Below are positions 1 through 64,000 of a DNA stretch of 64,000 bases, one piece after another. The notes under the pieces are model-generated. The model was not told the origin of the DNA, searched no databases, and saw only the letters and a list, made by a program, of their open reading frames with translations. Source of the DNA: Wenzhouxiangella sp. XN201 (GTDB taxonomy: Bacteria > Pseudomonadota > Gammaproteobacteria > Xanthomonadales > Wenzhouxiangellaceae); the NCBI RefSeq assembly GCF_011008905.1, contig NZ_JAAIVI010000019.1, positions 1 to 64,000 on the forward strand, written 5' to 3'. The position numbers and the translations under genes were made by a program. How positions within the stretch are numbered: position 1 is the stretch's first letter; every line of letters begins with the position of its first letter.

Positions 1-230
1 CTAAGAGCGTTTTTGGTGACTTTTGTCGCGACTGACAAAAGTTACTCGCCATCAGCCTGCGAAGCAGGCGGGCGAAATCGCCTTTGACTTGTCGAAGCCG
101 GCCAACCTAGCGGTAGCAATCACACAACCCAGCGGCAGCGAAATTCACAAACCACCCGCCATCAGCCTGCGTAGCAGGCGGGCGCAATCGCCTTCGACTT
201 GTCGAGGCCCGCCAACCTGGCGGAAACCAC
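1..230. repeat. Left repeat block: 77-bp direct repeat plus two small hairpin units
   Basis: Bases 1-77 are repeated exactly at 1212-1288. Within and after this copy, a unit built on the small hairpin CCTGCgaaGCAGG and followed by GACTTGTCGA occurs near 50-100 and again, with a few changes, near 160-215. Related units recur near 1260 and 1345. No convincing coding potential is seen; short open frames here are translations of the repeat. Together with the right block it brackets the fasciclin gene. Confidence 0.8.
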
Positions 231-249
231 ATCCCAACTAAAGTCAGTC

Positions 250-278
250 AAAAAAAAAGCGCCCGCCGAAGCGGGCGC
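250..278 (-). terminator. Rho-independent terminator of the fasciclin gene
   Basis: A perfect 8-bp stem, GCGCCCGC-CGAA-GCGGGCGC (259-278), is followed on the minus strand by a run of eight or nine T (complement of the A run at 250-258). It lies about 30 bp beyond the stop codon of the minus-strand fasciclin gene. Confidence 0.9.
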
Positions 279-307
279 CAGTATTGGCTGGTCAGAACAA
301 TCAAACC

Positions 308-820
308 TTACGGCATGATCACCGCATCAATCACGTGAATGACACCATTGGAAGCCTTGATATCGGTCTTGATGACCTTGGCGCCGTCGATCATGACGGT
401 TTCCCCGTCGACGCTGATATCAACGCTCGAGCCCTGCACGGTTTCGGCTGAGGAAAGGCCGACGACGTCCTTGGCCATGACTTTGCCGGCGACCACGTGA
501 TAGGTCAGCACGCTGGTCAGGGCGTCGGTGTCCTGGATCAGGGCATTGAGGTCGGCTTCGGGAATCTTGGCGAAGGCCTCGTCGGTCGGGGCGAACACGG
601 TGAATGGCCCTTCGCCGGACAGGGTCTCGACCAGGCCGGCGGCCTCGATTGCCGTGACCAGGGTATTGAACTGACCGGCCGACTGGGCCGTCTCGACGAT
701 GTTCTTCTTGTCACCATAGCCCTTGTCCTTGTCACCGCCGTGATGGTCGGCGACGACGGCCGTGGTGGCGGCCAGGAACAATCCGGCCGTTACGAACTTA
801 AGTGCGTTTTGAATATTCAT
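308..820 (-). CDS. Secreted fasciclin (FAS1)-domain protein
   Basis: The 170-residue product starts with a signal peptide ([20 protein letters not shown], cleavage after VVA) and a short His/Asp/Lys-rich segment, then one FAS1 domain. FAS1 hallmarks are visible: [19 protein letters not shown] at the start, [17 protein letters not shown] in the middle, and [10 protein letters not shown] and [13 protein letters not shown] near the end. FAS1 proteins are exported adhesion or surface proteins; the partner is unknown. The ATG at 820 is preferred over upstream in-frame codons because CGGAG lies just upstream and the signal peptide begins there. It is monocistronic, with its own terminator. Confidence 0.93.
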
Positions 821-1436
821 GCTTAATCTCCGTTGGTTGGGGCTCGCCGTTGTGGCGATGGGCGCATCATGCGCGAGCCCCATCAACGTTTGATCAAGCA
901 AACATGAAGGTGTTGTGGAGGTGGTGTGAGGAAAGTAACAACGTGACTTCTGGAGGTGCCGCCAGGTTGGCTTGCGAATACGCCTGGCGCAGCCCGCGTC
1001 TGGCACTACGACTCCGAATGACGTCCCAACCTCCAGTTTCTGTCCCACCCTTAACCGAAGCCGACCCCGATCGAGGTCGTGCTGTCTGGGTGCGGACTAC
1101 GCCAGGGCTTTATCGAAAACACCATGTTTCACGACCGAGCCATCGCGAAGGCAGAAGCGGTATCTCCGTTAAGCCCTGGAGCCTTCTGGTCCTGCGGCAC
1201 AACCGCGTCTTCTAAGAGCGTTTTTGGTGACTTTTGTCGCGACTGACAAAAGTTACTCGCCATCAGCCTGCGAAGCAGGCGGGCGAAACAGAAGTTGACT
1301 TGTCGAGGCCACCACGGCGACAAGTGGCGTCAGCCAATCCAGCGCTTGCGAAGCAAGCCGGGCGAAACCGCCTTTGACTTGTCGAAGCCGCCACTGCGCC
1401 CAGTGGCAACAACCACCCCCGTGGCGTCAGCCCCCG
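821..1436. repeat. Intergenic stretch with the right 77-bp direct repeat (1212-1288)
   Basis: This 616-bp gap holds the leader of the fasciclin gene and no gene I can support. Bases 1212-1288 repeat 1-77 exactly. A third hairpin unit (CTGCGAAGCAG) is near 1267 and a diverged fourth (CTTGCGAAGCAAG) near 1347, each followed by GACTTGTCGA. The segment 905-1211 shows nothing recognisable in any frame. Confidence 0.7.
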
Positions 1437-3455
1437 TCACCCCTCGTCATACTTCTCAAACCAAGCCAAAATATGCGCCACCTTACTCATCAACTGCGTT
1501 GGCCGATTACTCAGGCTGTGCGAGCTGTCGGGAATGCGCACCAGGGCGGCCGGCACGCCCCTGAGCTTGAGCGCCTGGTAGTACTGCTCGGATTCGGGCA
1601 TGGGCGTGCGGTGGTCGGCTTCCCCGGTGAGCAGCATGGTCGGGGTGTCGACCTCGCCCACGCGAGAAATCGGAGAGCGTGCCAGGTAATGGTCGGGGTC
1701 TTCCCAGGGCATGGCCGGGAACCAGTACTTGGAGAAGAACGCCGAGGCGTCGGCATACAGCGCGAAGCTGTACCAGTTGATCACCGGCTTGGCGACGACC
1801 GCGGCACGGAAGCGGTCGGTCATGCTGATCGCCCAGGCCGTGAGCACGCCACCGCCGCTGCCGCCGGTGATGAAGAGCCGATCGGCATCGACATACTCGC
1901 GCGAGGCCACGGCATCGACCGCGCTCATCAGGTCATCGTGGTCCTGGGAAGGATAGTTGTGGTGAATCAACTGGGCGAATTCCTCGCCGTAACTGGTCGA
2001 GCCGCGCGGGTTGACGTAGAGCACCAGGTAGCCGGCCGATGCATAGAGCTGCATCTCCGAGGCGAAGCGCGGACCGTAGTCGGAGAACGGTCCGCCGTGA
2101 ATTTCCAGAATCAGGGGATAGGACTTCGCGGGATCGAAGTCGGCCGGCTTGACCAGCCAGGCCTGGATACGCTGGTCGTCAAAGCTCGACTCCACCCAGA
2201 GTTCCTCGGCATCGGCAATATCGCGTCCGGCAAACAGCACGCCGTTGATGTCGGTCAGGCGCAGGTTTTCGCCGTTGCGACCGACAGCGAGGTCGGCCGG
2301 GTGCGTCACGTCGGTGACCGGGTAGGCATAACGACCGTTCTCGCTGACCGAGAACGTGCCGGATCCATACGGCCGGCTGTTCGAAACCCCGCCCACATCG
2401 GCGGCGAGCTGACGCATGTCGCCGTTGATCTCGACATGCCCCAGCCGGGTCACGCCCTCGCTGGTGTAGCGAAAATAGATGCCGCGCGATCGCCGGTCCC
2501 AGACAGGCTGGGCGATCGGCCGGTCCAGATCGGACAACAGTTGCCGGTACTCACCTGATTCGAGATCGAACAGGTACAGGCGCGACATGTGGTAACTCAT
2601 GCGCCGGTCGTCGAATCCCGTGAACGCGATATAGCGACCGTTGGGAGAGACCGTCGGCGAACCGTGGCTGACCTCGCCGTCGGTCAAGCGTTCGATTTCG
2701 CCTGAATCGATGTCGAGGCGATGAAGGTGGGAGCGTACCGGCTCGTTCTCGGCGTCATCGTCCAGGTTGGCTGAAAAGATCAGCGACTCGCCGTCCGGCG
2801 TCCAGGCCGGATTGCTGCCGTGGTCATGCATGCCGTCCGTCAGCCGTCGCGGCGCCCCGCCGTCGGCAGCAATCACGAACAGGTGTCGGTCGCCGGGCTT
2901 GAGATAGCCGGCGCCGTCCTGGCGGTAATGCAGCCGGTCGATGACTTTGGCCGGCTCGGCCCAGTCGGCACCCTCGGGCTTACGCGGCAACTTGGCCATC
3001 GGTTCCTGGGGTGTCTCGACCAGCATGCTGAAGGCCAGGTAGCGGCCGTCCGGCGACCAGGCGATGCCCGAAGGCGCGGCCGGCAACTGCGAAAGCTGGG
3101 TCGAACGGCCCGACGCCAGCCACAACACCCGCAGTTGCGCCCCGTTCTCATCGGCACGCACGAAGGCGACGCGCCCACCGTCGGGCGAGATCTGCGGTGA
3201 CAGGTCGCGCTGCATGCCGGAGGTAAGTGGACGGTGCCCCTGGCCGTCGGCATCGATGCGCCACAGATTCGAACGCCAGCGATCGGCCTGGCGGTCGGCG
3301 AAATTGCGCACGTAGACCACTTCCTCGCCATCGGGTGCAATCTGCGGATCAGACACCCATTCCATGGCGAACAGGTCATCGAGCGTGAAGGGTTCGGCCA
3401 GGGCCTGAAGCGGCAGCAGGCCGGCGAGAAGCAGGGCAAAGACGAAGCGTTTCAT
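1437..3455 (-). CDS. S9 family (prolyl oligopeptidase-type) secreted peptidase
   Basis: The 672-residue product has a signal peptide (MKRFVFALLLAGLLPLQALA), an N-terminal beta-propeller with PD40-like repeats (for example QISPDGGRVAFVR, WSPDGRYLAFSM, SPNGRYIAFTGF) and a C-terminal alpha/beta hydrolase domain. The nucleophile is in GGSGGG (about Ser533); LTGEADHRTP and DSSHSLSNRP supply the likely acid and His. The family cleaves peptides in the periplasm or outside the cell, often dipeptides or acyl-peptides; the exact specificity is not readable. The ATG at 3455 is chosen over a TTG six bases upstream because AAGGA lies seven bases before it. Confidence 0.93.
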   Translation of the reverse strand: MKRFVFALLLAGLLPLQALAEPFTLDDLFAMEWVSDPQIAPDGEEVVYVRNFADRQADRWRSNLWRIDADGQGHRPLTSGMQRDLSPQISPDGGRVAFVRADENGAQLRVLWLASGRSTQLSQLPAAPSGIAWSPDGRYLAFSMLVETPQEPMAKLPRKPEGADWAEPAKVIDRLHYRQDGAGYLKPGDRHLFVIAADGGAPRRLTDGMHDHGSNPAWTPDGESLIFSANLDDDAENEPVRSHLHRLDIDSGEIERLTDGEVSHGSPTVSPNGRYIAFTGFDDRRMSYHMSRLYLFDLESGEYRQLLSDLDRPIAQPVWDRRSRGIYFRYTSEGVTRLGHVEINGDMRQLAADVGGVSNSRPYGSGTFSVSENGRYAYPVTDVTHPADLAVGRNGENLRLTDINGVLFAGRDIADAEELWVESSFDDQRIQAWLVKPADFDPAKSYPLILEIHGGPFSDYGPRFASEMQLYASAGYLVLYVNPRGSTSYGEEFAQLIHHNYPSQDHDDLMSAVDAVASREYVDADRLFITGGSGGGVLTAWAISMTDRFRAAVVAKPVINWYSFALYADASAFFSKYWFPAMPWEDPDHYLARSPISRVGEVDTPTMLLTGEADHRTPMPESEQYYQALKLRGVPAALVRIPDSSHSLSNRPTQLMSKVAHILAWFEKYDEG

Positions 3456-3496
3456 CAGCAATCCTTTTTGAGAATGGTCCCGCGAACCTGCTCATC

Positions 3497-3562
3497 ATAC
3501 GATGAGACCCGGTGCGAGATACGATGAGACCCGGTGCGAGGTCCCGGCTCGGGGGCCGGGAC
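3497..3562. repeat. Tandem 22-bp duplication followed by a REP-like palindrome
   Basis: ATACGATGAGACCCGGTGCG-AG occurs twice in tandem (3497-3518 and 3519-3540). It runs into GTCCCGGCTCGGGGGCCGGG-AC, one member of a palindrome family seen in several gaps of this window. It sits between the S9 peptidase and the mtfA-like gene. Confidence 0.8.
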
Positions 3563-3571
3563 GACAGGAAT

Positions 3572-4399
3572 TCATCGATCGCGAATCGCCTCGTGCCAGG
3601 CAATCGGATCGACCCGGAAACACTGCTGCATTTCCTCGTACAGCGCCGGATGCTCGCGTTTGAGCTGCTCGGGTTTTTCGTAGAAGGTCTCGACCAGTAC
3701 CGCAAAAAACTCTTCCGGCGCGGTGGCGCCGTAATTGTCGAGCAGGCATTGCGTTCCGGCACTGGCCTGGCGTTGGAGCTGTTCGAACTCGCGCCGCATC
3801 ACGCGTGCCCAGCTGAGATATTGCGAGCGCTGGTGGAGAATCGGCGCACCGTCGACCGCGCCGTCGGCCCCGTCGAGCTTGTGGGCGAACTCGTGCAGGA
3901 TCACGTTGTGGCCATCGGCAATGTCACGGCTGCCCGCCAGGGCCGAATCCCAGGACAGCACCATCGGCCCCCGATGCCAGGACTCGCCCAGCCGCGCCGA
4001 GTGGCCGACCGACTGCACCAGGCCGTCATAGCTGGTGTGCTCTGACACGAAAGTGCTGGGGTAGAGATAGATCGTCGAGAAGTTGGAATACTGGTCGTGC
4101 GGCCGATTGAGCAGCAGGATGCAGGCGTTGCCGGCGATGGTCACGCGCATCTCGTCGGTCACCTCCAGGCCCTGGAAACCCTCGAAGGTCTTGTCGTGGA
4201 GGAACAGCTGGATATGCCCGTGAAGTTCCTGCTTGAGGTCGTCGGGCAGGCCGCGGTAGAGCGGCACATTGCGCTCAAGAATCTTCTGCCAATCGGGCGG
4301 CAAGGGCGTTTCGGCGATGCGCCTTCGACGACGACGGCGCCAGACCCCCCACAGCCACCAGACGAGCGGCGCGGCAACAACGACAAGCAGAATTTCCAT
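3572..4399 (-). CDS. mtfA: MtfA-like zinc metallopeptidase (M90 family)
   Basis: The 275-residue protein begins with a hydrophobic segment (residues 2-20) and a run of arginines, so it is probably an inner-membrane-anchored cytoplasmic enzyme. The zinc motif HEFAHKLD is at residues 169-176, followed by the family-typical region ending in YGATAPEEFFAVLVETFYEKP. E. coli MtfA is an aminopeptidase that binds Mlc and modulates glucose uptake genes; whether a Mlc partner exists here cannot be seen. It lies 33 bp after the deacetylase gene on the same strand and probably shares its transcript. Confidence 0.9.
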   Translation of the reverse strand: MEILLVVVAAPLVWWLWGVWRRRRRRRIAETPLPPDWQKILERNVPLYRGLPDDLKQELHGHIQLFLHDKTFEGFQGLEVTDEMRVTIAGNACILLLNRPHDQYSNFSTIYLYPSTFVSEHTSYDGLVQSVGHSARLGESWHRGPMVLSWDSALAGSRDIADGHNVILHEFAHKLDGADGAVDGAPILHQRSQYLSWARVMRREFEQLQRQASAGTQCLLDNYGATAPEEFFAVLVETFYEKPEQLKREHPALYEEMQQCFRVDPIAWHEAIRDR

Positions 4400-4432
4400 C
4401 AGTGCCTCATCGCTGTGGGCAAGAAGCGCTGA

Positions 4433-5497
4433 TCAGTCACGCACTGCATCCTGTACCCACTGGAAGGAATACCAGAAATAGTCGCCGCTGCCGTCGGTGG
4501 CCGGCGCGGTGCAGTTGATCTTGTTACGGCCGGTGGAGCCGGCGCCGCCGATCTCGATCTGGAGCACATGCGGCGGGCCTGCTTCCAGGTCGATTTCCAG
4601 CTGCTGGCCGCCACCGGAGAAACAGCCGATCTGGCCGTGCCGATAGTCGCCTTCGGCCAGTTCGAGCCGCAGCGACTCGACCGGGCTGCGCACACCGTCC
4701 CCGGGCGGGGCGGGTTCGGATTCGGTCACCGGCAGTGGGCGCGCGTTGACCGCCAGGGCGAATCGTTCCATGCCGTCAAAACCGCTGGCCATGGGGAAGC
4801 GCGGCACCGACAAGCGGTCGGTTCGCGGCCCTACGGCCCCGGATCGCTGGGCGAGCCCGAACTCATTGTGTTCGTCCACGATCTCGGCCAGTGCCTGCGA
4901 GTCCTCGCCGTAGGGATAGGCGAACAGCGTCGGTGTCTTGCCGGTTTCCTCGGTAATGCGTTCGCGTGCCGTTGAGATATCGGCACGCACGCGCTCGCGC
5001 CAGTCCGACCGGGATTCACGTCCCTCGCGCGCAATCAGGTGGGCATGAGTGGCCGAGTGATTCTCGATCGCCGCACCGGCCGCGGCCAGTTCGCGCAACT
5101 GATCCCAATTCATGTACGGCTGGTGGCCGGCATCGACCGCATCGGTATTGACGAATACGGTAAACGGCCAGCCGCGCGCCTTCAGCCGCGGCCAGGCTTC
5201 GGCATGCACCGACTCATAAGCGTCGTCGAAGGTGATTGCGACAACATTCTCCGGCACGGACTCGTCGCCGTCGATGCTTGCCCTGAGCAGACGCGCCAGC
5301 GGCCAGACTTCGAAACCCTGTTCGTCGAGCCATTGAAGGTGCGCTTCGAAACGCGCCGGCGTCACACTGGTCACCGCCGGTGTGTCCGCGCTGACGTGAT
5401 GGTAGAGCAGCACGACGCCGTGATCACGACCCTGATCGTTGGCGCAGGCCGTTTGGGCCAGTGCCAGCAAAGCCGTGAGAAACAGTCGCGGGAACAT
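4433..5497 (-). CDS. Polysaccharide deacetylase (NodB-fold) lipoprotein or exported protein
   Basis: A 354-residue exported protein with signal sequence MFPRLFLTALLALAQTACAN (a Cys lies at the end, so a lipoprotein is possible). NodB landmarks are present: LYHHVS near residue 31, the metal-binding TFDDAYESVH, the HSATHAHL motif and FAYPYGE. The family removes N-acetyl groups from peptidoglycan or other glycans. The last ~90 residues form an extra Gly-rich beta domain of unknown role. It starts 3 bp after the stop of the Bax-like gene, with GAGGG upstream of the ATG; together with mtfA this suggests a cell-wall operon. Confidence 0.9.
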   Translation of the reverse strand: MFPRLFLTALLALAQTACANDQGRDHGVVLLYHHVSADTPAVTSVTPARFEAHLQWLDEQGFEVWPLARLLRASIDGDESVPENVVAITFDDAYESVHAEAWPRLKARGWPFTVFVNTDAVDAGHQPYMNWDQLRELAAAGAAIENHSATHAHLIAREGRESRSDWRERVRADISTARERITEETGKTPTLFAYPYGEDSQALAEIVDEHNEFGLAQRSGAVGPRTDRLSVPRFPMASGFDGMERFALAVNARPLPVTESEPAPPGDGVRSPVESLRLELAEGDYRHGQIGCFSGGGQQLEIDLEAGPPHVLQIEIGGAGSTGRNKINCTAPATDGSGDYFWYSFQWVQDAVRD

Positions 5498-5500
5498 CGC

Positions 5501-6331
5501 TCAGCCCTCGCTCTCGCCGTCATGAGACTGGGTGTTGGGCACAACGTCTTCGATCAGCAATCGATTGGTCCGAATGACCTGCTTGATCTCCTCGACGTAG
5601 GCCTGGCGCCGCTCGGAGTAGCGAATCAGGCCGTCAGCCAGGGCCAGGGCGTGCGGCATCCGGCCCTGCCGGCGCAGTTCGGCGCGGATGGCGCGCAGCG
5701 GCTGGTAGGACGGGTGCGTGTTGAGGTTGTTGATGTAGCGACGAACCGACTCGCGCACCGACTCGAATGCGGCAACTTCGTGCGCAGCACCGGTCGTACG
5801 CTGTGCCGGCACGAGGCCGCAGCCGGGTGTGTAACACCACTGACCGAACAGGTTGTTGCCCTCGCGGGCGAAGCGCGAGCGACCCCAGCCCGACTCGGTG
5901 GCAGCCTGTACCAGAGCCAGCGGCACCGGCACGATGTCGACTCGATTGACCAGGCGCTCGAAGGTATCCGTACGCGACTCGCCGGGCCATTCCAGTTCGT
6001 GGCGTTCGGCCAGGCGCGCGATCCAGCGGCGATCGCGGACCGGCAGCCGTTCGTCATCCCGAACCTTCGGGGCCAGCTCGAGCAGGCGCTCGCGTCGAAG
6101 CCGCACGCGCTCGTTCTCCTCGATCACGATCGGCGCAAGAAATTCGAAGAAGGCCGATTTGCGTGAATCGACCGTATCGATGGTCGAGAAATCGGGCAGG
6201 GCTTCGGGTTCGCTGCGCTGCAGGGCGAGCACGGCCAGGGCCAGCACGATGACCGCGGCCAGTGCGGTGTCGAGCCGAATGCCGAAGGCGTTGGGCGCGG
6301 ATCGCTCCGCTCGGGTGTCGGTGTCGCTCAT
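5501..6331 (-). CDS. Bax-like glucosaminidase-domain membrane protein
   Basis: The 276-residue protein has one N-terminal transmembrane helix (about residues 21-40) and a C-terminal glucosaminidase domain with VQAATESGWGRSRFAREGNN, LFGQWCY, and RYINNLNTHPSY, the pattern of E. coli Bax and FlgJ-type peptidoglycan hydrolases. The Glu in ATESGWG is the expected catalytic residue. The domain would face the periplasm and act on the glycan strands. GAGG precedes the ATG by four bases. It is followed within 3 bp by the deacetylase gene, supporting a joint role in wall turnover. Confidence 0.9.
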   Translation of the reverse strand: MSDTDTRAERSAPNAFGIRLDTALAAVIVLALAVLALQRSEPEALPDFSTIDTVDSRKSAFFEFLAPIVIEENERVRLRRERLLELAPKVRDDERLPVRDRRWIARLAERHELEWPGESRTDTFERLVNRVDIVPVPLALVQAATESGWGRSRFAREGNNLFGQWCYTPGCGLVPAQRTTGAAHEVAAFESVRESVRRYINNLNTHPSYQPLRAIRAELRRQGRMPHALALADGLIRYSERRQAYVEEIKQVIRTNRLLIEDVVPNTQSHDGESEG

Positions 6332-6386
6332 TGGGCCTCAGTCGGGAAGTCGATCTACAGTGTGCCACCACTGGGAACACGGCTGT

Positions 6387-7421
6387 TCACTCAGGTTCCC
6401 GGTGAAGACGCCAGGCGACCAGCCCGGGTGGCCGGTAGTCCGGATCCTCCTCGAGCCGCGTAATGGCCGATCCATCCACGATCTCGCCGCTGTGCGCATC
6501 GGCGTCCTCGGCAATCGGCCGGTGCCAGGGCGGAATCAGCCGGAACAGGCCGCGGCGGCTGCGGGCGGGGCCCTGGAAGACATCGGGTGCCGTGGCGACC
6601 TGGTCGATGGCCAGGCCGCACCGGCGGGCCTGCCGGACCATCCAGTCGAAGGTCAGGTCGGAAAGCCCTTCGTGGCGACTGCCGCCGCCGACATCGGCAT
6701 GCGCGCCGACGAACCAGCGCTGTTCCATGGTCTGGTGGCGGGCGTCGGGATGACGCCGCCAGCGCGTGGCCTTGAAGTGCCGGCGCTGCTCGTCGATGGC
6801 CAGGGCGTGATAGGCGCAGCGTACGGTCGGCCCGAGCCGGGTATCGTGGAACTGCACACGGCGGCTCAGCGGGCTGCTGTGCAGCATCAGGGGGTTGCCC
6901 AGTGCACCGACGGTATCCCACACGCCGATGAACCGGATGGGCGTACGGTCCGCCCAGGCGAAGCGCTGGCGAAAGCGGACGGCCTCGGCGGCATCGGGAC
7001 GCTTGAGCGGCGAGCGTGACTTGTAAAGGTCGAAGGCCGCGTCGACACGGTCAGCGAACTCTCCCCGGAGCACGCCGGCGTTGTGGACCATGCCGGCCAG
7101 GCTGCGTACCGTGAAGGCGCCGCGACTGTAACCGAAGAGGTAGAGCTCATCGCCGGGCGCGTAGTGTTGGGCGACGAAGCGATAGGCGTCCTTGAGGTTG
7201 TCCGACAGGCCCCAGCCGGTGGCCCCGGCAAACCAGCGATACAGCCAGTTGCCTTCGCTGCCAACCCCGGGACCGTAGTAGACGCGCTGCTCGACCGCGG
7301 GTGAATCCGCCTGGGCCACCGCTTCAGCAAGACGCGGAATATGGGTCGGCGCGCGCTCACCGTCACGCTGCCGATCAGCCGAACTCCAGGTGCCGTCGCA
7401 GCAGATGACAATGCGTTTCAT
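6387..7421 (-). CDS. DUF2235 alpha/beta hydrolase (Tle1-like)
   Basis: A 344-residue protein opening with MKRIVICCDGTWSS, the signature of DUF2235. The lipase-type nucleophile elbow is GYSRGAF and a later GVWDTVGALGNP is family-typical, as is GAHADVGGG. Some DUF2235 members are type VI secretion phospholipase effectors (Tle1), but many are stand-alone hydrolases. There is no immunity gene, VgrG or PAAR gene beside it, so effector status is not supported. The ATG at 7421 has GGGGAG six bases upstream and is preferred to an earlier in-frame codon at 7457. Confidence 0.88.
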   Translation of the reverse strand: MKRIVICCDGTWSSADRQRDGERAPTHIPRLAEAVAQADSPAVEQRVYYGPGVGSEGNWLYRWFAGATGWGLSDNLKDAYRFVAQHYAPGDELYLFGYSRGAFTVRSLAGMVHNAGVLRGEFADRVDAAFDLYKSRSPLKRPDAAEAVRFRQRFAWADRTPIRFIGVWDTVGALGNPLMLHSSPLSRRVQFHDTRLGPTVRCAYHALAIDEQRRHFKATRWRRHPDARHQTMEQRWFVGAHADVGGGSRHEGLSDLTFDWMVRQARRCGLAIDQVATAPDVFQGPARSRRGLFRLIPPWHRPIAEDADAHSGEIVDGSAITRLEEDPDYRPPGLVAWRLHREPE

Positions 7422-7481
7422 TGGCCACTCCCCACCGTCCCCTGACAACATCAACAATTGCTGTCAGCTAGGAAACTTGGC

Positions 7482-7625
7482 TAGGACCTTCGAAGGGCGT
7501 GCCGAGAGCGCGACTGACGGTGGCCGCCGGAGCGCAGAAACCGCAGAGTACTTAGATGTACATGAGGATTTCGAGTACCGCCGGACGCCGTCAGGGGCGC
7601 TCTCGGTGCGTCATTCGAAGGTCCT
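7482..7625. repeat. Long inverted-repeat element (about 39-bp arms)
   Basis: The arm starting TAGGACCTTCGAA at 7482 (to about 7520) is matched, inverted and with a few mismatches, by the arm ending TTCGAAGGTCCTA at 7625. The shared core of the arms is CCGAGAGCGC...CTGACGG. The ~65-bp centre includes GTACTTAGATGTACATGAGGATTTCGAGTAC with further internal pairing. The right arm overlaps the stop codon of the EF-hand gene, so the element may also act as its transcription end. It looks like a mobile or REP-type palindromic element; no protein is encoded. Confidence 0.8.
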
Positions 7626-7842
7626 ACAACGCATACTGGATGATCATCTCCAACGCCTCGTCCCGCGAAATCGCACCGTCGTGATCCGCGTCGAATTCGT
7701 CGAAGATCTTCGAACTCACGCCCACACCGTGTTCGCCGGTCAGGCAACGCACCAGCTCGACGAATTCACCGCGCGAGAGCACACCATCACCGTTGGTGTC
7801 GACTTCCCTGAACATCGCGTCGACCAGTTCTTCACGTTTCAT
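7624..7842 (-). CDS. Small EF-hand calcium-binding protein
   Basis: A 72-residue protein made of two EF-hands: DTNGDGVLSRGE and DADHDGAISRDE give two complete 12-residue calcium loops with Glu or the acceptable variant at position 12. No signal peptide or membrane segment is seen from the ATG at 7842, so it is probably cytoplasmic. An in-frame GTG at 7893 would add 17 residues, but GGAG upstream of the ATG makes the shorter form more likely. The gene is divergent from the sigma-factor gene and its last codons run into a long inverted repeat. Confidence 0.82.
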   Translation of the reverse strand: MKREELVDAMFREVDTNGDGVLSRGEFVELVRCLTGEHGVGVSSKIFDEFDADHDGAISRDEALEMIIQYAL

Positions 7843-7896
7843 GTCTGCATCGCTCCATGCTCGATTTCCGTCAGCCCAAGCAAAAGATAACACCGA

Positions 7897-8562
7897 ATGA
7901 TTGAACCGTTTATGGCAATGGGCGCACTGTTAGGGCAAGAACGAAGAAACCATGCGGGAACGACTTTGCGAACCGAAAAGGAAAAAGCACTCGACGCCTA
8001 CCTGGCCGCCGCCGCACGCACCGGCGACCGCGATGCGCTCGGCAAGCTGGCCGGCCGCTGGCACCGCAAGCTGCTGGCCCATGCCCACCGCGTGAGCGGC
8101 GAAGCCGAACTGGCCGCCGAAGTCACGCAGGAGGCCTGGACCGAGATCATTCGCGGCATCGGCGGGCTCGACGACGCGGCCGCCTTTCCCGCCTGGGCAT
8201 TCCGCATCGTCACCCGGCGTTGCGCCCGCGCCATTGGCGGTCGTCAGAAGCGCCGCGCCGGCAGTGCGGCGCTGGCCCGCGAAGACCGCCCGGAAGGCGA
8301 CAACCAGGCTGGCCACGAAACCCGCGCCGAGCTCGACATCGTACGCCGGGCCATGGCCGAACTGCCGGCCGAACAACGCGCAGCGCTGGGCCTGTTCTAC
8401 CAGGAAGGTCTGCGCATCGCCGAAATCGCCGTGGCACTCGAAATCGCCCCCGGCACCGTCAAGACCCGACTCATGCACGCGCGCAACTGGTGGCCCTTCA
8501 ACTGGATAATTACGGATTCAGTTGGTCTGTCAGCGTTCAGGGCAAGACGCGGCTTGCAGTGA
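7897..8562 (+). CDS. ECF-type RNA polymerase sigma factor with a replaced C-terminus
   Basis: Region 2 is seen in AHRVSGEAELAAEVTQEAWT and FRIVTRRCARAI, and region 4 in LPAEQRAALGLFYQEG-LRIAEIAVALEIAPGTVKTRLMHAR, so promoter recognition parts are complete. The normal end of the gene is lost: after MHAR the frame enters a 266-bp palindromic element and stops after 24 foreign residues. The original tail (ELRARLQGETT) is still readable beyond the element (8755-8790), where its TGA overlaps the ATG of the DUF6768 gene. The sigma factor may still work, since only about 11 tail residues are exchanged. The exact start (ATG 7897, 7912 or 7918) is uncertain; no strong ribosome site is visible. Confidence 0.85.
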   Translation: MIEPFMAMGALLGQERRNHAGTTLRTEKEKALDAYLAAAARTGDRDALGKLAGRWHRKLLAHAHRVSGEAELAAEVTQEAWTEIIRGIGGLDDAAAFPAWAFRIVTRRCARAIGGRQKRRAGSAALAREDRPEGDNQAGHETRAELDIVRRAMAELPAEQRAALGLFYQEGLRIAEIAVALEIAPGTVKTRLMHARNWWPFNWIITDSVGLSAFRARRGLQ

Positions 8563-8755
8563 ATGGCCTTAGCCCTTTACAAGAGCCGCAACGCCGCCAT
8601 GGACGCTGACAGGCCAACCCATAGGGCGTTCCTGTGGCGCTCCGCAGCGGCGTTCCCGTGCTTGCCAAGGGCTACGGCCATTGACTGCGCACGGCGTCTT
8701 GCTGCGGAGCGCCACAGGAACGCTGAACCCGCAATTATCCAGTTGAAGGGCCACG
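8490..8755. mobile_element. MITE-like element with 22-bp perfect terminal inverted repeats
   Basis: The 22-bp left end (8490-8511, beginning GTGGCCCTTCAACTGG) is exactly inverted at 8734-8755. Nested inverted repeats fill the inside: CGTTCCTGTGGCGCTCCGCA near 8629 pairs with its complement near 8702-8722, GCAGTGAATGGCC...AGCCC near 8557 pairs with a matching block near 8680, and TTGGTCTGTCAGCG near 8523 pairs near 8600. There is no transposase. AACTG occurs just outside both ends (8485-8489 and 8757-8761) and may be a target duplication. It interrupts the 3' end of the sigma-factor gene. Confidence 0.85.
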
Positions 8756-8786
8756 AACTGCGTGCCCGACTGCAAGGAGAAACAAC

Positions 8787-9158
8787 ATGAGCAACATCGA
8801 CGACCTGATCAATGAATCTCTCTCGAAAGAGGACGAGGCCCTGCTGGAGCACTACAGCACCGAACCCGGTTACTTCAAGCAGGCCATGGCGCTGTTCCGG
8901 GGGCAACTGGGCTGGGTGATGTGGTTCGTGGGCATCGTTCAGCTGGTTTTCTTCCTGGGCGCGATCTATGCCCTGGTGCAGGCTTTCACCGGCGACGAAC
9001 TGATGTCCGTACTGCGCTGGGGCATCGTGACCGTGATCCTGGTGCAGCTGTCGACCTTCCTGCGAGGCTTCATGGGCGCTCACTTCGAGGCCAACCGCGT
9101 GCTGCGCGAGGTCAAGCGCCTGGAACTCAGGCTGGTGCGGATGGAACGGCCCGAATGA
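8787..9158 (+). CDS. DUF6768-like two-helix membrane protein, sigma-factor partner
   Basis: A 123-residue protein with a hydrophilic start (MSNIDDLINESLSKEDEALL), an EPGYFKQAMALFRG motif, two transmembrane helices (about residues 44-66 and 73-93) and a basic tail (LREVKRLELRLVRME). This architecture matches the DUF6768 family, which is commonly encoded right after an ECF sigma gene and may modulate it, though that role is inferred. Its ATG overlaps the original stop codon of the sigma gene (ATGA), so the two were translationally coupled before the 266-bp element inserted. AAGGAGA lies upstream as ribosome site. Confidence 0.8.
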   Translation: MSNIDDLINESLSKEDEALLEHYSTEPGYFKQAMALFRGQLGWVMWFVGIVQLVFFLGAIYALVQAFTGDELMSVLRWGIVTVILVQLSTFLRGFMGAHFEANRVLREVKRLELRLVRMERPE

Positions 9159-9206
9159 TCCCCGCCATGGCAATCGCGCCGGCCGTTCGATAGCATGAGC
9201 ATTGAC

Positions 9207-9283
9207 GCGCCCGTAGCTCAATTGGATAGAGCACCAGGCTTCGAACCTGGCGGTTGGGGGTTCGAGTCCCTCCGGGCGTGCCA
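9207..9283 (+). tRNA. tRNA-Arg, anticodon UCG
   Basis: A 77-nt cloverleaf reads directly: acceptor GCGCCCG/CGGGCGT with a G-U first pair, D arm GCTC...GAGC, anticodon stem CCAGG/CCTGG with loop CTTCGAA (anticodon TCG, reading CGA), T arm GGGGG-TTCGAGT-CCCTC, discriminator G and encoded CCA. Confidence 0.95.
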
Positions 9284-9393
9284 TAATGATTTGCGAGAGA
9301 CGTGACCTCGGGCAGTTACCGCGGCTCTGCAATCCACCGCGACCGGTGTTCGTCCCTCCTGGATCGTGAGGGAATGTGCAGGGTTGAGCGGTC

Positions 9394-9975
9394 ATGTCCG
9401 AAACCACCTCCGACGAAAGGCCCGATCTTTCCGAACTGCTTCAGGCAGTCGAGCGCGGCGAGCCTGACGCGCTTGCCCACCTCACCTCCGCGATGTATCC
9501 CGAACTCAAGCGGCTGGCGCATTTCCAGTTGGCCCAGGAGAGCCCCGGGCATACCCTGAACACCACGGCAATCGTCCACGAAGCTTACTTGCGGATGGCT
9601 TCCGGCGACGGCAAATGGAAGAACAGGAAGCACTTTCTGCGGGCGGCATCCACTGTCATGCGCCACCTGCTGGTCGATCACGCGCGAAAAAAGAAGGCGG
9701 ACAAGCGTGGCGCCGGACAGGCCGCGCTGCCCCTGCAGGAAGAGCGTATTGCGACCGAAGCCAACACCCTGGCGGTGTTGTCGCTTGATCACGCTTTGAG
9801 GGATATCGCCGAGATCGATCCACGCCTCGAAAGCATCATCGAGTGCCGCTGCTTTGCGGGCCTGAACGTGCACGAAACTGCCGAGGCGCTCGACATGTCG
9901 GTGCGCACGGTAGAGCGGGACTGGCAACGCGCCAAGGGTTACCTGTTGAACATGATGGAACAGGATGAGCGTTGA
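9394..9975 (+). CDS. ECF sigma factor paired with a Ser/Thr kinase
   Basis: The 193-residue protein has region 2 (AMYPELKRLAHFQLAQE, TAIVHEAYLRM, RAASTVMRHLLVDHARKK) and region 4 (IAEIDPRLESIIECRCFAGL, VHETAEALDMSVRTVERDW). This is the group of ECF factors encoded beside Ser/Thr kinases rather than anti-sigma factors; in Xanthomonas a related EcfK/PknS pair controls type VI secretion genes. Its TGA overlaps the TTG start of the kinase gene, so the two are translationally coupled. Phosphorylation-dependent activation of the sigma factor is the expected mechanism, by analogy. Confidence 0.92.
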   Translation: MSETTSDERPDLSELLQAVERGEPDALAHLTSAMYPELKRLAHFQLAQESPGHTLNTTAIVHEAYLRMASGDGKWKNRKHFLRAASTVMRHLLVDHARKKKADKRGAGQAALPLQEERIATEANTLAVLSLDHALRDIAEIDPRLESIIECRCFAGLNVHETAEALDMSVRTVERDWQRAKGYLLNMMEQDER

Positions 9976-12512
9976 ACAAGGCGACAGACAGGGTCGTCGA
10001 CGAGATCTTCAGCGAGGCGCTCGCAATGCCCCGCCGGGAACGCGACCGGTTCGTCAGGGGCCGCTGTAAGGGAGACCCCGAGCTCGAACGACGCGTACTG
10101 GAACTGCTTGCTGCATCCGATACGCCGGACGACGAACTCTCCGGCCCGTTCGCCACGGCGCGGGAAGCCCTTTGGCGGGAAGTCATCACCGAGGATGGGA
10201 TCGCTGGCGAGGACCTGTCCGGGCAACGGGTCAATGAGTGGCGACTGGTCCAGCGCCTGGCGCGCGGCGGGCTGGCAACCGTCTACCTGGCCCACCGGGA
10301 GGACGGCGCCTTCGACCAGAAGGCCGCCTTCAAGGTACTGCGTCGCGGCCTCGATACCGATGACGTGGTGGCCCGGTTCCGGGCCGAGCGGCAGATCCTG
10401 TCCAATCTCGAACATCCCTCGATCGCCCGGATTCTCGACGGTGGTGCGCTCGCCGACGGCCGGCCCTACCTGGTGCTGGAATACGTCGATGGCGTACCGA
10501 TCACGCATTATTGTGAATACAACGGCATCGACATCCGCACGCGGATCAGGCTACTGATGCAGGTGCTCGATGCGCTCGACCATGCGCACAGACATCTGGT
10601 CGTCCACCGTGACATCAAGCCCTCGAACATCCTGGTCACCGCCGACGGCCACGTGTCACTGCTCGACTTCGGCATTTCCAAGCTGATCGACCCGGATGCA
10701 TTGCCCGATGCCACTACTCTGACACGCACCGGCGTTGCGCTGCTCACGCCCGGATACGGCAGTCCGGAGCAGTTCGCAGGCGAGCAGGTCACGACAGCCT
10801 CGGATATTTACCAGGTGGGCCTGGTGGCCTACGAACTGATCACCGGCAAGCGGCCGTTCGACCGACCCCGCCGGGCCGACGATGCCGGTCCCGTCCCGCC
10901 CAGCAAGGCGATGATCGAGCGCAAGCAGCAGCGCGAAGTAGCCGGCGATCTCGACGCCATCATCTGCAAGGCCTTGCATGGTGAGCCGGCACGGCGTTAC
11001 GGCTCTGCGCTGGACATGCGTGATGATTTGCGCCGCTTCCTGGAACACCGGCCGGTCGTCGCGCGGCCGGACACGCTGGGCTATCGATTCATCAAGCTGG
11101 CAAGACGCCGTCCCTGGCTGGTGCCGGTGATGCTGATCGGCTTCCTGGCTGTAGTCGGCTACCTCACCACGATCACGCTCTACAACCGGCAACTGGAATT
11201 CGAAAAGCAGCGCGCGCAGGCTGCAGAAACTTTCATGGTCGACCTGTTGCGCAGCCCCGATCCGTTCGCACCGGCCGATCCCGAACTCGGCAGTTCGATC
11301 ACGGTTATCGAGGCCCTCGATCTCGGGGTGGCGCGCTTACGGTCCCGGGATTTCGACGACCCCCGGTTGCGCGGATCACTGCTGGGTTCGATCGCCAGCG
11401 TCTATGCGAGCCTGGACCAGCATCAACGGGCCATTGAACTGGGCGAGGAAGCGCTGGCGATCGAGCGACAGATCCATGGCGACATTTCGCGCGAGGTACT
11501 CGATATCCTGGCAATTCTCGCGACCCATTACCTGATCGTGGGTGAGCATGAAGTTGCGTTGCGCTATCGGGAGGAAGAACTGGCGACCGCCCGGAGCCTC
11601 TACCCGGAGTCGCATCCGCAGGTTGGTGCATCCCAGGCTCGGATGGCCGCGCTGCGTTCAGCCCTTGGCGACTACAGTGAAGCAGAGCATCTGTACGAAC
11701 TTGGGGTCGAAAAGTTGCGACAAGCACCCGCAGAGAACTCCCGGCCACTGATCAATGCCCTCGTGGCGCTTTCAGGATTGCGCATTCAGACCGCCCCGGC
11801 TGAGGCGGAGGCGCTGCTGGAGGAGGCCAGAACACTGGCAAGCGAGTTTTTTGGGGACCAGAGCCTGTCGATGGCCCTGATTCATGCACAGGCAGGCACG
11901 AACGCGTCGACTCGGCAGGAGTTCGAAAGCTCGGAGACTTCCTTCCGAGCCGCACTGGAAATCTACGAGGCCCGGCTCGGACACAAGCACGGTGCGACAC
12001 TGACTGCTCTCAACAACCTTGGCGTGCTGCTTATCAGAAAAGGGGACCTGGAAGGCGCCGAACAGGTGTTTGCCGAACTACTGGGGCTGTCTGAGCAAAA
12101 ATACGGCCGCGATCACCGCACTATCGCCGGCCAATACCAGAACCTGGGGACCGTAATCGGACGTCAGGGCCGCTTTAACGAAGCCATTCCCCTGCACAGG
12201 CAAGCCTACGAGATCTTCAGCACAACGCTCCCCGGCCATTTCACGACGGCCTACCCGCTGATTTCCATCGCTTATGCCCACCTTCAAACCGGCAACCCGT
12301 CCGCGGCCGAGCAAGCAGCCCGGGAGGCACTCGAACTGCTTGAGACATCGGGTTCGCAAACGTATGCCATCGGTGTGAGCAAATGCCTTGTTGCACTGGC
12401 CTTGGAAGATCAGGGTGCCGGTGCCGAGGGCGCCGTCCTGCTGGCCGAGGCCCAAGCCGAGCTGGCCGGACTGACGGTGGCCCCAAACTACCGCAGCGCC
12501 TGCCGCCTCTGA
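9972..12512 (+). CDS. Transmembrane Ser/Thr protein kinase with periplasmic TPR domain
   Basis: The 846-residue protein has a Ser/Thr kinase domain (about residues 88-360): glycine loop ARGGLATVYLA, Lys121 in AAFKVL, catalytic VHRDIKPSN (212-220), DFG (232-234) and APE-like GYGSPEQF. One transmembrane helix follows (about 381-402), then ~440 residues of TPR-like repeats (for example HGATLTALNNLGVLLIRKGD). The repeats would lie in the periplasm as the sensor. The TTG start at 9972 overlaps the sigma-factor stop. The conserved lysine, HRD and DFG suggest an active kinase. Confidence 0.92.
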   Translation: MNKATDRVVDEIFSEALAMPRRERDRFVRGRCKGDPELERRVLELLAASDTPDDELSGPFATAREALWREVITEDGIAGEDLSGQRVNEWRLVQRLARGGLATVYLAHREDGAFDQKAAFKVLRRGLDTDDVVARFRAERQILSNLEHPSIARILDGGALADGRPYLVLEYVDGVPITHYCEYNGIDIRTRIRLLMQVLDALDHAHRHLVVHRDIKPSNILVTADGHVSLLDFGISKLIDPDALPDATTLTRTGVALLTPGYGSPEQFAGEQVTTASDIYQVGLVAYELITGKRPFDRPRRADDAGPVPPSKAMIERKQQREVAGDLDAIICKALHGEPARRYGSALDMRDDLRRFLEHRPVVARPDTLGYRFIKLARRRPWLVPVMLIGFLAVVGYLTTITLYNRQLEFEKQRAQAAETFMVDLLRSPDPFAPADPELGSSITVIEALDLGVARLRSRDFDDPRLRGSLLGSIASVYASLDQHQRAIELGEEALAIERQIHGDISREVLDILAILATHYLIVGEHEVALRYREEELATARSLYPESHPQVGASQARMAALRSALGDYSEAEHLYELGVEKLRQAPAENSRPLINALVALSGLRIQTAPAEAEALLEEARTLASEFFGDQSLSMALIHAQAGTNASTRQEFESSETSFRAALEIYEARLGHKHGATLTALNNLGVLLIRKGDLEGAEQVFAELLGLSEQKYGRDHRTIAGQYQNLGTVIGRQGRFNEAIPLHRQAYEIFSTTLPGHFTTAYPLISIAYAHLQTGNPSAAEQAAREALELLETSGSQTYAIGVSKCLVALALEDQGAGAEGAVLLAEAQAELAGLTVAPNYRSACRL

Positions 12513-12696
12513 TCGACGCCGCCATCAAAACTTCTCGCTGACTGGCGGTTTTATCGCCGAACTGCGCTCTGAGTTATCAAGCGCCCAGTAAATCGGGATC
12601 GCACTGGTACGACACGGCCGGCTGCAGCGATGCACAACCGACCGATTCCAGTCCCGATGACGGCCTCTTCCAATCTTCAACCCAGAGGAGCAGCCT

Positions 12697-13254
12697 GTGA
12701 ACCCTCGTGCCCAATTCAGATCCATCACCGCCGTTACCCTGGGGCTTTGCGCGTGGGCCGCCGTACTGATGCCCACACCTGCCGACGCCGCGCTGGATGC
12801 CTACGCTGTCATCATCGGAGAAACCCAGGGTGAGTTTAAGACCGATTCCGCCATCCCTCCCCATGAGGGCAAGATTGTGATCAAGGCCTTCGGCAGCAGC
12901 GTCAGTGCCGACTACGACCCCGCGACAGGCCTGCCGGGCACCGATCAGCAGCACCGGCCGATCAGGCTGTTGAAAGATGTCGATAAAGCGAGTCCGCTAT
13001 TGCTAACTGCATTCAAGAACAGCGAGAAACTGCTCAGCGTGACACTGCAGTTTTTCCGGCCAACTCAAGCAGGGGGAGAAGAAAACCACGTCACGATCGT
13101 TCTCGAAAACGCCTACATCGTGGGCATCCTTCCCGGCCATTCGTCCCAGGCCGAAGATGTCAATACGCCCTTTCGCGAGACCATCAGCCTGACTTACGAG
13201 TCCATGACCGTTATCTGGGAATCGGGCGGAATCACCGGTCAGATCAACTGGTAA
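12697..13254 (+). CDS. Hcp-like (T6SS tube protein family) protein with a signal peptide
   Basis: The 185-residue product has a clear Sec signal peptide (GLCAWAAVLMPTPADAA) followed by a body that matches Hcp along its length: YAVIIGETQGEF at the start, KDVDKASPLLLTAFKNSEKL in the middle, VTLQFFRPTQAGGEENHVTI, LENAYIVGI and FRETISLTYESMTVIW at the end. Classical Hcp is cytoplasmic and polymerises into the type VI tube; a signal peptide would send this copy to the periplasm or outside. No other type VI genes are present in the window. The GTG start is supported by AGAGGAG six bases upstream. It follows the ECF-kinase pair by 184 bp. Confidence 0.75.
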   Translation: MNPRAQFRSITAVTLGLCAWAAVLMPTPADAALDAYAVIIGETQGEFKTDSAIPPHEGKIVIKAFGSSVSADYDPATGLPGTDQQHRPIRLLKDVDKASPLLLTAFKNSEKLLSVTLQFFRPTQAGGEENHVTIVLENAYIVGILPGHSSQAEDVNTPFRETISLTYESMTVIWESGGITGQINW

Positions 13255-13296
13255 CTGGTGCCGGGATTCCGAGCTTTCCGAGCGGCCATTCATTCG

Positions 13297-14895
13297 ATGA
13301 GACGCATGACCTGCAATTCAACCGCGGCGGCCATGAGAGTCGCCACCGAACGCTTGAGCTCCCCTGATAACGGCGGTGCATTCAAGGCGAAGCTGCTGGG
13401 ATTGATCTGCCTGGCAATGGTTTCCACACCGCTACTGGCGGTGAACTGCACCCCGGATTCGATCACCCTGTCCTCGCAGTCGGAGGTGGACGGCTTCCAG
13501 GCCAACCATGGGCCCTGCGACACCATTGTCGGCGTGCTGACCGTATCCGGCGGGGACATCACTGACCTGGCTCCCCTGTCCGCGATCACCACGGGAATAA
13601 TCAACAGCAAGATTCTGATCCAGAACAACCCCTCGCTAATCAACCTCGACGGCCTTTCCGGGCTGGCTAGCGTCTATTGGATCGAGATCAACAGTAACCA
13701 GGCCCTGACCAGCATCAGCGGTTTATCCAACCTCGGGTCCGTGAGTGGCCCATTGATCCTCCATGGCAATACATCGCTCACCAATGTCACCGGCCTTGAA
13801 GGCGTAACCAATCTGACCGGGGGCGCCCTCTTCCTGATGGGAAATGACAACCTGAGTGATCTGTCCGGATTATCAAACTTGACCAATATCACCGCATCGC
13901 TAGCGATAAGAAATAATGGATCCCTCGCGACCCTGGACGATTTAACCGCGTTGGAATCCGTCGGTTCCTCTATAGGCATAGACCATAACGATATGCTGAC
14001 CAGCATCGCCGGCCTCTCCGGTGTGAGCGGTTTCAGCGGGTGGCTGGAAATCACGGGAAACCCGGTCCTCGGTAGCCTGGAGGGAGTGTCGGGGATCACG
14101 TCCCTGGAAGGCCTGCGAATCCGGTCCAATCCATTGATTACCAATGTGGACAATCTATCAGGCGTGACCACGATCGGTAATGCGTATTCTGCAGTAGAGA
14201 TCTACAACAATGCATCATTGGAGAATCTCGATGGTCTCGCGGCCTTGGTCAGCCTGGACGCAGATCTCTGGGTCACCGACAACCCGCAACTGGACCAATG
14301 CTCTGGCCTTGAGACCCTGCTGGATGAGGTGGACGATGCGCAGCCGGGCCCGGGCCCCGGTGCCGCCGGCATCCCCGATATCAATGGCGATGTCATCCTG
14401 AGCGGCAACCTGAGCGGATGCAATGCGGTCGAGGAGATTGTTGATACAAGCCTGTTGCCTCCCAACGATGCGAATTTCATTGCCGGGGAGTCGGAGTTCC
14501 TGCTCAAAGGTTTCGGGGTGACTCGTGGCTGCCTGGAATCCATGATCCGCTTACCGGGCCCCATGACCTCCCAGTCACGGAACTTGCTCCATGCATGTGC
14601 CATGCAGGATTATGCTGAAGACGAGACGCTGGTGTACCGCCCTGCCGACCAGTCATGCAGAACCCTGCGCGCTCGCAACGTTGAAGCCGTTTCCTACGAG
14701 TTCCCGGTCCATGTGCCGCATAGTCCCGACATTGGCTCACTCGAGGCGGTTTCCGATGCAATGTTCCTGGAGGATGATGCCGCTTTCCTGGTCCTTAACC
14801 TGCGCACGCAGGAACTGACCCGCGCGAGTTCGCTCGACTGCCCGCCCCCGCGGCTTGAGCCTCCCGAAGTGATCTTTGTCGACAGCTTTGAATAG
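13297..14895 (+). CDS. Secreted receptor-L-domain-like repeat protein with F-x-D-x-F-E tail
   Basis: About 532 residues with a signal segment (KLLGLICLAMVSTPLLAVNC) and a long solenoid of short leucine-rich-like units of the receptor-L-domain type: LINLDGLSGLASV, LTSISGLSNLGSV, LTNVTGLEGVTNL and so on, about ten units. A Cys-containing cap and a ~150-residue C-terminal domain follow, ending VIFVDSFE. Role unknown; such repeats are usually surface binding modules. The start is uncertain: a GTG at 13258 and ATGs at 13297 and 13333 are all in frame. It lies 42 bp (or 3 bp) after the Hcp-like gene, so co-transcription is likely. Confidence 0.75.
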   Translation: MRRMTCNSTAAAMRVATERLSSPDNGGAFKAKLLGLICLAMVSTPLLAVNCTPDSITLSSQSEVDGFQANHGPCDTIVGVLTVSGGDITDLAPLSAITTGIINSKILIQNNPSLINLDGLSGLASVYWIEINSNQALTSISGLSNLGSVSGPLILHGNTSLTNVTGLEGVTNLTGGALFLMGNDNLSDLSGLSNLTNITASLAIRNNGSLATLDDLTALESVGSSIGIDHNDMLTSIAGLSGVSGFSGWLEITGNPVLGSLEGVSGITSLEGLRIRSNPLITNVDNLSGVTTIGNAYSAVEIYNNASLENLDGLAALVSLDADLWVTDNPQLDQCSGLETLLDEVDDAQPGPGPGAAGIPDINGDVILSGNLSGCNAVEEIVDTSLLPPNDANFIAGESEFLLKGFGVTRGCLESMIRLPGPMTSQSRNLLHACAMQDYAEDETLVYRPADQSCRTLRARNVEAVSYEFPVHVPHSPDIGSLEAVSDAMFLEDDAAFLVLNLRTQELTRASSLDCPPPRLEPPEVIFVDSFE

Positions 14896-14912
14896 AGTCG
14901 CTCGGCGGACGC

Positions 14913-16394
14913 CTAGAACTCGAATCGATCCCTGAACAGGAAGTCGTTGCCGAACTCGTAAGGACCGAGATCGACGATGCCTTCGACAATTCGGTCATAG
15001 CCGTCGAGATCCAGGTCGTATCCAACTATTAATGCATTGTCGCCGGCGTTGACGACCGGAGAAAACTCGGCGGGATGATAGTCACCATCCTGGGTCGGCG
15101 CACTGGCCGGGCTGGCCGAGAAAGTGAATTGGGGATTATTGGCGGCACTGGTGCCGTCGAGATTGCCGCTGCCGCCCAGATCGGCGGCACTGAATCCCTG
15201 GATCAGGCTGGATTCCACGTCATCCGTGCCGAGTATCCGTATGGCGGATGAAGCGTTTCCCGTCCCCGTTTGATCCTGGTTGTTCCAGACGATCGAGTTG
15301 TGAATCGCTCCGATGTAGACGGCACTGATGCCGCCCCCGTTGCCGGCTTGGGCGCGATTACCGGCAACGGTCACATTGATCAGGTTAAGCGGCGAAGTGG
15401 AGGACTGGACAAAGATGCCGCCGCCCGCATTCCCGGCAAGATTGCCGCTGACCAGCGCATTGACCAGGGTGATGTCGCTGCCGCCGTTGCTGAAAATGCC
15501 GCCGCCTGCTCCGCCACTGCCATCGGCTGATTCAGCGAGGTTCCCACGGAAGACCGAGTTCACGATCTCGGTCGTGCTTCGAAGCGTATGCATGCCGCCT
15601 CCCAGGTTTCTTGCCAGGTTCCCGCTGAAACTGACGCGATCAAGCGTTGCGATCCCGACCCCATCGGCGATATTGAGGCCCCCACCCACATTGGCAGAAT
15701 TGTCGACGAAAGCGGAATCGGTGATCCCCACGCTGCAGAACTGACCGTGAATACCACCACCGTTGCCGGTTCCCGCTGCATTCTCGATGAAGCTCGACTG
15801 ATCGATGATCAACATGCACCCCGTCTGGACAGCGTAGATCCCGGCGCCCGAGCTGCCAGCCTCATTGCGGTACAGGGTCACGCGTAAAAGCGAAAGCTCG
15901 ACCGCGCCAGTTATATAGATGCCGGCACCGGACCCGGCCACGCCATGACGAATCGTCAGATCGGCCATCGAGACCTGTGAACTCCCGGAGATCGTCACCA
16001 CCCGGCTCGGATTGACTGCCTCGGAAGGCTGAGCGTGGGCTTGCACGATGGTGCCCTCCTCGCTCTCTCCAACCAGGGTCAGCGACTGACCAATGGTCAG
16101 CAGCTCCGTATACACCGCATCGGCAATCTGGATGGTATCGAAAGCAGCCGCGGCATCGATGGCCCTGGAAATGGTCAGGCACGGGGAAGCCTGCGAACTG
16201 CAGTCGTTGGCGCCGCCCTGATCGTCGCCGGCGATGCCATCGACGTACCGGGTCAGACCGCCCCGCGGCACGTCTTGCCGGGTCTCAGCCCCGGCATCCG
16301 TGGCCACTGCCATGGAACAGCAGAATGCAGCTGAACAAACCAGCGAAACAGCGAATGATGAACCCGCCAGGGATGGGACGATACGAAATGCCAT
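14913..16394 (-). CDS. Secreted right-handed beta-helix protein (Pmp-like repeats) with F-x-D-x-F-E tail
   Basis: The 493-residue product has a signal peptide (residues 1-~35), an N-terminal VDGIAGDDQGGANDC segment typical of secreted beta-helix proteins, and many imperfect repeats with GGGI and N-S-x-F (NSVFRGNLAESADGSG, GGGIFVQSSTSPLNLINVTV), as in chlamydial Pmp-type polymorphic proteins. It ends FGNDFLFRDRFEF. It is probably exported to the surface; the ligand is unknown. GGGAGG six bases before the ATG at 16394 fixes the start. It converges on the L-domain gene, with 17 bp between stop codons. Confidence 0.82.
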   Translation of the reverse strand: MAFRIVPSLAGSSFAVSLVCSAAFCCSMAVATDAGAETRQDVPRGGLTRYVDGIAGDDQGGANDCSSQASPCLTISRAIDAAAAFDTIQIADAVYTELLTIGQSLTLVGESEEGTIVQAHAQPSEAVNPSRVVTISGSSQVSMADLTIRHGVAGSGAGIYITGAVELSLLRVTLYRNEAGSSGAGIYAVQTGCMLIIDQSSFIENAAGTGNGGGIHGQFCSVGITDSAFVDNSANVGGGLNIADGVGIATLDRVSFSGNLARNLGGGMHTLRSTTEIVNSVFRGNLAESADGSGGAGGGIFSNGGSDITLVNALVSGNLAGNAGGGIFVQSSTSPLNLINVTVAGNRAQAGNGGGISAVYIGAIHNSIVWNNQDQTGTGNASSAIRILGTDDVESSLIQGFSAADLGGSGNLDGTSAANNPQFTFSASPASAPTQDGDYHPAEFSPVVNAGDNALIVGYDLDLDGYDRIVEGIVDLGPYEFGNDFLFRDRFEF

Positions 16395-16716
16395 GGACAA
16401 CCTCCCGACAAACAGTCCCCTTGCTTCCTTCTCGCGCTTTCCGTTTCCGCCAGCCATTTCGCAGGGTGGAAGTGCGCAAATACACCTCCCGATCTCGGGG
16501 GGCTCAAGAGTCTTAAGCGCAACTCAAACGTGAATCCGCCAAACTCGATGCAGCATCGTTCCGGCCAACGCGCACACCCTCCGGCCAGGCTTCCCGGTGG
16601 TTACCTTTGGCCGGCGCTGGCATAATGCCGGTAATCGAGGGATGCACAGAGGGACTCATGGACCGTGATGATCTTCACGTGATGTCGCGGCCTGAAAGCG
16701 CGGCCTGCCGGGGTCG

Positions 16717-17841
16717 ATGCCCGGAGCGACGGCGTTGAACTCGCCTCAGCCGTTTCTGGCGCGGGATGCGGTCACCGACCTGCTCCGCCTGGGCAGCCTG
16801 GTCGCCATGGCCATCGGACTGTTCGCCATCGTCATCGCCGGCACGGCGATCTACCTGAATCTTTCGGAACAACTGGCGCTGGAGCGCTCCGATCGCGCAG
16901 CCTCGCAGCAGGCCGACCGCATTGCCGACCGACTTTCCGAAATCCAGACCAGCCTGCGCGACGCCAGCGTGGTCGATGCCGCCCGCAGCGGCTCGGGCGA
17001 CGGCCTTCGGGCTGCCCTTCGAGAGCGCGGCGTCGTCAACCTGCTCCAGGTCCGCCTGCTGCCGGCGGATGTCGATGAGCTGGCCGCGGGCACCGACATC
17101 GCCCGCGACCGTGCCGCCAGGGACATGGTTATCGAGGCGATCGAAAATGACCGCGCCGACATTCGCGTCCTCCAGCCGGGCACGCCGGCCGAGAGTCTGG
17201 TTTTTGCCCAGCGCATGCCCGGCGACAGCGGTGTGCTGCTGCTTCGCCTGACTGTCGGCGTCGTCGGCAACCTGCTGCACCGCGACGAGCTGCTGGATTT
17301 CGTCGCCCTGGCCCAGCAGGGCAATCCGGGCTCGACAGTGCTGGACGCCCGCGGCGGCGGCGCCGCAACAACGCACAGCATCCCCATTGAAGGAAGCAGC
17401 CTGGTCCTGCAATGGGGCCGGGCGGGACTGGGCGCACCCGTGAACAATCGCGACGCTTTCATTGTCGGCTGCGCCGGGGTCATCGTGATGATGATTGGCC
17501 TGCTGCTGCGCCGCCGCACGCGCCTGGCCCAACATCTCGGCTACACCGAAACTGTGGCGACCGGCCGGGCCAAGCCATCCGAACCGCCGGGTGCAAGATC
17601 CACCAGACCAGGGGCGCCAGGGGCCGCCCCCCGCGATCACTCGGCAATTGCCACCGATCCCGGCAGGACAAAAGATCGCGCCATTCTGGACGCGGCGAAC
17701 GATGAATCGGAACCGCAGACCATCGTGGCCCCCGCGCCCGAGCTACCCGAGTGGCTGCTCGACGATTTCGACGACAGTCCAGATGAACCGGCGGCCGACA
17801 ACAATGAACGGTCTTCAAACCAGCGGCGAAACAAGGCCTGA
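16717..17841 (+). CDS. Membrane protein resembling the N-terminal half of long AlgC proteins
   Basis: The 374-residue protein has a transmembrane helix at about residues 28-50, a ~200-residue extracytoplasmic domain (ALERSDRAASQQADRIADRL onward, with LLQVRLLPADVDEL and AARDMVIEAI), a second helix around 248-265 and a Pro/Asp-rich cytoplasmic tail (PELPEWLLDDFDDSPDEP). This layout resembles the membrane-bound N-terminal extension of gammaproteobacterial phosphomannomutase/phosphoglucomutase AlgC, but the catalytic mutase domain is absent and the next gene is a kinase. That resemblance is from memory and moderate. It is 78 bp upstream of the kinase gene. Confidence 0.6.
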   Translation: MPGATALNSPQPFLARDAVTDLLRLGSLVAMAIGLFAIVIAGTAIYLNLSEQLALERSDRAASQQADRIADRLSEIQTSLRDASVVDAARSGSGDGLRAALRERGVVNLLQVRLLPADVDELAAGTDIARDRAARDMVIEAIENDRADIRVLQPGTPAESLVFAQRMPGDSGVLLLRLTVGVVGNLLHRDELLDFVALAQQGNPGSTVLDARGGGAATTHSIPIEGSSLVLQWGRAGLGAPVNNRDAFIVGCAGVIVMMIGLLLRRRTRLAQHLGYTETVATGRAKPSEPPGARSTRPGAPGAAPRDHSAIATDPGRTKDRAILDAANDESEPQTIVAPAPELPEWLLDDFDDSPDEPAADNNERSSNQRRNKA

Positions 17842-17853
17842 GCGCAGGGAAAG

Positions 17854-17869
17854 TGTGATTTATTTCACA
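17854..17869. promoter_or_regulatory. CRP/Clp-type binding site upstream of the kinase gene
   Basis: TGTGA-TTTATT-TCACA is an exact match to the CRP consensus TGTGA-N6-TCACA, 50 bp before the start codon of the Ser/Thr kinase gene, with a possible -10 element (TAATAT at 17882-17887) downstream. In Xanthomonadales the protein reading this site is Clp, which responds to cyclic di-GMP. Spacing to a promoter is not certain. Confidence 0.75.
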
Positions 17870-17919
17870 TACCCCCTGGGGTAATATGCAGTCGACATAC
17901 GCGCTGCGGGGCGGGTTCC

Positions 17920-18825
17920 TTGGGCGATATCAATGACCACGACTACACCAGCGTCATCGGTCGAAGCTTCGGCAACTTCGTGGTCGTGCGTGAACTCGGG
18001 CGCGGTGCGATGGGGGCGGTGTTCATCGGCTATCAGAAAACGCTCAAGCGCCAGGTTGCGATCAAGCTGCTGCCCAAGGCGATTGCCAGCAGCAAGGCCG
18101 CCCGCCAGCAATTCCGCGACGAGGCCGAGACCATCGCGGTGCTCAGCCACCCCCGCATCATCACGATTTTCGAAAGCGGCGAGGACGAGGACTACTTCTA
18201 CCAGGTGATGCAACTGGTCGAAGGCCAGGATCTCGCCCGTATCATTTCCAGGCTGCGGCGACATCCCGTACCCACGCGGCGCGTCCTGCCGCTGCACCAC
18301 AGCATCCGGCTGGTGGGCGAGGTGCTCGAGGGGCTGGAGTTCGCACACGAGGAAGGCGTGGTGCACCAGGATCTCAAACCGGCCAACATCCTGGTCGACA
18401 ACCGCACCGGCGGCGCCCTGATCGCCGATTTCGGCATTGCCAAGACGCGTCGTATCGAGTTCTACGCCCGGGGCATGGTGGTCGGCACGGCGCAGTACCT
18501 ATCGCCCGAGCAGGCTGCCGCCGATGACACCGACCGGCGCACCGATATCTATGCCGTTGGCGTCATCCTGTTCGAGCTGCTCGCCGGCACGCTGCCCATC
18601 CGCAACGAATCGGGCAAGGAGATGATCGCTCGCAAGATCGGGCAGCCCCACACCTTCTTCCTCAAGCCGCCCTCGGCCTGCTCGCCGTGGATCGACGAAG
18701 GCCTCGAGGACATCATCGACAAGGCTACCGCCATCGACCCGGCCAGGCGCTTTGTCAGCGCACGCGCATTCGCCCAGGCGATCAACCGCTGGCGCCAGTC
18801 ACAGCGGCAAAAGGCCGCAACGTGA
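17920..18825 (+). CDS. Soluble Ser/Thr protein kinase (HQD variant)
   Basis: A 301-residue kinase with no membrane segment: glycine loop LGRGAMGAVFIGY, Lys49 in VAIKLL, catalytic loop VVHQDLKPANIL (Asp151; HQD rather than HRD), DFG at 170-172, and GTAQYLSPEQ in the activation loop. All residues needed for catalysis are present. The start is probably TTG at 17920. The stop overlaps the GTG start of the next gene (GTGA), so the kinase and the 735-residue protein are made together; that protein is the first candidate substrate. A perfect CRP-type site lies upstream. Confidence 0.9.
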   Translation: MGDINDHDYTSVIGRSFGNFVVVRELGRGAMGAVFIGYQKTLKRQVAIKLLPKAIASSKAARQQFRDEAETIAVLSHPRIITIFESGEDEDYFYQVMQLVEGQDLARIISRLRRHPVPTRRVLPLHHSIRLVGEVLEGLEFAHEEGVVHQDLKPANILVDNRTGGALIADFGIAKTRRIEFYARGMVVGTAQYLSPEQAAADDTDRRTDIYAVGVILFELLAGTLPIRNESGKEMIARKIGQPHTFFLKPPSACSPWIDEGLEDIIDKATAIDPARRFVSARAFAQAINRWRQSQRQKAAT

Positions 18826-21029
18826 GCCCGCCCGGCGCGCACAATCTCGATGCCCGCTCGGCCGAGCTGATCGCCCGCCAGATCAACTCCGCCTTCATGA
18901 ACGCCTGCGGCTTCGGCATGGACCACCCGACCACCGAGCGCGCCCTGGAAATCTTCTACACCACGCTCGCCGATGCGCTCGAGCACGACCCCTCGCTGTC
19001 GCTGATCCTCGACCGCGGCGCCCTCTTTATCGAGAAGCACCCGGTCGGTGCGCGCTTCAACCCCCGGCGCCTGATCGATTCGTTCAACGAGATGGGCCTG
19101 GAATCGGTCACGTTCAGGCCGGGCTTCAACACCACCGATGCCTGGGCACTGATCTCGGTGCTCTCGAAGCTGCTCGACTACCCGTCGCTGGAGGCCGCCG
19201 AAGCCGACCTGGGCAAACTCCAGTCCGGCGCCATCCAGTTCAATCACATCGTTTATCGCAAGGTCACTTCCGACCAGAAGGTGGTCAGCAGTTCCGACCC
19301 CGGCGCGGACCCGGGCGACAAGATCTACGACAGCAAGCGGCACACGCCCGCCTCGAGAGCCAGCGGGCGCGTGCTCGACCAGCTCGATTCGTTCTTCTCC
19401 CTGAGCGGACTGGCCGGCGACCCGGACGCGGCCGCCGAGCAGTTCACCGCGTCGGCCGGCGAGGGCGAGCAGAACCGCGCCCGGCTGGTCGAACATCTCA
19501 AGAAACTGGTGCGCGAAGTCGAGACGGGCAGCGGCGAGGTCGAGAGCCTGTCGCCGGATGAACTGTTCACCGCCATGAACACGCTGCGCCAGCGACTGCA
19601 CAAGTCCATGTCGGCGCGGCAGGACGCCGAGCGCATCATGGCCGAGGGTGGGGAGGTGGTCAGCGAGATCGACGAACTGACCTATTCGACCCTGGTCAGC
19701 CTGGTGCGCGAGGAATACCGCGGCGGCAACTTCTCGGTCAAGCGCATGGCCCAGATCATCAACCGCATGCTGCCCGATGCCGGCGACCTCAAGCGATTGC
19801 TGCCCAGGCTGCGCAAGGGCCTGATGGAAGAGGGCATGAAGCTCGACCAGTACACCGAACTGGTCCACGAGCTATCGAACGAGCTGCGCGGCGAACACCT
19901 GGTGCGCGCGCTCGAGAGCGGGGCGGAAAGCGTCGGCATGGATGTCGACGAGATCGTCCGGCAGATCCAGGAAGACCCCACCGAGGCCGCGCGGCTGGTA
20001 GCGCTGGCCAGCGAACTGCGCCAGGGCGGTGTCGACGACGACCAGCAGCTGTCGGCCGCCTTTACCGACTACATCGAGCGCGTCACCGAGAAACTGGCGC
20101 TCGACCGCTTCTCCAACGCCGACTCGGCCGACCCCGCCACCCTGAGCGAGCAGATCGCACGTGTTCAGAAAGAACTGATCGAGCGCATGAACCAGAGCGG
20201 CCTCACCTCCGAGGTCTCGAAACAGCTCGAGCAGGAACTCGAGCAACGCATGCCCCAAACGCGCGAGCACAGCACGGTGGCCCTGTTCGAACGCATGCTC
20301 AAGGGCAGCAAACAGATCAACGACGCGCTCGTGCTCGACTGGCTGGAACGCCAGATCGAAACCCGGCCCGAGCTGGAAGAGATGGCCAATGCCATCAGCG
20401 AACGACTCAAGAAACACGGCTACACGCCGCTGCAGGCCGCCCGGCTGATCGACCAGCTCGCCGAGCGCCTCGACCGCGAAGCCGAACCGATGCGCATGCC
20501 GCCGACGGTCCTGAGCGTGCGCAATACCGCGCTGTTCCTCAAGCACCAGGTCAAGAGCGCCCAGCGCTACAACAACCCCTTTTCGGCCATCAAGGTGATG
20601 GTCGAAAGGCTCAACCCCACCGAAGGCGGCAGCCCGCGCCGGCCGGGCAGAAGCGACATGCACGAAATCCTGCCCGAACTCTACTCCCGCATCGTCCGCC
20701 TGGCCCGCGACCTCGACCTGGTCGGCTCGCTCGAGAAATCACAACGCGCCGTCCCCCTCATCGTCCTGCCCATGACCGAAGCAGAGGGCGCCAACATCTT
20801 CCGCCAGCGCCTGATCGACGTGCTGGCCGAGTTCCCCTTCCGCCTCGACGGCGACGAGTACACGCTCACCTGCACCGTCACCGCCCTGGGCTTCGATCCC
20901 GAGACCGACGAGGACGCCAACGCCTTCGTCCAGCGGCTCAACCAGGTCCACCAGGAAAACCGGGCCGAATCGGCGAAAGCAGCCTCGCAGGGCGGTGTGA
21001 AGTCGGGCAACGACGGCACAACACCGTGA
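18822..21029 (+). CDS. 735-residue helical protein of unknown function, coupled to the kinase
   Basis: The GTG start overlaps the kinase stop; earlier in-frame codons lie inside the kinase gene. The protein is soluble and almost all alpha-helical. The first ~150 residues form a domain with HPTTERALEIFYTTLADAL, LILDRGALFIEK and MGLESVTFRPGF, a pattern I have seen in other bacterial proteins of unknown function but cannot name. The rest (about 170-735) is rich in charged helical segments with MSARQDAERIMAEGGEVV and repeated ~50-residue helical units suggestive of HEAT-like or coiled structure. There are no catalytic motifs. It is a likely scaffold or output of the kinase. Confidence 0.75.
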   Translation: MSPPGAHNLDARSAELIARQINSAFMNACGFGMDHPTTERALEIFYTTLADALEHDPSLSLILDRGALFIEKHPVGARFNPRRLIDSFNEMGLESVTFRPGFNTTDAWALISVLSKLLDYPSLEAAEADLGKLQSGAIQFNHIVYRKVTSDQKVVSSSDPGADPGDKIYDSKRHTPASRASGRVLDQLDSFFSLSGLAGDPDAAAEQFTASAGEGEQNRARLVEHLKKLVREVETGSGEVESLSPDELFTAMNTLRQRLHKSMSARQDAERIMAEGGEVVSEIDELTYSTLVSLVREEYRGGNFSVKRMAQIINRMLPDAGDLKRLLPRLRKGLMEEGMKLDQYTELVHELSNELRGEHLVRALESGAESVGMDVDEIVRQIQEDPTEAARLVALASELRQGGVDDDQQLSAAFTDYIERVTEKLALDRFSNADSADPATLSEQIARVQKELIERMNQSGLTSEVSKQLEQELEQRMPQTREHSTVALFERMLKGSKQINDALVLDWLERQIETRPELEEMANAISERLKKHGYTPLQAARLIDQLAERLDREAEPMRMPPTVLSVRNTALFLKHQVKSAQRYNNPFSAIKVMVERLNPTEGGSPRRPGRSDMHEILPELYSRIVRLARDLDLVGSLEKSQRAVPLIVLPMTEAEGANIFRQRLIDVLAEFPFRLDGDEYTLTCTVTALGFDPETDEDANAFVQRLNQVHQENRAESAKAASQGGVKSGNDGTTP

Positions 21030-21069
21030 TTCCCTCCCGGCCGGGTCGATGCTATATTCGATCTCGAAA

Positions 21070-21085
21070 TGTGATATAGATCACA
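21070..21085. promoter_or_regulatory. CRP/Clp-type binding site upstream of the 148-residue gene
   Basis: TGTGA-TATAGA-TCACA is a second exact TGTGA-N6-TCACA site, 32 bp before the next start codon. A -10-like TATATT (21053-21058) lies just upstream of it, which would put the site over the transcription start and favour repression, but the promoter is not certain. Confidence 0.72.
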
Positions 21086-21116
21086 AAAAAAGGGGACACT
21101 CAATGAGGTACTCACC

Positions 21117-21563
21117 ATGTCCGCCACCGAGATCTACGCACACCTGAAGAAGGATCAACCGAACAACTACCAGCCCACGCACCCGGACGGCTACTACTAC
21201 ATGTTCACCGGCGGCTACGGCTACGTGAACGGTCAGATCACAGCCGAACCGGTGGGCGACGACGACGGGCCGGCCGGAGAAATCGCGCTGTCGGAAGAAA
21301 GCAGTTCGTGGAAGATCAAGCTCAAGGACGACACCGGCGAGAAGTTCAAGATCGTGCAGTGGAACCTGGGCGAAGCGGGCATTCCCGGCGCGACATTCGA
21401 TCCCCCGCCCGACCAGGACTTCGACGGCACTGACAAGCTCACGATCACGGCTTCCAATATTCCAACCGGCCACCACAACAGCTACGACGGATACACCATC
21501 ACCGTGGAGAACAAGGACGGCACGCGCGTCAAGCTCGACCCCCGCCTCTACGATATCCGCTAG
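21117..21563 (+). CDS. Conserved-looking 148-residue protein of unknown function
   Basis: No signal peptide, membrane segment or known motif is visible. The protein is acidic and rich in Gly, Asp, Tyr and Thr (HPDGYYYMFTGGYGYVNG, GEKFKIVQWNLGEAGIPG, SYDGYTITVENKDGTRVKL), suggesting a compact beta-sandwich. GAGG lies eight bases before the ATG. It begins the second part of the island, directly after a CRP-type site, and ends 21 bp before the TIR gene, so it is probably co-expressed with the TIR and SLOG-like genes. The function cannot be inferred beyond that context. Confidence 0.75.
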   Translation: MSATEIYAHLKKDQPNNYQPTHPDGYYYMFTGGYGYVNGQITAEPVGDDDGPAGEIALSEESSSWKIKLKDDTGEKFKIVQWNLGEAGIPGATFDPPPDQDFDGTDKLTITASNIPTGHHNSYDGYTITVENKDGTRVKLDPRLYDIR

Positions 21564-21583
21564 ACGACGGCAGAGCCGGTCTC

Positions 21584-23620
21584 TTGAAGTACTGGGCCTA
21601 CTTAAGCTACGCGCACGCTGACGAGCAGCAGGCGCGCCGGGTGCATCGGCGGATCGAGTCATTCCGCGTGCCCCGTTCGCTGCGCGGCCAGGAGATTGCC
21701 GGGCAGGTGGTCGGAGCCAGGCTCCGGCCCCTGTTTCGCGACCGCGACGACCTGGCCAGCTCGGGCGACCTTCGCGACAGCCTGGAGGCCGCACTGCGCG
21801 AGTCCGGCGCGCTGATCGTGCTGTGCAGCCCGGCGGCCGCCACCTCGAAGTGGGTCAACCAGGAAATCCGTACCTTTGTCGCCGTCCACGGCACCGCTCG
21901 GGTCTTTCCGCTGATCGTCGCCGGCGAGCCCAACAGCGGTGGCGAGGATGAGTGCTTTCCCCCGGCACTGCGTGGACAAGGCCTCGACGGCCTCGAACCC
22001 ATTGCCGGCGACCTGCGAGCGCATGCCGACGGCCCGCGCGACGGCGTACTCAAGATCGTCGCCGGCCTGCTGGGCGTGGGCTTCGACGCCATCAAGCGCC
22101 GTGACGCACGGCGGCGCCAACGCACCGCGGTCGGCTTCGCGGTCGCCGCTTCGCTGGTCGCGGTCGTCACCAGCCTGACGGCCCTGTATGCCATCGAACA
22201 ACGCGACATCGCACAGGTCCGGCGCGGCCAGGCCGAAGACCTGATCGGCTTCATGCTGGGCGACCTGCGCACGCGATTGCAGGAGGTCGGCCGCCTCGAC
22301 GTGCTCGACGCCGTCGGCGAGAAGGCCGAAACCTACTTTGCCTCGTTGCCGGCAGGGGAGATCAATGACCATGCGCTGGAGAAACAGGCCCTGGCGCTGC
22401 GCCAGATCGGCGAGGTGCGCCTGCAGCAGGGCCAGCACGCAGCCGCCCAGCGCGCCTTTTCCGCTTCGCTGGCGCAGTTCGAGGTCCTGGCCGCGCGCAA
22501 CCCGCAAGACGCCGAAGTGCTGTTCGAGCGCTCGCAGGCGGAATTCTGGCTCGGCGCCAGCCACTACCAGGCCCTCGAACTGGACCGCGCCCGTCCGCTG
22601 TTCGAGCGCTACGCACAGAGCGCCGCCGAGCTCGTCGCCCTCGATGCCGACAACCCGGACTATCGCCTGGAAGAAGCCTACGCCATGTCCAACCTGGGTT
22701 CGCTGGCTGTTGACCAGGGCGACCTGGACGCCGCCGATGCCGCTTTCACCGGCGCCGGCGTTATCTTTGCCGAGCTAGCCAGCGACAGCCCGGACGACCC
22801 CAACCTGAAGTTCGAAGTGGCCGCCAACGATTCCTGGCTGGCCGCGGTGCGCGAAGCCGGCTTCGACTGGGAAGGCGCGGCCCGATTCCGGCGCGCCGCC
22901 GCTGATGCCCACGCCGCAGTCACCCGGGCCACCGACCATCCCTTCCACCGCCGCATCGAAGCGGAGGCCTGGACCAAGCGCGCTCGCGCCGAATTCGCCC
23001 TGGGCCGGGTGGACGCCGCGCTCGAGGCGCAATCGCATGCCATCGCCCTGTACGACACCCTGGCTTCGGGCGACCCCGACAACCTGGAATGGCGCGTGCA
23101 CTGGCTCAGTGCGCGCACCCGCCTGAACCGGCTCGCCCGCTTCGCCACCGCGACCGAGCACGCAACGGCCGAAAGCCACAGCGCTTTCGACGAGTTGCTG
23201 GCGATTGCCGCCGACGACAGTGACAATTCCATGTGGGCGGGGGAGGTGGCTTCGGCCGGCCTCGACCTGGCCCTCGTGCGCTTGCTGGACGACGACCCGG
23301 TCGGCGCCGACGACTATCTGACCCGAATCACCCCGCTGGTGATGGCCAACCTGTCCGCAGCCCCCGACGACCACATCACCGCGCGCCAGTTCTACGAGCT
23401 GGCCGTCCTGCAACAACTCGCCGGCGGCAAGATCGCAGTACCGGCCCGCACCCGCCTGGCCGAACGGCCGGATCAGCTGCGGGCCAACCGCCACCTGGCC
23501 GCTCTGCTTGCGCGGCTCGATGGTGACGCCGAAGCCGCCGAGCAGCTGGATGAAATCGTTCGGCAGGCCGGATTCCAGTCGCCCGACTATCGGGCGCTCG
23601 ACGCGCTGGCCCGGCGCTGA
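21584..23620 (+). CDS. TIR-domain protein with transmembrane helix and TPR-like C-terminus
   Basis: The 678-residue protein has an N-terminal TIR domain (residues 1-~135): AYLSYAHADEQQARRVHRRI, LFRDRDDLASSGDL (the usual F-R-D-x-x-D loop), ALIVLCSPAAATSKWVNQEI with Glu94 at the position of the proposed NADase glutamate, and RVFPLIVAGEP. One transmembrane helix follows (about 181-203), then ~470 residues of helical TPR-like repeats (AYAMSNLGSLAVDQGDLDAA). TIR domains of this type either bind partners or cleave NAD+. The start is a TTG at 21584. Its TGA shares a base with the ATG of the SLOG-like gene. Confidence 0.85.
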   Translation: MKYWAYLSYAHADEQQARRVHRRIESFRVPRSLRGQEIAGQVVGARLRPLFRDRDDLASSGDLRDSLEAALRESGALIVLCSPAAATSKWVNQEIRTFVAVHGTARVFPLIVAGEPNSGGEDECFPPALRGQGLDGLEPIAGDLRAHADGPRDGVLKIVAGLLGVGFDAIKRRDARRRQRTAVGFAVAASLVAVVTSLTALYAIEQRDIAQVRRGQAEDLIGFMLGDLRTRLQEVGRLDVLDAVGEKAETYFASLPAGEINDHALEKQALALRQIGEVRLQQGQHAAAQRAFSASLAQFEVLAARNPQDAEVLFERSQAEFWLGASHYQALELDRARPLFERYAQSAAELVALDADNPDYRLEEAYAMSNLGSLAVDQGDLDAADAAFTGAGVIFAELASDSPDDPNLKFEVAANDSWLAAVREAGFDWEGAARFRRAAADAHAAVTRATDHPFHRRIEAEAWTKRARAEFALGRVDAALEAQSHAIALYDTLASGDPDNLEWRVHWLSARTRLNRLARFATATEHATAESHSAFDELLAIAADDSDNSMWAGEVASAGLDLALVRLLDDDPVGADDYLTRITPLVMANLSAAPDDHITARQFYELAVLQQLAGGKIAVPARTRLAERPDQLRANRHLAALLARLDGDAEAAEQLDEIVRQAGFQSPDYRALDALARR

Positions 23621-25311
23621 TGTCAGGCGGCCTGCCCCGCGTCCCGCTTTCGCTGGGCGTGACCGGCCACCGCGACCTGGTCGAGGCGGAAATCCCCGCC
23701 ATCGAGGCCCGGCTTCGCGAACTCTTCGACCTGCTCGAGATCCGCTACCCCGACACACCCCTGCGACTGATCACGCCGCTGGCCGAAGGCGGCGACCGGG
23801 TCGCTGCGCAAGTTGCGCGCGAGCGCGACATCGATCTGGTCGTGCCCCTGCCGCTGCCGGTCGATGACTACGAGCAGGACTTTGCCGATGCCGATTCCCG
23901 GCAGAGCTTCCATGAGCTGCTGGCCGGTTCGACGGTGGTCGACGTGCACGCCGCGCGCGTGCACGACCAGGGCGACCGCGACCAGGCTTATGCACAGGCC
24001 GGCATCTACTGCGTCGATCACTGCCAGATCCTGATCGCGGTGTGGGACGGCAAGCCGGCCGAGGAGGGCGGCGGCACGGCCGACGTCGTCGAATACCACC
24101 AGTTCGGCGACATGGCCCGGCTGGGCCTCGACCCCTCCGAACGCCGCGGCCTGGCCAAGGACGATACCGACCTGGTCTACCACATCGTCTGCTCGCGCAA
24201 CCGCGACGACGGCGCGCCGGCCGAGAACCTGCGGCCCGGCAGCGCGCGCTGGCTGATCGCCGACCCCGACCGCAAGACGGTCGACGACATCCCGCCCAAC
24301 CTCAACCGGATGATCGAGCGCACCGGCGAGTTCAATCGCGACGTCGCAAAAGTGACCGACCCGGTATCACCGGCCGCCGTCCTGCCCGGCTGGCAGGACA
24401 AACTCGCCGGCCACCGCGACCTGGCGCGCACGGCCGGCTACTTCGCCCTGGCCGACCACCTGGCCACGCGCAATGCATGGCGCTACCGCATCGCCCTTCG
24501 CGTGCTCTACGTATTGGCCGCGCTGATGGGCATTGCCTTCATCGCCTATGCCGACCTCAACCGCCCGGAAATGATCGCTGCCTACCTGGTCCTGTTCTTC
24601 GTCGGCTTCGTGCTCTACCGCGTGGTGTCGCGACTGCAGTGGCACCGCAAGTTCCTCGACTATCGCGCCCTGGCCGAGGGGCTGCGCGTGCAGTTCTACT
24701 GGCGTCAGGCCGGCGTGTCGGGCCAGATACGCAACGACTTCGCCTACGACAACTTCCTGCAGAAGCAGGACATCGAGATCGGCTGGATCCGCAACGTCAT
24801 GCGCTTTGCCGGCGCGCCTGAAGACTTCCAGGCCCGCAGGGCAGGCGACGTCGACGACGTCATCGAACACTGGATCGGCCGGCCCGGGGGCAGCGGCCAG
24901 CTCGGCTACTTCGAGGCCCGCTGCCGCAGCCACCGCCGCCACGTCGCCCAGACCGACCGCCTGGTGGCCATCACCCTGTGGGCCGGCATCGTCATCACCG
25001 TCGCCCTGGCCCTGTTCCAGCATCGCCTGACCGACGTTGCACTCACCGGCATGGTCGCCGCCATGGGCATGCTGCCCCTGCTCGCAGCCGTCCGCGAGGC
25101 CTATGCCCACAAGGTCGCCGAAAAGGAGCTGCTCAAGCAGTACAGCTTCATGCTCGACATCTACCGCATGGCCCGCTTCCGCCTGTCGCGCTGCACCACG
25201 GCCAACCAGAAACGCGACCTGCTGCGCGCCCTGGGCGAAGCCGCCCTGGACGAACACGCCGAGTGGATTCTGGTGCACCGGGAACGGCCGCTGGAGCCGG
25301 GGAAGCTGTAA
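23620..25311 (+). CDS. SLOG-like Rossmann domain fused to a four-TM membrane module
   Basis: The 563-residue protein opens with SLGVTGHRDL (11-20), ITPLAEGGDR (51-60) and, later, AVWDGKPAEEGGGTADVVEY (140-159), the nucleotide-binding pattern of SLOG/LOG-like domains. Two helix pairs follow (about 290-311 with 317-335, and 449-468 with 473-490), separated by a cytoplasmic helical segment. This resembles SLOG-SLATT proteins, proposed to sense a nucleotide signal and act on the membrane. The neighbouring TIR gene could make or consume such a nucleotide. The assignment of the fold is by motif; effector function is inferred. Confidence 0.75.
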   Translation: MSGGLPRVPLSLGVTGHRDLVEAEIPAIEARLRELFDLLEIRYPDTPLRLITPLAEGGDRVAAQVARERDIDLVVPLPLPVDDYEQDFADADSRQSFHELLAGSTVVDVHAARVHDQGDRDQAYAQAGIYCVDHCQILIAVWDGKPAEEGGGTADVVEYHQFGDMARLGLDPSERRGLAKDDTDLVYHIVCSRNRDDGAPAENLRPGSARWLIADPDRKTVDDIPPNLNRMIERTGEFNRDVAKVTDPVSPAAVLPGWQDKLAGHRDLARTAGYFALADHLATRNAWRYRIALRVLYVLAALMGIAFIAYADLNRPEMIAAYLVLFFVGFVLYRVVSRLQWHRKFLDYRALAEGLRVQFYWRQAGVSGQIRNDFAYDNFLQKQDIEIGWIRNVMRFAGAPEDFQARRAGDVDDVIEHWIGRPGGSGQLGYFEARCRSHRRHVAQTDRLVAITLWAGIVITVALALFQHRLTDVALTGMVAAMGMLPLLAAVREAYAHKVAEKELLKQYSFMLDIYRMARFRLSRCTTANQKRDLLRALGEAALDEHAEWILVHRERPLEPGKL

Positions 25312-25331
25312 GGCACGCCAATACTGACATT

Positions 25332-25444
25332 TTGCCCGTACGGGATAACTGGGATCCTGGGAGCGTGGCTAAGGCATATTTTTACCGAACGGGACAATCT
25401 GATATATTATTGGTCGGAATGATGCAAATTATCCCGATCGGTAA
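25332..25444. promoter_or_regulatory. hipBA promoter region with three related operator-like sites
   Basis: TTACCGAACGGGACAAT (25382-25398) and ATTATCCCGATCGGTAA (25428-25444) are near-perfect inverted copies of each other, and TTGCCCGTACGGGATAA (25332-25348) is a third related site. They surround the AT-rich GATATATTA (25401-25409), a probable -10 element. HipB autorepressors bind TATCC-N-GGATA-type palindromes, and these sites contain TATCCC/GGGATA. The last site ends two bases before the hipB start codon. Confidence 0.75.
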
Positions 25445-25447
25445 AAA

Positions 25448-25729
25448 ATGGATCCAATGCCTACCCACAACGCACCTCTGAGAACCCCCGCCGAACTGGG
25501 TGCAGCCCTGCGTGCCCAGCGCAAGGCGCAGGGACTCACACTGGAACAACTCTCCGGTCTGAGCGGTCTGGGCATGCGATTCCTGTCGGAGCTCGAGCGC
25601 GGCAAAGCCACGGCCGAACTGGGCAAGACCCTCGAAGTCATCGCCCTGTTGGGTCTCGACTGCTTCCTCGTACCGCGGTCGTCAACGAACTCGGCCGAAG
25701 GAAAGCACAGCCATGACGAATCAGGCTGA
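25448..25729 (+). CDS. hipB: HipB-type antitoxin (XRE-family repressor)
   Basis: A 93-residue protein with an XRE helix-turn-helix (ELGAALRAQRKAQGLTLEQL through GLGMRFLSELERGK). The C-terminal ~30 residues include the HipB-like strand ALLGLDCFLVPR. HipB binds the operators upstream and neutralises HipA. The ATG at 25448 is taken; a second ATG at 25457 (MPTHNAP) is possible. It overlaps hipA by 17 bases, the usual antitoxin-toxin arrangement. Confidence 0.9.
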   Translation: MDPMPTHNAPLRTPAELGAALRAQRKAQGLTLEQLSGLSGLGMRFLSELERGKATAELGKTLEVIALLGLDCFLVPRSSTNSAEGKHSHDESG

Positions 25730-26996
25730 TCCGGACCGACTCAACATCTGGCACGCCGGAAGGCTGGTGGGCGAGTTGTGGCGGGATCGACAGGACCGCA
25801 TCGGCTTCGCCTACGCCACCGACTGGCTCGATCACGGTTTCAGAATCGGTCACGTCCTGCCGCTGCAACCCGATCCGTTCGCACCGGAAGACGGCCAGGC
25901 CCACGGCTGGTTTTCCAACCTGCTTCCGGAAGGAGCCGCCCGCGAGCGGATCGTGCGCAACCTGGGTGTCGCCGACGACGACTTCGTCTTGCTGCGCGAG
26001 ATCGGTGGTGATTGTGCCGGGGCCCTCAACGTCCTGCCGCTTGACCAGCCCCTCGATAAACCGGGCGGCGCCGAAGCGCTCGACGAACGACGTTTCGAAC
26101 GAATTTTGCAACAGCGGGGGCAGGGCATTGCTCCCCGGCCAACGCCCAACGACCCTGCACCGCCGCGCCTTTCCCTGGCGGGGGCCCAGTCCAAGTGCCC
26201 CGTACTGATCCGGGATGGCGAATACTTCCTGCCGCACGGCGTAACGGCGTCCTCGCACATCCTCAAATTCGAGCTGCCCCAGTGGCGGCATGTGCCGGTC
26301 TACGAAATCTTTCTCAATCGAATCGCCGATGGCGTCGGCCTGCCCGTGCCCGAAACCCGACTGGAAGAACGTCACGGCCACCGATACCTCGTCATCCGCC
26401 GCTACGACCGGGAGGCTACAGACAAACATTGGCATCGCCTGCACCAGGAAGACTTCTGCCAGGTCGCCGGCCTGCGCGCCACGCGCAAATACCAGGCAGA
26501 CGGCGGCCCCGGGCTGGCCGATTGCGCAGACTGGATTCGAGAACTTAGCGAGAAGCCGGCAGAAGACCTCCTCAACCTGCTGCGCTGGCAGATCTTCAAC
26601 TGGCTGGCCGGCAACTCCGACGGCCATGCCAAGAACGTGGCCCTCGTCCAGGTACAGCGCAACGTCAACCGCTGGCGCCTGGCGCCGTTCTACGACCTGG
26701 TCTGCACACGCGCCTGGCCCAACCTGGACCGGCGCCTGGCGATGAACGTCGGCGGCGAAGCCGACCCAGGCCGTATCCGCACCGAGCACTGGCACGCCCT
26801 GGCCAAAGAAATGGGGATGCGCCCCCGGTTCGTGATGCGCGAAATCGCGAACATGGCTGAAGCCATCGATGAGGCTTTGCCAAACGTTCGCGTGAAGCTG
26901 CAAGAAGCCCACGGCCCGCTTCCGATGCTGCAGCAACCGGAGAAGATCATCCGCACCCAGTTGCGAATGGCCCGCGCCTTGCAGTCGGACAGCTAA
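25713..26996 (+). CDS. hipA: HipA-type serine/threonine kinase toxin
   Basis: The 427-residue protein has the HipA N-terminal domain (RIGFAYATDWLDHG, HGWFSNLLPEGAARE) and kinase core. The family signatures are SLAGAQSKCPV (ATP loop), RYDRE, the catalytic NWLAGNSDGHAKN and the metal-binding FYDLV. HipA of E. coli phosphorylates glutamyl-tRNA synthetase and causes persistence; related HipAs target other proteins. All catalytic residues are present, so the toxin is probably active. It is coupled to hipB upstream. Confidence 0.93.
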   Translation: MTNQADPDRLNIWHAGRLVGELWRDRQDRIGFAYATDWLDHGFRIGHVLPLQPDPFAPEDGQAHGWFSNLLPEGAARERIVRNLGVADDDFVLLREIGGDCAGALNVLPLDQPLDKPGGAEALDERRFERILQQRGQGIAPRPTPNDPAPPRLSLAGAQSKCPVLIRDGEYFLPHGVTASSHILKFELPQWRHVPVYEIFLNRIADGVGLPVPETRLEERHGHRYLVIRRYDREATDKHWHRLHQEDFCQVAGLRATRKYQADGGPGLADCADWIRELSEKPAEDLLNLLRWQIFNWLAGNSDGHAKNVALVQVQRNVNRWRLAPFYDLVCTRAWPNLDRRLAMNVGGEADPGRIRTEHWHALAKEMGMRPRFVMREIANMAEAIDEALPNVRVKLQEAHGPLPMLQQPEKIIRTQLRMARALQSDS

Positions 26997-27053
26997 TCTA
27001 TACTTCGAGCACGGAGGCCGCTGCGCCTTCCATCAGACAGGGAGAGGTTTGCC

Positions 27054-27455
27054 ATGGGAGCAGTCAAGGAATTCAAGGAGTTTGCCGTCAAGGGCAACGT
27101 GGTCGACATGGCCGTGGGCATCATCATCGGCATCGCATTCGGCCGCGTCGTGCAATCGCTGGTCAACGACATCATCATGCCGCCCGTGGGCATGGCCATC
27201 GGCGGAGTCGATTTCTCCAACCTGGCCATCGTCCTGAAGCAGGCGACCGAAGAAGCCGAAGCGGTCACCATAGCCTACGGCGCCTTCATCCAGACCCTGA
27301 TCGACTTCCTGATCGTGGCCCTGGCCATCTTCGTGGCGGTCAAGGTCATCAACAGCCTCAAGCGCAAGGAAGAAGAGAAGCCGGCAACACCCCTGGCGAT
27401 CAACGAGGAGTTGCTGGTGCTGCGCGAGATCCGGGACGAGCTGAAAAAGGGCTGA
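27054..27455 (+). CDS. mscL: Large-conductance mechanosensitive channel MscL
   Basis: At 133 residues it matches MscL in length. The N-terminal amphipathic helix and first pore helix are clear ([39 protein letters not shown]), followed by the periplasmic loop, the second helix ([20 protein letters not shown]) and the C-terminal charged bundle ([16 protein letters not shown]). It releases solutes when membrane tension rises. GGGAGAGG is upstream of the ATG. It stands alone, converging on the MBL hydrolase gene. Confidence 0.97.
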
Positions 27456-27474
27456 CTTTTCGGCCGGTCGGCGC

Positions 27475-28431
27475 TTAGCCGCCGGCCGCCCGCGCCTTGC
27501 GCCGGCGCTTGTTGGCGGCAAAGGCGATGCCCTGGGCGTTGATGTCGAGGTCGAGCTTGAGGTGTGACCAGACGCTGTCGTTGCGGCCGAGGTTGCCGCG
27601 GCCGTCGAGCAGGCCGGCGACGTAGTCGTACAGGCGGGGACGGCAATACGCTTCCAGCGCCTCGTCGGCCAGGTCGCTGGCCTCGGCGTCGTCACGCAGG
27701 CGCTCGGCGAAGTCCAGGTGGCGCGTGAGCTGGCCGGCCGCTTCCTCGATATCGGTTACCGCTCCGAAGTGCGTCAGGTAGATGCAGCTCGGTTGCTCAT
27801 CGACCAGCCGGCGGATCGACTCGCGCGCCAGCTCGGGTTCGAAATCCGTCGGACTGGTCGACGGCATGGCGAAGGTCCCCTCGCCCTGCAGGGCCGGATA
27901 GACCAGCCCGAAGGCATCGCCGGAAAAGATCGCGCCCGAGGCGCTGTCGGCAATGCAGAAATGATGATTGGCGTGACCGCGGGTGTGCAGAAAACGCAGC
28001 TCGCGCTTGCCGAACTGCAGGGTCTGTTCGTCTTCCATGACCTGCACGCGATCCTCGGCCACCGGCTCAATGGTGCCGTAAAGCCGTGCGAACTCGTCTT
28101 CACCGTAGACCGCCGAAGCGCTGGCAACCAGCTTGGTCGGATCGATCACGTGCGGTGCCGCCCGCGGGTGAGCCACGACGGTGGCGTTCGGGCAGGCCTT
28201 CGCCAGCGCCGACGTCCCGCCGGCATGGTCGAGATGCACATGCGTGATGATCAGGTAGTCCACCTGCTCAGGCGCCAGCCCCTGGTCCTCGAGCACGGCC
28301 AGCAGCCGCGGCACCGCCGCGTTGGTGTTGTTGTCGACAAAGGCCGCGCGATCGCCTTCCACGATCAGGTAGGCGGCGGCCACTTCCGGGCGGTCAAGAT
28401 AGTGCGTGTCGATGGTGTGTATGTCGCTCAT
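27475..28431 (-). CDS. MBL-fold metallohydrolase
   Basis: The 318-residue protein has the metallo-beta-lactamase signature HVHLDHAGG, a later RGHANHHFCI, FSGDAFG and a C-terminal LTHFG, which complete a dinuclear metal site. A ~110-residue helical extension (residues ~210-318) is of the type seen in uncharacterised glyoxalase-II-like hydrolases. There is no signal peptide, so it acts in the cytoplasm; the substrate is unknown. It lies 22 bp downstream of yoeB on the same strand, but its content suggests an independent function. Confidence 0.88.
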   Translation of the reverse strand: MSDIHTIDTHYLDRPEVAAAYLIVEGDRAAFVDNNTNAAVPRLLAVLEDQGLAPEQVDYLIITHVHLDHAGGTSALAKACPNATVVAHPRAAPHVIDPTKLVASASAVYGEDEFARLYGTIEPVAEDRVQVMEDEQTLQFGKRELRFLHTRGHANHHFCIADSASGAIFSGDAFGLVYPALQGEGTFAMPSTSPTDFEPELARESIRRLVDEQPSCIYLTHFGAVTDIEEAAGQLTRHLDFAERLRDDAEASDLADEALEAYCRPRLYDYVAGLLDGRGNLGRNDSVWSHLKLDLDINAQGIAFAANKRRRKARAAGG

Positions 28432-28453
28432 GCTGCAAGCCTACCACCGGCCT

Positions 28454-28708
28454 TCAATAGTGAAACCGGCACTGGGCGATCAGCAGCTTGGCGTCTTCAA
28501 CCGCATAGACCAGCCGGTGCACACGATCGATCCGGCGGGACCAGAAGCCCGACCAGTTTCCTCTCAAGGGTTCCGGTTTGCCAATACCCTGGAAGGGGTC
28601 GCGCTGGATGGCGCGGATCAGTTCGTTGATGCGCTTGAGCTTTTTCGGGTCGGCCTTCTGCCAGTAGAGGTAATCGGCCCAGGCATTCGCATGAAAACAG
28701 ATCGTCAC
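28454..28708 (-). CDS. yoeB: YoeB toxin (ribosome-dependent mRNA endonuclease)
   Basis: The 84-residue protein matches YoeB/Txe in length and motifs: WADYLYWQKADPKKLKRINE, the active-site GKPEPL, SRRIDRVHRLVY and the terminal His-Tyr (CRFHY). These include the expected catalytic Glu, Arg and His. YoeB binds the 50S/30S interface and cleaves mRNA in the A site. It overlaps yefM by four bases (ATGA). Confidence 0.95.
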   Translation of the reverse strand: MTICFHANAWADYLYWQKADPKKLKRINELIRAIQRDPFQGIGKPEPLRGNWSGFWSRRIDRVHRLVYAVEDAKLLIAQCRFHY

Positions 28709-28956
28709 TCGATCAGTTCACGCGTTTCACCTTCACCACGCCGCAAACCCTCGATCGCTTCGGTCAACCGCGCGGCATTGCGCGGACTGGACATGAGGTA
28801 CAGCGTTTCTTCGATCGAGGCGTAGTCATCGGCCGAAAGCATGACAGCTCCCTTGCCCTTCTGGCGGGTGATGTACAGGGGCGCGTGGTCTTCGTTGACC
28901 TGGTCCATGGCGCTGGCCAGACGGCGACGCAGATCGGTGTAGCTGATAGTAGACAT
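28705..28956 (-). CDS. yefM: YefM antitoxin
   Basis: An 83-residue Phd/YefM protein with the DNA-binding N-terminus (ISYTDLRRRLASAMDQVNED), PLYITRQKGKGAVMLSADDY, and the disordered toxin-wrapping C-terminus (LTEAIEGLRRGEGETRELIE). It represses its own operon together with YoeB. The TGTACA-containing palindrome directly upstream is its likely operator. Confidence 0.94.
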   Translation of the reverse strand: MSTISYTDLRRRLASAMDQVNEDHAPLYITRQKGKGAVMLSADDYASIEETLYLMSSPRNAARLTEAIEGLRRGEGETRELIE

Positions 28957-28969
28957 GTCGGGATTTTAA

Positions 28970-28986
28970 TGTACAGAAATCTGTAC
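28970..28986. promoter_or_regulatory. YefM-YoeB operator
   Basis: TGTACAGAAATCTGTAC is a palindrome with TGTACA and TGTAC half-sites, 14 bp upstream of the yefM start codon (minus strand). TGTACA palindromes are the known recognition sites of YefM. Confidence 0.85.
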
Positions 28987-29033
28987 GTCAACGAGTGATC
29001 ACCGCCCGCAAGAGCGGCCCCGACGGCCGTCAG

Positions 29034-29470
29034 TCAGAACCGGAAATACACGAACAAGCGCCCCGGATTCTTCGAGTCCTTGTCCACGCGGTGATAGAGC
29101 TGCTTGATGTCCGGGCGCGCTTGAGCCTGCATTGCTCGCCTGCCTCCGTAGCGAGCCGGTTCAAGGGTGCGCCATGAGTGGATTTCGCGACCGAGGAGCG
29201 CGCAGGCGTAGTTGCCACTACGTCGAGCACTCCGACCGAGTGAAATGCGCTCAGGGCGTGCGATTGGGCCGGCGCAGTAGGTGGCAGGTGAGTAATGCAG
29301 GCTCCTAACTTTAGGACCCGCTTCTTGAGCTGCCCCGAGCCCCGGCCCGGAATGATCTCGACCTCCCGGATGCGCTTGTCCACCGCCTCGTGGATCACGC
29401 GCTCAAGCTCCTGGTCGATGGCATTGCCGCGGTTGTAGATGTCGTGGAGGTCAAGTTTTAGCTTGGCCAT
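29034..29470 (-). pseudogene. Smr-domain gene interrupted by a palindromic element
   Basis: The 5' part encodes a standard small Smr protein: MAKLKLDLHDIYNRGNAIDQ, EVEIIPGRGSGQLKKRVLK. At that point the frame enters the 182-bp element 29123-29304. Beyond the element, in another frame, the missing end continues: RPDIKQLYHRVDKDSKNPGR followed by LFVYFRF and a stop at 29034. The intact protein would be about 80 residues. As it stands, translation from the ATG at 29470 runs through the element and loses the last strands of the fold. The GxGxG nuclease motif survives, but function is doubtful. Confidence 0.85.
29123..29304. mobile_element. 182-bp near-palindromic MITE/REP-like element inside the Smr gene
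   Basis: The ends GAGCCTGCATTGCTC (29123) and GAGTAATGCAGGCTC (ending 29304) are inverted copies with one mismatch. Nearly the whole element pairs with itself, with GTAGTTGCCACTAC at the centre (about 29207-29221). There is no open frame of its own. It separates two halves of a recognisable Smr gene, which is good evidence that it inserted. Confidence 0.85.
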
Positions 29471-29529
29471 GGGCTTTCCGAATTGACTATACTCCAACTG
29501 GCGTTGACCGAAAAAGCTCGGAGGGGGCT

Positions 29530-30033
29530 ATGAGGGATCAAGACTCGAAACATGAACCGTACTTTTCCGATTCGGACGAATCCAAGCAAGCCGACCACGA
29601 TCCGCTTTTCGACTCCCGGCAGTCGCCGCGAGAAGAGCTAGACCCCAGAATTCGCCTGGCCGCCTTTGCAGTTGTCTTCATTTGCTCGGTGTTCTTCATC
29701 GAATGGGGCATCCAGAAGTACCACGAGTACCGCGCCAATCAGGCGATGAAAGAAATGATGGCCGACCTAGAAAAATCAGTCCAAGCGAGCGCTGCGCAAC
29801 TCCGGGCCACAACAGAGCGCAACCGAAGAGAAGCCGAACGCAAGCACCTTGCGCTCCGCGAGCAACGTGCCAATACCAGCCAGGGAAAGTGGCTGGCCAA
29901 AAACTGTGCTGACTGGCGCCGGGCCCACGAAAGCCTGCAGGCCCCGACGGCCGAAGCTGAAATGAAGCGGCACTGCGACCTCTATGAGAAGTACCTGTCC
30001 ACCGGAATTGCCGCGACGCCGGCTGGGAAATGA
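29530..30033 (+). CDS. Small bitopic membrane protein of unknown function
   Basis: A 167-residue protein with a hydrophilic N-terminus (~40 residues), one transmembrane helix (about 44-62, LAAFAVVFICSVFFIEWGI), and a helical, charged C-terminal part (EMMADLEKSVQASAAQLRATTERNRREAERKH) that is probably a coiled coil. No family is recognised. GGAGGGGG lies just upstream of the ATG. It precedes the nuclease-fold gene by 25 bp on the same strand and may be expressed with it. Confidence 0.75.
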   Translation: MRDQDSKHEPYFSDSDESKQADHDPLFDSRQSPREELDPRIRLAAFAVVFICSVFFIEWGIQKYHEYRANQAMKEMMADLEKSVQASAAQLRATTERNRREAERKHLALREQRANTSQGKWLAKNCADWRRAHESLQAPTAEAEMKRHCDLYEKYLSTGIAATPAGK

Positions 30034-30058
30034 ACATCCGAATCTACAGCACGCTGCA

Positions 30059-30634
30059 ATGAAACAGCAGAACAACCGTGGTCGTCTCAGGCGACAGCTC
30101 AAAGAAGCTTGGCGCGACACGATGTCGGGTCCGTACCTCGATCAGGCCATCAATAGTGAGCGAGCGCTTCAAGTGCACTTGGCCGCACGGCTTATGAATG
30201 CCTTTGGAGAGTGGGGTGCGAGACGGCAGCTTTTCATCGAACCAATGGTGTCGGTCAACGGCGGCGAAAATCGACTGCACCCTGACATTCTGATCTGCAA
30301 CACCCGGGAAGTCATCGGAATCGTGGAGTTGAAGTACCAGCCCCGGACACGTCCGAGCTACACAAAGGACTTCCGGTCACTTGAGTCACTGCACTGGGAC
30401 GCCGACCAGATCGAAATTGTCAACGGCCGCTACCGGGGACCGAACCGGGGCGGAACATGCTTCGCCATATCCGGAAGCCCACTGTTTGTCTGGGCCGGCG
30501 TTTACGCCGCACCATACAGGACTATCCCGGAGCAGCCTCCATCGGATGGGATTGCCAGCAACCTACTGGTCCTACATGCGGTGACGCAATCCGACGACCC
30601 GCCCGATCTCCATGCTGGAACCAAGAGGCTATAG
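30059..30634 (+). CDS. PD-(D/E)xK nuclease-fold protein
   Basis: A 191-residue protein in which HPDILICNTREVIGIVELKY supplies the D...ExK core of the PD-(D/E)xK nuclease fold (Asp in HPD, Glu and Lys in VELKY), after an N-terminal helix (SERALQVHLAARLMNAFGEW) that could carry the usual extra acidic residue. The C-terminus has a hydrophobic segment (SPLFVWAGVY). It is compact, without a partner domain, so it may be a restriction- or defence-type nuclease. The start is the ATG at 30059; an earlier in-frame ATG lies inside the preceding gene. Confidence 0.65.
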   Translation: MKQQNNRGRLRRQLKEAWRDTMSGPYLDQAINSERALQVHLAARLMNAFGEWGARRQLFIEPMVSVNGGENRLHPDILICNTREVIGIVELKYQPRTRPSYTKDFRSLESLHWDADQIEIVNGRYRGPNRGGTCFAISGSPLFVWAGVYAAPYRTIPEQPPSDGIASNLLVLHAVTQSDDPPDLHAGTKRL

Positions 30635-30719
30635 TCTGAATACCTCGCTCCAGGGCATGAAAGAATCCCAGCGTCTGGCAAGCAAGCTCATTCTATTCAA
30701 CGCGTAAGGCCTCGGGTGC

Positions 30720-32747
30720 TTACAGTGTTGGAATACCAAGCTCGTCCAGTTGGCGGAACACCGGATCGTAGTGAGCGCTATTTCTACTGGGATCGGTATC
30801 GTCACCTTCAGGCACTACAATCACTAGGCCCTGCCTCGCACGAGTGAGTAGAACTCTGTAGGCATTGAGTAGGTATCGCCGACGCTCCTCCTTCAGTATT
30901 CGCTGCCAGCGCTTGCCAACAAAGCCATGAAAGTCCCAAACACCATCAGCCAAGCGTAGGTCGCCATCCCAGACGACACAAGACCAGTCGAGCTCAAGGC
31001 CTTGAATCTGGAACTCTGTTGCCACGTCTTCCAAGAAGTAGGATGAGCGAGTATCGTCTTTGTCATTCAAGAACCAGTGCACCGGATTTACCTTTACACG
31101 CACATCGATCGCGTGTGGCTTCAGTCTCTGCGCCTGCGACGAGACGATCATTCCGTAACGCTCACTGCCACGAGCGCATCGACGGAGCCACTGCTTAGCG
31201 TGTGATAGATCTCTTGTCAGGCGAATCGGGTAGGTGGGCAGGAGTTTCTGAAGGGTGGCCTCGGCGCCCTCTAGTTCCAGTGCCAGAAACTGGTTCACGA
31301 ATGTCGATACGTATTCCGAACGAAATGATCGCACGGACGTTGCCAAGTGCAGCGAGTCATCGTAGTGCACATGAGCACGAGTGGAGAGTGCTTCAAGTGA
31401 GGGTTGCGCATGGTACTCAATCTCCGTGAGCCTTGGTGAGAGGTGCACATTCCAATCCGGAAAACGTCGTTGAATGGCGGAGAGCCACTCACTGATACCA
31501 GCCTCACCAGTGTTAATCTCCTGACCGCTGCCAACCAGACAGACCACCACTCCCCAGTCCTCGTGGCGATCCAGACATGAGATTAGAAATTCCGGCTCGG
31601 ACTGATCGAAGCCCGGAACCGCTTTTCTGCGCTGCATGAAATTTGCGGTCTGCTGGAGATCCCAGGCTCGCTGTGCTTCATCGAACAAGGCCACATGCTC
31701 GATAGGTGCCTGGTCTAGGTCAGCCAGACAGTCATCTCGGAAGTGGTGGACATTCTGTATAAACATCTTCACCTTGCTGCGCGCCTCACCCAGCTTGAGC
31801 TTTTCTCCCCGTTGAGCTTCTCGAGCTACTTCATCGCGTGCCAGGGCCTCACGCAGCACGGCGACCAGCGGGCCGTTCCCCGATAGAAATACGCTGTAAA
31901 GGTCATCGTTCTTGTTTATGTGCTTGGTGGCAATATCCAGACCCACAAGGGTCTTGCCCGCACCCGGCACGCCGGTAACGAAGCAGATGGACTTTTGCTG
32001 CCGGCTTCGAGCCGTCCGAATTATTTCGGCGACACGTCGCGATGTAACGCCCAGGTTCTCGGCTCCTGCATCGCTGCGCGATATATCCTCTACATCATGC
32101 CCAGCGTACAATGCCTTCGCAGCTTCAACGATAGTAGGAGTAGGCTGATATCGCCCTCGTTGCCAGGCGTTGACGTCGATGGGTGGCCCCTCGAGGAAAT
32201 CGAGGCACGCGTCAATGACATGGCGCAGGTTGGCACGCCCCGCTGGAAGCGGCATCAGCAACTGATCAGCGTGCTGAGTGGTTTCGACAACAAAGGCCGC
32301 CGGGTTGGCTTCTGTGGCCACCAGTACTGGGGCAATGGGAATGGTGTGACTGGGCTCATGGAAGTTCTTTAGGTCCAGCGCATAGTCCCATGTCTGATCA
32401 CGCGCACTTGATTTGTGCTGCTGCTCGCCGACCTTGAATTCGAGCACAAACAAAACATGGTTAAGGATCAAGACAGTGTCGACGCGCTTTCCCAACCGAG
32501 GGATAGCGTACTCGAAGTAGACGGCTCCTCGTCCTCCACAGTCGGTCAGGACGTCCTTAAGTATGACAATCTGCTGCTGCCACGCGTTGCGCTGGCTCGT
32601 CTCGACAGGAAAGTCGGCGCCATTGACAAGCGCGCCAATAATCGCATCGGGGTCAGCATCAAGGAAATCCCCGATTGTGGCACCATAAGGCCAGCGGCGC
32701 ATGCTGCCACTTGGCGTCAGGCTCTCGGTTTCGACACTGTGCACCAT
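30720..32747 (-). CDS. Nuclease-like domain fused to a DUF2075 P-loop helicase/NTPase
   Basis: The 675-residue protein has an N-terminal region with [20 protein letters not shown] (Asp90, Glu103, Lys105), the core of a PD-(D/E)xK nuclease. A P-loop domain follows: Walker A GVPGAGKT (259-266), a Walker [13 protein letters not shown] near 350, [13 protein letters not shown], and a C-terminal [16 protein letters not shown] and [19 protein letters not shown] typical of superfamily-1-like DUF2075 (Schlafen group-3-like) proteins. Such proteins are common in defence islands. A perfect 16-bp palindrome lies 45 bp upstream of the ATG. Confidence 0.85.
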
Positions 32748-32792
32748 AGTCCCCGATTTTTCCTAATTCCAGGTTAGCGTCAACGCGCGCCT

Positions 32793-32808
32793 AGGTAAAC
32801 GTTTACCT
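32793..32808. promoter_or_regulatory. Perfect 16-bp palindrome upstream of the DUF2075 gene
   Basis: AGGTAAACGTTTACCT is its own reverse complement and lies 45 bp before the start codon of the nuclease-DUF2075 gene. The AAACGTTT centre is typical of LacI-family operators, but no LacI-type regulator is encoded in the window. Confidence 0.65.
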
Positions 32809-32935
32809 TTGTCCGCTTGATCAGAGTCGCCAGAGTCATTTCTATCTTTCGCTACCGATTAATGGGTACTGCGTCAGCGCGAAAAGTTCGAGGGAAGGGG
32901 CTCTATTAGCACTGGGGGAGGACTTCTGAGGTTTG

Positions 32936-33859
32936 TTACGCAGATGCCAAGCGTTCGGCTCGCCAGGCAATGGCCTCTGAGGAGGGATAAAACTTCTTCT
33001 CCCTTGGCAATAACAGCTTTTTACCCTGAAGTTGAACCAGCGGTCTTTGCCCGTCAATTCGATCGTCCAGAAGCGGTGACGAGTGCCAGACGAGATCTGA
33101 TTCCAAGAGTGTTGGTGCAATCAGGTGGCGATCCATGGCCCAGTGATGATTCTTGCACAGGGCGATGCCGTTGGTCGGGTGGTCATTGTAAGACTCAGAA
33201 AATGGGATCAGATGGCAGGCATCTACTAAAGCCAAGTCCCGAAAGCGCACCCGAATACCGCAGGCGGCGCAGCGGAAATCGTAAACCTGCTTGATGGTTT
33301 TTGCGAATGCCTGGCTGCGAGCGGGATCCGACTCGTATCTTGCCGGCGCTTCCGCTGCGCGAGGTTGACGATGAAGAAACTCACTGCTCATGACCTCGAT
33401 CAGGCTGCGTTGACTTGGGAAGTAGCGACTAATGATGGCATTGCGCAGCACAGCTCGTTCGACCGACCGCTGGAGGTAATTGAACAGTTCTTCGTCGAGT
33501 TCGGCATGGCTCATCGAAGCTCGCAATCCCGTAACAGATGGCGCCTTGTTTGCGTTTTCACCAGGGCGGTATAGAGGCTGGCTGTTGGAATCGAGGATGG
33601 TCCAGATGCCATCCCCGCACAGGTGCCAGAAGGGATACTGGATACGTGCCGTGTCCTCGGGTCCGCCAACTACCTGAATATAATCGCGATAGCGACCAAT
33701 TAGTTCATCGGTCAGCAAGATCCGATTGCCGGAGAACTCACCCTTCTCGACCAGATCGATAAGGCTCAGCAGTAGAGCCGGCTTGTAGGGCTTCTCGTAG
33801 CCACTGCTGCGATCTCGCCTCAAGTCGTAAAGGCGTTCGGTAAGATCAGTCAGCGCCAT
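32936..33859 (-). CDS. HNH endonuclease with an N-terminal SBD-like DNA-reading domain
   Basis: The 307-residue protein ends in an HNH domain: CAAC, LVDACHLIPFSES, NGIALCKNHHWAMDRHLI. The first ~130 residues (YEKPYKPALLLSLIDLVEKG, YPFWHLCGDGIWTI) resemble the sulfur-binding domain of restriction enzymes that read phosphorothioated DNA (ScoMcrA/SprMcrA type). That family recognises DNA carrying the Dnd modification and cuts nearby. No dnd genes are in the window, so the enzyme may defend against incoming modified DNA. The HNH assignment is firm; the SBD assignment is by motif memory. Confidence 0.8.
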   Translation of the reverse strand: MALTDLTERLYDLRRDRSSGYEKPYKPALLLSLIDLVEKGEFSGNRILLTDELIGRYRDYIQVVGGPEDTARIQYPFWHLCGDGIWTILDSNSQPLYRPGENANKAPSVTGLRASMSHAELDEELFNYLQRSVERAVLRNAIISRYFPSQRSLIEVMSSEFLHRQPRAAEAPARYESDPARSQAFAKTIKQVYDFRCAACGIRVRFRDLALVDACHLIPFSESYNDHPTNGIALCKNHHWAMDRHLIAPTLLESDLVWHSSPLLDDRIDGQRPLVQLQGKKLLLPREKKFYPSSEAIAWRAERLASA

Positions 33860-33877
33860 TAGGCAGTTCCACCAACA

Positions 33878-34282
33878 TCAGCTCCTCTCCCAATATTTCG
33901 CTTGCCCAGGAATCACATTGCGCACCCCGCCTCGCGGGTCCTCCTGGTCCCCGTTGTAACGCGGAATCAGATGTACGTGCAAATGAAAGACCGTCTGGCC
34001 GGCCGCCTGGCCAACGTTTGCGCCAATATTGAATCCATCGGGACTGTGCTTCTTTTCGATGACTTCGCGAGCCATTGGCAGTGCGCTGATCAAAGCTAGC
34101 TGAGTTACCGGGTCGGCCTCGAACCAGCCGGAGACGTGGTGGCGCGGGATCAGCAGTGCGTGACCGGGGCTGACGGGATAGCGATCCCAAAGGGCGAGCA
34201 CGAGCTCGTCCTCGTGGAACACCTGGTCAGGATGCGGCTCGCAGAAGGGGCAGTCTCCATCGTCCATGCGGTCAGTATCCAT
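33878..34282 (-). CDS. HIT-family nucleotide hydrolase/transferase
   Basis: The 134-residue protein has CPFC near the start, WDRYPVSPGHALLIPRHHV, FNIGANVGQAAGQTVFHLHV and the histidine triad HLHVHLIPRY. HIT proteins hydrolyse nucleotide conjugates such as AMP-lysine or dinucleoside polyphosphates. It lies 18 bp upstream of the HNH gene on the same strand. MDTD (34282) is taken as the start; MDDGD (34267) is an alternative. Confidence 0.94.
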   Translation of the reverse strand: MDTDRMDDGDCPFCEPHPDQVFHEDELVLALWDRYPVSPGHALLIPRHHVSGWFEADPVTQLALISALPMAREVIEKKHSPDGFNIGANVGQAAGQTVFHLHVHLIPRYNGDQEDPRGGVRNVIPGQAKYWERS

Positions 34283-34389
34283 GGTTGAACCGTCGCCAAC
34301 AAGCTAGCAGCCCACTTGCCGGTTCAGTTCGAATTCTGGACATTCTCAGTCGAACCCTTTGATGGCACCGTCACTCGGGTGAGGTCATG

Positions 34390-35316
34390 ATGTCGCGCAT
34401 GACCAACTCGATTGCCTTTTCGGTAGTGCTGCTGGCTTGCCTGGTGCTGGTCGGCTGTGCACGTCATCTCAACGACCCTGGGCGTGACATCTCGTTGCCT
34501 CAGAAGGGTCATGTGGTGCTGGCCGATCAGCGTTTTTCGCCGCCGGACTGGCCGCAGGCGCTGTATGCCGATGTCTATATTCCGGACGGCAATAGTCCCG
34601 ATGGCAATCCGGCGGCCTGGCCGGCGGTGTTGGTGGTCCACGGCGGCGGCTGGGAGCGGCGCAGCCGGGATGATATGACGCGCATCTCCCGCCAGCTGGC
34701 CGATCGTGGTTTCGTGGCGGTCAATATCGACTATCGCTTCGCACCCGAGTATCGTTTTCCGGCCCAGCTTCACGACGTGCAGATCGCGCATCGCTGGATG
34801 CGGGACGAGGCCTCGCGGCTGCGGATCGATGCCGACCGGATTGCCGGGCTGGGGTTTTCGTCCGGAGCGCATCTGGTGGCGCTGGCCGGGCTGGTCGCCG
34901 GCACGGACTCGTCGCTCAATGCCGAATACGGGCCGGAGGACGAAGGCTTTTTTGCGGTAGTGGTCGGCGGCATTCCGTCGGATTTTGGCCTGTTCTCCGG
35001 CGGCAAGCTGCTCCGGCAGCTCATGGGTGCCAGGCAGGAAGAAGCGCCAGAAGCCTACCGGGCGGCCTCTCCGATCACGCACGTGCATGACGATGCACCG
35101 CCGTTTTTCCTCTTCCACGGCACGCTGGATCAAACGGTGCCCTACGAACATGCCCGGGTGTTGTACGAGGCACTGCTCGAACACGGCGTGCACGCCGAAC
35201 TCTACCGGATGCGCCTGCGCGGGCACATCACTTCGTTTCTCATCCGCGGCGGCGCGATGCGAAGCGCCATTGCCTTTCTGCATGACATGGCTGGGCGTCC
35301 GGCAGATGAGGAGTGA
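34390..35316 (+). CDS. Alpha/beta-hydrolase (esterase/lipase) lipoprotein
   Basis: A 308-residue protein with a lipobox (VLLACLVLVGC) and a carboxylesterase-type hydrolase domain: oxyanion loop HGGGW, nucleophile GFSSGAH, acid LDQTVP and His near LRGHITSF. The DVYIP and NIDYRFAPEYRFP segments are typical of BD-FAE/kynurenine formamidase-like esterases. It is probably anchored in the outer or inner membrane facing the periplasm. The second of two adjacent ATGs (34390) is better spaced from GAGG. Confidence 0.9.
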   Translation: MSRMTNSIAFSVVLLACLVLVGCARHLNDPGRDISLPQKGHVVLADQRFSPPDWPQALYADVYIPDGNSPDGNPAAWPAVLVVHGGGWERRSRDDMTRISRQLADRGFVAVNIDYRFAPEYRFPAQLHDVQIAHRWMRDEASRLRIDADRIAGLGFSSGAHLVALAGLVAGTDSSLNAEYGPEDEGFFAVVVGGIPSDFGLFSGGKLLRQLMGARQEEAPEAYRAASPITHVHDDAPPFFLFHGTLDQTVPYEHARVLYEALLEHGVHAELYRMRLRGHITSFLIRGGAMRSAIAFLHDMAGRPADEE

Positions 35317-35337
35317 AGGCTTGCCAGGTCCTCTGAT

Positions 35338-35730
35338 TCAGGGCGATTTCAGCTTGCTGTATTTCAGCGCCGTCCCCCGCGCCAGATCTGCCGGATACTT
35401 CTCGGCATTGAGCTTCATCTTCTCGGCCACCGCCGGGCCGATGTCGATGCCCAGGCGATCAGATATGGCGGCCAGGTAGATCTGGATGTCGGCGATTTCG
35501 TGGGCGACGGCTTGTTTGGCGTCGTTGGGCAGGTTGCGGCTTTCTTCCTGGGTGAGCCACTGGAAGAGTTCCAGGAGTTCACCGACCTCCCCTGCCAGTG
35601 CCATCGCGAGGTTCTTGGGAGAGTGGAACTGGGCCCAGTCGCGGTCGGCGACGAATTGGCGGAATTGTTGTTTGAATTCGGCCAGTTCGGGCCATTCTGC
35701 GGGTGGGATTTTATGGTCGTCTCGGCTCAT
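35338..35730 (-). CDS. MazG-like nucleotide pyrophosphohydrolase
   Basis: A 130-residue protein with the MazG/dUTPase-like core: SPKNLAMALAGEVGELLELF, WLTQEES, AHEIADIQIYLAAISDRLGI, with the E-x-x-E and E-x-x-D metal ligands. It matches the small RS21-C6/dCTP pyrophosphatase type that removes abnormal nucleoside triphosphates. The start ATG is at 35730; upstream in-frame sequence is not credible coding. Confidence 0.93.
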   Translation of the reverse strand: MSRDDHKIPPAEWPELAEFKQQFRQFVADRDWAQFHSPKNLAMALAGEVGELLELFQWLTQEESRNLPNDAKQAVAHEIADIQIYLAAISDRLGIDIGPAVAEKMKLNAEKYPADLARGTALKYSKLKSP

Positions 35731-35906
35731 GTGGGCAGTATCCCCGCCCGCGTTGGCCGGATCAATGGGTGTTCTTGCTTGATCGGTTGTCCGTCGGGGA
35801 CGTTGCCCCGACCTACCTGACCGGGCTGGGGGTATTGCTTGATTGCGGTGGCGCCCGGGCGCGGGTATTGTCGGTGGATGGTTCATCCATCTCGGGGAGT
35901 CACGTT

Positions 35907-36386
35907 ATGAATCTGCGCTGGGTATTTTTGTTTCTGGTCGTATTGACGCTTGCAGCCTGCGGGTCGGGTAGTGACTCGGGCGGTTCATCGTCCTCCGGCG
36001 GCGGGGACGGGTCGAAGTGGCGGGTCGAGTATTCGGGCGACCTGAACGGCGAGGTCAGCGGATCGATCATGAGCGTGGTGAGCGTCGCCTCGAACACGAC
36101 GGTGGCTGGCGGGGCGATGAACGAGGATCTCACGGGCTCGGCCGATCACAGCATCCGCGCCACGATCATGCGCTACGGCGACGAGCCGACGGTCTCGTTC
36201 TCGCTCGAACTGGCCGACGGCATGCGCTGTTTCGACGTCACGAAGCAGGATCCGCAGCCGTCCACGGTGGAGATCTTCGATGAGGAGAAGGATACGTTCC
36301 GGGCGGAAATCCAGGGGACGATGTACTGCGGGCCTGAGAAGGACCAGCGGATCGAGTTCACGGCGTATCTGGACGCCGATGCCTGA
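35907..36386 (+). CDS. Small lipoprotein of unknown function
   Basis: A 159-residue protein with a clear lipoprotein signal (MNLRWVFLFLVVLTLAACGS) followed by a Ser/Gly linker and a ~125-residue beta-rich domain with two cysteines (MRCFDV and TMYCGP) that may form a disulfide. No family is recognised. GGGGAG seven bases before the ATG fixes the start. Confidence 0.82.
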   Translation: MNLRWVFLFLVVLTLAACGSGSDSGGSSSSGGGDGSKWRVEYSGDLNGEVSGSIMSVVSVASNTTVAGGAMNEDLTGSADHSIRATIMRYGDEPTVSFSLELADGMRCFDVTKQDPQPSTVEIFDEEKDTFRAEIQGTMYCGPEKDQRIEFTAYLDADA

Positions 36387-36428
36387 GGCTGCAGCGGGCA
36401 GGCGGTAGGTTCGGAACGTATGCTCGCC

Positions 36429-36455
36429 GACCCGGCTCAAGGCCGGGACGACTCA
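36429..36455. repeat. REP-like palindrome copy
   Basis: CGACCCGGCTCAAGGCCGGG-ACGACTC is a member of the window-wide palindrome family, between a lipoprotein gene and the S46 peptidase stop. It could also serve as a weak terminator for either convergent gene. Confidence 0.7.
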
Positions 36456-36506
36456 GGGGGAGAGAACGGCTGCCTGGTGAACGCTTCATCGTACGCAGGC
36501 GGGCTG

Positions 36507-38669
36507 TTATTCCACGATCTCCATTTCCTCGATCAGGGCATCGGCACCGTCGACTTTGTCCATCACCCACAGCATGTAGCGGGTGTCGACGTGGATGGTG
36601 CGGGTGGTGCGGGGGTCGAAGTCCCAGTCGGAGTTGACCGACTCGATGGTGCCGTCGAACAGAAGGCCGACCAGTTCGCCGTGGGCGTTGAGGGTGGCCG
36701 AGCCGGAGTTGCCGCCGGTCGAGTCCAGGTCGGAGAGGAAGTTGACCGGGACTGAACCGATGCTTTCCAGTTCGTAGGGGCCGTAGTCGCCCTGGCGGAT
36801 CAGTTCGAGCTGGCGTTCGGGGGCGTTGAAGGGGGCCTCGCCGGTGTTCTTTTCCAGAATGCCTTCCAGGGTGGTGAAGGGCTGGTAGACCAGGCCGTCT
36901 TTGGGCGAGCCGCCCAGCACGGTGCCGTAGGTGACGCGCAGGGTGGAATTGGCATCCGGGTAGGCGGCGTAGCCCTGAGATTCCTGCCAATTGATAATTG
37001 CTTCCATGTAGTCGGGACGCAGGATCTGCATGCGCCCGGCGCGGTCTTCGGACTCAGCCTCTTGCGCCATCTCGTGGTCGTAGAGCGCGGCGGCGAGCTG
37101 GATGAAGGGGTCGTCGCTGTTGTCGAGGGCTTCGGTGTCGGCCTCCATCAGGGCCAGGCGCTGCTCGACGTTGCCCAGTTCGGTTTCGGTGTAGAGGCGG
37201 TCGAGGGTTTCGGCGACCTGCGTCTCATCCCAGGTCTCGGGCAGGTCAAGGACCTCGTCCAGGGCGGCCACGCGCGCCGTTTCGGGCGCGTTCATGTACT
37301 GCTCGAGGAAATGCAGCCACACGGCCTTGTCGACGGCCGGGTCGTAGCGGCGTTCGATCGCCTGCATGCCCTGCCGGAAGAAAGCCATGTCGCGTTCCTG
37401 GTAGCCCGATTCGCGTTCGGCGTCGGGTTTCTGGCGCTCTTTTGACAGGCGGTACAGGCGCTGTGCGGCCGAGAGCAAGCTCGATCTAGTGGCGTTGTTG
37501 TAGTACCAGTCGTCGCGCGCGGACTGGGCCGACTCTTCGCTCAGGGCGTCGAGTTTCTCCAGTGTTTCGGCGTAGCCCCGGTCGGACGCTTCGGTTTCGA
37601 TCCAGTTGTTGAGCGCTGCCTCGCGCTCGCGGCGGCGCTCGACCAGGCCGACCCTGCGCGCGCCTTCGATCTGCCCGCCGAGGTTCTTGTAGAAGTTGTT
37701 CAGGCCGGCCAGCCGGGCTTCGTACTTGATGCGCGCGTCCGAGCCTTCCGGGGCGGCTCCCTCGATGGTCGCAATCCAGCCCTCGAGCATGTCGATGAAC
37801 TTCGGGTAGCGCCATTCGAAGGTGTTGGTCACTTCCGGCAGGCGCGTGTAGCGCCGGGTGGAGCCGGGGTAGCCGGCGGCCATCACGAAATCACCGTCGT
37901 CGAGGCCGGCGGCGGAGACTTTGAGGAAGTGTTCGGGCTCGAACGGCACGTTGTCTTCGGAATGTTCCGCGGGTTGGCCGTCGGGGCCGACGTAGGCGCG
38001 GTAGAAAGCGAAATCGCCGGTGTGGCGCGGCCACATCCAGTTGTCGATATCGCCACCGTAGCGGCCGATGTTGTCGGCCGGGGCATAGGCCAGGCGCACG
38101 TCCTGGATTTCCAGGCGATCGATCAGCTTGTACTCGAGCCCGCCGTGGAAGCCAGCCACCTGGCAGCGATGGCCTTGCTGCTGTTCGCACTCGGCGATGA
38201 TTTCCTTGCGGCGCGTATCGATGATGTCGTGGACGGCCTGGCCGTCCATCTCGGCGCTGATGCCTTCGCGTACGCGCTCGGTGACGTTTTCGACCGCGAC
38301 GGTGACGTACACGCGGGTGCCCGGGGCAGCCGGCAGTTCGGCGTCCGGGTTTTCAGCCAAGAAACCTTCTTCCAGGTAGTTGTCTTCGGCCGTCGAGTTG
38401 TACTGGATCGAGCCGCGGGCGCAGTGGTGGTTGGTGACCACCAGGCCCTTGGGCGAGACGAAGCTGGCCGTGCAGCCGCCAAGCGAGATCACCGCGCCCA
38501 TGGGGAAGTCGGTCAGCTCGGTCAGGCTTTCGGGGTCGAGTTCCAGGCCGGTCGCGCGCAGGTCCTCGGCGATCAGCGGCAACTGGTCGGGCGTCCACAT
38601 GCCTTCCTTGGCAACAGCGGTGCCGGCAAGCGCAAACGCGGCGGCCAGGGCGATGGGCGTGTATCTCAT
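36507..38669 (-). CDS. S46 family dipeptidyl-peptidase (DPP7/DPP11-like)
   Basis: The 720-residue exported serine peptidase has a signal peptide (residues 1-20), then KEGMWTPDQLP, the chymotrypsin-fold catalytic His in VVTNHHC (81-82), Asp in GGDIDNWMWPRHTG, and the nucleophile in TGGNSGS (Ser655). A helical insert (about residues 280-560) is typical of S46 and excludes long substrates. The enzyme removes dipeptides from the N-terminus of peptides in the periplasm; DPP7 versus DPP11 specificity was not decided. It is a single-gene unit. Confidence 0.95.
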   Translation of the reverse strand: MRYTPIALAAAFALAGTAVAKEGMWTPDQLPLIAEDLRATGLELDPESLTELTDFPMGAVISLGGCTASFVSPKGLVVTNHHCARGSIQYNSTAEDNYLEEGFLAENPDAELPAAPGTRVYVTVAVENVTERVREGISAEMDGQAVHDIIDTRRKEIIAECEQQQGHRCQVAGFHGGLEYKLIDRLEIQDVRLAYAPADNIGRYGGDIDNWMWPRHTGDFAFYRAYVGPDGQPAEHSEDNVPFEPEHFLKVSAAGLDDGDFVMAAGYPGSTRRYTRLPEVTNTFEWRYPKFIDMLEGWIATIEGAAPEGSDARIKYEARLAGLNNFYKNLGGQIEGARRVGLVERRREREAALNNWIETEASDRGYAETLEKLDALSEESAQSARDDWYYNNATRSSLLSAAQRLYRLSKERQKPDAERESGYQERDMAFFRQGMQAIERRYDPAVDKAVWLHFLEQYMNAPETARVAALDEVLDLPETWDETQVAETLDRLYTETELGNVEQRLALMEADTEALDNSDDPFIQLAAALYDHEMAQEAESEDRAGRMQILRPDYMEAIINWQESQGYAAYPDANSTLRVTYGTVLGGSPKDGLVYQPFTTLEGILEKNTGEAPFNAPERQLELIRQGDYGPYELESIGSVPVNFLSDLDSTGGNSGSATLNAHGELVGLLFDGTIESVNSDWDFDPRTTRTIHVDTRYMLWVMDKVDGADALIEEMEIVE

Positions 38670-38773
38670 GTTGGGGTTCTCCAGGGTGCACGAGCGGTCG
38701 CGAGGGACCGCAAAGCGGGCAATCCTACCCCAAGCGGGCGGTGGGTGGGGCTAAAGGTGGCGCAGGAATGGAG

Positions 38774-39469
38774 TCAGTCGTGCAAACCGCTTTGCATATT
38801 GGCGGGCACGGCCTCGTCAATCTTTTTCGGCCGGGGCAGGTTCAGATTCTTCATGATTTCGTCGAACTCTTCGAAGCTCTTGTCGAGGCCCAAGCGGGGG
38901 TTGTGCTGCTTTTCCTCTCCGATACTCGAGCGGGTCCGGCCCTTGTAGTCATGACAGGGACAGATCAGCGTTTCATCGGGGAGCTTGAAGAGCTTCTCGC
39001 GCACGGAGTGGAACAGTTTCTGGCTGCTGCCCTGCTGAAAATCCACACGGCCGCAGCCCCGAATCAGGAGGGCGTCGCCGGTAAAAACGTAAGGGGGACA
39101 GTAATAGCTGGTACAACCGTCGGTGTGGCCGGGCGTTGCAATCGCCTTGAGTGTTTGCTCGCCAAAGGCGATCTCCTCGCCATCTTCGAGAAGACGATCA
39201 GCCGTTTCCAGGGCGCTTCCGCTGCCGATTACGATTTTCGCGCCGGTCTTTTCCCGGATCAATCCACTGCTGGTGATATGGTCGGCATGGATATGGGTTT
39301 CCACCAGATACTTGAGTTCCAGTCCAAGTTCCCTGATGAACTGCAGGTCCCGCTCCATGGTTTCCCTGACGCCATCGATGAGTATGGCCTCCCTGCTCGA
39401 AACATCGCCCAGCAGGTAGGTGTAAGTGGAGCTTTCTTTCTCAAAGAATTGTCGGAAAATCATTTTCAT
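38774..39469 (-). CDS. Persulfide dioxygenase-like MBL protein (ETHE1 family)
   Basis: A 231-residue MBL protein with THIHADHITSSG (iron-binding His/Asp), ATPGHTDGCTSY, FTGDALLIRGCGRVDFQQG and CPCHDYKGR, the pattern of ETHE1/Blh mononuclear iron persulfide dioxygenases, which oxidise glutathione persulfide to sulfite. The ATG at 39469 with AGGGAG eight bases upstream is preferred to an in-frame codon two residues earlier. It stands alone, with no rhodanese or sulfide quinone reductase gene beside it. Confidence 0.93.
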   Translation of the reverse strand: MKMIFRQFFEKESSTYTYLLGDVSSREAILIDGVRETMERDLQFIRELGLELKYLVETHIHADHITSSGLIREKTGAKIVIGSGSALETADRLLEDGEEIAFGEQTLKAIATPGHTDGCTSYYCPPYVFTGDALLIRGCGRVDFQQGSSQKLFHSVREKLFKLPDETLICPCHDYKGRTRSSIGEEKQHNPRLGLDKSFEEFDEIMKNLNLPRPKKIDEAVPANMQSGLHD

Positions 39470-39679
39470 CGGCAAAACTCCCTTGACGGCGTGATTCTAG
39501 CCTGAAGCCCGGAGGCCGTACATCCGCTAGGGCTGTGACGCTATAATCGCCGCAGCCGGGACTTTCCCGGTGTGTGGCACTCGCTACTGTTTCGGGGCGG
39601 CCCGGATGTTGAGGTAGCGGGCCTGATTCTTCGACGACTGCCGCAGCCCAGTCCCGCTGTCAAAGGTATTTCTCGCAAC

Positions 39680-40597
39680 ATGCCGACGGCCCGTTTCCTG
39701 TTCAGCATTTGTCTGTTCGCCCTGCTCTTGCCGGGAGCGGGCTCGTTGCGCGCGGCGCCCGACGTGCTGGTGCTCGGGCGTGTCAGCGACAATCCGGCCG
39801 CCCACTACGACCGGCTCAAGCCGCTGCTGGATTACATGGTCGAGCACATGGCCGATCTCGGTATTCGCGAGGGCCGCGTGCTGATGGCCCCGGATACCGC
39901 GGCCATGGCCAGCTACCTGCGCCAGGGCCAGGTCGACTGGGTCACCGAAACGGCCGGCGCCGCGCTGGGCCTGATCGAGCTCGGCCGGGCCGAGCCGGTG
40001 GCGCTGAGTTGGCGCGGCGGCGAGCAGCAGTACTACAGCGTGTTCGTCGCCCGGCGCGACAGCGGCATCACCTCGCTCGATCAACTCCAGGGCCGGACCA
40101 TCGGCTTTCAGCACCCGAACTCGACCAGCGCCTACCTGGTGCCGGCCGGCGAACTGCTCGACCGCGACCTGTCGCTGGCGGGCCTGCTCTCGCCGCTCGA
40201 CCGGCCGCCGGCCGACCTGGTCGGCTATGCCTTTACCGGTGACGAGGCCAATTCGGTGGCCTGGGTGCACCAGCGCCTGGTCGACGTGGCCGCCATCAGC
40301 AACCAGGATCACGCCGACCTGGTAGCGCCGGTGCCCGACTATGCGTCGGACTTGCACATCATCGACCGTAGCCTGGATTACCCGCGTGCGCTGGAACTGG
40401 TGCGCCAGGACCTGCCCCAACCCATCCGTGAGCGCCTGCTGGAACTGCTGCTGGCAGCCGGCGAGGACCCGGAGGCCGAAGAGGCACTGGGCAATTTCTT
40501 TCGCACCGACCGCTTCACGCCGGTCACGCCGGCGGTCGAGCGCCAGCTCGAGACGCTCGGGCCGCTGGTCAAACGCGTGCGCCGGGAGCTGCAATGA
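39680..40597 (+). CDS. PhnD-type periplasmic substrate-binding protein
   Basis: A 305-residue exported protein (signal peptide to about residue 25) with the PhnD/phosphonate-binding fold: [67 protein letters not shown]. No permease or ATPase gene accompanies it; instead its stop overlaps the start of a GGDEF-EAL enzyme (ATGA). It is therefore more likely a periplasmic sensor for that enzyme than a transport component. The ligand is unknown. Confidence 0.88.
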
Positions 40598-42759
40598 AGC
40601 TGCCGGCGCTGAGTCTGCGGACCAAGCTGGCCGTCGCCGTGCTGGTCGCTTCGGCCATCCTGCTGGGCGCGCTGGCCTTGCTCTGGGTGACGGGCACGCG
40701 CAACAACGAGGCGCTGGTGGCGCAAAGCAGCGAGGCGATCCTCGACAACGCGTTGGCCGACCTGCGCCTGCGCGGTGAGGTCACGCTGGAACATCTCGCC
40801 GAAGTGCTGCCCAACCTGGTCTATTACTACGATTTTTCCGGCCTGAGCGATTCGCTCTCGCCGGTGCTGGCGCGGCCCGATGTCGAGTACGTCATCGTCT
40901 ACGACCTGGAGGGCCGGCTGATCCATGACGGCACGCGCGTGCTCGAGCGCTTCGGTGAGCGCATGGACGATGCGCTGGCCGAGCAGGTCATCGCCGCAAC
41001 CGGCACACCCGGCGAGGTGCAGGCGTACTGGGGCGATGATCGGCTTGATGTCAGCCGCACGCTCATGCTCGGCAGCGTTCCCCTGGGCGGTGTTCGTATC
41101 GGACTCTCGCGCGCGGCTGCCGACCGGCTCGTGGCCGAAGAGCAGGCCGAACTCGAAACGCAGCTGCGCGGCCGCTTCGATTCCCAGATCCGCTGGCTGC
41201 TGGCCGCCTTCACCCTGCTGCTGCTCGGCGCCGCAATAGCCGGCTGGCTGATCGCACGCCAACTGCTGCGACCGATTCGCGCGCTGGCCACCTCGGCCGA
41301 CCGACTCGAGCACGGCCAGTTCGACCAGGTGGAGATCCCGATCGACCGCGGCGACGAACTCGGCAAGCTGGTGCAGTCGTTCAATCGCATGGCCGTGGCC
41401 TTGCGCGACCACGACCGCGAGATTCGCCGCCTGGCCTACCAGGACCCCCTGACCAGCCTGCCCAATCGGCTGATGTTCCGCGAGCTGCTCGACCAGGCCG
41501 TGACTGAGCAGGAACACGAGCCAGACGGCCTCGGTCTGCTGTTCATCGACCTCGACGATTTCAAGCGCATCAACGACACACTGGGCCACGATACCGGCGA
41601 CGAGGTGCTGGCCGAATTCTCCGAACGACTCCAGCACCAGGCGAGCGACTTCGCCGGCGAATCGGAGAATCAGCAGCCGATCATCGCCCGACTCGGCGGC
41701 GACGAGTTCGTGGCCCTGTTGAGCGGCGCCGACATCAGGCAGCGCTGCACCCGGTTGGCGCGCAGCATCCTGTCGGGTCTGAACGAGCCGTTCACCGTCG
41801 ATGGGCGCCAGCTGTTCCTGAGCGCCAGCATCGGCGTATCGATTTTGCCCGATGACGCCCGCTCAGCCAGGAAACTGCTCAAGTGCGGCGACCTGGCCAT
41901 GTACCAGGCCAAACTCGAGGGCAAGAACGGCCTGTTCTTCTACCGCGACCACCTGACGATGACCGCCGAGGAAAATCTGCAGTTGGAACAGGCCCTGCGC
42001 GAATCGCTGGCGCTCGACCAGATCGAGCTGTACTACCAACCCCTGGTCGAACTTGCCACCGGCCGGGTGACCGGCGCCGAAGCCCTGCTGCGCTGGCACC
42101 ATCCGGATCTGGGCGAAATCGATCCCGAGCGCTTTATCGCGGTGGCCGAATCGAGCACGCTGATCGACGAGCTCGGGCGCTGGGTAATTGATCGGGCCTG
42201 CGCCGATGCTGCCACCTGGCAGCGGAGCCGGCCGAATTTGCGGGTGGGCATCAATATCTCCGGTCGCCAACTGCTGCGCCGCGACCTGGTCGAACAGATC
42301 GACGCCGCCCTTGAACGAAACGACCTGCCGGCCAACAGCATCAGCCTGGAGTTGACCGAATCGACCCTGCTGCACGACCGCGCCCTTGCCTCCGAAATCC
42401 TGCTGTCGCTGCGGGCGCGCGAGATCAATATCTGGCTCGACGACTTCGGCACCGGCTTTTCCGGCCTCAACCATCTGCGGCAACTGCGGGTATCCGGCGT
42501 CAAGATCGACCGCAGCTTCATCGCGGACATTCTCACCGACCCCGACGACCTGGCCCTGAGCTCGGCCATCATCGCCATGGCCCATTCGGTCGGCATGCGC
42601 GTCATCGCCGAAGGCGTGGAAGCGCCCGAGCAGCTGGAGCTGCTACGCCAGCGTGGCTGCGACGTGGTGCAGGGTTTCCTGCTGGCCCGTCCGATGCCCG
42701 CCGCCGAGATCCCCGACTTCTACCCCAATCCGGAGTGGTTTCCCGACGCCTCCGGCTGA
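40594..42759 (+). CDS. Membrane HAMP-GGDEF-EAL cyclic di-GMP enzyme
   Basis: The 721-residue protein has two transmembrane helices (about 11-30 and 206-228) flanking a periplasmic sensor, a HAMP linker ([20 protein letters not shown]), a GGDEF domain with RLGGDEFV (about residue 368) and an EAL domain with GAEALLRW (about 495) and [13 protein letters not shown]. Both active-site motifs are intact, so it could make and break cyclic di-GMP. It is translationally coupled to the PhnD-type binding protein, which is its likely periplasmic input. Confidence 0.93.
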
Positions 42760-42769
42760 GCGCGCGGAG

Positions 42770-42865
42770 TCAGGCGAGCAGCAGGAGGGCGCCGTAGACG
42801 GCGAAGATGACGAGCAGTGCGAGGATGCGGCGTTTGCTGTTTTGGGCATTGTCATCGATGAACAT
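42770..42865 (-). CDS. 31-residue membrane miniprotein
   Basis: Reading the minus strand from the ATG at 42865 gives a 31-residue frame: MFIDDNAQNSKRRI followed by a hydrophobic helix (LALLVIFAVYGALLLLA) and a stop. A strong Shine-Dalgarno (AGGAG, seven bases upstream) and its position 67 bp after the OsmC gene on the same strand make expression likely. It would be a single-pass inner-membrane peptide with a positively charged stop-transfer side. Too short for homology by eye; function unknown. Confidence 0.65.
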   Translation of the reverse strand: MFIDDNAQNSKRRILALLVIFAVYGALLLLA

Positions 42866-42932
42866 CTCGATTCTCCTGCAGCGGTTGGTCAAGGCCCCGC
42901 CCGCGCGGGCGCGGACGGGGTCGGGTTGCGGT

Positions 42933-43502
42933 TCAGGCCCGTTCGATGGCGACCGGAACCGGGTTGCTGATGGTGTCGAATACGCCCGAGTGCTGTTGGG
43001 CCAGCTCGATCAACTCGTTGATCTTCTCGTCGCTGGCGTCGGCTTCGACCTTCATCTTCACGCGAATGCCTGAAAAGCCATTGCGCACGGTCTTCGACAG
43101 GCCGAGGAAACCCTCGAGGCTGGCGTCGCCTTCGTAGCTCGACTCGATCGCACGGATCGTCACGCCCTGAAGCGCGGCGTGGTAGATCAACGTCGTGGTC
43201 AGGCAACCGGCCAGTCCGGCCAGCACGGTTTCCATCGGGTTGGGGCCGTGGTCGGTTCCGAGCAGCACTTCGGGCTCATCCAGGCGGACGGTGAAGGGCT
43301 TGGAACGCTTGTGCATTTCGGTGGCCGCGAAGTGCTCATCGATGCGGGTGTGGTTTTCACCACCGCTGATCCACTTGTTGCTGGCCAGGAACTGCAGCTT
43401 GCCGACTTCCGGCTTTTCACGGATCACTTCGCGGGTTTCGCTCAGCGCCGTGGCGTCGATGCCGTTGATCATGATCGGCGTGTTGGCTTGTTGTGCTTCC
43501 AT
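42933..43502 (-). CDS. OsmC/Ohr-family protein with a single cysteine
   Basis: A 189-residue OsmC-fold protein: PNPMETVLAGLAGCLTTTLI contains the peroxidatic Cys and TVRNGFSGIRVKMKVEADAS is family-typical. The second Cys of true OsmC/Ohr peroxidases is replaced (QQHSGVFDTISNPVPV has Ser where HCPV is expected), so classical peroxidase chemistry is doubtful and a related thiol or carrier role is possible. GGAG eight bases upstream supports the ATG at 43502. It lies between the miniprotein and the diiron protein, all on the minus strand. Confidence 0.9.
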   Translation of the reverse strand: MEAQQANTPIMINGIDATALSETREVIREKPEVGKLQFLASNKWISGGENHTRIDEHFAATEMHKRSKPFTVRLDEPEVLLGTDHGPNPMETVLAGLAGCLTTTLIYHAALQGVTIRAIESSYEGDASLEGFLGLSKTVRNGFSGIRVKMKVEADASDEKINELIELAQQHSGVFDTISNPVPVAIERA

Positions 43503-43533
43503 TTCTTTTTCTCCGGTTTGAGTCAAGGTCAGT

Positions 43534-44490
43534 TCAGGAAAGAATCGGGGCAAGCGCCTGACCAATACGCGCCTGCTGTTCGGGGGTGGTGAGCTCTGCA
43601 AGGATCGCCGCGAAGCGCGGCTCTTCGACGCCCGAGCCGATGTACTGCCAGCGATAGGCCTTGAGCAGCCCCGCATGCACGCCGGCCCGCTCTTCGGGCG
43701 AAAGATTGCGCGCAATAATGGCGGCGAAGTACCTGGCGTCGGCCTGGGCCTGCGCGCCGATGATGCCGTCGACGGCGGCAACCAGTTCGATCAGGTCGTC
43801 GACTGCGCTGTCGCGCTGCTGGGCATCGAGCGAGGCATGCTCGCGGCGCCACTCGAGTTCATCGAGGATGGCGTGCTGCGATTCTTCCCGCCAGTGGAAC
43901 AGGAACACGTCCTTGAACAGATCCGACAGGTTGTCCTGCGGCTCGATGCTCTGCTTGTAGTGAGCCTGGGTGAACAGCTCGATCAGGCAGGTCAGCGCCA
44001 GCACCGACCAGGTCGACTTCGACAGCACGGCACGGGCGACGTCGTTGGGCCGGGCGGCCAGCTCGTAGCCGTCGGGCATGCCGGCGCCGATCATGGCGTC
44101 GATGCGACGGAACAGTTCCTGGTGCTTGAGCTCTTCGTCGCTGAAGCGCACCAGCGCTTCGAGCGCCACCTGGTCGCCCAGGATGTGGTCCTGGCTGACT
44201 TCCAGGATCTTGGCGTTGATGAAGCGCTCGACCAGGCCGAAGATATTGGCGTAGGTGCGACCCTGTACCTGGCTCAGCAAACGCTGCTCGTCGGCGTCGA
44301 GGAAGGTCAGGCGGTCGACCTGCGACAGGCCGGTCGGCAGGAAGCTCTTGCTGAAGTCGAACTCGCGGCCGGCAATAACATCGCGGTCGATGTCCCAGCG
44401 GACGCGCTTGGATACTTCGATGCAGCGCGCGTAGCGGGCCTCATCGTCGATCGTGAATGAAGGTTGTGCTGCTTGGGCTTGCATGTGCAT
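43534..44490 (-). CDS. Ferritin-like diiron protein
   Basis: The 318-residue protein is helical with paired carboxylate/His motifs: FGLVERFINAKIL (Glu), FSDEELKHQELF (E-x-x-H), LIELFTQAHY (Glu) and WREESQHAILDELEW (E-x-x-H). That is the ligand set of a ferritin-like diiron centre, as in oxygenases or N-oxygenases; the specific reaction is not readable. It is cytoplasmic, with no membrane segment. GGAG precedes the ATG at 44490. It lies 31 bp upstream of the OsmC gene and is probably co-transcribed, suggesting an oxidative-stress setting. Confidence 0.8.
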   Translation of the reverse strand: MHMQAQAAQPSFTIDDEARYARCIEVSKRVRWDIDRDVIAGREFDFSKSFLPTGLSQVDRLTFLDADEQRLLSQVQGRTYANIFGLVERFINAKILEVSQDHILGDQVALEALVRFSDEELKHQELFRRIDAMIGAGMPDGYELAARPNDVARAVLSKSTWSVLALTCLIELFTQAHYKQSIEPQDNLSDLFKDVFLFHWREESQHAILDELEWRREHASLDAQQRDSAVDDLIELVAAVDGIIGAQAQADARYFAAIIARNLSPEERAGVHAGLLKAYRWQYIGSGVEEPRFAAILAELTTPEQQARIGQALAPILS

Positions 44491-44624
44491 TGCATTTCTC
44501 CGTTGTTAGGGGCCGGGCGGTGAGTCGACCGGCTGTGCAACCAGGTTGAGGCTTGCGCGTAACCGAAGGATTTCCGCAGCGTTGGGTTTTGTTACCGCTC
44601 GGTTACCGGAAGGTGGCGTGGGTG

Positions 44625-44882
44625 TCAGCGGGTCTCGACCGAGGCTCTGGCGCCGCGCACTTCATTCAAGCGCTGCCACGAAAGTCGCGTGACATGCACG
44701 ATGTTCACGAGCGCGAACACCAGGTTCCAGCCGATGACGGTGACCAGCAGTTCGTTGCGTGAAGCGAAGTAGCCGATCAGGCACAGCACCGCCAGCAGCG
44801 AGAACACCCGCAGCAACAACATGTCGCGTACGAAGTAGGCGGCCAGGTAGAGAAAATTGGCGCAGTAGATCAGCAGGTCCAT
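44625..44882 (-). CDS. Small three-helix membrane protein (Popeye-like N-terminus)
   Basis: An 85-residue protein with three hydrophobic helices and the sequence YCANFLYLAAYFVRDMLLLR, which resembles the membrane part of Popeye-type proteins (A-N-x-x-x-x-x-x-x-x-V-R-D-x-x-x-L-R). No cyclic-nucleotide-binding domain is attached. Function unknown. It is a single gene between the diiron protein and the sensor kinase, all on the minus strand. Confidence 0.8.
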   Translation of the reverse strand: MDLLIYCANFLYLAAYFVRDMLLLRVFSLLAVLCLIGYFASRNELLVTVIGWNLVFALVNIVHVTRLSWQRLNEVRGARASVETR

Positions 44883-44992
44883 GACGGGTCTCCTTGCAAG
44901 CGGCTTGGCCGCTATGGGTTCGAGGATTCCAGCATGGGGGTCGAAGGAAACCGTCGGATGTCACAACGGTTTCGGAATGCAGCAGGTTTGTA

Positions 44993-47839
44993 TCAGTTCG
45001 GCAACAGGCGCCGGAGTGCGCGGAACAGCTCGACGGTGTTGATGGGTTTTTCCAGCGGCGGCGGCAGGTCGAGCCGGGCCAGCGTGTCTTCGGGAACCTG
45101 TTCGAGATAGCCGCTGTAGAGCAGCGCGGGTAGCCTGGGCTGGCGCTTGCGCAGCCCCTCGATGAACTCCAGGCCATTCATTTCCGGCATGGTGTAGTCG
45201 ACGATCACCAGGTCGGCAGGCAACTCGGGGCCATCGAGCATGCCCAGCGCCTCGGCCGGCGACGGGCAATGCATCGCCTCGAGTCCGAAGGTTTCGAGCT
45301 GGTCGACCATGAAACGACCCACGGATGCCTGGTCGTCGACCACCAGCACCCGGCCCCTCAGTTGCCCCGCTGCGGCAAGATCCGGCGGCGGCACTGCGGC
45401 GGGCTCGGCCGCGGTCGCCTGGTGGACGGGCAGCAGGATGTTGAAGGTCGTGCCCCGGCCGGGCTCGATGACGAGGTCGATATGTCCGCCGTGTTCGTGG
45501 ACGATGCCGTGGACGATCGCCAGGCCCATGCCGCTGCCGCGACCGGTCGGCTTGGTCGAGAAGAACGGTTCGAAAACCCGGTCCCGCAGGTCTTCGGCAA
45601 TGCCGGCGCCGGAATCGCGGATGCTGAGTTCGACGAATTCACCCTCGACCGCTTCATGGCAGGCGTCGCAGCTGTGCCCTTCGACGGTGCGCGAGGCAAG
45701 CCCGATCAGGATGCGGCCGCGTCCGTCCATCGCGTCGCGGGCATTGATACACAGGTTCAGCAGGACCTGTTCGGCCTGGACCGGATCGAGGAAGACGCGC
45801 GGCACGGATTCCTCGAGCTGATAGTCGATTTCGACACTGCTGGGAATGGTGGAGTGCAGCAGGGTCGCGCCGTTGCGCACGACGCGGGCCAGGTCGAGCG
45901 GCTCCGGGTTGCCCATGCCACCGCGGCTGAAGGTGAGCAGCTGCCGCACGAGGTCGGCCGCGCGCGAAGCCGACTCGGTCGCCTGCACCAGGTAGCGATC
46001 GAGGCGGTCGGGGTCCTTGCCGCCTGCTTCGGGTTCGGCAAGCGCGGCGCGGGCCAGCCCCAGGTAGCCCAGGGCGCCGGTCAGGACATTGTTGAAATCG
46101 TGCGCAATGCCGCCCGCCAGGTGGCCGATGGCTTCCATTTTCTGCGCCTGACGCAGCTGTGCTTCGAGCTGGATGCGGCGCCGTTCCGAGGCCTGGCGCT
46201 CGCTGATGTCGCGCAGGTAGCCGACGAAGATGTTGCCGTCGCGCCCCGGCGCCACGGCCACGGCCAGCTCGACCGGAAATTCGCTGCCGTCGCGTCGCAG
46301 CGCCCGGATTTCCGAGCGACGGCCGAACAGCTCGCTGTTGCCGGTGCGCAGATGCTGTTCCAGGGCTTTTCGGTAGTCTTCCCGGTAGCGTTCGGGAATG
46401 ATCAGCTCGGCCAGCATCTGGCCGTTGATCTCGTCGGGCTGCCAGCCGAAACAGTCGACCGCCGCGGGATTGACGCCGAGGACGCGGCCGGTCGTATCCA
46501 TCACGATGATCGCGTCGAGCGACGCTTCGATGGTGGCCCGCAATCGGCGTTCACTGCGGCGCAAGTCGGCCTCGCGCTGGCGGCGGTCGGTCACGTCCCG
46601 GGTCACTGCCAGGATGCGGTCGACGCCGGAGAGCGTGACCCGGTTGAGCGTGACCTCGTCCCAGTGGACACTGCCGTCGCGGTTTCGCATCTGCCACTCG
46701 ACACGTTGCGGCTCTCCTTCCGCCGCCTTGCGAAGCAGCGCCGCGGCCGCTTCGCTCGTATAGGGCGGAATACCGGAGCTCAGGTGGCCGCAGCTAATCT
46801 GCAACATTTCATCGCGCGTGTAGCCGAAGGTCTCGCAGGCCTTGCGGTTCATGTCGACAATCGCGCCGGTGTGCATGTCGTGAACCAGGATCGGATCCTC
46901 GGCGGACTCGAACATCGTGCGATAGCTGGCCTCGGAAGCACGCAGGGCGGACTCGGTCTCGGCCCGCTGCAGTTCCGCACTCGCCCGCACCGAGAATATG
47001 CGGAGCAAGTGCTCGACCAGGCTGGCGTCGGGCAACGCACCGCAATGGCAGACCGACAGCACACCCACCGACTCGCCGCCCGGACCGGTCAGGGGGAATC
47101 CGGCATAGCTCGTGAACTTGAACTCGGCCAGCATTGCATCGCTGGGATGGGTCTGCCCGAGCACGTCTGAAATGAAGGTGAAGCCTTCCGCGAGGGCATC
47201 GGCGCAAGGCGTTCCCGCGCTGGTGTAGCAGGGGGGTTCGACGAAGTCCCCGTTGTACCAGGCGCTGAGTGCCCGCAGGGTTTCGGGCTCGCGCTCGACG
47301 ATCCGGGCGATGAAGGCGAATTGCACCCCAAGTGCATCGGCGAGGTTGGCGACGATCAGATCGAACACTTCCGGCCCGGTGGCTGAGGAGACGCTCAGGG
47401 CAATACGCTCGAGTGCAAATTCGGTTCGGCGCTGTGCCGTCACGTCGGTGGCCATCAGGCACACGCCGGCCACCTGTCCATCGGTGCCGAAGAGCGGGAA
47501 CTTGCGGGTACTGAAGGTGCGCTGGCGCGCGTCGAGCACGAACTCTTCTTCAAACGTCTTTCCGGCGCCCAGGCTCAGGACCTCGGCGTCGTTGGCCTGA
47601 AGCTGCCGGCTTAGAAAGCCCGGAAAGAGGTCCGAGTCGCTCTTGCCCAGGTAGTCTGCCGCCGTGCCACCGAGCAACTCGACGAACGGCCGGTTGACGT
47701 GGATGTAGCGACCGTCGAGATCCTTGACCGCGGTGATGACCGAACTATTGTCGAGTAGCTGGCGGAACTGCGCGCACTGCAGGACTCCGGAATCGGAGTC
47801 GGTCGCGGGGACTGCTTCAGCCGGCGAATGGCGCTTCAT
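44993..47839 (-). CDS. Hybrid sensor histidine kinase with PAS-GAF-PAS-PAS input and receiver domain
   Basis: The 948-residue protein has no membrane helix. In order: PAS (about 25-145, VKDLDGRYIHVNRPFVEL), GAF (about 150-300), PAS (about 305-425, ILVHDMHTGAIVDMNRKAC), PAS (about 435-555), HisKA with GGIAHDFNNVLTG (His near 580), HATPase (CINARDAMDGRG, GSGMGLAIVHGIV) and a C-terminal receiver with VDYTMPEMNG (Asp near 879). It would sense a cytoplasmic or redox signal through the PAS/GAF domains. The adjacent OmpR-type regulator, 78 bp upstream on the same strand, is the likely partner. Confidence 0.94.
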   Translation of the reverse strand: MKRHSPAEAVPATDSDSGVLQCAQFRQLLDNSSVITAVKDLDGRYIHVNRPFVELLGGTAADYLGKSDSDLFPGFLSRQLQANDAEVLSLGAGKTFEEEFVLDARQRTFSTRKFPLFGTDGQVAGVCLMATDVTAQRRTEFALERIALSVSSATGPEVFDLIVANLADALGVQFAFIARIVEREPETLRALSAWYNGDFVEPPCYTSAGTPCADALAEGFTFISDVLGQTHPSDAMLAEFKFTSYAGFPLTGPGGESVGVLSVCHCGALPDASLVEHLLRIFSVRASAELQRAETESALRASEASYRTMFESAEDPILVHDMHTGAIVDMNRKACETFGYTRDEMLQISCGHLSSGIPPYTSEAAAALLRKAAEGEPQRVEWQMRNRDGSVHWDEVTLNRVTLSGVDRILAVTRDVTDRRQREADLRRSERRLRATIEASLDAIIVMDTTGRVLGVNPAAVDCFGWQPDEINGQMLAELIIPERYREDYRKALEQHLRTGNSELFGRRSEIRALRRDGSEFPVELAVAVAPGRDGNIFVGYLRDISERQASERRRIQLEAQLRQAQKMEAIGHLAGGIAHDFNNVLTGALGYLGLARAALAEPEAGGKDPDRLDRYLVQATESASRAADLVRQLLTFSRGGMGNPEPLDLARVVRNGATLLHSTIPSSVEIDYQLEESVPRVFLDPVQAEQVLLNLCINARDAMDGRGRILIGLASRTVEGHSCDACHEAVEGEFVELSIRDSGAGIAEDLRDRVFEPFFSTKPTGRGSGMGLAIVHGIVHEHGGHIDLVIEPGRGTTFNILLPVHQATAAEPAAVPPPDLAAAGQLRGRVLVVDDQASVGRFMVDQLETFGLEAMHCPSPAEALGMLDGPELPADLVIVDYTMPEMNGLEFIEGLRKRQPRLPALLYSGYLEQVPEDTLARLDLPPPLEKPINTVELFRALRRLLPN

Positions 47840-47917
47840 GCCCGGAGTCTATTCCCGCTGAAGCGCGGCGGAAAGGCCGTGAAACCAGGCGGCAACAATT
47901 GAAACGGAATGGAAACA

Positions 47918-48640
47918 TCAGGGTTTGCGGGGTGTGAAGGTATAGCCCACACCACGCACGGTCCGGATCAGGTCGTCGCAGCCGGGGTGGGCGCCGAGTT
48001 TGCGCCGAAGCCTCGCGATGCGGATATCGATACTGCGATCGAACGGGTCCCACTCGCGGTTCTGGGTCATGTTGAGCAGCTGGTCTCTCGACAACACCCG
48101 GCCGGCATGATCGACCAGCGCGAGCAGCAGATCGAATTCCATGCGCGTCAATTCGATGTCGGTACCGTCTTCGGCCGTCAGCCGGCGACCTTCACGATCG
48201 AGCCTGAGCGGACCGATGCTGCTGGTCGCGGATGCCGCCGGGGCTTGCTGGCCGTTCTTGCGGTAGCGTCGAAGGACACTGCGCACCCGCGCGAGCAGCT
48301 CACGCGGCTCGAACGGCTTGACCAGGTAATCGTCGGCGCCGATCTCGAGACCGAGGATCCGGTCGATGGGCTCACCGGCGCCCGAGACGATGATGATCGG
48401 GATGTCGTGGTGTTCGCGGATGAAACGCGCCAGGCTCAGCCCGTCCTCGCCCGGCAGGCCGATGTCCAGGATGACCAGGTCGGGGATGGCAGCGTCGAGC
48501 TGACTGCGCGCCGACTGCGCGCTGTCGGTTACCTGGACGTGGTAGTCGTGACTATTGCCATGACTCTCGAAAACGTCGCACATCAGCTGCCGGATGACCG
48601 GGTCGTCATCAACCACCAGCAGTTCGTGGGTCGGATCCAT
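47918..48640 (-). CDS. OmpR-family response regulator
   Basis: A 240-residue regulator with a receiver domain (VVDDDPVIRQLM, phospho-acceptor Asp59 in VILDIGLPGEDG, VKPFEP) and a winged-helix DNA-binding domain (LTRMEFDLLLALVDHAGRVL, RSIDIRIARLRRKLGAHPG, IRTVRGVGYTF). GGAGG lies upstream of the ATG at 48640. It precedes the hybrid histidine kinase and probably receives phosphate from it. Confidence 0.94.
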   Translation of the reverse strand: MDPTHELLVVDDDPVIRQLMCDVFESHGNSHDYHVQVTDSAQSARSQLDAAIPDLVILDIGLPGEDGLSLARFIREHHDIPIIIVSGAGEPIDRILGLEIGADDYLVKPFEPRELLARVRSVLRRYRKNGQQAPAASATSSIGPLRLDREGRRLTAEDGTDIELTRMEFDLLLALVDHAGRVLSRDQLLNMTQNREWDPFDRSIDIRIARLRRKLGAHPGCDDLIRTVRGVGYTFTPRKP

Positions 48641-48775
48641 TGCAACAGAGCCTCCGCCGGTCGTTGGCCGATTATGCTCCGATCGGTCGGATGCTTCCAC
48701 CCTGCAGTTCGCTATGCCTTGACCTCGACGCGAGGCCGGGACAAAGTTGCCGTAGGAAGATCACGGGATTCAGCC

Positions 48776-50014
48776 ATGAAGCGACGTCAACTTCTCCAGG
48801 GCCTTTTGGCCGCGCCGCTGGTCTGGCCGCTGGCCGGACTTCAGGCGGCCGAGTCGAGGCCCGATAACGGCCGCCGGGTGGTGGTGGTCGGCGCCGGTGC
48901 TTTCGGCGGCTGGACGGCCCTGCGCCTGGCCCAGTCGGGGGCGCAGGTCACGCTCATCGAACGCTTCTCGCCCGGGCATTTCATGTCGAGTTCCGGGGGC
49001 GACTCACGGGTGATCCGGCACATGTACACCAATCCGCTATACGTACGCATGGTCGAGCGTTCGTTGGCGCTATACCGCCAGGCCGATCGCGAGTGGCACA
49101 AGCGCCTGCTGCACCCGATTGGCGTGCTGTTCATGCGCCAGCCGGCCGGGGCCGGATTCTTCGAGGCCGGCAAACCGGCGCTGTCGGAAGTGGGTATCGA
49201 GCATGAGCGTCTCGGGCCCGAGGAGATCGCGGCCCGCTGGCCGCAGATCGGTGTCGACGGCCTCGACGAGGCGATCTACGAGCCCCAAGCCGGCTATCTG
49301 ATGGCCCGCCGTGCCTGCGAGGCGGTGTATGCCGCGCTGCAGCGCGCCGGCGGTCGGGTCGTTGCCGGCCAGGCCAAGCCAGGCACGATGCGTTCCGGGC
49401 GTCTCGAATCGGCCCGTCTGCCCGACGGCAGCGAAGTTCGCGCCGACGATTTCGTGTTCGCCTGCGGTCCCTGGCTGCCCGAGTTGTTTTCCGAAGTGCT
49501 CGGCCCGGTGCTCGAGACCTCGCGCCAGGACATCTACTATTTTTCGCCGCCGACCGACGGGCCCGGCCATTCCGAGAACGAGCTGCCGGTCTGGGCCGAT
49601 TTCGGCGAGCGCCTGTGGTACGGCATACCCGGCAATCGACGCTGGGGCTTCAAGGTGGCCGACGATACCCGCGGCGAGCCGGTCGAGCCGCAAGACCGCG
49701 ACCGCCAGGTCGATCACGCGCACGTCGAAATGGCGCGCGAATTCATGCGCCGGCGCTTTCCGGCAATGGGCGATGCCGCGCTCGAAGGGGCGCGCTTCTG
49801 CCAGTACACCAACACCCCCGATGGCGATTTCATCCTCGACCGCCATCCCGAAGCCGCCAACCTGTGGCTGGTCGGCGGCGGCTCGGGCCATGGCTTCAAG
49901 CACGGCCCGGCGCTGGGCGAGCTGGTGGCCGAGTCCGTGCTGCGAGGCGAGCAGGCCGAGCCGGCCTTCGCGCTGTCGCGCTTCGACCGGCAGGCCGACG
50001 CAAACGGGGAATGA
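48776..50014 (+). CDS. FAD-dependent oxidoreductase (sarcosine oxidase/DAO-like) with Tat-type signal
   Basis: The 412-residue protein begins MKRRQLLQGLLAAPLVWPLA, a twin-arginine-like signal (R-R-Q-L-L), followed by an FAD Rossmann motif VVVVGAGAFGGWTALRLA and DAO-family segments MSSSGGDSRVIRHMYTNP, FACGPWLPELF and LVGGGSGHGFKHGPALGELV. These match monomeric sarcosine oxidase/N-methyl amino acid oxidases. Export by Tat with bound FAD is expected. The start ATG at 48776 is required for the signal peptide. It is divergent from the two-component genes. Confidence 0.9.
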   Translation: MKRRQLLQGLLAAPLVWPLAGLQAAESRPDNGRRVVVVGAGAFGGWTALRLAQSGAQVTLIERFSPGHFMSSSGGDSRVIRHMYTNPLYVRMVERSLALYRQADREWHKRLLHPIGVLFMRQPAGAGFFEAGKPALSEVGIEHERLGPEEIAARWPQIGVDGLDEAIYEPQAGYLMARRACEAVYAALQRAGGRVVAGQAKPGTMRSGRLESARLPDGSEVRADDFVFACGPWLPELFSEVLGPVLETSRQDIYYFSPPTDGPGHSENELPVWADFGERLWYGIPGNRRWGFKVADDTRGEPVEPQDRDRQVDHAHVEMAREFMRRRFPAMGDAALEGARFCQYTNTPDGDFILDRHPEAANLWLVGGGSGHGFKHGPALGELVAESVLRGEQAEPAFALSRFDRQADANGE

Positions 50015-50026
50015 ATCGCCGCGGTA

Positions 50027-50446
50027 TCAGGCGTAGGTTTCAGTCGTTTCGCTGACCTGTTCGGGGCGGGCGTGGCCGCGCAACCACTCGGTCAAGGCCG
50101 CCTCGTCCAATTCATCGGCAGCGAGCGCCATGAAAACAGGATAGAGGTCGCTGTCATCGGCAACGAGCTGATAGCCGTTGAGTTCCAGAAAGAGTTCACA
50201 GGCCACGGCAGCCGTTCGCTTGTTGCCATCCACGAACGGGTGGTTGCGGCTCAAGCCGAACGCATACGCTGCAGCCAACGAGATCATGTCGACATCTTCA
50301 CCGTAAACGTGCCTCTGTTGCGGACGCGCCAGTGCCGGCTCCAGCATGCCTCGGTCCCGCACACCGGAGCCGCCCCCATGCTCGATCAACTGGCGCTCGT
50401 GGACTGCCTCGATCAACTCGGTTGAAAGCCAGACCGGATCGCTCAT
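50027..50446 (-). CDS. doc: Doc-type Fic toxin
   Basis: The 139-residue protein carries the Doc signature HPFVDGNKRTA with the catalytic His and surrounding LIEHGGGSGVRDRGMLEPAL. Doc phosphorylates EF-Tu in Phd-Doc systems. It lies 3 bp after an AbrB/MazE-type antitoxin gene on the same strand, instead of a Phd gene. Confidence 0.93.
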   Translation of the reverse strand: MSDPVWLSTELIEAVHERQLIEHGGGSGVRDRGMLEPALARPQQRHVYGEDVDMISLAAAYAFGLSRNHPFVDGNKRTAAVACELFLELNGYQLVADDSDLYPVFMALAADELDEAALTEWLRGHARPEQVSETTETYA

Positions 50447-50449
50447 GAC

Positions 50450-50677
50450 CTATTCCGCCAGCTTTTTGAGCAGGTTGCGACGCTTGCGCATGATCTTCTC
50501 GGCCACATCCATCTGCCGGGCCAGCTCGGGGTCGTAGGGGCTGAGCACGATACCGTCGGGCGTTTCGCGCACCATCAGCTCGTCGCCGCGGCCCACGCGC
50601 AGGCGCTCGAGCACGTCCTTGGGCAGGATGACGCCGGTGGAATTGCCGATGGCGGAGACTTTGAGCTTGCGGGTCAT
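50450..50677 (-). CDS. AbrB/SpoVT-type antitoxin of the Doc pair
   Basis: A 75-residue protein whose first half is an AbrB/MazE swapped-hairpin domain (KVSAIGNSTGVILPKDVLER, RGDELMVRETPDGIVLSPY) and whose C-terminal helix (MDVAEKIMRKRRNLLKKLAE) would bind the toxin. It is the probable antitoxin and autorepressor of the Doc toxin. The ATG at 50677 is taken; an earlier in-frame start is less likely. Confidence 0.88.
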   Translation of the reverse strand: MTRKLKVSAIGNSTGVILPKDVLERLRVGRGDELMVRETPDGIVLSPYDPELARQMDVAEKIMRKRRNLLKKLAE

Positions 50678-50759
50678 GGGGCGGCTCGGGAATGGTTGTT
50701 TCGGGCAGTATAACAAATGTATTACAGCACTTGGGCGGGCCGGGGCGACAGCGCCATTG

Positions 50760-50932
50760 TCATCCCGGACGGCGCGTCAGCGCCGAGCCGGGATCTCGCA
50801 CGGTGAGGCGGGCACTCAGCCGGGCCGTGCCCAGACTCGGCGTGGGAGGTCCCGGCTCGGAGGCCGGGACGACACATGGGTGCCGTAGTGATATCCAGTG
50901 TGTGAGGTCCCGGCTCTGGGGCCGGGACGACA
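50760..50932. repeat. Three REP-like palindromes in one gap
   Basis: Copies lie at about 50760-50801, 50842-50874 and 50902-50932. Copies two and three read GAGGTCCCGGCTC-n-GGCCGGGACGACA; the first is a longer variant around CCCGGACGGCGCG...CGCCGAGCCGGG. Nothing codes in 50717-51028. Each can fold into a GC hairpin. Confidence 0.85.
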
Positions 50933-50954
50933 TTTCAGTGTCATCTTGGGTGGC

Positions 50955-50999
50955 TAATAAAGCGGCGGCCGCGTCCCTGGAAGGGAACGCGGCCGCCGG
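50955..50999 (-). terminator. Terminator of the TonB-dependent receptor gene
   Basis: A long GC stem (CGGCGGCCGCG...CGCGGCCGCCG, 50963-50998) lies about 30 bp beyond the receptor stop codon and is followed on the minus strand by CTTTATTA. The T-tract is short but the stem is exceptionally strong. Confidence 0.75.
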
Positions 51000-51028
51000 G
51001 TAGTGCAGGGGCGAGGTATTGGTTGTCG

Positions 51029-53563
51029 TTAGAAACGCGCGCGGAAGTTGATGCCGTAGGTGCGCGGCTGGTTGGTTCGGAAGCCCAGGCGGGCGCGACC
51101 GCCGCGCTCGCGGTCGAACGACAGCAGCGCGTTTTCATCGAACACGTTGTCGACGAACAGCGTGACGGTGTAGTCGCCGAAGTCGATGCCGCCGCTGAGA
51201 TAGGCGATGTCGTAGGCCGGCAGCTCGAGATCGAGCGAGGTCACTTCGGCGCCGGTCATGCCGGCAAACGGCAAGCCGTGCGCGAAGTCGCCCGCACCCG
51301 GCACCTGGTCGCCCGGCTGGGTGTAGCGAGAGCCGATGTACTGCCAGGCAGCGGTGACAAAACCTTCGGCCGCGGAACCGGCCCAACCTACCGGGAAGGT
51401 GTAGGACCCGCTGAGCGAAGCCTGCTCTTCGGGCACGGTGGGCAGGCGGTTGCCGTCCTGAACGCCGCCGAGCACGTTGCCGTCGGCGTCGAACACGGTG
51501 GAATCGAACTCGGCTTCGACCACGCTGCCGGCGAACGACAGGAAGAGCCGGTCGATCGGCTCCCAGTTCAACTCGGCCTCGACACCGGTCGAGTGCGCGC
51601 TGGGCACGTTGAAGGAAATGCGCGAGGAGCACGATCCGGCATCCAGCGTGACCTGCAAGTCATCGATGTCGGCATGGAACACGGCGGCATTGAAGGTGAC
51701 GTTCCTCGTCTGCGCCTTGAAGCCGAGCTCGTAGTTCCACAGGGTCTCGTCGTCATAGTCCTGGAAGTCGCCGAAGATCTCGAGGTCTTCGGGGGTACAC
51801 AGGGTGACGTTGAGCGGGTCGTTGACCCCGCCCAGACGGAAACCCTGGGAAACCTGGGCATTGACCGACATGAAGTCGTTGAACTTGTAGTCGGCGATTA
51901 CCCGCGGCGTGAAACCGTCCGACGAGGTCTCGTCGACCACTGCGGTGTCGCCGGCGGCGAACAGGCCGCCGGTGGTGATCGTGCGGACTTCCTCGAAGTC
52001 GTAGTAACGACCGCCGGCCGTCAGCGTCAGCCGATCGGTGACATACCAGCTGGCCTCGCCGAAGATCGCGAGCTGCTCGATGTCATAGGGCAGATCCGAG
52101 TTGAACGGAGAATCGGCCGGGAAGCCGTTGGCAACGGCCGCCGACGTACCTGCGCCCAGTACGGCATCGGTGAAGGCGTCGTAACCGGGCGTGGGCAGGC
52201 GCTGGGCATACACGCGTTCGGTATCGGAATAGAACGCGCCGACCAACCAGTCGAACACGCCTTCGCCGTTGGACGAAAGGCGGACCTCCTGGGTGAACTG
52301 CTCGACGTCGGTGGTATCGCGCAGGTTCGAAGGCAGCATCACGGCTTCGTCGGGATAGCCCAGGTCGACCGAAACACTACCGGACAGGGCACTGGCGTCA
52401 CGGCTGACGAGAATGTCGCGCTCGGTAATGCTGGTCACCGAGGTCAGGTCAAAGCCGTCGAAGCCGACTGTCGCGGTCAGGTCGGCCAGCATGAACTCGT
52501 CCCCGAACTCTTCATCGAGCAGCAGGAACTGTTCGCGCTCATCGAAAGTAACCGCCGGCCGCTCGGTGGTGTACGGGTTGGCATACAGGTTGAACACTTC
52601 CTGGCGATTGAAACCGTCGGTTTCGATCTCCTGGTAAATGAGGCGGGGCGTGAGCGAAATGTTGTCGGTCGGCTCATAGGTCAGGGCTGCGCGAATGCCG
52701 CTGCGGCTTCCGCTGTTGACGTCGTTGTCGACCCGGCCGCCCTCACGCAGGGCGTCGATGTAGCCGCCGTATTCGGTGTGATAACCCACCAGCCGGAATG
52801 CACCGTTGCCATTGCCGAACGGGACATTGACCATGCCCTTGAGATGACCACCCTGGCCACCCTCGTCAATCGAGTTGAATTCAGCTTCGAAGGCCGCTTC
52901 GTGCTGGGCAAGGTTGGGCTGGTTGGTGATGTAGCGGATGGTGCCGCCGATCGATCCCGAGCCGAACAGCGTCCCCTGCGGCCCACGCAGCGTTTCCACG
53001 CGGTTGAGATCGAACAGGTCCAGGTCGGGGGTAAACAGTGACAGCGAAATGACCGATTCATCGAGGTAGACACCGACCTGTTCCTTGACGCCGGGCTGGT
53101 CGCGCACGATCTGACCGGCCGACACGCCGCGAATCGCGACCTGGCTCTGTCCCGGGCCGAGGTTCTGAATGGTCAGGCCGGCGACGTTGCGCGAGAGTTC
53201 CTCGATCGAGTCCGCGCCGGTACGTTCGATGTCGGCCTGGCTCTGGGCATTGATCGAAAACGGCACATCCTGCAGCGATTGCTCGCGCTTGGTGGCGGTG
53301 ACGACAATGGTTTCCAGATCAGAACTGTCGTCGGCCGGCCGCCCCGAGCGGCCGGAACTCGTTTGTCCCTCGTTCGTCTGAGACGCCGATTCCGAGCTGT
53401 CGGAACTGCTGGCGCTCTCGGAGCTCGATTCAGCGCTCATCACAGCGGATTCGGCCTGATCAGAATCGGCGGTGTCGCTTGCCGCCGAAACGAGGCCGGC
53501 GGATGCGAGACCGAATACGATTGCGATCACTCCCAAAAAAGTATTCAACGTGTTTATTTTCAT
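51029..53563 (-). CDS. TonB-dependent outer-membrane receptor
   Basis: An 844-residue beta-barrel receptor with signal peptide (residues 1-~27), an unusual Ser/Ala/Glu-rich spacer (about residues 30-80), the plug domain (LETIVVTATKREQSLQDVPF, AIRGVSAGQIVRDQPGV, NRVETLRGPQGTLFGSGSIG) and a 22-stranded-type barrel ending in Phe (YGINFRARF). The TonB-box-like ETIVVTA is visible. Vitamin, metal or glycan substrates cannot be told apart. GGAGGG six bases before the ATG at 53563 fixes the start. It is divergent from the DUF305-LVIVD gene. Confidence 0.94.
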   Translation of the reverse strand: MKINTLNTFLGVIAIVFGLASAGLVSAASDTADSDQAESAVMSAESSSESASSSDSSESASQTNEGQTSSGRSGRPADDSSDLETIVVTATKREQSLQDVPFSINAQSQADIERTGADSIEELSRNVAGLTIQNLGPGQSQVAIRGVSAGQIVRDQPGVKEQVGVYLDESVISLSLFTPDLDLFDLNRVETLRGPQGTLFGSGSIGGTIRYITNQPNLAQHEAAFEAEFNSIDEGGQGGHLKGMVNVPFGNGNGAFRLVGYHTEYGGYIDALREGGRVDNDVNSGSRSGIRAALTYEPTDNISLTPRLIYQEIETDGFNRQEVFNLYANPYTTERPAVTFDEREQFLLLDEEFGDEFMLADLTATVGFDGFDLTSVTSITERDILVSRDASALSGSVSVDLGYPDEAVMLPSNLRDTTDVEQFTQEVRLSSNGEGVFDWLVGAFYSDTERVYAQRLPTPGYDAFTDAVLGAGTSAAVANGFPADSPFNSDLPYDIEQLAIFGEASWYVTDRLTLTAGGRYYDFEEVRTITTGGLFAAGDTAVVDETSSDGFTPRVIADYKFNDFMSVNAQVSQGFRLGGVNDPLNVTLCTPEDLEIFGDFQDYDDETLWNYELGFKAQTRNVTFNAAVFHADIDDLQVTLDAGSCSSRISFNVPSAHSTGVEAELNWEPIDRLFLSFAGSVVEAEFDSTVFDADGNVLGGVQDGNRLPTVPEEQASLSGSYTFPVGWAGSAAEGFVTAAWQYIGSRYTQPGDQVPGAGDFAHGLPFAGMTGAEVTSLDLELPAYDIAYLSGGIDFGDYTVTLFVDNVFDENALLSFDRERGGRARLGFRTNQPRTYGINFRARF

Positions 53564-53640
53564 GGTATTCCCTCCAAGGTTCCCTGGCCCGAGTATACCG
53601 ATTTTCAAGTAGTTCGCCATGCCGTGCGGGGTTCCAGCGT

Positions 53641-53694
53641 GCGAGGTCCCGGCTCAAAGCCTGCCCCGGACCTGATCCGGGGGCCGGGACGACA
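53641..53694. repeat. REP-like palindrome copy (long variant)
   Basis: GCGAGGTCCCGGCTC...GGGGGCCGGGACGACAG with an inner CCCCGGACC/GGTCCGGG-like pair. It lies between the divergent TonB receptor and DUF305-LVIVD genes, where it may sit in one or both leaders. Confidence 0.8.
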
Positions 53695-53803
53695 GGATCT
53701 TGGGACGGGCCGGGATCAGGGAGGGACAATCTTCGGGTTCTGCGCGCCTGATCACCCCGAATCTGCTAGATTCTGCGGCTCCTCCCAGCTTCAGGAAACA
53801 TCG

Positions 53804-56245
53804 ATGTCTGCAGTTTCAAAGGTTTTCCGCCCCTTGATGGCGCTGGCCCTGGCCGGCGGCCTGGTGCACATGGCGCTTGCCCAGACACCCATCATCCAGC
53901 CCGGCAAGCCGGGCGAGGCCAGTCGCACGATCAGCGCCGAGGAGGCCACCGAGCTGGCCGGCATCGGCTACTCGGAAGCCGACGTGACCTTCATGACGGA
54001 CATGATTCCGCACCATCACCAGGCCCTGGTGATGTCCGCCCTGGTGGCCGAGCGCACCGGGCGTAACGAGATGACCGAGCTGGCCGAGCGTATCGCCGCC
54101 TCGCAGGAAGACGAGATTGCCTTCATGCAGGAATGGCTGCGCGATCATGGTGAGGAAGTCCCGGATCCGGCCGATCACCAGGCCATGCACACCCATCACG
54201 ACATGGCCGGCATGGCCAGCCCCGAGCAGATGGCCGATCTGGAAGCCGCCAGCGGGCCGGACTTCGACGCACTCTTCCTGCAACTGATGATCGAGCACCA
54301 CAAGGGCGCGCTGACGATGGTCGACGAATTGCTCGACACCAGCGGCTCGGCCCAGGATCCGGTGCTCTACGAGTTCACCACCGATGTCACCAATGACCAG
54401 GAAGCCGAAATCGAGCGCATGACGGCCATGCTGGCCGGCTTCTCGCCCGACCCGCGCGTGGGCCTGGCGGCCGGCTTCCGTGATGCCGGCGAGGCGATCG
54501 AGAACCTTGAACTGGTCGCCGCATTGCCCAAGCCGGACGGTTTCTTCGATCCCGAAAATCCCGCCGGCCTGCCGATCGAGCGCGATGACGAGGATGACGA
54601 AGAGGGCGACGACGAGGAAGCTGCGGATGAGGCCGATGAGGAAGGCGACCCCGAAGCGGCTGACGACGACGTGCGCCAGGGCGATGACGAGCCGCGCCCG
54701 GCCCTTTTGAGTTTCTCCAACACCGATATGGCCTTCACCGACCAGGTGCTGGTGACCGGCAATTACCACGGCTTCAACGTCTACGACATCAGCGGCCAGG
54801 TGCCTGAACTGATGAGTTCCATCGTCTGCCCGGGCGGCCAGGGCGACGTTTCCATCGCCGGCGACTTGCTGATCATGTCGGTACAGGAAAACCGCGCGCG
54901 ACTCGACTGCGGCCTGATGGGTACGGCTGGCAAGGTGAGCGAGGATCGCTTCCGGGGCCTGCGCATCTTCGACATTTCCGACCTGACCAACCCGGTCCAG
55001 GTCGGCGCCGTGCAGACCTGCCGCGGTTCGCACACCCACACCCTCGTGACCGGCCCCGAGCCGGACGGCAAGCTGATCGTCTACAACTCCGGCACGTCCC
55101 CGGTGCGTGAGGAAGAGGAAATGGAAGGCTGCGTCGACACCCGCCGCTATGGCGATGATCGCACCGCGCTGTTCCGTATCGACATCATCGAAATCCCGGT
55201 CGACCGCCCGCAGGATGCGCGCATCGTCGACAGTCCGGCGGTGTTCGCCGATCCCGAGTCCGGCAACCTGGCCGGGCTGTGGGCCGGCGGCGATCACGGC
55301 GACGACACGCAGGACACCAACCGCACCGACCACTGCCACGACATCACGGTGTTTCCGGAAAAGAACCTGGCTGCCGGCGCCTGTTCGGGCAACGGCATCC
55401 TGTTCGACATCTCCGACCCCTACAACCCGCAGCGCATCGACGAGGTGGTCGATCCCGGCTTCGCCTACTGGCATTCAGCCACCTTCAACAACGACGGCAC
55501 CAAGGTGCTGTTCACCGACGAATGGGGCGGCGGCAGCCGGCCGCGCTGCCGTGCCTCCGACCCGCTCGACTGGGGCGCCGACGCCTTTTACGACATCGTC
55601 GACGGCGAGCTGGTCAACGGCGCCTATTTCAAGATGCCGGCACCGCAGACCGAGCAGGAAAACTGTGTCGCCCACAACGGTTCGATCATCCCGGTGCCCG
55701 GGCGCGATCTCTTCGCCCAGGCCTGGTACCAGGGTGGCCTGTCGGTGGTCGACTTCACCGACTCCAACGATCCGTTCGAGATCGCTTTCTTCGACCGCGG
55801 CCCGATCGACGGCGACGACCTGGTGATGGGTGGCTACTGGTCGACCTACTGGTACAACGGGCTGATCTACGGCACCGAAATCGCCCGCGGCCTGGACGTG
55901 TTTGCGCTCAAGCCGAGCGAACACCTGAGCGAAAACGAGATCGCCGCCGCGAAACTTGCCAACGGCGGCGACCTGTTCAATCCCCAGACCCAGACGCGCC
56001 TGAGCTGGCCGAACGAGCCGGTGGTGGCCCGCGCCTATTCCGACCAGCTCGCGCGAGACGGCGCCCTCGACCAAACGGAGCGCGCGCGACTCGACCAGGC
56101 GCTGACGGCCGTCGAGGCCGGCAACGGCGATGTCGAAACCCTCAAGGCCCTTTCCGAGTCCTTCGGTGAGCAGTCCAGCGAGCACGAAGGCGCCACCCGC
56201 AAGCGACTGAGGGCCCTGGCCGAAGTGTTGAAAGGTCTGCGCTAG
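53804..56245 (+). CDS. DUF305-LVIVD fusion protein, exported
   Basis: The 813-residue protein has a signal peptide (to about residue 26), a duplicated DUF305 domain with DMIPHHHQALVM (66-78) and LMIEHHKGALTM (161-172), motifs linked to copper handling, a strongly acidic linker (about 260-297) and a C-terminal beta-propeller of LVIVD-type repeats (FNVYDISG, LRIFDISD, ILFDISDPYNPQ, LSVVDFTDSNDP). LVIVD repeats build secreted propellers of unknown role. AGGA seven bases before the ATG at 53804 fixes the start. The combination is unusual. Confidence 0.88.
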   Translation: MSAVSKVFRPLMALALAGGLVHMALAQTPIIQPGKPGEASRTISAEEATELAGIGYSEADVTFMTDMIPHHHQALVMSALVAERTGRNEMTELAERIAASQEDEIAFMQEWLRDHGEEVPDPADHQAMHTHHDMAGMASPEQMADLEAASGPDFDALFLQLMIEHHKGALTMVDELLDTSGSAQDPVLYEFTTDVTNDQEAEIERMTAMLAGFSPDPRVGLAAGFRDAGEAIENLELVAALPKPDGFFDPENPAGLPIERDDEDDEEGDDEEAADEADEEGDPEAADDDVRQGDDEPRPALLSFSNTDMAFTDQVLVTGNYHGFNVYDISGQVPELMSSIVCPGGQGDVSIAGDLLIMSVQENRARLDCGLMGTAGKVSEDRFRGLRIFDISDLTNPVQVGAVQTCRGSHTHTLVTGPEPDGKLIVYNSGTSPVREEEEMEGCVDTRRYGDDRTALFRIDIIEIPVDRPQDARIVDSPAVFADPESGNLAGLWAGGDHGDDTQDTNRTDHCHDITVFPEKNLAAGACSGNGILFDISDPYNPQRIDEVVDPGFAYWHSATFNNDGTKVLFTDEWGGGSRPRCRASDPLDWGADAFYDIVDGELVNGAYFKMPAPQTEQENCVAHNGSIIPVPGRDLFAQAWYQGGLSVVDFTDSNDPFEIAFFDRGPIDGDDLVMGGYWSTYWYNGLIYGTEIARGLDVFALKPSEHLSENEIAAAKLANGGDLFNPQTQTRLSWPNEPVVARAYSDQLARDGALDQTERARLDQALTAVEAGNGDVETLKALSESFGEQSSEHEGATRKRLRALAEVLKGLR

Positions 56246-56283
56246 GCGTGGCGGGCATGGCGCCCGGACGTGCTACGCCGACC

Positions 56284-56469
56284 GTGCGAGATCCCGGCTC
56301 AGGGCCGGGATGACTCGGCCCCGTCGCCCCGGAACGCCCCCCTGTCGCCCCGGAAATCGCGCAGCGATTATCCGGGGCCTCGCAACTTTCAGGCGGCAGT
56401 CAGTTGTGCCGTGCCGGAATGATGCGTGGGAGGTCCCGGCTCTTCGCTATCGCTCCGGCCGGGACGACA
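56284..56469. repeat. REP-like palindromes (two copies) and a related GC palindrome
   Basis: GAGATCCCGGCTCAGGGCCGGGATGACTC at about 56284-56315 and GAGGTCCCGGCTCTTCGCTA...GGCCGGGACGACAG at about 56426-56469 belong to the same family. Between them, GCCCCGGAA...ATTATCCGGGGC is a further inverted repeat. No gene is seen in 56246-56505. Confidence 0.8.
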
Positions 56470-56505
56470 GTCATCGCCCGGTAGCCCTTGCTGTACATTG
56501 GAAGA

Positions 56506-57141
56506 ATGGCTGCAAACCGGCCGATCTTCCGACAAGCACCCAACGTGCCGCTGCCGGCGCGTCTGTTCTTTACTGTGTGGATGGCCGTCTGGCTGTCGAT
56601 CGTCATCCTGTACGGCAGCACGCAGAACTTCTGGTGGCTGTGCAACGTGGCCCAGTTCATCGTGCTCTGGTGTGTGTGGCGACCCCTCCCCCTGCTGCTC
56701 TCGAGCCAGGCCGGCACGGTGGTGCTGGTAGGCCTTTTCTGGACGCTCGACTTCGCCGCGGGGCTGGTCCTGGGCGAGAGCCCGACTGGCGCCACCGCCT
56801 ACATGTTCAACGATGAACTGCCGCTGATCCTGCGCGCGACATCGACCTACCACATGTGGCTGCCGCTGTTCGTTCTGTGGCTGTGCCGGAGCGAGCGCAT
56901 CGGCTACGATCCCCGCGGCCCGTGGTTGCAGTGCCTGATCGGAACGGCGGCGATCGTCGGCAGCTGGTGGTTCGGCAACCCCGAGCGCAACCTCAATTTC
57001 ACGCAGGCACCCTTAGGCATCGAACAGGTGTGGCTGCCCGACCCGGTCTACCTGGTGTGCCTATGCATCGCCACCGCGCTGCTGGTCTATCTGCCGGGGC
57101 ACTGGCTGGTCCGGGCGGCGACGATCCGGAAGCCTATATGA
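56506..57141 (+). CDS. Multi-pass membrane protein of unknown function
   Basis: A ~211-residue protein with about seven hydrophobic helices (for example LFFTVWMAVWLSIVILYG, VVLVGLFWTLDFAAGLVLG, MWLPLFVLWLCR, YLVCLCIATALLVYLPGHWL). No family is recognised with certainty. The ATG at 56506 is taken; a TTG at 56488 is in frame. Its last codons run to the ATG region of the pcm gene, suggesting co-transcription. Confidence 0.75.
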   Translation: MAANRPIFRQAPNVPLPARLFFTVWMAVWLSIVILYGSTQNFWWLCNVAQFIVLWCVWRPLPLLLSSQAGTVVLVGLFWTLDFAAGLVLGESPTGATAYMFNDELPLILRATSTYHMWLPLFVLWLCRSERIGYDPRGPWLQCLIGTAAIVGSWWFGNPERNLNFTQAPLGIEQVWLPDPVYLVCLCIATALLVYLPGHWLVRAATIRKPI

Positions 57142-57167
57142 TGGGGCTGGATTCGACGGAGGCTTCG

Positions 57168-57926
57168 ATGATGAAACGTCTGTCCTGGATTGCAATAGCC
57201 GCCGGCGCTCTGGTGTTCAATGCGGCGGCGGAGCCACCCGACACCAAGCTGCTGCTCGAAGGCGGTGGTTCGGCGCCGGCCTCATTCACCGATGACCGCG
57301 CCGACGAGCGCGCACGCATGGTCGAGGTGCAGATCGCCGGGCGCGGCGTCAGCGACGAGCGCGTGCTCGAGGCCATGCACAAGGTGCCGCGCCACGCCTT
57401 CGTGCCGGACGAACAGAAGCCGGGCGCCTACGGCGACCGGCCGCTGCCGATCGGCCACGGCCAAACCATCTCCCAACCCTATATCGTCGGCTTCATGTCC
57501 GAGGAGCTCGATGTCGAACGCGGGGATCGCGTGCTTGAGGTGGGCACCGGCTCCGGCTACCAGGCAGCGGTGCTGGCAGCCATGGGGGTGGAGGTGGTCT
57601 CGATCGAGATCATCGGCGCACTGGCACGCAGGGCCGCAGCGCAGCTCGAGCGGCTGGACTTCGGAAATGTCACCGTCATCCACGGCGACGGCTATTACGG
57701 CTACCCCGAAAAAGGCCCGTATGACGCCATTATCGTCACCGCTGCGGCCGAACACGTGCCGCCGCCGCTGGTCGAGCAGCTCAAGCCGAAGCGGCGCATG
57801 GTTATTCCGGTCGGCCGCGCCGGCTGGACGCAAAACCTGCTCCGGGTCGAAAAGACCGAGGACGGTGAGGCGCGTTCGCGCAACCTGATGGCGGTGGTGT
57901 TCGTTCCCCTCACCGGCGACCACTGA
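57168..57926 (+). CDS. pcm: Protein-L-isoaspartate O-methyltransferase with signal peptide
   Basis: The 252-residue protein has an N-terminal signal segment (RLSWIAIAAGALVFNAAAEP) followed by a complete Pcm domain: ERARMVEVQIAGRGVSDERV, VPRHAFVPDE, IGHGQTISQPYIV, LEVGTGSGYQAAVLAAMG (SAM site) and YDAIIVTAAAEHVP. Pcm repairs isoaspartyl residues; a signal peptide implies a periplasmic copy, as occurs in some gammaproteobacteria. GGAGG lies five bases before the ATG at 57168. Methyl donor supply in the periplasm is an open question for such proteins. Confidence 0.92.
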   Translation: MMKRLSWIAIAAGALVFNAAAEPPDTKLLLEGGGSAPASFTDDRADERARMVEVQIAGRGVSDERVLEAMHKVPRHAFVPDEQKPGAYGDRPLPIGHGQTISQPYIVGFMSEELDVERGDRVLEVGTGSGYQAAVLAAMGVEVVSIEIIGALARRAAAQLERLDFGNVTVIHGDGYYGYPEKGPYDAIIVTAAAEHVPPPLVEQLKPKRRMVIPVGRAGWTQNLLRVEKTEDGEARSRNLMAVVFVPLTGDH

Positions 57927-57934
57927 CCACCGCC

Positions 57935-60274
57935 GTGCGTGACACCGCCAGACCCCGCGCGCTCGACCTGATCGCGCTGGGCGCGCTGGCGGGCTCGGTG
58001 CTGGCCTTCGAGGTCATTCTGCTGAGGCTGTTCGAATTCAGCCACTGGCATCATTTTGCCGGGCTGTCGATTGCGCTGGCCCTGCTGGGGCTGGGCAGCG
58101 CCGGCACGGTGCTCACGCTGCTCGGCGAGCGCGCCGTCGCCGCGGGTGATCGCTGGTTTGCCGGGGGCATGCTGATCGCCGCGGCCGGGTTCCTGTTCGT
58201 TCTGTGGCTGAACTCGCAGATCGCCTTGCGGCCGGTGTTCGCGGTCTGGGACATGGGCGAGCTGGCGCGGATCCTGGCTGTGGACCTGGCCGCCTTCCTG
58301 CCGTTCTTCGGCGCTGGACTGGCCATCGGGCAGGTGTTTCCGCGCTGGCCGGCGCATCCCGCACAACTCTATAGCGCCAACCTGTTCGGCTCGGGGTTCG
58401 GTTCGGTGGCCGCCAGCGGCCTGCTGGCCTGGTTCTCGCCCGAGGCGGCGCTGGCCATGGTGGCCGTGGTACTGGTCGCCGCCGCCGGCATGCTGGCGGT
58501 GGTGCGACGCATGATCCCGGCCACGGTGGCGGCGCTGGCGCTGCTGCTGACGGCCGGCTGGATGGTCCACGACCCCCCCGACCCGCAGGTATCCGACTTC
58601 AAGGCGCTGGCGCGGCTGACCGATCTGCCGGACTCGGAAGTGGTATCGGTCGAACCCGGTCTGTCGGGCCGGCTGAGCGTGGTGCGTGCACCCAGCCTGC
58701 GCTTCGCCCCGGGCCTGAGCCTGAACTTCACCGGCGAGGTGCCGGTAAGCGATGCCGCGGTTATCGGCAGCGACCGGGTGGTACCCCTGGCCCGGCAGGC
58801 CGGTGAATCGCCTTCCTTCGGGCAAGCTTCACTGGCCGGCCTCCCCTTGGACCTGCGCGAGCATGGCCGCGTGCTGGCCGTGGGCAGTTCGGTGTGGTCG
58901 ATGCCGCTTGTCGCGGCCGGCCGCGAACTCTTGTGGCTGGAACCGGACCGGCGGCTGACCGACCGGGCGGGGTCACGGGGAATGGACTTTCGGGCGGTGA
59001 CCGACGGCGCATTCCGTTTCCTGGCCACGTCGGAGCGGACGTTTGCGTTGATCAGCTTCGACGGTGCTTTCGGCGCCGGCGATGCCGCCAGCGAGGATGC
59101 GCTGATGACCCGCCAGGGCCTGTCGCTGGCGCTCGACCGGCTCGAACCGGGCGGGCTGCTGAGCCTGCCCGTGGAGATCAGCTATCCGCCGCGCCACGGG
59201 CCGCGTCTGCTGGCCACGGTTCATGCCGCGCTCCAGGCGCGCGGTATCGAACAACCCGGCGCGCACGTGGCCGCGCTGCGTTCGATGCAGGCGATGGTCG
59301 TGCTGGTTGCTGCCGAGCCTCTGGCGATGGCCGACATCGACCGGATTGGGCAGTTTGCCGAACGCTGGGGCTTCGACCGCGTGTGGCTGCCGGGCATGAC
59401 GGCCGACCAGGCCAATCGAAACCACGTGCTCGACGAACCGGTGTTTCACGAGGCGGCCGCCGCTCTGTTTGCCGGACGCCAATTGCCGGAGACCGCGCGC
59501 TGGTTCGAAACCGATGCGGCCAGTCTCGACCGGCCGTATTTCTGGCGCGCCATGCGCTGGAGCACGCTGCCGACCCTGTTCGATCGTCTCGGTCAGCGCG
59601 CCGCCAGCCTGCTTGACTGGACGCTGGTGATGTCGGTGGTGTCGATGGCGGTGGTCACCGTACTCGGGCTGATGCTGATCCTGGCCCCGCTCGGCCGCAT
59701 GCCGGCGTTGCGGCCACCGCTGCGCCGACTTTCGGTCGCCGGCTACTTTCTCGCCCTGGGACTGGGCTTCATGCTGATCGAGATGGCCGTCTTCCAGCGC
59801 ACCGTGCTCTACCTGGACCGGCCAGTGCTGGCCGCCTCGGTGGTCTTTGCCGTGTTTCTGATCGGCGCCGGTGTCGGCAGCGCCATGGCGCCCAAGGCCC
59901 CAGCCGTGCCCCGCATATTTGGGGCGCTGGCCATCGGTGGCCTGGCGACCATTGGCGTACTGTGGCTGGCCATGGACGAGCTGCTGGCGTTACCGATCGG
60001 CTGGCGGGTGGCCGTGCTGGTCGCCGCGATGGCGCCACTGACCTGGGCCATGGGCCGGCCGCTGCCATGGGCCCTGGGTCAGCTGTCGGACCAGCCGCGC
60101 TGGATGCCCTGGGGCTGGGGCATCAACGCGTTTGCCTCAGTCGCCGCCGCCTCGCTTGCTCCGCTGACCTCCGTGCATTTCGGCCAGCCGGCCACGGTCG
60201 CTGCAAGCGCGGTCTGCTATCTGGGCGCCTGGCGAATCGCCAGCCACTGGACGGGGACATCGACCGGCGAGTAG
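57935..60274 (+). CDS. Spermidine-synthase-like multi-pass membrane protein
   Basis: The 779-residue protein has about seven N-terminal helices, a central soluble region resembling the spermidine synthase/SAM fold but with a degraded cofactor motif (RVLAVGSSVWSMPL where a glycine-rich loop is expected), and seven or eight C-terminal helices. Such fused membrane proteins are widespread and uncharacterised. The GTG at 57935 follows pcm by eight bases. Enzyme activity is doubtful given the weak SAM loop. Confidence 0.75.
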   Translation: MRDTARPRALDLIALGALAGSVLAFEVILLRLFEFSHWHHFAGLSIALALLGLGSAGTVLTLLGERAVAAGDRWFAGGMLIAAAGFLFVLWLNSQIALRPVFAVWDMGELARILAVDLAAFLPFFGAGLAIGQVFPRWPAHPAQLYSANLFGSGFGSVAASGLLAWFSPEAALAMVAVVLVAAAGMLAVVRRMIPATVAALALLLTAGWMVHDPPDPQVSDFKALARLTDLPDSEVVSVEPGLSGRLSVVRAPSLRFAPGLSLNFTGEVPVSDAAVIGSDRVVPLARQAGESPSFGQASLAGLPLDLREHGRVLAVGSSVWSMPLVAAGRELLWLEPDRRLTDRAGSRGMDFRAVTDGAFRFLATSERTFALISFDGAFGAGDAASEDALMTRQGLSLALDRLEPGGLLSLPVEISYPPRHGPRLLATVHAALQARGIEQPGAHVAALRSMQAMVVLVAAEPLAMADIDRIGQFAERWGFDRVWLPGMTADQANRNHVLDEPVFHEAAAALFAGRQLPETARWFETDAASLDRPYFWRAMRWSTLPTLFDRLGQRAASLLDWTLVMSVVSMAVVTVLGLMLILAPLGRMPALRPPLRRLSVAGYFLALGLGFMLIEMAVFQRTVLYLDRPVLAASVVFAVFLIGAGVGSAMAPKAPAVPRIFGALAIGGLATIGVLWLAMDELLALPIGWRVAVLVAAMAPLTWAMGRPLPWALGQLSDQPRWMPWGWGINAFASVAAASLAPLTSVHFGQPATVAASAVCYLGAWRIASHWTGTSTGE

Positions 60275-60355
60275 TCGGCCAACCGGGGCGGCATGGTGCA
60301 AGGCGTTGGAAAGGCGGCTAAGATGCTAACGCATATTCCACCAGGCCCAAACCTC

Positions 60356-60790
60356 ATGAATCGTCTCATAGCCGCACTGTTCGCACTGCTGGCCACAACC
60401 GCCGCCGCCCAGGACACCGATGCCGAGGGCGAGCTGCGCCAGCTGCTCGATGAATTCATGGCCGGGGCCTCGGCCAACGACGCGGAAATGCACGATCGCT
60501 TCTGGTCCGAGGATCTGGTCTACACCAGTTCGTCCGGCAAGCGTTTCGGCAAGGCCGAAATCATGCAGGGTCTGGCCGAGGCGCCGGCGGAGCCGGAGCA
60601 GGCCGGCCCGACCTATTCAGCTCGGGCGGTCGAAACCCGGGTCTTCGGCGATACCGCGGTGATCACCTTCACGCTGGTGGCGAGCACCGACGGCGACGAG
60701 GAAACCCGCTATTTCAATACCGGCGTGTTCCGGCTCGACTCGGACCAGTGGCGGGCAGTTGCCTGGCAGGCCACGAAGGCCGTGGATTGA
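60356..60790 (+). CDS. Exported SnoaL/NTF2-like (DUF4440-type) protein
   Basis: A 144-residue protein with a signal peptide (MNRLIAALFALLATTAAAQD) and one NTF2-like domain: LLDEFMAGASANDAEMHDRF, LVYTSSSGKRFGKAEIMQGL, VFGDTAVITFTLV, RYFNTGVFRLDSDQWRAVAW. This matches DUF4440/SnoaL-like cone-fold proteins, which bind small ligands or act as mild hydrolases. Acting in the periplasm is expected. The ATG at 60356 fits the signal peptide. Confidence 0.85.
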   Translation: MNRLIAALFALLATTAAAQDTDAEGELRQLLDEFMAGASANDAEMHDRFWSEDLVYTSSSGKRFGKAEIMQGLAEAPAEPEQAGPTYSARAVETRVFGDTAVITFTLVASTDGDEETRYFNTGVFRLDSDQWRAVAWQATKAVD

Positions 60791-60803
60791 TCTTTTGAGT
60801 TGA

Positions 60804-61229
60804 TCACCGATTCTTCCGGCGCCAGCGCGGCGGGAAATGCACCCAGCTGAACGTCACCAGCGTGCCGAAGGCCGTATAGACCACGATAAACACCCACCAG
60901 GGCAGGTCGAGATACAGCAACTCGCCCAGCCAGTAGCCGATAAAGCCCTGGTCGTGATAGGTCTGCCCGGCCGCCCGCCGCAACTCCCCCTCCCAGACGG
61001 TTAGCGGACAAAGCTTTCCGAGCCAGGTCTGGACAACGATGTAGACGATGAGCACCAGGTGGATGCCCCGAAACCACAGGTTGCGCACCCAGTCCCAGCC
61101 ACGCACCCAGCCGATCAGCACGGCCAGCTGCCCGCCGATGACAAAGGCCACGAACAGCGCGTGGATGACCAGCACCACGTCGGCCAGCAGGCCGGGGAAT
61201 GGAAGGCTTTCGAAAAACGCCCGATTCAT
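60804..61229 (-). CDS. DUF2784 membrane protein
   Basis: A 141-residue protein with four transmembrane helices and the DUF2784 pattern: ADVVLVIHALFVAFVIGGQL, NLWFRGIHLVLIVYIVVQTW, CPLTVWEGELRRAAGQ and GFIGYWLGELLYLDLPWWVF. The family is uncharacterised. It is convergent with the NTF2-like gene. Confidence 0.92.
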   Translation of the reverse strand: MNRAFFESLPFPGLLADVVLVIHALFVAFVIGGQLAVLIGWVRGWDWVRNLWFRGIHLVLIVYIVVQTWLGKLCPLTVWEGELRRAAGQTYHDQGFIGYWLGELLYLDLPWWVFIVVYTAFGTLVTFSWVHFPPRWRRKNR

Positions 61230-61341
61230 GCATACATGTTAGCCGCCCCAGGTGTCCATTTCTCTGTCGCGCGGCGGGTCGCCTTGACGTTTCGTTCACG
61301 CCGCCCCACCTGATAAAGCAGACTCATCGCTTGCCCGAGCC

Positions 61342-62847
61342 ATGCCCACCCGGTCCGACCTCAAGCCGCTCCTGTCCCTGAGCGTCTCCGGCGAGGTGTC
61401 GACCAAGTCGGCGCAGACTCGCCGGCGCTTTCACCGCCAGCTGCGCGGCAATCTCGGAGCGGCGCTCAGGCAACACGGCTACGAGCCCCGGATCGTCGAC
61501 CGCCGCGATCGCATCGACATCACCGAGGTGCCGGCCGAAGCGGCGCCCGTGCTGACGCGCGTGTTCGGCGTGCAGGCGGTGCGCGTGGCCCATTCCATGG
61601 GCTGGTCTTCGCTCGACGAGCTTGTCGAGACAGGCGTCAAGCTGTTTGCCGGCGAAGTTGAGAGTCGGCGCTTCGCCGTGCGTCCGCGGCGCGTCGGCAA
61701 TTCCGGCCAGCCGCGCGGCTTCAACACCGATCTGGCCCGTCGCCTGGGCGCGCGACTGGTCGAGTGCGGCGGACAGGTCGACCTGGACGACCCGGAAGTG
61801 GCGGTGCACGTCGAGATTCGACGCCATGACGCGGTGCTGTTTGCCAACCCCCTGCCCGGTCCCGGTGGCCTGCCGCTGGGCACCGAAGGCCGGGCCCTGA
61901 CGCTGATTTCCGGCGGCTTCGATTCGGTCGTGGCCGCCTGGCAGATGTTGCTTCGGGGCCTGGACATGGACTTCGTGCTGTTCGACCTGGCCGGGCCGGA
62001 GCAGGTCAGCGGCGTACAGCGCGTGCTGGGCGAACTCGACCGACACTGGCTGGCCGGATCGCGCGCGCGACTGTTCGTGGTCGATTTTCGCCCGATCGTG
62101 GCCGAGTTGCGAAACAAGGTCGGCGGACAGTACTGGCAGGTACTGCTCAAGCGCCTGATGATGCGCGCGGCCGAACCGCTGGCCCGACGCACCGGTGCCG
62201 GCGCACTGATCACGGGCGAGGCCCTGGGCCAGGTTTCCTCGCAGACCCTGGCCAATCTCGGCGCGATCACTGCCCACACCGACATGCCCGTGCTGCGGCC
62301 GCTGGTGGGGTTCAACAAGAACGAGATCATGGATCGTGCCCGCGCCATCGGTACCTTCGAGGCCAGTGCCGGCAACGCCGAGTTCTGCGCGCTCGACGGC
62401 GGCCGGCCGGTGACCAGCGGACGGGCGCGCGATCTCGACCGACTTGAAGGCTCGCTCGATCTGACCCTGCTCGACCGACTGGTCGAGGAAGCACGGGTGA
62501 TCGAACGATCCGAATTCGGCCGCATCGAGCCCGACGAGGTATCGCTCGAGCGGGTCCCCGAGGGCATGGCCGTGATCGACCTGCGCGAGGAGCAGGCCCA
62601 CGCCGACTGGCACTGGCCCGGGGCCATCCAGCTCGACTTCGATCGTGCCTGCCGATTTGCCGGCGCCCTGCCGAAGGATCGCGATTACCTGCTGGTGTGC
62701 GAATTCGGCCTCAAGAGCGCCTGGCTGGCCGAGACCATGCGACGTGAAGGCTTCCGCGCCTGGAGCTTCCGCGGCGGCATTCGCCGTCTCGAAGCCCACG
62801 CGCGCGCCGTGGGTGTGGACGAAGCGAGTGCCTCGCCGGCCGCTTAA
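61342..62847 (+). CDS. thiI: tRNA 4-thiouridine sulfurtransferase ThiI with rhodanese domain
   Basis: The 501-residue enzyme has an N-terminal ferredoxin-like/THUMP region, the PP-loop ATP motif SGGFDS (190-195), LVGFNKNEIMDRARAIGTFE, Cys349 in AEFCAL, and a C-terminal rhodanese domain with Cys453 in LLVCEFGLKS. ThiI uses a persulfide on the rhodanese Cys to make s4U8 in tRNA; the second Cys resolves it. Both cysteines are present, so sulfur transfer should work. It is convergent with the SDR gene, overlapping it by four bases. Confidence 0.96.
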   Translation: MPTRSDLKPLLSLSVSGEVSTKSAQTRRRFHRQLRGNLGAALRQHGYEPRIVDRRDRIDITEVPAEAAPVLTRVFGVQAVRVAHSMGWSSLDELVETGVKLFAGEVESRRFAVRPRRVGNSGQPRGFNTDLARRLGARLVECGGQVDLDDPEVAVHVEIRRHDAVLFANPLPGPGGLPLGTEGRALTLISGGFDSVVAAWQMLLRGLDMDFVLFDLAGPEQVSGVQRVLGELDRHWLAGSRARLFVVDFRPIVAELRNKVGGQYWQVLLKRLMMRAAEPLARRTGAGALITGEALGQVSSQTLANLGAITAHTDMPVLRPLVGFNKNEIMDRARAIGTFEASAGNAEFCALDGGRPVTSGRARDLDRLEGSLDLTLLDRLVEEARVIERSEFGRIEPDEVSLERVPEGMAVIDLREEQAHADWHWPGAIQLDFDRACRFAGALPKDRDYLLVCEFGLKSAWLAETMRREGFRAWSFRGGIRRLEAHARAVGVDEASASPAA

Positions 62848-63587
62848 CCGTAGCGCGCAATCATCCGCAGGGGCAGAATCTTGAGCAGCCAGCCAATCGG
62901 CCGCCAGGGCCAGGCCGGTACGCAGGCCGTGGTCTTTTCGGCCTCGATCGCCCGCACCATGGCGCGGCTGCCGGTTTGGGCGTCGACTTCGAAAGGCATC
63001 TTGTCGGCGTCTTCATTGAGCTCGGTTCGAATGAAACCCGGCAGCAGGGTGGTGACCTTGATCGGGGTGTTCATCAGCTCGGCGCGGATCCCCTCGGCCA
63101 GGTGCGACAGGCCGGCCTTGCTGGCGGCATAGGCGGTCATCGAACGCGGCAGACCGCGCACCGCGCTCATCGAGGAGACCAACACCAGGTGCCCGCGACC
63201 CTGCGCGCGGAAGATTTCGACGGCCGCTTCGCACTGGGCCAGGGCGGCGACCAGGTTGGTCTCCATCACGCGGCGATTGTGCTCGAAGTGTCCGGTGCCG
63301 ATACGCCGCCCGTCGCCAACGCCGGCATTGACGATGACCCGGTCTAGCGAACCGAGTACAGCGGTAAAATCACGGAACACCTCGAACACCCGATCGTGAT
63401 CGTTCACGTCCAGATCGCGCAACTCTACCCGGACGTCGTGCTGCGCCATCAGTTCCTTGCGCAGGGTTTTGAGCCGTTCCACGCGACGGGCGCACAGGGC
63501 CAGGTTGTGGCCGGCCGCGGCGAACTCGCGCGCCATGCCTTCGCCCAGCCCGGAACTCGCCCCGGTAATCAGGATGTTCTTGCTCAA
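62844..63587 (-). CDS. Short-chain dehydrogenase/reductase
   Basis: A 247-residue SDR with the cofactor loop ITGASSGLGEGMA (TGxxxGxG), NAGVGDG, the active-site MSAVRGLPRSMTAYAASKAG (Ser, Tyr-x-x-x-Lys) and a hydrophobic C-terminal segment (WLLKILPLRMIARYG). The ARR after the first strand suggests NADP(H). The substrate is unknown. Its ATG overlaps the stop of the upstream GGDEF gene by four bases, so the two are translationally coupled. Confidence 0.93.
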   Translation of the reverse strand: MSKNILITGASSGLGEGMAREFAAAGHNLALCARRVERLKTLRKELMAQHDVRVELRDLDVNDHDRVFEVFRDFTAVLGSLDRVIVNAGVGDGRRIGTGHFEHNRRVMETNLVAALAQCEAAVEIFRAQGRGHLVLVSSMSAVRGLPRSMTAYAASKAGLSHLAEGIRAELMNTPIKVTTLLPGFIRTELNEDADKMPFEVDAQTGSRAMVRAIEAEKTTACVPAWPWRPIGWLLKILPLRMIARYG

Positions 63588-64000
63588 GTTGCTCCCTCGG
63601 TCGTCGGACCGGCCACACGATCGCGACCGGCGCGCTTGGCCGCGAGCAGCGCGGCATCCGCTCGATCGAAGGCCTGGGTGACCGATTCGGTCGGACCGAT
63701 CTCGACGACGCTGAACGTGGCCGAAAAGGTCTCGGCGTGATCATTGAAAGAGATGTCATGGAACGTTCGCCGTAGCTGCTCACAGCGCTCGGCCGCCTGC
63801 TGGGCATCGCAGCCACTCATCAGCAGCATGAACTCATCGCCGCCGAAACGACCAAACAGATCGCCGCGCCGCATATGGTGACCCACACGATCGGCCGCTT
63901 CCACGAGCACGGCGTCGCCAACCAGGTGCCCCAGGTCGTCGTTGATCTGCTTGAAACGGTCGATGTCGAAGATGACCAGCGTCGCGGGCTCTCCCGATCG
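63584..64000 (-). CDS. GGDEF-domain protein, 5' end beyond the window
   Basis: The minus-strand frame is open to the window edge. The visible part is the second half of a diguanylate cyclase domain: IFDIDRFKQINDDLGHLVGD, RFGGDEFMLLMSG, and the end DAALLAAKRAGRDRV. The metal-binding FDIDRFK and GGDEF are intact, so cyclic di-GMP synthesis is likely. Sensor domains lie outside the window. It overlaps the SDR gene by four bases. Confidence 0.9.
   Translation of the reverse strand, partial: RSGEPATLVIFDIDRFKQINDDLGHLVGDAVLVEAADRVGHHMRRGDLFGRFGGDEFMLLMSGCDAQQAAERCEQLRRTFHDISFNDHAETFSATFSVVEIGPTESVTQAFDRADAALLAAKRAGRDRVAGPTTEGAT

Follow-up and report, generated by a model that had tools for sequence, protein, structure and literature searches.

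Several described systems resemble parts of the locus reported here. RRNPP peptide receptors, which are cytosolic and Gram-positive, read short peptides with TPR domains. The DP-EP family (PF08985) is represented in the PDB by structures of SO1698 from Shewanella oneidensis, released in 2010 (3n55 and mutants), and the literature consulted did not link the family to receptors. In Thoeris, a ThsB TIR enzyme is found beside a ThsA effector of the SIR2-SLOG or TM-macro type; the available text of one source covers the role of the catalytic glutamate in NAD-consuming TIRs and states that SLOG effectors sense cADPR isomers and that the membrane is the presumed target of TM-type ThsA (PMC11204291). 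TIR-SLATT and SLOG-SLATT pairs have been described by Burroughs and Aravind, and in these a TIR lies beside a two-TM SLATT effector predicted, in the portions of the text available, to answer ADP-ribose signals (PMC9503650, PMC7159879).

The locus lies in a 64,000-nucleotide stretch of DNA from Wenzhouxiangella sp. XN201, referred to here as the window. Its ORFs bear out the preliminary description of five consecutive genes on the + strand (Table 1). The start of the 735-aa gene overlaps the stop of the kinase gene, and the ATG of the SLOG gene overlaps the stop of the TIR gene, both as described earlier. The claim that the other junctions are also short holds for part of the locus only: these two junctions are tight, whereas the 735-aa and 148-aa genes are 87 nt apart.

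Table 1. Features of the locus, with positions in the window
Feature	Position	Strand	Remarks
CRP-like palindrome TGTGATTTATTTCACA	17854-17869	+	before kinase, module A
Ser/Thr kinase, 301 aa	17920-18825	+	TTG start; module A
735-aa protein	18822-21029	+	GTG start; module A
CRP-like palindrome TGTGATATAGATCACA	21070-21085	+	in 87-nt gap between 735-aa and 148-aa genes, before module B
148-aa protein	21117-21563	+	module B; putative DP-EP-like beta protein
Tag variant DPRLYD	21537-21554	+	C-terminal, in 148-aa gene
TIR-TM-TPR receptor, 678 aa	21584-23620	+	TTG start; module B
SLOG-SLATT-like 4TM protein, 563 aa	23620-25311	+	module B

Two modules in one neighbourhood

The shared strand and order of all the genes would be expected of a single five-gene immunity module, in which the kinase and the 735-aa protein control the TIR-SLOG pair. 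Each half also begins with a perfect CRP-like site (two such palindromes in 64 kb, against 0.04 expected), making a shared regulator possible. A CRP-like site with at most one mismatch lies 59-69 nt 5' of the kinase in 8/17 relatives, and in genome G027 an element related to TGTGATATAGATCACA precedes the gene for the 148-aa homologue. The kinase (Pkinase, E 1.8e-48, Pfam) matches the PADLOC PD-T4-6 defence kinase models as well, with a best E of 1.7e-73; because about 35 models were matched, other Ser/Thr kinases may match the PD-T4-6 models too. Such a module is nevertheless very improbable and already largely refuted, since the two halves are found apart elsewhere. Kinase and 735-aa genes are neighbours at 17 of the 19 loci mapped, and a search of 121 genomes, among them that of the window, gave a 735-aa homologue in 23, but TIR-TPR, SLOG or 148-aa genes were found by tblastn and gene maps in none of the 19 fetched loci of 735-aa relatives (261 kb in total). 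Where 735-aa and SLOG genes share a genome outside the window (G012, with a weak SLOG match, G027, G034, G038 and G041), they are on separate contigs or about 1 Mb apart; G027 carries an intact 148/TIR/SLOG triad at 0.934-0.938 Mb and its 735-aa homologue at 1.918 Mb. In the three nearest relatives the same site is present without module B, and in the window the 87-nt gap holds a separate operator.

The five-gene operon was rejected because of these separate loci and the absence of module B at the site in close relatives. The five genes are a chance neighbourhood of two modules, the split being computed. Module A, the kinase and 735-aa genes, is a lineage-specific pair, while module B, the 148-aa, TIR-TM-TPR and SLOG-4TM genes at 21.1-25.3 kb, looks like a self-contained signalling set. 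Module B may have come to sit downstream of a resident kinase/735-aa operon; no convincing target-site duplication or repeats were found flanking it. Gating of the TIR-SLOG pair by the kinase, as proposed earlier, is not supported, since the kinase/735-aa pair recurs without module B, and the 735-aa protein, once suggested as a new part of the TIR system, was rejected as such on the same 19 loci, for this protein an outcome that the earlier proposal had itself named as refuting. This protein has nothing above the Pfam cut-offs, a PelD_GGDEF match lying below. The 148-aa protein has fared better: its gene does co-occur with TIR and SLOG genes, the triad recurring in G027, and its standing as a new part is supported for the TIR-SLOG module.

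The TIR receptor and its SLOG neighbour

The TIR protein is laid out as a receptor, with a TIR domain at about residues 1-165 (TIR_2, E 1e-10), one TM helix at about 180-203, and then a helical TPR solenoid with weak TPR matches in Pfam. The TIR is of the ThsB type (ThsB_TIR, PF08937, E 1.5e-8, 35.3 bits against a cut-off of 21.2), while PDB sequence searches with the protein gave no match. It carries the catalytic glutamate of NAD-consuming TIRs in a W..E motif, in which we take Glu94, invariant in 14 of 14 sequences, to lie. The predicted topology is N-in for 13/13 TIR receptors, with the TPR solenoid predicted to lie outside the inner membrane.

The SLOG protein begins with the SLOG motifs GVTGHRD and EGGDR, conserved in its family, followed by two TM pairs. 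The window protein itself matches DUF4231 (E 0.0048, Pfam) and SLATT_1 (E 0.002, NCBIfam) below the cut-offs. Across 24 family members, DUF4231 was matched at E<=0.05 in 23 (best 1.1e-6), SLATT_3 in 13 and SLATT_1 in nine, and there were weak matches to YAcAr, a SLOG family, in eight and to DprA in four. Taken alone, the window protein gives weak grounds for a SLOG/SLATT reading; the family-wide matches support it, with a SLATT/DUF4231 membrane domain present at family level and a probable SLOG domain. Neither profile nor sequence searches of the PDB with the SLOG protein gave a match. TIR-TPR genes adjoin SLOG-4TM genes in 36 of the 46 loci that have 3.5 kb or more of flank on each side, being missing from the other 10, and are found with SLOG in 49/80 named loci. 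The conservation of this pair across the order supports the earlier proposal of a route from TIR to SLOG/SLATT.

A C-terminal tag beside TM-TPR receptors

Small proteins ending in (D/N)PxIxN adjoin 61 of 87 TM-TPR receptors and 0 of 122 control genes, counts that come from loci not phylogenetically independent. The controls were long genes located 2.5 kb or more away from genes of the receptor family, together with the 735-aa loci (18/19, L091 omitted). A tag ORF adjoins 40/51 receptors of SLOG loci, 7/17 TIR-TPR receptors outside SLOG loci and 14/19 receptors of the kinase or nSTAND1 type, so the association is seen for TIR, kinase and wHTH-nSTAND1 outputs. The non-TIR TM-TPR loci had been meant as a negative control; as they were positive, a TIR/SLOG-specific tag was dropped in favour of a TPR-receptor tag. 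Of 1318 genes called in receptor loci, 57 carry a stricter tag, against 0 of 228 in the 19 735-aa loci, with 0.00034 expected per protein. In the reverse direction, 12 of the 13 loci with a PF08985 gene have it directly after a TM-TPR gene, the remaining locus being cut off, and the linked receptors that were scanned were all wHTH-nSTAND1 (9/9). Among 12 TPR-receptor loci from outside the class, a script found the tag in 3, and six weak TPR loci checked in the window's genome gave one loose, unconvincing match (L250). For most tagged ORFs no signal peptide could be recognised, though the TPR is predicted to be outside.

The 148-aa protein carries a variant of this tail, DPRLYD, differing at I and N; the tail is DPRIYD in its G027 homologue (a 61% match) and DPRIYS in L215. 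The strict tag is present in none of the 56 window genes, the 148-aa gene included. Clear homologues of the 148-aa protein occur in 2 of 121 genomes (its own included), along with two marginal partial matches, and in 1 of 274 genomes of the class sample, its own only. A phage or plasmid origin was rejected, with no match in plasmids and none when viral contigs were scanned by pattern.

From its predicted fold and the position of its gene, we propose to place the 148-aa protein among the DP-EP-like beta proteins, as a divergent member. Its AlphaFold model (pLDDT 74), built from alignment A5, which includes DP-EP-like sequences, matched SO1698 chains at all of Foldseek ranks 1-12 against the PDB (TM-score by target 0.55-0.70, best E 8.8e-4). 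By sequence, the protein has no relevant PDB match and nothing above the Pfam cut-offs, including no match to PF08985, and a two-sequence profile of it scored 0.9% against DP-EP. Among other profiles, A3 matched SO1698 at E 8.7e-9, profile A9 did so outside the tag at E 0.0018, and A5 against A6 gave 98.8%. PF08985 matches 8 of 78 members of A3 weakly (best E 5e-4). A3 holds 76 hand-picked ORFs of 96 tagged ones plus the window protein and its G027 homologue; short, doubtful and near-identical ORFs were left out and some starts trimmed by script, and a few of the 96 are probably spurious (e.g., L111, L202, L212:8905 and a longer L187 ORF).

The tail could instead be a sorting, maturation or self-cleavage signal, the small proteins being effectors that firing of the receptor releases or assembles. 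SO1698 is reportedly cleaved at DP, in work of Osipiuk from 2012. The deposited chains fit such cleavage, as the wild type and four mutants are 119 residues long and end at the Asp of DP, while D37A, S114A, D116A and P117A have 128 residues; some ORFs of 50-60 aa, low-complexity to the eye, also share the tail alone. However, N-P, H-P, Q-P or K-P tails are present in 32/68 ORFs of TIR+SLOG loci, and the cleavage residues D37 and S114 are not generally conserved, a D37 equivalent being seen by eye in 2/14 DP-EP proteins. In the 148-aa protein, inspected by eye, a Lys stands in place of the S114 equivalent and a Glu lies close to the D37 position. General Asp-Pro self-cleavage as a conserved function was set aside because N-P tails and loss of D37 and S114 are common, and a signal of this broader kind seems rather unlikely.

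Proposed signalling and comparison with described systems

An anti-phage abortive infection system of the Thoeris kind, with the TPR or the 148-aa protein as phage sensor, a TIR that makes a nucleotide and a SLOG-4TM protein that kills via the membrane, would accommodate the ThsB-type TIR and the properties of SLOG effectors and TM-type ThsA cited above, as well as the prediction, in the available text, that SLATT is a membrane effector (PMC9503650). We consider it unlikely, given that PADLOC at E 1 matched none of the 148-aa, TIR and SLOG proteins, that relatives of the SLOG protein were absent from 50,697 phage records and limited to one fragment in viral contigs, that SLOG genes of one family of the order lie among apparently housekeeping genes, and that kinase and transcription outputs are also coupled to this tag and TPR module.

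With slightly more confidence than doubt, we regard as the best explanation of module B a chain from tagged protein through TPR receptor and TIR nucleotide signal to a SLOG-SLATT membrane effector. The 148-aa tail would belong to the (D/N)PxIxN tag carried by partners of TM-TPR receptors, and the TPR solenoid may recognise the tagged protein or its tail. Recognition would change the cytosolic TIR, whose invariant Glu is that of NAD-consuming TIRs, to yield an ADP-ribose-type nucleotide; the SLOG domain would bind it and the SLATT-like helices would perturb the membrane. The gene linkage, the tag-receptor association, the fold match of the model and the predicted topology come from computation, while the binding and the signal are inferred and the membrane step is drawn from Thoeris-type systems and SLATT predictions.

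More tentatively, and with doubt slightly the stronger, we suggest a new ligand-receptor class in which an outer TPR with interchangeable outputs (TIR plus SLOG-SLATT, kinase or wHTH-nSTAND1) reads a tag on adjacent partners, DP-EP being one branch. Since many tagged proteins carry no signal for export, what the receptors sense could be protein released when kin cells lyse, which would serve as a danger signal; for other lineages, we propose a partner that is exported and acts in cis. If this is true, a six-residue tail would offer Gram-negative bacteria a general means of connecting a single sensor type to immunity-like, kinase or transcription outputs. The gene neighbourhoods give, as far as our searches could see, the first such clue to DP-EP function, and the unannotated 148-aa ORF becomes a testable partner of the TIR receptor.

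Like Thoeris, module B places a TIR enzyme beside an effector with a nucleotide-sensing domain, and SLOG-4TM is membrane-bound like the TM-macro type, as far as the available text describes it (PMC11204291). Here, however, the TIR shares one protein with TM and TPR parts, and a tagged partner gene is present as well. The effector joins SLOG to two TM pairs of the SLATT-like kind, and scans with Pfam, PADLOC and NCBIfam showed neither a SIR2 nor a macro domain in it. PADLOC matches none of the three proteins. The pairs of Burroughs and Aravind share the TIR beside a SLATT effector, but a TM-TPR receptor and a tagged small protein are absent from their descriptions in the portions available (PMC9503650, PMC7159879). 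DP-EP shares with the 148-aa protein the model fold, small size and position beside a TM-TPR receptor, and the C-terminal tail of the 148-aa protein is a variant of DPxIxN; the 148-aa protein differs in lacking sequence-level similarity, the S114 equivalent and the final Asn, and its receptor has a TIR output rather than wHTH-nSTAND1. In comparison with the RRNPP receptors, the TPR here belongs to a membrane receptor and the tail to a folded protein.

Separation of the five genes into two modules

The five genes are present as the preliminary description gave them, with start/stop overlaps at the kinase/735-aa and TIR/SLOG junctions, in a genome of 3.13 Mb of which the window is C19. They are listed below as module A (kinase and 735-aa genes) and module B (148-aa, TIR-TM-TPR and SLOG genes), with neighboring features.

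Features of the window and their family matches
Feature	Coordinates	Strand	Matches and remarks
Surface-like protein	13258-14895		tail FVDSFE
Surface-like protein	14913-16457		tail FLFRDRFEF; adjacent to preceding gene
Ser/Thr kinase (module A)	17920-18825	+	Pkinase
735-aa protein (module A)	18822-21029	+	no usable match in family scans
148-aa protein (module B)	21117-21563	+	no usable match in family scans
TIR-TM-TPR receptor (module B)	21584-23620	+	TIR_2, ThsB_TIR; TPRs weak
SLOG-4TM protein (module B)	23620-25311	+	DUF4231, weak
Imperfect 23-nt inverted repeat with promoter-like hexamers	25379-25447		between module B and HTH gene
HTH and HipA toxin-antitoxin-like pair	25448-26996		directly after module B

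All five had been proposed to form one kinase-gated TIR-to-SLOG immunity or stress module, with the 735-aa and 148-aa proteins as new parts. The TIR-SLOG pairing is borne out by a pattern-based scan for SLOG relatives in one genome per species (84,980 species): in the best 80 of 236 relatives, a TIR-TPR protein of more than 500 aa was found in 49 loci, 41 of them with both genes on one strand, and in 36 of the 46 loci that were flanked by 3.5 kb on each side. The SLOG family is long and well conserved (alignment A1, 24 sequences), with weak but recurrent Pfam matches to DUF4231, SLATT_3, SLATT_1, YAcAr, and DprA; the closest named relatives among the matches listed were one Lysobacterales and one Wenzhouxiangella record. 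On a Caballeronia plasmid (L253, 5064-8869), a DUF4231/SLOG gene has a TIR gene and the gene of a WD40 protein as neighbors, so another repeat-type sensor may also accompany the pair.

The 735-aa protein and its kinase do not appear to belong to this set. The 735-aa protein was matched in 23 of 121 genomes, counting the window's own, and none of the 19 loci fetched (261 kb in total, 6.7-17 kb each) contained TIR-TPR, SLOG, or 148-aa genes by tblastn (E 1e-3) or in gene maps. A kinase adjoined the 735-aa gene in 17 of them; the remaining two, L105 and L106, have a shorter relative and gave no kinase match. The 148-aa protein had a single clear relative in the 121 genomes besides the window's own, in G027; matches in G044 and G055 (E 0.005-0.007) covered 61 residues of long frames, and in a class sample of 274 genomes it matched itself alone. 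G027 has the gene order 148-aa, TIR-TPR, SLOG (61, 72, and 78% identity to the window) at 0.934-0.938 Mb, as against 1.918 Mb for its 735-aa gene. The 735-aa and SLOG genes lie on separate contigs in G034, G038, and G041, and likewise in G012, where the SLOG match is weak.

The window's alignment to three genomes (G003, G010, and G017) stops at 20.96-20.98 kb and resumes from 27.48 kb. Since they align on either side and lack module B at the corresponding site, module B was either inserted or lost there. The HTH/HipA pair is present at the site in G017 (aligned over 25.43-26.97 kb of the window), which lacks module B, and is not there in G003 and G010; from these comparisons the site is a presumptive insertion hotspot. 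The inverted repeat is possibly an operator of the HTH/HipA pair.

Two exact TGTGA-N6-TCACA sites occur in the 64 kb (0.04 expected; a count of two in 0 of 100 shuffles), one upstream of the kinase and one upstream of the 148-aa gene. As each module has its own site, they are probably separate transcription units. Of 17 relatives, 8 retain the kinase site 59-69 nt upstream of the start, with no more than one mismatch. Upstream of the 148-aa gene, G027 and the window share a TGCTATATTCG element and a TTGATATAGATCAC core; the full palindrome is not present there in G027. Both modules may be under one CRP-like regulator, such as CRP/Clp, and such common control is the strongest remaining argument for a link between them.

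A C-terminal tag beside TM-TPR receptors

The receptor model (pLDDT 84) comprises a TIR domain, in which Glu94 is kept in 14 of 14 sequences, a single long transmembrane helix, and a helical solenoid. In the PDB the solenoid best matches TPR proteins, for example LGN/Pins complexed with partners; matches to TPRs are generic. The side ahead of the helix is the richer in basic residues in 13 of 13 TIR receptors and in 19 of 22 long receptors, most of which have no TIR, so the predicted topology places the output inside and the TPR outside.

Between or beside the genes of receptor loci are small proteins, varied in sequence and about 50-230 aa long, with tails such as NPSIKNN, SDPRIVNGG, and IDPRIRNNP. 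In a loose form ([DNH]Px[IVLM]x[ND] within the last 18 residues), a tagged ORF adjoins 40 of the 51 receptors that lie in SLOG loci, 7 of the 17 remaining TIR-TPR receptors, and 14 of the 19 TM-TPR receptors without a TIR, but 0 of 122 long control genes (55 from SLOG loci, 1 from non-TIR loci, and 66 from 735-aa loci). Beside several of the 26 receptors without it, the tails are near variants (KPNIKNN, VPRIKPS, DPVWGN, DPQASN, DDPRIYSD, DPQVVC, and QPSIKNN in L145). The strict form, [DN]Px[IVL]xN, ends 57 of 1318 called genes of receptor loci, against an expectation of 0.00034 per protein based on how often it occurs inside long genes, and was found in 0 of 228 called genes of 735-aa loci and 0 of 56 window genes; the 148-aa tail, DPRLYDIR, is a variant that fails this form. 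In five loci (L144, L148, L152, L155, and L174) the ORFs are of 50-60 aa and low-complexity by eye, with the tail as their sole common feature. Larger tagged proteins adjoin TIR-TPR receptors in L162 (3805-4710, 301 aa) and L190 (4012-5040, 342 aa).

The non-TIR receptors had originally been chosen as controls. Nine were scanned: four are Ser/Thr kinase-TM-TPR proteins and five have nSTAND1, of which four also carry a winged helix (Trans_reg_C) at the N terminus. Because the tag also occurs beside these types, it accompanies the TM-TPR receptor and not any single output. A phylum-wide search of 299 genomes gave matches in 34 and listed 45 places, of which 20 were fetched together with two plasmid loci. 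Six of these 22 have a TIR with neither TPR match nor tag. In the other 16, which have TPRs, the script finds a tag in seven (six strict): all 4 loci from the same class, versus 3 of 12 outside it (L284, L251 from Novosphingobium, and L286, loose only). Two further outside-class TIR cases were seen by eye (L283, DPTVSH; L285, DPKIVN, 19 residues from the end), and no tag was found beside five non-TIR (L293, L294, L295, L298, and L300) and two TIR (L287 and L252) outside-class receptors.

The tails of the window's two surface-like proteins resemble endings in other loci (SDGFESP, NGFENSS) and are possibly another C-terminal sorting tag of the order.

Relationship of the tagged proteins to DP-EP

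The profile of 78 tagged proteins (A3) found SO1698 of Shewanella oneidensis, the solved DP-EP protein (PF08985), in the PDB at E 8.7e-9; Pfam DP-EP matches 8 of the 78, weakly. The 148-aa model is all beta (pLDDT 74, from the 22-sequence alignment A5), and SO1698 chains take Foldseek ranks 1-12 (11-14% identity, TM-score by target 0.55-0.70; lowest E 8.8e-4, with two chains no higher than 0.001), ahead of nitrite reductases (E 0.019). A5 scored 98.8% against the DP-EP profile (A6), although A5 itself contains DP-EP-like sequences; the 148-aa protein and its G027 homologue alone scored 0.9%, and the protein alone had no relevant match in Pfam or PDB sequence searches. Given a fold match to SO1698 with no sequence-level match of its own, the modeled protein is called DP-EP-like and not a DP-EP member. 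Two tagged groups scored 79% (A9, the Dyella/Rhodanobacter group, with mostly N-P tails) and 62% (A8, the signal-peptide group) against A6; A9 matched SO1698 outside the tail (E 0.0018), and A8 had no PDB match.

Pfam DP-EP genes were found in 1 of 369 class genomes and then in 14 of 118 genomes of its family, from which 13 loci were fetched, leaving out the partial match of G552. The DP-EP gene directly follows a receptor of 1,069-1,109 aa (TPR match E 1e-46 to 1e-62) in 12; the contig of the remaining locus breaks off immediately upstream of the gene. Trans_reg_C, nSTAND1, and TPRs were present in all nine receptors scanned of these 12. One locus, L235, has two DP-EP genes, and a gene ending like YRAKAxGRN, an ending typical of diguanylate cyclases, recurs beside most DP-EP receptors (L229, L232-L241).

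SO1698 is reportedly cleaved at Asp-Pro (Osipiuk and colleagues, J Biol Chem 287:19452, 2012). PDB chain lengths fit such cleavage: wild type, Y26F, K98A, P115A, and Q118A have 119 residues, ending at the tail Asp, and D37A, S114A, D116A, and P117A have 128. As the D37 position is Asp, by eye, in 2 of 14 DP-EP proteins, autocleavage may be special to some.

Proposed mechanism and known systems

A tagged partner would bind the receptor TPR and thereby release the TIR to act on NAD; the nucleotide could then bind SLOG, and the SLATT-like helices could act on the membrane. By a crude rule, 23 of 68 tagged ORFs of TIR+SLOG loci, 2 of 10 of TIR-only loci, and 1 of 18 of non-TIR loci have a signal peptide or lipobox. 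Most, the 148-aa protein included, seem cytosolic, at odds with a predicted outer TPR. Three explanations are considered: an unusual kind of export, an error in the predicted topology, or a receptor that reads proteins spilled by other cells.

An immunity role for module B is possible but unsupported: PADLOC had no match for its three proteins, and searches with the SLOG protein gave none among phage records and a single fragment among viral contigs. Nor does the setting within one family of the order suggest it: SLOG genes there sit among genes that from their sequences look like tatABC, rhomboid, and ExbD, apparently housekeeping neighbors, and in L074, L076, L077, L082, L084, and L085 of this family they lie at a similar chromosomal place, unlike a mobile defence island. 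The module A kinase matches PADLOC defence kinase models.

A literature search, thin on subscription papers, found in the text available no paper linking DP-EP proteins or the tail to receptors. The SLOG-binding and membrane steps are drawn from Thoeris work (PMC11204291) and from papers in which SLATT as a membrane effector is itself a prediction (PMC9503650; PMC7159879). Signaling of the TIR-SLOG/SLATT kind is already known; what is new to it here is the tagged partner, together with the shared TM-TPR receptor.
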